A stretch of DNA of 20,377 nucleotides from positions 1 through 20,377 of IMG/VR virus record IMGVR_UViG_3300035034_001368, one strand, 5' to 3'. Positions 1 to 20,377 of this stretch are shown piece by piece (the first letter of the stretch is position 1; each line of letters opens with the position of its first letter). A program made the position numbers and the translations under genes. Source of the stretch: a virus. A model generated the notes under the pieces. That model saw only the letters and a list, made by a program, of their open reading frames with translations, ran no database searches and was not told the origin of the DNA.

Positions 1-799
1 CATATCCTGCGGGCCAAGGTACACTCTCTTCATCTCTAAGAATGGGGACATCTAATGTCCCAGGTACCGGAACCAAGTCTGCTCCATCTGGAACTACAAA
101 CCCTGTACACACATTATCATATGTGAATGTCCAAGTAAGAATGCCTTCCCATGAATTTGTTCTAATTGTAGGATTAGAAAGTGACAAGTCTTCGACTTTT
201 GTTACGGCTACATTCTGACCAAAATATGGGGGTGTGACATCTGTTCCGTCACATGTTGGAATAAGCTGATATTCACATATTAGTTCACCAGCATGCTCTC
301 TATATTGAACGTCATATCCTACGCTATAAGGATGCCTCTCTGTTGTCGTAGGTGTCTTTTCACTTGGAAAAAAGGCTTCTAGTGAACCATATGCTCTATC
401 GTATATAGTTATTCCACCTGTAAGCCCTGACCCTATTAGGCCAACACCTGAGCCTTTACCAACTATACCCCTGATATTCTCTGGCAACAAACCAGTATTA
501 TGTGTAAGTGTTATACCCCAATAAGGGTCTCCAGGGAAAGCTGGCGAAGGATTAACTGAAGATAATGACCCACCATTATACGTAGGTACCGTAGAAGCTC
601 CTGTAGGGCTCTCTGAGCGAGGAGTCCAATGGTCCCAAGGGGTTGATGACCCTGCATATGAATTAGGCCATCTAGGCCACGTAGGGTAACCAGGCCAATT
701 TGGTGGTTCACCAATACAAGCATCTACAACTGGCGATAAGACCTCAGAGGGTATGTAAACTTCAAAATCTGAATATTTAGAAGGTATATAACTTGGCAT
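1..799 (-). CDS. Trp-Pro-rich probable virion structural protein, 3' end cut by window edge
   Basis: An open frame starts at the ATG at 797-799 and stays open for 266 codons to the left edge, so the C-terminus is missing. The start lies one base after the stop of the 366-residue gene upstream. An AGG sits about ten bases before the ATG. The N-terminus begins MPSYIPSKYSDFEVYIPSE. Residues 34-46 form a cluster of short Trp-Pro steps (NWPGYPTWPRWP). A Gly-rich stretch follows around residues 108-130. The later part alternates hydrophobic and polar residues, with Thr/Trp runs such as ILTWTFTYDN, suggesting beta structure. I recognise no family. Its place downstream of the Ig-like protein, in the same tight transcription unit, suggests a virion or adhesion protein; that is inference. 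No in-frame stop occurs, so the reading frame is well supported even though the function is not. Confidence 0.75.
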   Translation of the reverse strand, partial: MPSYIPSKYSDFEVYIPSEVLSPVVDACIGEPPNWPGYPTWPRWPNSYAGSSTPWDHWTPRSESPTGASTVPTYNGGSLSSVNPSPAFPGDPYWGITLTHNTGLLPENIRGIVGKGSGVGLIGSGLTGGITIYDRAYGSLEAFFPSEKTPTTTERHPYSVGYDVQYREHAGELICEYQLIPTCDGTDVTPPYFGQNVAVTKVEDLSLSNPTIRTNSWEGILTWTFTYDNVCTGFVVPDGADLVPVPGTLDVPILRDEESVPWPAGY

Positions 800-800
800 C

Positions 801-1901
801 TTATGCAGCCTGTATTAAGAACTTATCAGATATAGGAACTAGATCATCTATGTCGTCTTTAATAGTCAATATAATTTTTGATGTATTTGGAGAATCAACT
901 GTATCATATTCTACGATATACTTCTTGCTCTCATCGTATAGCCCCATTTGAGGCAACAGATAATTCTGAAAAGCATAGTCTATGGTAATCGTAAATGTGT
1001 TTTCATCAATAGATGATGTTAGTACTGGGTCTTCTAAACTAATTATTATCTTATTTGGATACTGGAAGGTAAAGGATACATCTTTTGCAGAAGGATCGAC
1101 TGCTTCTGTAGCATCATCCATCTGTGCGTTCCATGTAGTGTTTTCATAGAACTCTAATATTTGAGACTGTGATAGTTGCTGAGATGTCTCTGCTGCATTT
1201 TCTATTACATGAGATGTAAGAAAGGTACTAAAAGCCTGAGCCTCTGTTTCTCCAAGTCTTGAAAACTCTTCTAGTGTAATTGTGAATTGTTCTGTTACTA
1301 AAAATGGCACATTAGGGTTAATCTCTAATGATATTGTGTCATTTAATTCAAGGATATTATTGTCGTTTAAATCCATAGAATAGTTATCTACGAATACTGC
1401 ATCTTTGGTTAAACTAAACTCTACTGTATGCTGTCCACCACTTAGACTAGACTGTGTTATTACCTCTAGTACATACACTGCATCTTCACTCATTCCTGTA
1501 GAATTAAGTATTACACTTATATTAGAAGGGCCTAATGATGTTGTCTTACTAACAGAGTGGCTAATAGGGGCTAGGCTTTCTCCTATTACTAGATAATAAT
1601 TAGAGTTGGGCTCTAAAAATTCATCTGGCTTTACAGTTAATAGATATCCATCCGCAGTTGCTTCTCCGCTGAATGAAACTGGTATAGTTCCGTATTCGGA
1701 TTCGTCTTGTATCCTATAAACTACATCTGAAAAGTTTGGTACGTCTTGGTCGGAATTGATTCTTACTATAGAAATGTCTGTACTTATATCATAAAAATCA
1801 GGTTCTTCCGAGAAGAGAACCTTAAGAGATTCTCCTACCGGAAGCGATGATAATTGGTCTGCATTGCTAAGTATATCAATTACACTTATAGACTGGGGCA
1901 T
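801..1901 (-). CDS. Probable virion protein with Ig-like (Big_5-type) region
   Basis: This 366-residue protein starts at 1901. The AAGGTG ribosome-binding site before it overlaps the TAA stop of the preceding gene, so the two are translationally linked. The N-terminal region (about residues 20-120) contains the pattern EFLEPNSNYYLVIGESLAP. This resembles the 'L.PNT.Y.v.i...' strand of bacterial Ig-like Big_5/SbsA domains, which are common in phage surface and tail proteins. The rest is rich in Ser, Thr, Asp and Asn with alternating hydrophobics (for example NTFTITIDYAFQNYL), consistent with further beta domains. There is no signal peptide, membrane segment or catalytic motif. It is probably a structural protein of the neck, tail or capsid surface. 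The Ig-like assignment is moderate and the virion assignment rests mainly on context. Confidence 0.8.
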   Translation of the reverse strand: MPQSISVIDILSNADQLSSLPVGESLKVLFSEEPDFYDISTDISIVRINSDQDVPNFSDVVYRIQDESEYGTIPVSFSGEATADGYLLTVKPDEFLEPNSNYYLVIGESLAPISHSVSKTTSLGPSNISVILNSTGMSEDAVYVLEVITQSSLSGGQHTVEFSLTKDAVFVDNYSMDLNDNNILELNDTISLEINPNVPFLVTEQFTITLEEFSRLGETEAQAFSTFLTSHVIENAAETSQQLSQSQILEFYENTTWNAQMDDATEAVDPSAKDVSFTFQYPNKIIISLEDPVLTSSIDENTFTITIDYAFQNYLLPQMGLYDESKKYIVEYDTVDSPNTSKIILTIKDDIDDLVPISDKFLIQAA

Positions 1902-1909
1902 ATTTCACC

Positions 1910-2545
1910 TTATTGGTCTTTAAGTAATGATAATATTGTCGCTCTGTTTTTATTTGCTTTTTCTAGTTCAATTAGTTTTTCAATATCCGAACTTGAAGTC
2001 GCTGCTTCTTTTACCTTAATAGCAACCTGAGTTACATTACCTTTCAATATTTCTCTAAGAGAATCAAGCGGTATCGCAATTGGGTTTTCCTCAGATACAT
2101 TAGGGGCAACTTCTGGCTCAGTTTCTGTAGGTGGCTCGTTTACTAGTCCATCGTCATTTACTTCATCTAAGATGACTGTATCTGCATTTTGACCTGTTAT
2201 TGATGTATCTTGAGTGTCATTATTTTCTGGCTCATCGTCATTTTCAAAAGTAGCCTCTATGATTTCTACGTTAGCATCATTTAAGTCATTGAAGGTCATA
2301 GACTTCTTGAAGCCACAGGCCTCAGATGTTGCTGCTCTAAATTCTTCATTCTTAATAGTTGCTATGATATCTTCTGCTTTTACATCAGATGTAATCTGAC
2401 CAAATACAATAGCTCTAGAAATATGTGCTTTGAAGCTATCATTCCTTCCTGATAAATCTACTTCTTTAGGAGGCTGCCCTCTTCCAAGAGATAGGTCTTC
2501 AACGAACAGGAATGATCCATAGATTAATTCTAAATTAGCTTTCAT
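1910..2545 (-). CDS. Small acidic protein of unknown function, first gene after the capsid terminator
   Basis: The protein has 211 residues. The start at 2545 is preceded by a clear GGAG eight bases upstream (2554-2557). It opens with LELIYGSFLFVEDLSLGRGQ, a compact hydrophobic N-terminal part. About residues 95-150 are acidic and low in complexity, rich in Asp, Glu, Asn and Thr. The C-terminal 60 residues look helical, with heptad-like spacing (SLREILKG, IEKLIELEKANKNRATILSLL). A globular N-terminus, a flexible acidic linker and a C-terminal helix would suit a small head or tail completion protein or assembly chaperone, but I recognise no family. It is the first gene of the transcription unit that follows the terminator at 2600-2638, and it is coupled to the next gene through a shared stop and ribosome-binding site. 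Confidence 0.8.
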   Translation of the reverse strand: MKANLELIYGSFLFVEDLSLGRGQPPKEVDLSGRNDSFKAHISRAIVFGQITSDVKAEDIIATIKNEEFRAATSEACGFKKSMTFNDLNDANVEIIEATFENDDEPENNDTQDTSITGQNADTVILDEVNDDGLVNEPPTETEPEVAPNVSEENPIAIPLDSLREILKGNVTQVAIKVKEAATSSSDIEKLIELEKANKNRATILSLLKDQ

Positions 2546-2563
2546 GTAATTTTCTCCATATGT

Positions 2564-2571
2564 TATTTATA
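2564..2571 (-). promoter_or_regulatory. TATAAATA element identical to the T4 late-promoter core
   Basis: The minus strand reads TATAAATA here, seven bases before the GGAG of the 211-residue gene. This matches the core element of T4-type late promoters, which is recognised by a phage sigma factor. A start 5-6 bases downstream would leave only a very short leader, so the fit is tight. The same eight bases also occur inside genes at about 9898 and 11010, as expected by chance in A+T-rich DNA. Only the intergenic position makes this copy interesting. Confidence 0.3.
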
Positions 2572-2591
2572 CATGTATCCATTATTAGTCC

Positions 2592-2620
2592 ATTATAAGA
2601 AAAAAGGGGGGTCAATGCAA
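2592..2620 (-). promoter_or_regulatory. Possible sigma70-type promoter overlapping the capsid terminator
   Basis: The minus strand has a perfect TATAAT (2592-2597). It lies 17 bases downstream of TTGCAT (2615-2620), a weak three-of-six match to the -35 consensus. The -35 falls in the loop of the terminator hairpin and the -10 just after its U-run, so the terminator and promoter would be physically overlaid. The element would restart transcription for the 211- and 366-residue genes and the partial gene at 1-799. The spacing and -10 are good, but the weak -35 keeps this tentative. Confidence 0.4.
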
Positions 2621-2638
2621 TCACTGACGCCCCCTTTT
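2600..2638 (-). terminator. Intrinsic terminator after the major capsid gene
   Basis: On the minus strand a run of A, then GGGGG, one bulged C (pairing position 2629) and GUCA fold back through a ten-base loop (2615-2624) onto UGAC, CCCCC and U. The stem is about 13 pairs with one bulge. A run of six U follows (2600-2605). It begins 26 bases after the capsid stop codon. The A-run before the stem also pairs with the U-run, so some activity on the opposite strand is possible, but no gene there needs it. Confidence 0.88.
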
Positions 2639-2663
2639 AATATTACCATTTTGCTATTAACTA

Positions 2664-3887
2664 TTATGGTTTTCTTACGATAGCTGAAAGACCAGTAACT
2701 GTAGCTTGTGGTGGTAGTACGATCTCATTTGGATCAACACTAACATTTTTAGCAACAGAAACCCCAAGGCCTTCGTTGAATAGCACCATGCCATATCTTT
2801 CACGAATTTTGATCTTCATGATGTCTCTAGCAGGGTCATTCCACTCTTCACTCATTGGGTCTTCAGAAACAACTATTGCACCAAGCTCATTTGCATCAAG
2901 CATAACAATCGAAGTTGTTTTTGCTACAGGGTCAAATGGTACCATTGGTGTAGGGATAATTCTCAATCCACCAAATGGGAACATGCCAGGCATAGCAATT
3001 GTTGATTGTTGTGTACCAACTCTTTCAGTGTTAGAAGGATCCATGGCTGTAGGTCCTTGCATTCTACCTAAATTTTTCCATACGTCTGGAGTGTTAGGAG
3101 ATACATTATTTGGAAGACCATTGAACCATGAGCCCATTGTTCCACCAGACTGTAAAGCCATTTCTCTAAGATTTGGATCTTTCAGGAATGTAGCCCAAGC
3201 TAATGGGTGACAAAGTACAACATTAGGAGTAAAGCCTCTTTCTAATGTTTTGGCGTACAAGTCAAACATGTCATCAACTGTAAAAGAACCGTTTCCAGAA
3301 CCAGTGATGTCTCGACCTGAAGTTTTACCAATTTCAGAGTTGTCTGGGTTTAAGTTGTCAAAAACAACCACACCCATATTATTGATCATATCAAAGATTT
3401 TTCTTTCTTTGTGTCTTGCCATTGCTCTACCGGCTTGTCTTAAATGCAGTCCGATAACATCCCATTGGCTATATTTAACCATTTCCTCAGTTACTTTCAA
3501 GGCCAAACCAGATTTCCCGATGTTAGCAGTAACTGTTCCGTTACCAACTTGAATCCCGAATTCTGGATATTCTTGGCCTTCTGCCATATCTAACTCGATA
3601 CCGCCGATTGCACCTAAAGTACCAAAAGTAATGGTAGTCCCGTAACCGTCATAATCAATACGATTAAGTAAAGATGTACCAATCAAGTTTGGCTCGATAG
3701 CCTCTTGAACAACTTCACTGATAACTCTCTTAAACATAAGAGGAGCACTAGGAGTTGAGATAGCATCATTAATGCTTAATACGGCACCATTTTGGTCCAC
3801 ACCACCGTTTCGAAAAACGTGACGAAAATTGGAAATCTCGTCTTGGATTTTTAATTCCTCTGGTGTCCATTTGTCTCTAATTATCAT
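2664..3887 (-). CDS. Major capsid protein, HK97 fold
   Basis: The protein has 407 residues, a normal length for this class. It forms the icosahedral shell of the head. The start at 3887 follows AGAGGTAG at a good distance. Residues 40-100 carry the pattern typical of these proteins: a helix (LMFKRVISEVVQEAIEPNLI) followed by strand-loop segments rich in Gly and Thr (TTITFGTLGAIGG). A spine-helix-like region follows (residues 135-170, ending HLRQAGRAMARHKERKIFDM). The C-terminal part has LRIIPTPMVPFDP and IKIRERYGMVLFNEGLGV, resembling A-domain segments of capsid proteins of large myovirus-type phages. It lies downstream of the protease-scaffold gene and one further gene, and a strong terminator follows. 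No large N-terminal delta region is seen, consistent with a scaffold supplied by a separate gene. N-terminal cleavage by the protease is possible but cannot be located. Confidence 0.93.
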   Translation of the reverse strand: MIIRDKWTPEELKIQDEISNFRHVFRNGGVDQNGAVLSINDAISTPSAPLMFKRVISEVVQEAIEPNLIGTSLLNRIDYDGYGTTITFGTLGAIGGIELDMAEGQEYPEFGIQVGNGTVTANIGKSGLALKVTEEMVKYSQWDVIGLHLRQAGRAMARHKERKIFDMINNMGVVVFDNLNPDNSEIGKTSGRDITGSGNGSFTVDDMFDLYAKTLERGFTPNVVLCHPLAWATFLKDPNLREMALQSGGTMGSWFNGLPNNVSPNTPDVWKNLGRMQGPTAMDPSNTERVGTQQSTIAMPGMFPFGGLRIIPTPMVPFDPVAKTTSIVMLDANELGAIVVSEDPMSEEWNDPARDIMKIKIRERYGMVLFNEGLGVSVAKNVSVDPNEIVLPPQATVTGLSAIVRKP

Positions 3888-3903
3888 TATGTATCTACCT
3901 CTA

Positions 3904-4917
3904 TTATCTTAACTGTAGATTAATTCTAACAAGTCCGTAACCACCAGAATAAGTCAATGTATCAGACTTACCTTCAGTTGCAGTACCTGGCATTTTTTCA
4001 AGTTCACCGAAATTGTTATAACGTGTTCGAACTCGATCAAGTAGATCTCTTACCAATCTAGTATCTGTGCTTAGAACTTGTCCAAGAACTTCTGATACAG
4101 GAGTAGTAGAACCATAGCCGTAACCGGCATCATCTGCTGACAATACAAAGTTAGACTGTTCATCATATGTAACGAACATACCAGGTAACACTGTACCTGC
4201 AGCACCAACCATTGCACCCATGCCAGAGAATGGAGCGGCTGCATAGGTTGCATCGTCTTCTACTGTAGGTAATTCGATTTGGTAGTCACATAAGAAAACA
4301 ACTTTATTCTGTAGATTAAAGTTGTATTTATTGAAGTCAATTGGATTTTCTCCATTGCCACCTGGATGAGACCAGTAGTTATACATGGAAACACCAACAG
4401 GGTTTGATACATTTACGTCGATAACAGCACTGTTACCACTTAAATCTAACATATTTTGCACAACAGCTTCACCTGCTACAACAGGGTCGCCAGCTGCGTC
4501 AACAACGCCTCTGTCTACATCTGCTTGAGTGTAAACTGTATAGTCGTTTGGATTAGCCGCAACGTCCGCTATGGCGTCTGCTAAACCAGTACCACCAGCA
4601 CCACCACCGCCATCAAAAGCTGTAATGAATGCTGCCATTTGTTTTTTGAGACCGGCAGGTACTACATAACCATTTGAATCCAACGCTACAACTTTACCAC
4701 CAGAAAGAACAAAATACTCTTCAAAGTACTTGTTAAATCTTACTGCTGCTAAGTAAGGCGCTGGCATGAACTCACCAGCAGGTCTTTGACCTTCGGAGAA
4801 TTCAAAGTTAGGAGTAATGTGGCCCCTTTCGTCATATGTTTTAAAGCTCAGGTTGGCGTAATCAGCTGAATTTGCTGTTCCACCTGTGTGAACTAAACTG
4901 TAAGGATTGTTAGCCAT
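3904..4917 (-). CDS. Probable head-associated structural protein between protease and capsid genes
   Basis: The protein has 337 residues and starts at 4917 after AAGAGGAAAAG. I recognise no named family. The N-terminal half contains FVLSGGKVVALDSNGYVVPAGL, a beta-rich pattern found in several capsid-associated phage proteins. A very Gly-rich turn (DGGGGAGGTG) follows at about residues 101-110, and more Gly/Ala loops appear near residues 230-245. The C-terminus ends in an aromatic beta strand (TLTYSGGYGLVRINLQLR). There is no membrane segment or enzyme motif. Its place between prohead protease and major capsid protein, with only 16 bases to the latter, suggests a head decoration, stabilisation or minor capsid protein. 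That assignment is by context only. Confidence 0.82.
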   Translation of the reverse strand: MANNPYSLVHTGGTANSADYANLSFKTYDERGHITPNFEFSEGQRPAGEFMPAPYLAAVRFNKYFEEYFVLSGGKVVALDSNGYVVPAGLKKQMAAFITAFDGGGGAGGTGLADAIADVAANPNDYTVYTQADVDRGVVDAAGDPVVAGEAVVQNMLDLSGNSAVIDVNVSNPVGVSMYNYWSHPGGNGENPIDFNKYNFNLQNKVVFLCDYQIELPTVEDDATYAAAPFSGMGAMVGAAGTVLPGMFVTYDEQSNFVLSADDAGYGYGSTTPVSEVLGQVLSTDTRLVRDLLDRVRTRYNNFGELEKMPGTATEGKSDTLTYSGGYGLVRINLQLR

Positions 4918-4936
4918 TTCTTACTTTTCCTCTTCT

Positions 4937-5893
4937 TTAAAAAGTGAAATTTTCTGGTATCTGTTTATTATCACGCAACTCTTTCAAATATGCGTTGGCT
5001 GCCACAGTACCTTCTTCTCTGTATTTTTTCTTGTATTCTGCCTTAATAACTTCAGCGTCAACAACTTGTACGTCGTCTCCACCATCGTCGGCATCATTAC
5101 CATCAGAGTCATCGTCTTGGACAGTTCCGTCAGATGCATCATCAAGATTCGCATCGTCTTTAATTCCGTCCGCATTATTGCCATCGTCAGAGTCGTCGTC
5201 ATCTTCGACACCGAAGCCCAGGTCTTCAAGCTTATCAAATAAAGAATCTAAACCACGATCTTCTAGTTTAGTCTTGTATTTGTCATCACCAACTTTATCT
5301 TCAGCAATTAGGATTTGCTTAATTATAACCTTTTTATAGGCTTCTGTCAGCTGTTTATTTTCATCTTCTAGTGCATCCACTTCTAATTCTAAAGCTTCAA
5401 TTCTAGAACCTGAAAAACCATCATTTACTGTAAGCGTTTGTTTTAGTTTATCAACAACTGCGTCACAAATCAATGGTACCAATGCTGGTGCCAGTTGTTC
5501 AACTGCATCTTCTACATTTAGTTTTACTTCTTGCGTATCTGAACCTTGAGAATTCTCTTTTTCTGCAGCTTCTAAGGCATCTTTAACCTCTTCGGCATAT
5601 GCAGCAAGTGCGTCTTCATAGGATACATCTTTGCCAAAAAGTTTAACAAATTTACGATCAAGAACAGGCTTAAGTTCTTTAAGCTCTTCTTTATCAACAT
5701 CTTCGATTGCTTTATATGCAGCTAAGACATGAGCCTTGTCGTTGATAGGTAAGACTCTCTCCTGTGCAAACAAGAAAGATGTTTTTCTTAACTTATCGTA
5801 ATCTTCGTCACTTAATGCACAAGAGTCTAAACCTAATGCAGCAAGAGCATCTTGGGTAAGTTTTGCTTTTGCTAGTAAGTCTTCTAGTTTCAT
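4937..5893 (-). other. Possible nested in-frame scaffold product from internal start Met253
   Basis: Inside the protease-scaffold gene, ATG at 5891-5893 (Met253) is preceded by AGGAGAT at 5903-5909. The motif is followed by nine bases before the ATG, a strong Shine-Dalgarno. The product would be 318 residues: the helical, acidic, coiled-coil half without the protease. In-frame internal starts that make scaffold from a protease gene are established, as in lambda C/Nu3. The boundary falls just after the protease domain ends, which supports the idea. No experimental evidence is visible in the sequence itself. Confidence 0.5.
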
Positions 5894-6649
5894 TTCGGAA
5901 CTATCTCCTGTATCAATTTCATAGTCTAATATTTCGAGTCTATGCTCGATAAAATCTGAATCTTCAAATGAATCAGATATAACTTCAGAGTCTGCATGTG
6001 GGTCTGCTGGGGAATTAACGTATGAAACTTCGCTAAAGTCCATAAGACCTCCAACGTAGAAAACTTCTTCTCCATCAACGGTATCGCCTCTAAAGTGGTC
6101 GCATGGCTCATCTGACATTTTGTCAGTTCCGCATGCGCTGCATACTGCTGAATCAACTCCACCACTAATAGATACTGTAAGAAATCTCTTATCAAGTATC
6201 TTATCAATAGCATCTTCGTCATTAATTTCAGCAATTAATTCTGTGTGGCCTAAGCCTTTATAATCTTCTGCTAGATAAATCTTGCTCTTAATGAACTTTT
6301 TAACGTCATCAACTAGCTTAACAGGATTTTCTGTATTCTTAATAGTGTCAATTATTCCACCCTTCAGGTCTTCATAATCAACGTATCTTGACTCTATTAC
6401 TCTTCCTATTGGAGATTGATAACTGTCATGATTTACTTGAACTGGCTTATTGTAAGGTTCAACAAAGGATTCAACGCCATCCGCCATACCTTTTGGAGTA
6501 TAGAAGAATTGGTTCTTGTTAACAAAACCAGAATGAGAAGCCTCAATCTTTACCTTGAGCTTCTTAATCTTATTGCCAGCAGCCTTATCTTTAAGGTCTG
6601 CTACAGCAGAATCGCTAAGTTGTACATTAATTTTAAACTGTCTTTTCAT
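4937..6649 (-). CDS. Prohead protease (S78-like) joined to a scaffold-like C-terminal region
   Basis: This 570-residue protein is far longer than a stand-alone prohead protease (about 200). Residues 1-225 match the S78 prohead protease pattern: VNHDSYQSPIGRV (catalytic His74), LTVSISGG (Ser160, or Ser162) and DFSEVSYVNSPADP (probable third residue Glu207). Between Ser and Glu lies a Cys/His knuckle, C170-x2-C173-x9-C183-x-H185. From about residue 250 it is helical and charged, with a coiled coil near 415-450, an Asp-rich segment at 481-527 and a basic helix at 534-560. Long, acidic, coiled-coil and basic-ended proteins are typical of scaffolds. It would assemble the procapsid and cleave scaffold and capsid precursors on maturation. 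Met253 follows a strong internal ribosome-binding site, so a separate scaffold product is likely. The gene sits between portal and capsid genes, the usual place. Confidence 0.9.
   Translation of the reverse strand: MKRQFKINVQLSDSAVADLKDKAAGNKIKKLKVKIEASHSGFVNKNQFFYTPKGMADGVESFVEPYNKPVQVNHDSYQSPIGRVIESRYVDYEDLKGGIIDTIKNTENPVKLVDDVKKFIKSKIYLAEDYKGLGHTELIAEINDEDAIDKILDKRFLTVSISGGVDSAVCSACGTDKMSDEPCDHFRGDTVDGEEVFYVGGLMDFSEVSYVNSPADPHADSEVISDSFEDSDFIEHRLEILDYEIDTGDSSEMKLEDLLAKAKLTQDALAALGLDSCALSDEDYDKLRKTSFLFAQERVLPINDKAHVLAAYKAIEDVDKEELKELKPVLDRKFVKLFGKDVSYEDALAAYAEEVKDALEAAEKENSQGSDTQEVKLNVEDAVEQLAPALVPLICDAVVDKLKQTLTVNDGFSGSRIEALELEVDALEDENKQLTEAYKKVIIKQILIAEDKVGDDKYKTKLEDRGLDSLFDKLEDLGFGVEDDDDSDDGNNADGIKDDANLDDASDGTVQDDDSDGNDADDGGDDVQVVDAEVIKAEYKKKYREEGTVAANAYLKELRDNKQIPENFTF
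5903..5909 (-). promoter_or_regulatory. Internal Shine-Dalgarno for the nested scaffold start
   Basis: The minus strand reads AGGAGAT, in frame over the codons for Thr-Gly-Asp, ahead of the Met253 codon at 5891-5893. It is stronger than the site before the full-length gene, which shows only AGAG near 6649. That imbalance would fit more scaffold than protease. Confidence 0.5.
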
Positions 6650-6663
6650 ATCTCTGTTATAAG

Positions 6664-8535
6664 TTATTGTGTTTTACAATGAATATTATTGACGTAAAGT
6701 TCTACTTTGTCAATAGTTTTAGACACTATTGTGTTGATTTTTATAGTGTTTAAATCATTAGAGTCCAGATATTCTAACATATCTGAAACTATATGTCTTA
6801 TTTCTGTATCTAAATCTTTATCGATGCCATCTTCTGAGTCTAACAAACCAAAGGTTAGCCTCTCCATTCCATAGTCCCCTAGTAGCCTGTGTGCCTTTAA
6901 TACTAGCCTATTAGTCGATGTATCATTAACAATTAGTAGTCTAAGTTCTTTCTCTAAATTGTCTTTTGTGTTCTTGGGGGCAGTATTCTGTTTTGCAGCA
7001 TTGCCAGCACCTTTTTTCTTGTTGGTCTTTTGCTTAGGATTGCCACCTTTACTGGTAGTAGTCTTCTTTCCGGTATTAGGCTTCTTAGCAGTAGAACCAC
7101 TGGCTGCAGGCTTTGGAGCTGCTTTAGCTACTTTAATAGCATTGGCTGTTTCTATTTCGCTTATCTTTCTAGCCTTCTCAATTTCGAGCTCATCCATTTT
7201 CTTGGTTTCTATGTAGGCTAATAGGCCCTCAAGCTCTTCTTCCGTAAGGTTCTCTTTACCTAACTCTTCTCTTGCTTCGGCTAGAGTTAGTAGGCCAGCA
7301 TTTGCTTTATTGATAACATGATTCTCTTTAAGAACCATCTCTTCTGTACTAACGTTACGTAGTCTTAAAAAGACTCTATCTTCATCACTTATTTCATATG
7401 CAGCACTATACTTGCCTGACTCTAGCAATAGTTCATCGAAGATTTCCCTTGTTACTGTTTCTTCAACCTCAATTTGGTAGTCGATAACTGAGTCTGCCAG
7501 TGATGCAGAAAGGACTTCACCAGTCGCTCTACCAGTAGTATCTCCGTCTCCAAAGTCTATACCAGACATACCGAGCCCAGCATATACACGTTTTTTGAAG
7601 TGTGTTAGGTATGCCTCTACTCTAAGCGCAAGTGATTCTGCACCCACCGCATTAACGTTTACTCTTTCTGAGGTTACTAGGCCGCCATTATCTTCAATAT
7701 TCTCTAACAGATGTGTGGCTGCTGCTACTTCTGATTGTCCATTAGGTAATGATTGTGCTGGATGCTTTTCAGTACCAACCTGAACATGTATTATTGGAAA
7801 TAAGGACTTATATATAAGTGTCTCTACAGACTCTTCTATTCTTCTTAGAGCCAAGATATCATCTTTGACAGCCTCAAGTGGTGGAGTCCCCATCTTCATA
7901 CCGGTACGCTTATTGTATGAAAGATGTATTACATTCTCTTCTGGAAATTCTCTATACTTAGTGCCAGTAATATACTGTCTATACCTTGTAGCCTCAGCCG
8001 AATCATTAATCCTTGTCTGTACTGTTTCTGGAGGTAGCACGAAATATGCTGCTACTGGGTCAACATCCTTTCTATTTCTATATCTCCTAGTAAGACCAGA
8101 AGAGGCATCTTTTTTACGAGCTTTAGCTATGTAAGCATTGTGGTAGGAAATCAGGTTTTGAGCAATCTCTCTTAGGAAATTTCTAAATGGTGTTTTACCT
8201 ATATACTCAATCTCATTAACCCTTTGCTTGACGTATTCTAGATTCTCTGGGTTTTTTGACGTAATAGTAAAACCCTGCTTGAACATAAGAGTTTTCTTTT
8301 TCTGGAATGTTCGGGCTACCAATGACTCAGTATCTATTATGCGCCCATATTCATATAGGTCATATTCATGGTCATGATATTGCTGACTATTATATCTGCC
8401 ATGCCCAGCAAAGAAAGATAGGGTAGGATTACTAACCTTATCCTTTCTTATTTTTACAGTTCTTATTGCATCATTAATGTCTGCAGAAGAACTGATTGCT
8501 TTGTAATTGGTCTTATGTATTATGTCAAATTCCAT
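6664..8535 (-). CDS. Portal protein with extended lysine-rich C-terminal region
   Basis: The 623-residue protein forms the dodecameric ring at the capsid vertex through which DNA is packaged. Typical portal segments are visible. There is an N-terminal region with KKKTLMFKQGFTI. A wing/crown-proximal part reads YFVLPPETVQTRIND and YREFPEENVIHLSYN. A long helix and catalytic-like loop follow (GTPPLEAVKDDILALRRIEE). A tunnel-loop and stem-type region is FKKRVYAGLGMSGIDFGDG, and LTLAEAREELG is also portal-like. After about residue 465 a Lys/Ala/Asn/Thr linker of some 60 residues leads to a small acidic helical C-terminal domain (about 526-623). That tail is not part of the usual portal core. The start codon overlaps the stop of the upstream gene as TAATG, and the protease gene follows after 14 bases. 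Confidence 0.9.
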   Translation of the reverse strand: MEFDIIHKTNYKAISSSADINDAIRTVKIRKDKVSNPTLSFFAGHGRYNSQQYHDHEYDLYEYGRIIDTESLVARTFQKKKTLMFKQGFTITSKNPENLEYVKQRVNEIEYIGKTPFRNFLREIAQNLISYHNAYIAKARKKDASSGLTRRYRNRKDVDPVAAYFVLPPETVQTRINDSAEATRYRQYITGTKYREFPEENVIHLSYNKRTGMKMGTPPLEAVKDDILALRRIEESVETLIYKSLFPIIHVQVGTEKHPAQSLPNGQSEVAAATHLLENIEDNGGLVTSERVNVNAVGAESLALRVEAYLTHFKKRVYAGLGMSGIDFGDGDTTGRATGEVLSASLADSVIDYQIEVEETVTREIFDELLLESGKYSAAYEISDEDRVFLRLRNVSTEEMVLKENHVINKANAGLLTLAEAREELGKENLTEEELEGLLAYIETKKMDELEIEKARKISEIETANAIKVAKAAPKPAASGSTAKKPNTGKKTTTSKGGNPKQKTNKKKGAGNAAKQNTAPKNTKDNLEKELRLLIVNDTSTNRLVLKAHRLLGDYGMERLTFGLLDSEDGIDKDLDTEIRHIVSDMLEYLDSNDLNTIKINTIVSKTIDKVELYVNNIHCKTQ

Positions 8536-10493
8536 TATTCTTTCTCTTTATTAATAAAGTTTAGTGACTCTTCGAGGTCCTCTATTGTACCACATTTGAG
8601 ACTTATTGAGCTATTCGCATTATCTGAAGACAGTCCACTAATTTTGTTATTGGAAGTAGATACTATATTGCCGCTAAGACCACTTGTTGCTGTAGCCTGT
8701 ATTCCTGCTGTTGTTGTAGTCTGTATTCCTGCTGTTGTTGTAGTCTGTATTCCTGCTCCTGTTTCATCTAACTCTTGATCCGGTAATGTGTTAGGATTTA
8801 ACTTAAAGTTCTCATCTATATCTGCTGAGACTGCGTCTTCTGTATCTGTATTGAAGGATATTACCTCATTAATGATATTAATTATATCACTATTATAATT
8901 AGTGTCAGACTGTCCGTACAGTAAAAGTTGTGTATTTTCAGCTATCTGAACATCGTCAACCGGAGTTCTTGGTCTCAAATTCGTTCTTGGGTCTAGACCT
9001 TCCCCTATTAGAGCGTCTTCTGCTAATACTATACCATCCTCTAGAACTTTATCAAAACTAGCATTTTTAATAAAATCACTTATTTCACAGTTAAATAGAC
9101 TCAATGCATTTGGAGCTGGAGTTGAATCTTCTTTTAACAGAATGCCTAAGTCTCCATCTTCGGAGCCAACTATTGTTGCAGTACCACTATATGCATCCTC
9201 TAAGACTGCGGCAATATCATCTGCAGAAAAGGGCTGTGCATTTGTCTTAAGCTCTTCTTCTAAGTCTGGGGCATCTCTCTGTACTTTGCACATCTCATCA
9301 AGTGCTATATTTAAGGACTTCCTGCTTATGATGGATCTAACTAGATTTATTAACTGTACCAGTTCTACAACATCCTTAATCTTATCCTTCATTCCAGTAC
9401 CATTTCTATCTCCCTCACAGGACATAAATAGTGTTAGGGACTCTAAATCTAGCATTGTACCATTTAAGGATTCCATTGCCTCAGAGGATTTTGTCTTAAG
9501 CAATTCAAAGGATGCAGCTAAATTGCTTGTATTCAATGCATCTCTGTTCTGGAAGTCTCTTAATGTTTTGGATGTGACATTGAGGTTTTCATTAAACTTG
9601 TCTAGATAACCTTCTTCCGGAGTTACTACTGCACCCTGTAGGGTTTCGCCAGTCTCTTCGTTGAATGTCTCTGGTCCTCTACGTTGCTGCAGATTAATCA
9701 ATGAAAGCTGCTCTTGGGTTAAGGCCTCTCTAAGGTTGTTCTGTGTTGGCAGTTGATCAATTATTAAAGATAAGCTATCTATAATACAGCCTATTGGTGC
9801 AAGTGCCCAACCTAATACAGATGACACCCAATCAAGTAATGCTCCTATGATTGCTCCTATTATGGCATTTATGAATCCTAGTAATGAGAATCCATTTATA
9901 TTTATACCGGTTAAAATTTTGATTAAGAGGGCTAATAGCAGGCTCAGTAATCTTATTAAGTCTGGTATACATATAAATGAAAGCATGTAAGCTAGGTGAC
10001 ATATGCTTGGATCTAGTGCTTCACCAAGACCCCTAAACTGACTAAGGAAGGAGTCTATTTGACTTAGCCAATCTTCCAAGTCTGTCATTGAGTTTTCCCA
10101 AATATTATCAATACTGAATTCTGGAAAATCATCCCATCCACAGTCTATACATTCTTCTCCAGCTAACTTTCTAAGTGCATTCGTAATGTCATTCAATACA
10201 AATTCTGGTTCTTCTTCTACCTTGACTGTGGTAGTTAAGTCTTCTTGCTGTTTTGCTCTAAGACTGTATTTTCTATCAATATTCGAATTATTGCCATCCC
10301 CAAGTGCTATTAGCGCATCTTCCATTTGGTCTACGCCGCTTTGTGCTTCTGAGTAAATGGCAATAGGAATCTGTGTCATACAGTTATTGTCTGACAGTGC
10401 CTTGGAAAAAGCGTCTATAATCTTTTGTGCATGAAGTAATGCTTCATTCACTCCGACGTTTTCTTCTATAGCTGTAGGTACAAATTCTGCCAT
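8535..10493 (-). CDS. Large hydrophobic-core protein upstream of the portal, probable virion protein
   Basis: The 652-residue protein has no family I recognise. Residues 164-246 are strongly hydrophobic, with at least two or three possible membrane or buried helices (IRLLSLLLALLIKILTG, LGFINAIIGAIIGALLDW, then WALAPIGCIIDSLSLII). The N-terminal part is acidic and helical and holds a CxxC (Cys115, Cys118). The middle reads like a long helical region rich in Leu, Asn and Glu. Near the C-terminus a short repeat, AGIQTTTT, occurs in tandem, encoded by a 24-base DNA repeat. The start overlaps the preceding stop (TAATG) and its own stop overlaps the portal start in the same way. Position between terminase and portal suggests a virion or neck protein. 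A hydrophobic protein here might be an internal or DNA-ejection protein, which is inference. Confidence 0.82.
   Translation of the reverse strand: MAEFVPTAIEENVGVNEALLHAQKIIDAFSKALSDNNCMTQIPIAIYSEAQSGVDQMEDALIALGDGNNSNIDRKYSLRAKQQEDLTTTVKVEEEPEFVLNDITNALRKLAGEECIDCGWDDFPEFSIDNIWENSMTDLEDWLSQIDSFLSQFRGLGEALDPSICHLAYMLSFICIPDLIRLLSLLLALLIKILTGININGFSLLGFINAIIGAIIGALLDWVSSVLGWALAPIGCIIDSLSLIIDQLPTQNNLREALTQEQLSLINLQQRRGPETFNEETGETLQGAVVTPEEGYLDKFNENLNVTSKTLRDFQNRDALNTSNLAASFELLKTKSSEAMESLNGTMLDLESLTLFMSCEGDRNGTGMKDKIKDVVELVQLINLVRSIISRKSLNIALDEMCKVQRDAPDLEEELKTNAQPFSADDIAAVLEDAYSGTATIVGSEDGDLGILLKEDSTPAPNALSLFNCEISDFIKNASFDKVLEDGIVLAEDALIGEGLDPRTNLRPRTPVDDVQIAENTQLLLYGQSDTNYNSDIINIINEVISFNTDTEDAVSADIDENFKLNPNTLPDQELDETGAGIQTTTTAGIQTTTTAGIQATATSGLSGNIVSTSNNKISGLSSDNANSSISLKCGTIEDLEESLNFINKEKE
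8701..8748. repeat. 24-base tandem repeat, two exact copies plus degenerate flanks
   Basis: The unit ATTCCTGCTGTTGTTGTAGT followed by CTGT occurs at 8701-8724 and again at 8725-8748. Related partial copies lie on both sides (8687-8700 and 8749-8756). On the minus strand it encodes the eight-residue unit GIQTTTTA, with a diverged GIQATATS copy. It preserves the frame, so copy number can vary without breaking the gene. Confidence 0.9.
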
Positions 10494-11089
10494 TATATTG
10501 CTGCCTTAATAAGAGACTTGGCTATTGGTGTAATAGTTGGCTTTAGTAATACTGGTATTATTTGAGCTCTTCTTGCAGTAGGAGTCATTAGGTCTCCAAT
10601 AGATGCAAAGCTTACTTGATTAATATAATTTCCTATTAAGTTAGAAATTGCTCCAGTAGTATTTAATATTTGAGAAGGTGGAATCTCTGCAGGCCACAGT
10701 AACTCAGATGCGTTAATTGCTGGTGCTGACTGTATGCCTGGAAATACGTGAAGAGGCTGTGTTGTACCTATCGACATTTGGGCAGAAGGCAAGGATACGC
10801 TGCCAGGAAAAGAGCCTCCCCCAGGAACTGGGTGAGTGTGGGCAACTACTTCTTGTGGCAGTAAGTGAGTGTGTGGAGTTAACTCATGCGTATGTACATT
10901 AAGCTGATTGCCTAATTCAATAAGGCGCTGTTCAGTTTTTGTGCCCCATTTTAGCCACAGATTATCATGCTTAATTTGGTCAGGAATAGAGGTAAAGTCC
11001 TCTGCAGCATATTTATATATCTGCATATAAAGTTCAGCCTTTTCCTTTTCCATACGAGCAGAGTGAGATCGGTCATTAAAAATCGTCAT
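10493..11089 (-). CDS. Uncharacterised virion-type protein with three His-x-His motifs
   Basis: The protein has 198 residues. The N-terminal 60 residues are helical and charged (ARMEKEKAELYMQIYKYAAE). Residues 66-86 carry three HTH motifs (His66/68, 73/75 and 84/86) in a Pro-rich context, followed by a Gly/Pro/Ser-rich segment. The C-terminus is basic and hydrophobic (RRAQIIPVLLKPTITPIAKSLIKAAI). Paired His-x-His motifs bind metal in phage spike and tail-fibre proteins such as P2 gpV and T4 gp12, where they lie along a trimer axis. A similar role is possible, but the position between terminase and portal is unusual for a spike. The stop overlaps the next start as TAATG. The function is otherwise unknown. 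Confidence 0.82.
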   Translation of the reverse strand: MTIFNDRSHSARMEKEKAELYMQIYKYAAEDFTSIPDQIKHDNLWLKWGTKTEQRLIELGNQLNVHTHELTPHTHLLPQEVVAHTHPVPGGGSFPGSVSLPSAQMSIGTTQPLHVFPGIQSAPAINASELLWPAEIPPSQILNTTGAISNLIGNYINQVSFASIGDLMTPTARRAQIIPVLLKPTITPIAKSLIKAAI

Positions 11090-11091
11090 TA

Positions 11092-11376
11092 TTAAACTTT
11101 AATATCTTTAATTATCTCTGTAGCTTTTTCCTTGCCACCTGCTCTCACAATCTTTAGACACTCCTTGTACATATTGAATGTTATAAATCCATCGTCCTTA
11201 GTATCGCTCAAATCTCCAAAAACAGCTTCTATAGATTTCTGCAAATCAGGACTCTTTTGCTTATCTACCCTGACTTTGATTTCTTCCAGATGAGGCTCAA
11301 GAGTATCTTGTGCTTCTCTGAGTCCCTTTATTATCTTCTCTGCTCGATCCCTATACTCTTCGGTACCATTAATCAT
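11092..11376 (-). CDS. Small helical protein of unknown function
   Basis: The protein has 94 residues and starts at 11376 after AGGGGGT. It is almost entirely charged and predicted helical (EEYRDRAEKIIKGLREAQDT, then LEEIKVRVDKQ). There is a central turn, DTKDDGFITF, that looks like a degenerate EF-hand loop but lacks the usual acidic residues at positions 3 and 12. There is no Cys, no membrane segment and no signal peptide. It sits between the 144-residue structural gene and the His-x-His gene with only a few bases on each side, so it belongs to the packaging/head operon. It could be a small assembly or head-completion factor, but the sequence does not show which. Confidence 0.78.
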   Translation of the reverse strand: MINGTEEYRDRAEKIIKGLREAQDTLEPHLEEIKVRVDKQKSPDLQKSIEAVFGDLSDTKDDGFITFNMYKECLKIVRAGGKEKATEIIKDIKV

Positions 11377-11384
11377 AGGACCCC

Positions 11385-11819
11385 CTATTCGAATTCTATT
11401 TCAATATTTACATTTAAAACTTCATTAACGGGAGTCTTTGAGCTTAACAATACATATATAGGTATAAATTCACCAGCAGTAGGATTGTTTACTCTATAGC
11501 TGTTGAAATCTGGAATCACAGTAAAACTATCCGAAGTAGGTTCTACATCAGACATAATGGTTTTAATAGAATATAAGTCTTCTAAGTCTTCACCATGGAA
11601 TTTTACCTGAACATAGCTCAGTGTTTCTCCTGGAGCCACAACCATATAGTATTTCCTTACTACTTGTTGAAAAGGTTGAACGCTTAAGAAGTGATTTGGA
11701 ATTGAACTTATCTCCAACAGGTCTTCTGTTAGAGGGTCAAAATAGCAGACACCAACAGGCCCTGATACTGTGCCAGCTGTAATCGTTACTGTATTAACCG
11801 GATTTGCTATAGTTGCCAT
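11385..11819 (-). CDS. Beta-rich hypothetical structural protein directly after terL
   Basis: The 144-residue protein has a start that shares bases with the terminase stop (TAATG). It opens with an alternating Thr/Val pattern (NPVNTVTITAGTVSGPVGV), continues with short beta-prone segments (YYMVVAPGETLSYVQVKFHG) and ends EVLNVNIEIEFE. The whole protein resembles a single beta-sandwich domain without catalytic residues. Such proteins near terminase and portal genes are often head decoration, head-tail connector or neck proteins. No family is recognised, so the structural role is inferred from composition and place. Confidence 0.8.
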   Translation of the reverse strand: MATIANPVNTVTITAGTVSGPVGVCYFDPLTEDLLEISSIPNHFLSVQPFQQVVRKYYMVVAPGETLSYVQVKFHGEDLEDLYSIKTIMSDVEPTSDSFTVIPDFNSYRVNNPTAGEFIPIYVLLSSKTPVNEVLNVNIEIEFE

Positions 11820-13897
11820 TAAAAACTAGCTCTCCCCTTAGGACCATTGACTTTATTACTCTTAGGCCCCTGTTTAATATATCCATCTGGGCCAACATTC
11901 TGTAGCGTATTTCTATAAGCACGAAGCTCAGGTTCACCAAACCCTTTTATTCTGCTTCCACTACCGCCAAAACTAGCTCTATTATAACCATTAATACGGT
12001 TTTTGAACAGGGCTGATCCGCGTCTTTGTTGAGGAGAAGTGCTTAAATCTGCAAATAAATTGTTATTTGCTGGCTCAAATGGGTCACCAAGCTCTTGCTT
12101 GACTCCATCCCTAGTCTCTCTAGACACCAAATGTATTATGTCTTCAGCATACTGAATATTGAGAAATTCTGAATATTCCATAGAGAATCCCAGTACGGCT
12201 AGCATGAAAGCATCTAAATCATGGTCACCTACCTTGGGCTCTTCTGCTGCAAAGGACGGTTTTCCAGTAGGCGACCTGCCCTTAATAATATAGTTATGCA
12301 TCTGCGCTATTAGGTCCTTGTCGAAAACTTCATCTAATATGTAAGCCTCTCTTTCTAAGAACCTTACCGCATTTTCAACCATATAAACCTTACAATCTTT
12401 CTTCAACATTTCTCCGCCATTCTTATCCATGACTTCTATTTTTGAAGAGAAGTTAATGCCGATTACATTAGTTAGCTTAAGGTCTGGATGCTTAGGGTCT
12501 AGTTTTCCATATTGGTCCATAGCATACTGTTTAATAAACTGTATTTGTGAGGTACCAAATCCTTCGTCAACATATATGTGGTCAAACACGTACTCTCTAT
12601 TCAGCTTAATAATCTTATCTACTGCTTCTACTTGAGACCAGCCCTCTTTTGAGACTGTTTCTTTTCTTGCCACAAAGAACTTCTTGTTGACCTTATCAAA
12701 GGCTACAACCTGTATCCTTGTGCCGACAGCATCATCATTCCAGTCACAACCCATTATTACGATATACCTATCTCTATTTTCTAGAACGTCATCTCTTTGA
12801 GCCTGCGACATATCTTTGTTTATACATCTGTCGATATAGTATGTTTGGAATACACCCATTTCTGATGCACCAAACTCACCCATAACTTCTTGTACATAAC
12901 CAACATCTGTTAGCTGACTTTTAAGGTCTTTATCAAGTGCGTCCGAATAGTGGGGTAGTACAAAAGTAGGGAAGTGGAATTTTTTATACTCTTCAATTTG
13001 CTCCAACCTATGCAATGTCTTTTTGCCATCTGGAGTAGATGCTACCCACAGTTCTGTATCTGGCTTGTCAGCAAGAATAGCTAGGATAGAGTTAAAGTCA
13101 GCATCTGACATATAGTCTACTTCATCCAGAACAATTAGGTCGGCAGATTGACCCCTTACAGAAGTTGCACCAGATGCACCAGTCGTAAAACCTCTAATCC
13201 TAGAGCCGTTAGAAAAGGTCATCATGATATTTGGAGACTTAACATCTTTTGTTATTATCTCAGATGCTACGCCCCAAGAAGGGTCTAGCTTATGAACAAA
13301 TTCTCTTATCTGTATTATCAGTTCTTCTGCTTGAACTTCATAAGGAGTTACAATAAGCACCTTGTGATCTTTGTTTGTTAAGACTCTGTGTAGAATATTT
13401 AGTGCAAAAGAGTATGTTTTGCCTGTACGTCTACCGCAGCGATAAGCCTTACGCCTAGCAGTACAACGAACCATTTGCTCTTGATACCATCTTGTAGTAA
13501 ATATTCTATTCAAGGGGATTGTGTCGGTGTCGATATTTTCTTCTGCCCACGCATATGGATTTGCAATCTGCTCAAATTTATTTAGCTCATCTTCTGAAAA
13601 CATATGCCTTACATCTTTTGGAACTATAGTATCCACAGATGCGAGCCCTTCACATTTTATAACTATCTTACCATGTTCTTTAAGCTGTTTATTTTGGCAG
13701 GTACCACACATACCACTAACGGCTTCACCAGAAAACTGTTTAAGCTTTATAGCTGCTTCTTCTGTAAGTCTGCCGTTCTCATCTACGTCGAATATAGGAA
13801 CGTCAGGATACTTATGTTTTAAGTATTGTCTCCAGGGAATCTGGTTAAGTGGAGTTTTACCCCATTCAACCTCTTCTACTAAGTTAATTTTTTCCAT
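11819..13897 (-). CDS. terL: Terminase large subunit (packaging ATPase and nuclease)
   Basis: The 692-residue protein docks on the portal, translocates DNA by ATP hydrolysis and cuts it at the end of packaging. The ATPase half has Walker A at residues 154-161 (CGRRTGKT), Walker B at 254-259 (LIVLDE) and motif III at about 286-290 (ASTPD). The RNase H-like nuclease half shows its acidic residues in CDWND (Asp385), VDEGFG (Asp444/Glu445) and VGDHDLDAF (Asp558-562). An unusual extension of about 130 residues precedes the ATPase core. It contains C64-x2-C67 and C82 around a basic loop, possibly a metal site with a fourth ligand not obvious. The C-terminus ends in a basic Gly/Asn/Arg-rich tail of about 60 residues. 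The gene overlaps both neighbours as TAATG. Confidence 0.97.
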   Translation of the reverse strand: MEKINLVEEVEWGKTPLNQIPWRQYLKHKYPDVPIFDVDENGRLTEEAAIKLKQFSGEAVSGMCGTCQNKQLKEHGKIVIKCEGLASVDTIVPKDVRHMFSEDELNKFEQIANPYAWAEENIDTDTIPLNRIFTTRWYQEQMVRCTARRKAYRCGRRTGKTYSFALNILHRVLTNKDHKVLIVTPYEVQAEELIIQIREFVHKLDPSWGVASEIITKDVKSPNIMMTFSNGSRIRGFTTGASGATSVRGQSADLIVLDEVDYMSDADFNSILAILADKPDTELWVASTPDGKKTLHRLEQIEEYKKFHFPTFVLPHYSDALDKDLKSQLTDVGYVQEVMGEFGASEMGVFQTYYIDRCINKDMSQAQRDDVLENRDRYIVIMGCDWNDDAVGTRIQVVAFDKVNKKFFVARKETVSKEGWSQVEAVDKIIKLNREYVFDHIYVDEGFGTSQIQFIKQYAMDQYGKLDPKHPDLKLTNVIGINFSSKIEVMDKNGGEMLKKDCKVYMVENAVRFLEREAYILDEVFDKDLIAQMHNYIIKGRSPTGKPSFAAEEPKVGDHDLDAFMLAVLGFSMEYSEFLNIQYAEDIIHLVSRETRDGVKQELGDPFEPANNNLFADLSTSPQQRRGSALFKNRINGYNRASFGGSGSRIKGFGEPELRAYRNTLQNVGPDGYIKQGPKSNKVNGPKGRASF

Positions 13898-14832
13898 TAC
13901 ATAAGTCCTTTCATTATCATTGCTTCGTTGCCCATTATTTGCCCACGATCATTTAGTGCACTCTTACTTAAGGCATTCATTGTTCTCATTCTCTGAGTCC
14001 TTTCTCTTGCAAAATTTAACTGTGTACCACTGTGACTAGCATCAAATTGCATATCTGGCATCTTAACATCATGAGCTATTTCTCTGACCCAATTATTAGA
14101 TTTTGTCATAGCTTGCATTGTAGTTGCAATACCATGTGCAGCTAAAGCACCTGTTGCTGCACCAACAAGACCTGTGGTTACACCTAGTGCACCTTTCATT
14201 AGCATATTGTTCTTCATCTTGGCACCAGCAGCAAAGCCTATGTTAGAACCAACTCTCCATCCATATTCAATACCTATTTGTGGAGCAACAAAATCTGTAA
14301 GGAAATCAGTTGGAGTTCCTCCGGTGGCTAGAGTGTGTCCAAGAAAACCTATGGTAGATGCTGAAGTAAGGAAGTTCATACCTTTTGCGAATTTACTAGA
14401 CTTAACCCTTCCACGCTTGTCTCTTATTGCATTACCCTTATGGTCTCTTTTTATAACTGAATCCTTTTGGGCTCTTGATATAAAACCCATTGAATTAAGC
14501 AATGTCGTCCTATTAGCACCTGTGCCTCCAGTTGCAAATGCAAAGCCTCTTGCAAGATGGTCTGATGCTGTAGCCTTAGCCCATGCGTTTTTACTAATAT
14601 TATATCCACCACTAGCGATTGATGCTACACTACCTTGGTACGGATTATATACTTTCTCCCACCTTGAACTCCTGAACCTATCTGGATATTTTGCAAGGAA
14701 ATCCTGATGTCTGCCAAACTTACCTGTTGCAGCTTTTTGTGCTGCAGCTTCTTGTTTTCTGATTTTTTGCCACTTTGTTCGCTCTACTTTTTCAACTTTG
14801 CGAACATTGGGATCATCATATATTGATGCCAT
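13897..14832 (-). CDS. Gly/Ala-rich hydrophobic protein, possible internal virion or ejection protein
   Basis: The 311-residue protein belongs to no family I can name with certainty. The first 60 residues are very basic and helical (KVERTKWQKIRKQEAAAQKA). The middle has two Gly/Ala-rich hydrophobic stretches, at about residues 152-170 (NFLTSASTIGFLGHTLATGG) and 212-238 (GVTTGLVGAATGALAAHGI), with small-residue spacing like membrane-inserting helices. The C-terminus has a basic helix and the ending ALNDRGQIMGNEAMIMKGLM. Basic ends with glycine-zipper-type helices suit a protein carried inside the head that enters the host envelope during DNA delivery. The exonuclease-domain protein encoded just upstream has a similar hydrophobic helix near its C-terminus. 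The role is inferred. Confidence 0.82.
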   Translation of the reverse strand: MASIYDDPNVRKVEKVERTKWQKIRKQEAAAQKAATGKFGRHQDFLAKYPDRFRSSRWEKVYNPYQGSVASIASGGYNISKNAWAKATASDHLARGFAFATGGTGANRTTLLNSMGFISRAQKDSVIKRDHKGNAIRDKRGRVKSSKFAKGMNFLTSASTIGFLGHTLATGGTPTDFLTDFVAPQIGIEYGWRVGSNIGFAAGAKMKNNMLMKGALGVTTGLVGAATGALAAHGIATTMQAMTKSNNWVREIAHDVKMPDMQFDASHSGTQLNFARERTQRMRTMNALSKSALNDRGQIMGNEAMIMKGLM

Positions 14833-14834
14833 AC

Positions 14835-16433
14835 TTAGTACTCGTGGTGACCTTTACGTTCTTTCCAATTAGCAAATCCAGAACCATGGTAGGTTGCTGG
14901 TTTCTTAAATGACTTAAGCTGATAATCTAGACTATTCTTATAATCTATTTCATCTTGCCTAGCTTTATATTTTCTACCTTCGTCGCTACTTCCTGCCATA
15001 GCCATGCCTACTAGGCCAGCACCTGCAAGAATGCCACCTCCTATAATAGCATGTTTTCCAGTCATTTTCGAAACTCTGTCTAAGATATTAGACTTAAGCT
15101 TCATCATTCCACTATCTACATTTTCTTTCTGAGTCTTTCCTCTAGCCATTGTGTTTGCCAAAAGAGAATCTGCTTCCTCGAATGCCTTTTGTCTAAACTG
15201 ATTTATTGCGCCTTCTAAAGTATGAGTTTGGCCTCCTATCCTAATCTTGTCGTTAAGTATTTGGTCTTCTATTCCTGTGGGGTCAATACCTGGTATATTC
15301 ATATTTCTATACTGTCTTGCTACATCTTGTATTGCTGCTCTTCTTTCTGATGTAGTAAACTCTGGGTATTCTCCAGTTGGAGATATTTGTTTGGTGGGCG
15401 AATAGGGGACTTCTACTCTTCCTTCTGTGTGCCTGTCAAAAACTGTAAATGTTCCTGTTGAAAGATAGTGCTCTAGCTTAATCTTGGTAAAACCATCTCT
15501 GTCTATCTCTTGAAATCTATTCCTTACAGAGGAAAGGAACTGTCTTGAGCTCTCATAATATTGTCCTGCATTAATTCTAGCAAGAGCCTGCTTACCCTCT
15601 GGCCTTATTTGTCCATCAGCAAGCTGTCCCTGTATTTTAGTAAGTTGCTTAAATATTTGCTGCTGTAACATTGCGTCAGACTTAGCGGTATGCTTCTCTG
15701 TACCTAGTCCCAATGCATAAGATAAAAACTCTACATTTGTACCAATATTAATTCTTTGCTTAGATAAGAAGCCTTGTGATGCAGCTTCAGCATATGTTGC
15801 CTTTGTGATGTCCATAAGGTCTACAGTAATAGCACCAGCACCTCTTCTGGTATCGATGGCGGCAGCATTATATTGAGACATCATGTTCTGATATGCAGCT
15901 CTAACTGGCTCGAAGTCACGAGTTCTTCCACTATAAGCATTATAAGCTTTTGATGCTGATCGACGTGCTTCAGTTACCTTAGGTGGTGTATCAAATAATC
16001 TATTGCTAAAACTTCCTCCTTCTGCATATGAGCCATACCTCATAACGTCACGTAACTCTGCAGCCTTTTCTTCCGGAAGGCCACTAAGTACGCTATTAAA
16101 GAATCTGTTTTCGAAGTTTGCGTTTTGGATTAGAACCATTGTGCTCTTGTTTATATCAGACAATGCTTCTTCTATTGCGGAAATGGTTTCTTGTCCAGCA
16201 CCTTTGTACAACTGATTCCAAGTCATACCCTTATAGGTCTCTGCACCCCATTCATTTAATATGGACCTCTTGAGAGCATCCATGGTGGGGAATTTATTTT
16301 GGTCTCTTGTAAACCACTCTTTGGTAGACTTCTCTTTTGCAGAACCTATAGACCATATTGAATCCTTTGCGGGATCCAGACCAGTTGTCTCTATATCTAG
16401 AGAGAGCATTTCTGATAAAGGAAAATCTATCAT
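14835..16433 (-). CDS. DEDD-family 3'-5' exonuclease domain with long virion-like C-terminal region
   Basis: The protein has 532 residues. The N-terminal 260 residues carry the DnaQ/RNase T-type exonuclease motifs. Exo I is LSLDIETTGLDP (Asp13, Glu15). Exo II is LIQNANFENRFF, with Glu108 where Asp is usual. A connecting VDLMDITKA follows. Exo III is LGLGTEKHTAKSDAML (His248, Asp253). Such enzymes remove nucleotides from the 3' end of DNA or RNA. The region between Exo II and Exo III is stretched by some 80 residues. The other half is not nuclease: a helical region, a Gly-rich hydrophobic helix at 461-481 (HAIIGGGILAGAGLVGMAMA) and a basic His/Gly-rich tail. It lies between the TnsA-like nuclease and a hydrophobic protein, just ahead of terL. 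It may act in packaging or travel with the DNA. Confidence 0.85.
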   Translation of the reverse strand: MIDFPLSEMLSLDIETTGLDPAKDSIWSIGSAKEKSTKEWFTRDQNKFPTMDALKRSILNEWGAETYKGMTWNQLYKGAGQETISAIEEALSDINKSTMVLIQNANFENRFFNSVLSGLPEEKAAELRDVMRYGSYAEGGSFSNRLFDTPPKVTEARRSASKAYNAYSGRTRDFEPVRAAYQNMMSQYNAAAIDTRRGAGAITVDLMDITKATYAEAASQGFLSKQRINIGTNVEFLSYALGLGTEKHTAKSDAMLQQQIFKQLTKIQGQLADGQIRPEGKQALARINAGQYYESSRQFLSSVRNRFQEIDRDGFTKIKLEHYLSTGTFTVFDRHTEGRVEVPYSPTKQISPTGEYPEFTTSERRAAIQDVARQYRNMNIPGIDPTGIEDQILNDKIRIGGQTHTLEGAINQFRQKAFEEADSLLANTMARGKTQKENVDSGMMKLKSNILDRVSKMTGKHAIIGGGILAGAGLVGMAMAGSSDEGRKYKARQDEIDYKNSLDYQLKSFKKPATYHGSGFANWKERKGHHEY

Positions 16434-16984
16434 TACTTAATAAGTTTAACCAGTCTTTTGTAATCTGCATCAGATTCAAATATATCCTTTTCTGTTATGA
16501 ATTCGAATGTGGTATTTTTAAGCCTTTTACTAATAAATAGTTTGCATCCAGCAGCTTTGGCTTGAACTTGTCTATTATTAACTAAGCCCGCTGGCTTAAT
16601 TTCTATTACTTTCATTGTTCCATCAGCATATAGGACTAATAGGTCAGGCCAATAGTTCCTGCTCACATTATTGTATCTGTACGGAACACAAAAAGGTTCA
16701 ACAATATAGCTGACTACATTTTTATCTTTTTCAAGTAAATGAAAGTATCCAAACTCATATGCGGAACGAAATACGAATTCCTTCTTATTCTTAGAAGACC
16801 AGAATTTGCCTTGCTTGTATCTACTTTTATTTTCGGTAGTACTAAAGCCTTTTTTCTTTAGAGACTTTATACTAACTTGCTTTTTCTTTCTCGCAATCAG
16901 TCTTTTTTTCTTAGACTGAGCTAGGCCTTTGCTCCTTGCTTTATCTACGTGTTTCTTATTTACTCTTCTCTTCTTCGGTGCCAT
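16433..16984 (-). CDS. TnsA-like PD-(D/E)XK endonuclease with very basic N-terminus
   Basis: The 183-residue protein begins with some 45 residues that are almost all Lys/Arg, a probable DNA-binding tail. The rest shows the PD-(D/E)XK nuclease core: Glu77 in FRSAYEFGYFHLL, the strand-turn VEPFCVPYRYN, then YWPDLLVLYADG (Asp114) and KVIEIKP (Glu128, Lys130), with KAAGCKLF following. This matches TnsA-type N-terminal endonuclease domains, which also occur in T4 gp4-like head completion nucleases. In a phage packaging cluster it would process DNA ends after packaging or complete the head. The start overlaps the upstream gene by 29 bases with no clean Shine-Dalgarno except the purine-rich overlap, so translation is probably coupled. 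The nuclease fold is well supported; the exact role is inferred. Confidence 0.8.
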   Translation of the reverse strand: MAPKKRRVNKKHVDKARSKGLAQSKKKRLIARKKKQVSIKSLKKKGFSTTENKSRYKQGKFWSSKNKKEFVFRSAYEFGYFHLLEKDKNVVSYIVEPFCVPYRYNNVSRNYWPDLLVLYADGTMKVIEIKPAGLVNNRQVQAKAAGCKLFISKRLKNTTFEFITEKDIFESDADYKRLVKLIK

Positions 16985-17927
16985 TAACTAAATCAACGTC
17001 AGTCGCACTTAAATGACCAATATCGTGCTTAATCTCATCAAGTTTCCTTTTTAGGTCGCTCATGCTTTGAGCACTTGAATTATTGGAATTTACGTTCGTC
17101 TTCAGTTTCGCCTTGTCTTTTCTTGTAGCCATAAGAGCTTCTAGCACTTTCATTCTTTTCGCTTTAATTTTTTCCTTCAATTCCCATGCTCTAGAGATTT
17201 CTTGATTAATAACTTCGTTACCTGCTGGGTCAAAACTAATTACGTCTTGCATTAACTCTTGATGGCCTTCTGCGAGATGTTCTGTAACTCTCTTTTCGTA
17301 AATGTTATATTCTGCCAGCTCACTTACCATATATATTTCGGTAAGGTTTTCTAAGTCTACTTCAAACTCATCTATATACTGCTTAGTCCAGAAGTCTATT
17401 AGTTGCTTCTCTACCAAGCATGGTCTGCCTAAAGGTATTTTATCTTCTTTCACATAGGGGCATGTTTGTGCAAAAGGACATTGGTGCCCCTTGCAGTTCA
17501 TAGGAACAGATGCATTTATTCCAGTTGTCATTGTTCTCATAGAAGCTGAGATTCTCTTTGCCTCATCTTCGGTGAATTGAATATCTTGATATTGAGATTG
17601 ATCTACTTGAAGCATATCAAAATATTTTGATTTACTTATTTCACCATTGTCAGACATGACAATCCCGTTAAGTCCTACAAAAGTAGAAACCTCTTTGGTC
17701 TGTTCATCGTCTGGAGTTTGCGCTACAGGCTTTTCGATTTTTACTGCTCCTTTTTCACTCTCAGGAGTCTCTGAATTTTCCTGCTTCTCTGTTGCGCCTT
17801 CTGATCCTTGTTCAACTTTCTTCTTTTCAAACCCTGACTTCTCGCTCTCTTTTTGAATTTCAGATGCTTTTTGCAGCATAGCTGCTATCTCGTCAGGTTT
17901 ATTTACATAGTCCTTTTCATTAGCCAT
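16956..17927 (-). CDS. Cys-cluster protein, candidate small terminase or DNA-recognition factor
   Basis: The protein has 323 residues. The first 80 are a low-complexity, charged Glu/Lys/Ser region, probably disordered. Residues 145-170 carry C145-x4-C150-x5-C156-x13-C170 in the pattern CPFAQTCPYVK then IPLGRPC, most likely a zinc or Fe-S site. After it comes a long helical region (about 175-270, for example LIDFWTKQYIDEFEVDLENL) and a C-terminal coiled-coil-like segment (SDLKRKLDEIKHDIGHL). No other small terminase candidate is seen in the window, and this gene opens the nuclease-terminase group, so a DNA-recognition role in packaging is plausible. That is inference; the family is not one I can name. 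The start at 17927 has AAGG about 13 bases upstream, a weak ribosome-binding site. Confidence 0.82.
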   Translation of the reverse strand: MANEKDYVNKPDEIAAMLQKASEIQKESEKSGFEKKKVEQGSEGATEKQENSETPESEKGAVKIEKPVAQTPDDEQTKEVSTFVGLNGIVMSDNGEISKSKYFDMLQVDQSQYQDIQFTEDEAKRISASMRTMTTGINASVPMNCKGHQCPFAQTCPYVKEDKIPLGRPCLVEKQLIDFWTKQYIDEFEVDLENLTEIYMVSELAEYNIYEKRVTEHLAEGHQELMQDVISFDPAGNEVINQEISRAWELKEKIKAKRMKVLEALMATRKDKAKLKTNVNSNNSSAQSMSDLKRKLDEIKHDIGHLSATDVDLVNGTEEEKSK

Positions 17928-17946
17928 AGATAATAATACCTTATGT

Positions 17947-18423
17947 TTAGTCCCATTCTACAGAAATCTTAGGATTTTGCAAGGTTTCTATGTATTCATA
18001 TAGCTTGTCTTGTGCTGCCTTAGAGCTACCAACGCCGTACTCTTTACCTATCATACCTCTTGTTAATCCTGGGGCAACACATCCATTTATTTGATACACC
18101 CAGTTTGCAGAATGAATCATACAGCCCCAACGCTGCCAATCCTCTTCCATGTCTTCAGGGCGTAAGAAGAGCCCCTGTGAAGGATTTACGATATACCACA
18201 TGTCATGACCATACTTAGGAGAAAACTCTTTTACGAGGTCGTGTACGCCCACAGGGAAGCATGACTCAGATGGCTTACCAACTGGAAATTCTGCACTTGG
18301 AATCCATGGCCTTTCCATAGAATAAACTTCTTGGTCACCAAATAGTATCTTTCCGTAGACAGCCCTATTGGCCCCTTCTGGCTGTTCTGACTCTCTTACT
18401 AGTCTAATTAGTTCTTCCGACAT
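17947..18423 (-). CDS. DUF5675-family protein
   Basis: The 158-residue protein carries the conserved motifs of the DUF5675 family, which is common in tailed phages. These are ERPW (residues 37-40), SCFPVG (54-59) and the signature HSANWVYQINGCVAPG (104-119), with His104, Asn107 and Cys115. The His...Gly-Cys arrangement recalls cysteine-dependent cell-wall enzymes such as L,D-transpeptidases, but no activity is established for the family as far as I know. A start at 18423 is clear, with a strong AGGAGAG seven bases upstream. It follows the phospholipase A2-like gene by nine bases, so the two are probably expressed together. A role at the cell envelope or in lysis is possible but unproven. Confidence 0.88.
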   Translation of the reverse strand: MSEELIRLVRESEQPEGANRAVYGKILFGDQEVYSMERPWIPSAEFPVGKPSESCFPVGVHDLVKEFSPKYGHDMWYIVNPSQGLFLRPEDMEEDWQRWGCMIHSANWVYQINGCVAPGLTRGMIGKEYGVGSSKAAQDKLYEYIETLQNPKISVEWD

Positions 18424-18432
18424 AAAGCTCTC

Positions 18433-18750
18433 CTATTTAAATATTCTTTCTTTTAATTCAGCAATTTTATAGCATAGATTTCCGAATCTTACACCAATGT
18501 AATATAAGCCAGATGTAAATTCACCTAACATCCAATGTTTTCCAGCTTCTTTAAATCTTTTCTTGATACATTTTCTGCAAGCTATATCTCCTGCTTTGTT
18601 GGCACTATTAGCCCAACTTAGGTCATGGTCTTTACAGCAATGTCCTATGTATACACCGAATATAGTATCAAGCGTAACTCTACTTAGGAACTTAGACAAT
18701 CCGTCATTGCCTGATGGACCACAATAGTCTGTATCATCTTTTTTAGTCAT
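18433..18750 (-). CDS. Phospholipase A2-like small protein
   Basis: The 105-residue protein has the main landmarks of the phospholipase A2 fold. YCGPSG (Cys10-Gly15) resembles the Ca2+-binding loop Y-C-G-x-G. HCCKDHD (residues 37-43) holds the CCxxHD active-site motif with His42 as base and Asp43 as Ca2+ ligand. AGD55 is the probable second active-site Asp, placed as in parvovirus-type enzymes. CRKC (Cys58, Cys61) adds further possible disulphide or metal partners. The C-terminal 30 residues are amphipathic (GLYYIGVRFGNLCY). PLA2 enzymes cleave the sn-2 ester of phospholipids. In a phage it could help disrupt the membrane at entry or release. There is no signal peptide. The start follows AGGT nine bases upstream. 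The family match is convincing; activity is inferred. Confidence 0.75.
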   Translation of the reverse strand: MTKKDDTDYCGPSGNDGLSKFLSRVTLDTIFGVYIGHCCKDHDLSWANSANKAGDIACRKCIKKRFKEAGKHWMLGEFTSGLYYIGVRFGNLCYKIAELKERIFK

Positions 18751-18751
18751 T

Positions 18752-19333
18752 TTAGTTACCTATACTTTCGATTGCCGCAATAGCAGCATCTCGTAATGAT
18801 TTAATTTCACTCTTACTATTAGCTGCTTTTATTTTTTTCTTTTTCCCATTTCTATGGCTTTCAATATCGGCATCTAAAATTGTTAACTGGTCTACCATCC
18901 CTAAAATAGTCAAAGCTGATTCTTGTCCTGTAGTCATTTCCTCTGCTAGTTTATAACTAGACACATAAGGATAATTTCCAACGAACGGAGAAGAGTTTGT
19001 TATCTCTTCTTCAGGGAATCCTGCATCTTTAAACTTCTGTGCTTCTAATCGTTTATTAATATAAGTTAAGTCAAGTCCAGGAGTTAAATATTCACCTTTC
19101 TTTTTAACAGCAACAGCATCAACCAGCCGCAAAGCCAACTCCCGCTCTCGTTCAACGTCATCAGATGATATATATATTTCCCACTTATCTTCATCTAATG
19201 CATGTTCACTACCGTCATACATAACAGCCATACCATCTCGTATATATTGACTATATTGGTAGTCAGATACACCATCCGTACACTTAAATAACGTATGTGG
19301 ATTTTGGTCAATTAATTCTTGCAGTGTAGCCAT
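18752..19333 (-). CDS. Possible tail-fibre assembly or tail-associated protein
   Basis: The protein has 193 residues from the ATG at 19331-19333, which shares a base with the upstream TAA stop (TAATG) and has AGGA eight bases before it. An in-frame ATG at 19351 would add six residues (199 in all) but lacks a good ribosome-binding site. The N-terminal half is mixed alpha/beta. The C-terminal part (DADIESHRNGKKKKIKAANS, then a Ser/Ala/Ile helix) resembles the 'IE..R..ak..I..A' helical pattern of several phage tail and fibre-assembly proteins. Its length and position directly after a tail-fibre gene also fit a Tfa/gp38-type helper. The family assignment is weak, and a structural role is equally possible. 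Confidence 0.78.
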   Translation of the reverse strand: MATLQELIDQNPHTLFKCTDGVSDYQYSQYIRDGMAVMYDGSEHALDEDKWEIYISSDDVERERELALRLVDAVAVKKKGEYLTPGLDLTYINKRLEAQKFKDAGFPEEEITNSSPFVGNYPYVSSYKLAEEMTTGQESALTILGMVDQLTILDADIESHRNGKKKKIKAANSKSEIKSLRDAAIAAIESIGN

Positions 19334-20377
19334 TATTCTTGTCCTGTCCATTCAATAACAATTTTTGAGTAGTCTCGGTATATGTCCCAAGAGTCTGCTG
19401 TATAATCATCAGCAGTAAGTCTTATCTTTGTTTGGTCAGCAACGGAATCTGTTATCTCGTAAGAACCATGAAGATTAAACTCTGAATTTTCATTATCATC
19501 GGGTGGTATATATCCCACAACACACCATGATTCGGGTACATCGACCCAACCCGCTCCGTTTTCGTTTCGTTCAAGTTCAGCTTTAGCTGCACCTTCGCCT
19601 CCAAAGTTAAGACTCAATTCTCCTTCAAGGTTATACCAAATTCTATAAATCCCTCCTGTTTTCTTTAAGGTGAATTCATTGCCAGAAAGTGTAACAATAT
19701 TAGTATCGGTAATATCTTCAGTACCGCCATTAAAAGCAACAACGATATCACCGTTTACAGTTTGTGTACCACTATTATCACACATTCTTTTATAGATTCT
19801 AGTTTTTTCATAAGTTGAAGGAATGCTGAGAATCGTTCTCACCTGAGCTGCTGTTAAATCTACTGGATCTCCAGTCCCTGCACCAGACGCTCTGCCTTTA
19901 ATAGTAGACTGGGCCATGTTTGCAAGTTTGGCATTCGTCACAGCATCATTTGTAATCGTTAGAGTCGTTGAGCCTGTAACGGCACCAGTATGTGTGGCAT
20001 TGGTAACTTTAGCATTGTTTGCAATAATTTCAGCACGTTTTGCGGATGACAACAATCCTGCTTCTGTTGCAGTAGCTTGTGGTAATACAACATCATCAGA
20101 ACTACCATCAGAATCAATTCCTAATGTAGTTCCTGTTTGTGTTCCTATACTTAATGACGTAGGTGTACTAGGACTTACTAAGGCATCTATGGCTTGTTTT
20201 ACTCGTTCAGCAGTCCATAACCTATCTGTGGTTGCTGTACCTGCTTCCGCTTCTGCTTGAGATACGGTATCGGGTAATGGGTCTAATGTATTCAGTACGT
20301 AATTTTCTACAGCAATTACTGCATCACGGACATCCTCGTGATTTGCTGCAACATAAAAGCCACATACAATAGTTCCA
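19333..20377 (-). CDS. Tail-fibre-like protein, 5' end cut by window edge
   Basis: The frame is open from the right edge (first complete codon ends at 20376) through 347 residues to the stop at 19333, so the N-terminus is missing. A TTG at 20053-20055 is not the start, because the frame continues upstream with typical fibre sequence. That upstream part reads QAEAEAGTATTDRLWTAERV, then KQAIDAL, a pattern common near repeats in phage tail fibres. The next part, ATATEAGLLSSAKRAEI, matches the 'ATet..GLlSaadKakl' fibre repeat. It continues with NATHTGAVTGSTTLTITNDA, KLANMAQSTIKGRASG and GTGDPVDLTAAQVRTIL, also widespread in fibres. The C-terminal 160 residues look like a beta-sandwich tip domain. 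It would contact the host receptor or form part of the baseplate appendages. Confidence 0.85.
   Translation of the reverse strand, partial: GTIVCGFYVAANHEDVRDAVIAVENYVLNTLDPLPDTVSQAEAEAGTATTDRLWTAERVKQAIDALVSPSTPTSLSIGTQTGTTLGIDSDGSSDDVVLPQATATEAGLLSSAKRAEIIANNAKVTNATHTGAVTGSTTLTITNDAVTNAKLANMAQSTIKGRASGAGTGDPVDLTAAQVRTILSIPSTYEKTRIYKRMCDNSGTQTVNGDIVVAFNGGTEDITDTNIVTLSGNEFTLKKTGGIYRIWYNLEGELSLNFGGEGAAKAELERNENGAGWVDVPESWCVVGYIPPDDNENSEFNLHGSYEITDSVADQTKIRLTADDYTADSWDIYRDYSKIVIEWTGQE

What the first reader, a model, noticed from the sequence alone, without database searches (positions are those of the whole stretch)
14835..16433. DnaQ-type exonuclease fused to a membrane-helix virion-like region ahead of terL
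All DEDD motifs are present in the N-terminal half, with Glu in place of Asp in Exo II and a stretched region before Exo III. The C-terminal half has a Gly-rich hydrophobic helix and a basic tail. This is not a replication enzyme layout. It suggests an exonuclease carried in the virion or bound to the packaging machine, perhaps degrading host DNA or trimming ends during delivery.
Basis: partly seen in the sequence, partly recalled or inferred. Interest (0 to 1): 0.65.

Follow-up and report, generated by a model that had tools for sequence, protein, structure and literature searches.

The report
Terminase-linked exonuclease with conserved C-terminal tail
A large tailed phage encodes, just before its DNA-packaging motor, a DNA-trimming enzyme permanently joined to a short hydrophobic helix and a conserved tail; this undescribed arrangement recurs in many uncultured phages, so the enzyme probably works on packaged or delivered phage DNA rather than in DNA copying.

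Summary
14835-16433 (-) encodes a 532-aa protein: an N-terminal DEDDh exonuclease (AF2/Foldseek: DnaQ/TREX1-like) and a C-terminal half with a Gly/Ala helix and conserved tail. The joint is not chance. Full-length homologues (23-33% identity) occur in Acinetobacter phage ME3 and over ten metagenomic phages, in the order gp4/TnsA-like head-completion nuclease, exonuclease, hydrophobic protein, TerL. All 15 members checked keep ExoI DxE, ExoII QNxxFE (Glu) and ExoIII HxAxxD. The tail is as constrained as the catalytic domain. More distant phages carry a 930-1300 aa DEDDh protein with canonical Asp and the same layout upstream of TerL: 47 of 52 assessable TerL loci have one of the two types (14 of 19 clusters). 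ME3's PolA already has an exonuclease segment, so proofreading is unlikely. No Pfam, PHROG or NCBIfam model covers the protein. Virion location is inferred, not shown; the 'membrane' helix passes the usual hydropathy cut-off in only 3 of 11 members. Best reading: a late, head/packaging-associated 3'-5' exonuclease, tethered by its C-terminus, processing genome ends beside the gp4-like nuclease. New variant of a known kind.

The parts
14835..16433 (-). 532-aa fusion protein: N-terminal DEDDh exonuclease, helical middle, Gly/Ala helix, conserved tail
16380..16403 (-). ExoI motif SLDIETTG (residues 11-18; catalytic D13, E15)
   Evidence: D13 and E15 invariant in the family alignment
16110..16127 (-). 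ExoII motif QNANFE (residues 103-108; Glu108 in place of the usual Asp)
   Evidence: QNxxFE in 15 of 15 members checked; Asp in the more distant group
15675..15698 (-). ExoIII motif EKHTAKSD (residues 246-253; H248, D253), DEDDh type
   Evidence: H248, A250, D253 invariant
14994..15050 (-). Gly/Ala-rich hydrophobic segment AIIGGGILAGAGLVGMAMA (residues 462-480)
   Evidence: Kyte-Doolittle 1.88 over 19 residues; 3 of 11 members above 1.6
14838..14891 (-). conserved C-terminal motif YHGSGFANWKERKGHHEY (residues 515-532)
   Evidence: motif kept in the family; low dN/dS in helix plus tail
16433..16984 (-). TnsA/T4 gp4-like head-completion nuclease gene; its stop overlaps the exonuclease start (TAATG)
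   Evidence: PF08722 at cut-off, phrog_218 head closure E=1e-13, ME3_10 40% identity, junction
13897..14832 (-). Gly/Ala-rich hydrophobic protein with conserved C-terminus LSKSxLNDRGxLLGNEA, directly upstream of terL
11819..13897 (-). terminase large subunit
   Evidence: PF03237 and phrog_2; ME3 TerL 38% identity

Best explanation
The protein is a late, head/packaging-associated DEDDh exonuclease. The N-terminal domain (about residues 1-265) is a metal-dependent 3'-5' exonuclease of the DnaQ/TREX1 type (shown by motifs, predicted fold and invariance; activity, polarity and substrate inferred). The C-terminal Gly/Ala helix and the G/W/H tail tether it to the prohead, portal vertex or a partner there (inferred). 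It is made together with, and probably works beside, the gp4-like head-completion nuclease, so that the free DNA end left by TerL cutting is trimmed or resected before or as the head is closed (inferred). The hydrophobic neighbour at 13897-14832 is taken to be a companion in the same complex (inferred).
For: Catalytic residues invariant at 23-33% identity and a DnaQ/TREX1-like predicted fold. Exonuclease and C-terminal half are one protein in every window-type member read end to end. Order gp4-like - exonuclease - hydrophobic protein - TerL in 12 loci counting the window, tight junctions TAATG, 2-nt gap, TAATG. Helix plus tail under purifying selection at least as strong as the catalytic domain in the two closest pairs (dN/dS 0.16 and 0.09 against 0.21 and 0.15). 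A second, more distant group has a DEDDh protein of the same layout in the same neighbourhood. T4 gp4 is reported as a nuclease required for morphogenesis/packaging (PMC7824862). ME3's PolA has its own exonuclease segment.
Against: No proteomic or biochemical data. The tether is a guess: its AF2 model is under pLDDT 50 and the helix is short. In the distant group the gp4-like gene was not found beside the exonuclease. Homology of the C-terminal tails of the two groups is not shown (hhalign 19%). KLEB27-3 and Moorella phage MTATph1 have a related TerL and lack the family, so the step is not universal.
Confidence: 0.5

Rival explanations
1. Ejected pilot protein: it is packed in the head and delivered with the DNA; Gly/Ala helices of this protein and its neighbour enter the inner membrane, and the exonuclease acts in the new host cell on host DNA, defence products or the incoming genome end.
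For: Gly/Ala helices in this protein, in the neighbour and in a small extra protein of the distant group with a weak glycine-zipper match. Ejection proteins that bind genome ends exist (80alpha gp44, PMC7290940). In Moorella phage MTATph1 a DEDDh domain sits in a 1309-aa protein next to a 1949-aa Gly/Ala-helix protein in the tail module.
Against: Helix passes the hydropathy cut-off in 3 of 11 members only. Nothing ties the substrate to host DNA. The Moorella protein does not match this family's profiles.
Confidence: 0.28
2. The exonuclease fold is used mainly to hold or protect a DNA 3' end; the Glu at ExoII marks loss or reduction of catalysis.
For: Glu replaces Asp in all 15 window-type members. 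End-protecting virion proteins exist (T4 gp2, PMC2993671; 80alpha gp44, PMC7290940).
Against: All acidic positions and the ExoIII His are invariant, which pure binding would hardly require; Glu keeps the carboxylate; the distant group keeps Asp.
Confidence: 0.1
3. Replication proofreading exonuclease that happens to lie in the late region.
For: Nearest named relatives are DnaQ and PolC exonuclease domains. At least one distant-group phage has a DnaE-type polymerase gene and no RNase_T hit elsewhere at E of 0.01 or better.
Against: Head/packaging operon in every locus; ME3's PolA matches phage polymerase-exonuclease models over its N-terminal part and lies about 60 kb away on the opposite strand; the C-terminal helix and tail are strongly constrained.
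Confidence: 0.05
4. Membrane-bound scavenging nuclease in the infected cell (TREX1-like layout) that degrades host DNA late in infection.
For: TREX1 is a precedent for a DEDDh exonuclease with a C-terminal membrane helix (own knowledge; TREX1 is among the structural matches).
Against: Packaging operon position; weak transmembrane prediction.
Confidence: 0.07

Closest known systems
Acinetobacter phage vB_AbaM_ME3 ME3_11 (AND75172.1, annotated hypothetical protein)
   Same: Full-length homologue including helix and tail; same ExoII Glu; same position between a gp4-like gene and a hydrophobic protein before TerL
   Different: 24-28% identity; function not annotated or studied as far as could be seen
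DnaQ / PolC / TREX1 DEDDh exonucleases
   Same: DEDDh motifs and predicted fold
   Different: Glu at ExoII, about 145 residues between ExoII and ExoIII, C-terminal helix and tail, phage packaging context
TREX1 (layout only)
   Same: DEDDh domain followed by a C-terminal hydrophobic helix (own knowledge)
   Different: No shown relation of the C-terminal parts; phage helix shorter and Gly/Ala-rich, followed by a conserved tail
T4 gp2 / gp4 head-completion pair
   Same: A gp4-class nuclease is the upstream neighbour; gp2 acts on packaged DNA ends (PMC2993671)
   Different: This protein is a DEDDh exonuclease, not gp2 or gp4
80alpha gp44 ejection protein
   Same: Precedent for a virion protein that binds genome ends (PMC7290940)
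   Different: Described as a DNA-end-binding protein, encoded between portal and capsid genes; no relation shown

Membership tests
DEDDh (DnaQ-like) exonuclease superfamily | ExoI D-x-E | tested here: met
   D13, E15 invariant
DEDDh (DnaQ-like) exonuclease superfamily | ExoII Asp in NxxxF/Y-D context | tested here: not met
   Glu108 in the window and in 15 of 15 close relatives; Asp in the distant group. A conservative change, so filed as a variant of the superfamily
DEDDh (DnaQ-like) exonuclease superfamily | ExoIII H-x4-D | tested here: met
   H248, D253 invariant
DEDDh (DnaQ-like) exonuclease superfamily | RNase H-like DnaQ fold | tested here: met
   AF2 model and Foldseek to 8h18, 2p1j, TREX1
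DEDDh (DnaQ-like) exonuclease superfamily | 3'-5' exonuclease activity | not testable with these tools
   needs purified protein
Replicative proofreading subunit | Linked to the replicative polymerase gene and the only exonuclease available to it | tested here: not met
   Packaging operon; ME3 PolA has its own exonuclease segment and lies about 60 kb away
Virion / ejection protein | Present in purified virions | not testable with these tools
   no proteomics found for ME3; 0305phi8-36 record and paper not held
Integral membrane protein | Span of about 19 residues with mean Kyte-Doolittle above 1.6 | tested here: inconclusive
   Met by the window copy (1.88), L007 (1.78) and L009 (1.67) only, 3 of 11; most distant-group members 0.8-1.3

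The most novel reading that the evidence does not exclude
A large lineage of mostly uncultured phages carries a dedicated, C-terminally tethered DEDDh exonuclease as a core part of its packaging or genome-delivery machine, a role I know of no description for in this enzyme class; in the window's branch the active site carries Glu at ExoII.
Probability: 0.45. Interest if true: 0.7.

Novelty: new variant of a known kind. Interest (0 to 1): 0.52.

Why it matters
It would add an exonuclease step to genome packaging or delivery in a widespread phage lineage. An isolate is available (Acinetobacter phage ME3, gene ME3_11, annotated 'hypothetical protein') in which this can be tested by virion proteomics and a catalytic-null mutant. 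It also gives a marker gene next to terL for annotating these phages, which no Pfam, PHROG or NCBIfam model now covers.

Tried and rejected
Single-sequence scans of viral contigs with the protein or with TerL found nothing; alignments were needed. L016 is an unrelated short DEDD exonuclease in another gene context. The genome-contig scan gave only one true member (L104, a 4.3 kb contig filed under a Pontiellaceae MAG); the rest align over the exonuclease part only. Plasmids gave only PolC-like hits. Profile-profile comparison did not prove homology of the C-terminal tails of the window group and the distant group (hhalign 19%; whole profiles also 19%): only layout and position agree. The C-terminal tail used alone found no convincing other phage protein. 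The 0305phi8-36 sequence and its mass-spectrometry paper could not be reached, and its comparative-genomics paper does not describe the genes beside its terminase. AF2 of the C-terminal 107 residues (pLDDT under 50) and of the neighbour 13897-14832 (mean 58) is too poor to assign a fold. The name 'SNase' of BFVD hit A0A6J5NQ80 was not followed.

Full report
Observation. The ORF at 14835-16433 (-) is as described: 532 aa from ATG. It holds ExoI SLD13IE15TTG, ExoII QNANFE108 and ExoIII EKH248TAKSD253. The window is a complete virus record of 20,377 bases, so no further genome is available. Family models see the protein weakly: RNase_T and RNase_H_2 at E=7e-4, both under cut-off, phrog_192 over 29 residues, PADLOC DEDDh at E=4e-10; no Pfam, PHROG or NCBIfam family covers the whole protein. 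AF2 with an 11-sequence alignment gives a confident exonuclease domain and a last 107 residues of low confidence (mean pLDDT 68). Foldseek returns the DnaQ domain 8h18, PolC exonuclease 2p1j, oligoribonuclease and TREX1, and in BFVD the ME3 homologue over most of the length (TM 0.61).

Is the fusion real? Yes. ME3_11 of Acinetobacter phage ME3 is a full-length homologue, including helix and tail (24% identity, E=4e-31 for the pair), and sits between a gp4-like 'head completion protein' and a hydrophobic protein followed by TerL. Profile scans of IMG/VR found L005, L007, L008/L009 and L010 and L011-L015; TerL-anchored loci added L019, L023, L027 and a fragment in L025; L104 came from genome contigs. 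The complete order gp4-like - exonuclease - hydrophobic protein - TerL is seen in 12 loci counting the window, and with other sequence between in L027 (the gp4-like frame of L005 is broken near its start). Several members add 200-280 residues in front of the exonuclease (L005, L013, L015, L019, L027). In the window the junctions are TAATG (gp4-like/exonuclease), a 2-nt gap (exonuclease/13897-14832) and TAATG (13897-14832/terL).

Conservation. Across 11 aligned members D13, E15, Q103, N104, F107, E108, H248, A250 and D253 are invariant. ExoII is QNxxFE in 15 of 15 members checked. The ExoII-ExoIII spacing is 128-157 residues in all 11, so the stretched region is a family trait. The hydrophobic segment is kept in place but is short: 19-residue Kyte-Doolittle maxima there exceed 1.6 only in the window, L007 and L009. 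Nei-Gojobori dN/dS in the two closest pairs is 0.21/0.20/0.16 and 0.15/0.19/0.09 for exonuclease/middle/helix plus tail; many other pairs are near saturation at synonymous sites. The C-terminal part is thus constrained at least as strongly as the catalytic domain.

The wider set. A TerL profile brought in 80 loci. In a large group of phages a 930-1300 aa protein lies three genes upstream of TerL, with D-x-E[TS], N-x2/3-[FY]D and H-x4-D motifs, a Gly/Ala stretch about 75 residues from the end in most and the tail RRDPLVTAGVVGNLDRNKIGHTxMGxxKYNHLFGG. Between it and TerL lie a small protein with a weak glycine-zipper match and a relative of 13897-14832. Of 52 loci with at least 4.5 kb before TerL, 10 have a window-type and 37 a distant-type match; five have none: KLEB27-3, L021, L026, L030, L035. 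These counts are redundant: with TerL clustered at 80% by single linkage, 14 of 19 assessable clusters have a match, 9 of them window-type. On the TerL tree the window-type loci group together (100/100), with L021, which lacks the gene beside TerL, among them; KLEB27-3 and Moorella phage MTATph1, which lack the family anywhere in their genomes, fall among the other lineages (long branches, midpoint root). Homology between the two groups beyond the exonuclease domain is not shown (hhalign 19%).

What it does. A proofreading role is unlikely: ME3's PolA (ME3_61) matches phage polymerase-exonuclease models over its N-terminal part (phrog_17 over 6-554, phrog_403 over 2-184) and lies about 60 kb away on the other strand. 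The place in the module, beside the gp4/TnsA-like nuclease class whose T4 member is reported to be required for morphogenesis and packaging (PMC7824862), and the constrained C-terminus favour action on genome ends at the head. Shown: DEDDh residues and predicted fold, fixed fusion, fixed neighbourhood, constraint. Inferred: catalysis and polarity, prohead or virion location, tethering, substrate. A pilot-protein version stays open: Moorella phage MTATph1 carries a DEDDh domain (DLETTT, QNVVGFD, HEALTD) in a 1309-aa protein next to a 1949-aa protein with a Gly/Ala helix, in its tail module, though without detectable similarity to this family's profiles.

Verdict. Observation confirmed, interpretation partly supported: right about the exonuclease, the fusion and the non-replicative setting; virion location, membrane insertion and host-DNA degradation remain untested. 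New variant of a known kind.

Noticed in passing
window 16956-17927 (-): Protein with a conserved Cys motif (PMNCKGHQCPFAQTCPY...PLGRPCLVE) found upstream of the exonuclease in nearly all loci, and also in KLEB27-3 and Moorella phage MTATph1 which lack the exonuclease. No family assigned; a possible core packaging factor or metal-binding protein.
   Followed up: partly
window 13897-14832 (-): Gly/Ala-rich hydrophobic protein directly upstream of terL; its C-terminal motif (LSKSxLNDRGxLLGNEA / IQNSRLNARSxLGSEA) is more widespread beside terL than the exonuclease itself. Function unknown, model too poor to assign a fold.
   Followed up: partly
L126:14513-18442 (Moorella phage MTATph1 CDS0027): 1309-aa hypothetical protein in the tail module with an embedded DEDDh exonuclease (DLETTT, QNVVGFD, HEALTD), next to a 1949-aa protein with a Gly/Ala helix.
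   Followed up: partly
window 18433-18750 (-): Small protein with the stretch YIGHCCKDHDLSW, reminiscent of the phospholipase A2 active-site motif (recalled, not tested; no Pfam match).
   Followed up: no
L001:9152-11434, L001:4078-5373, L015:4785-8629: ME3 TerL is interrupted by an intein-like insert at the Walker A region and ME3_9 by an intein; L015 has a 971-aa TerL frame preceded by a gene with zinc-finger and T5orf172 matches.
   Followed up: no
L036:2160-5688, L086:1838-4694, L072:2198-5588: In some distant-group contigs the large exonuclease protein is split over two frames; sequencing error, intron or true split not settled.
   Followed up: no
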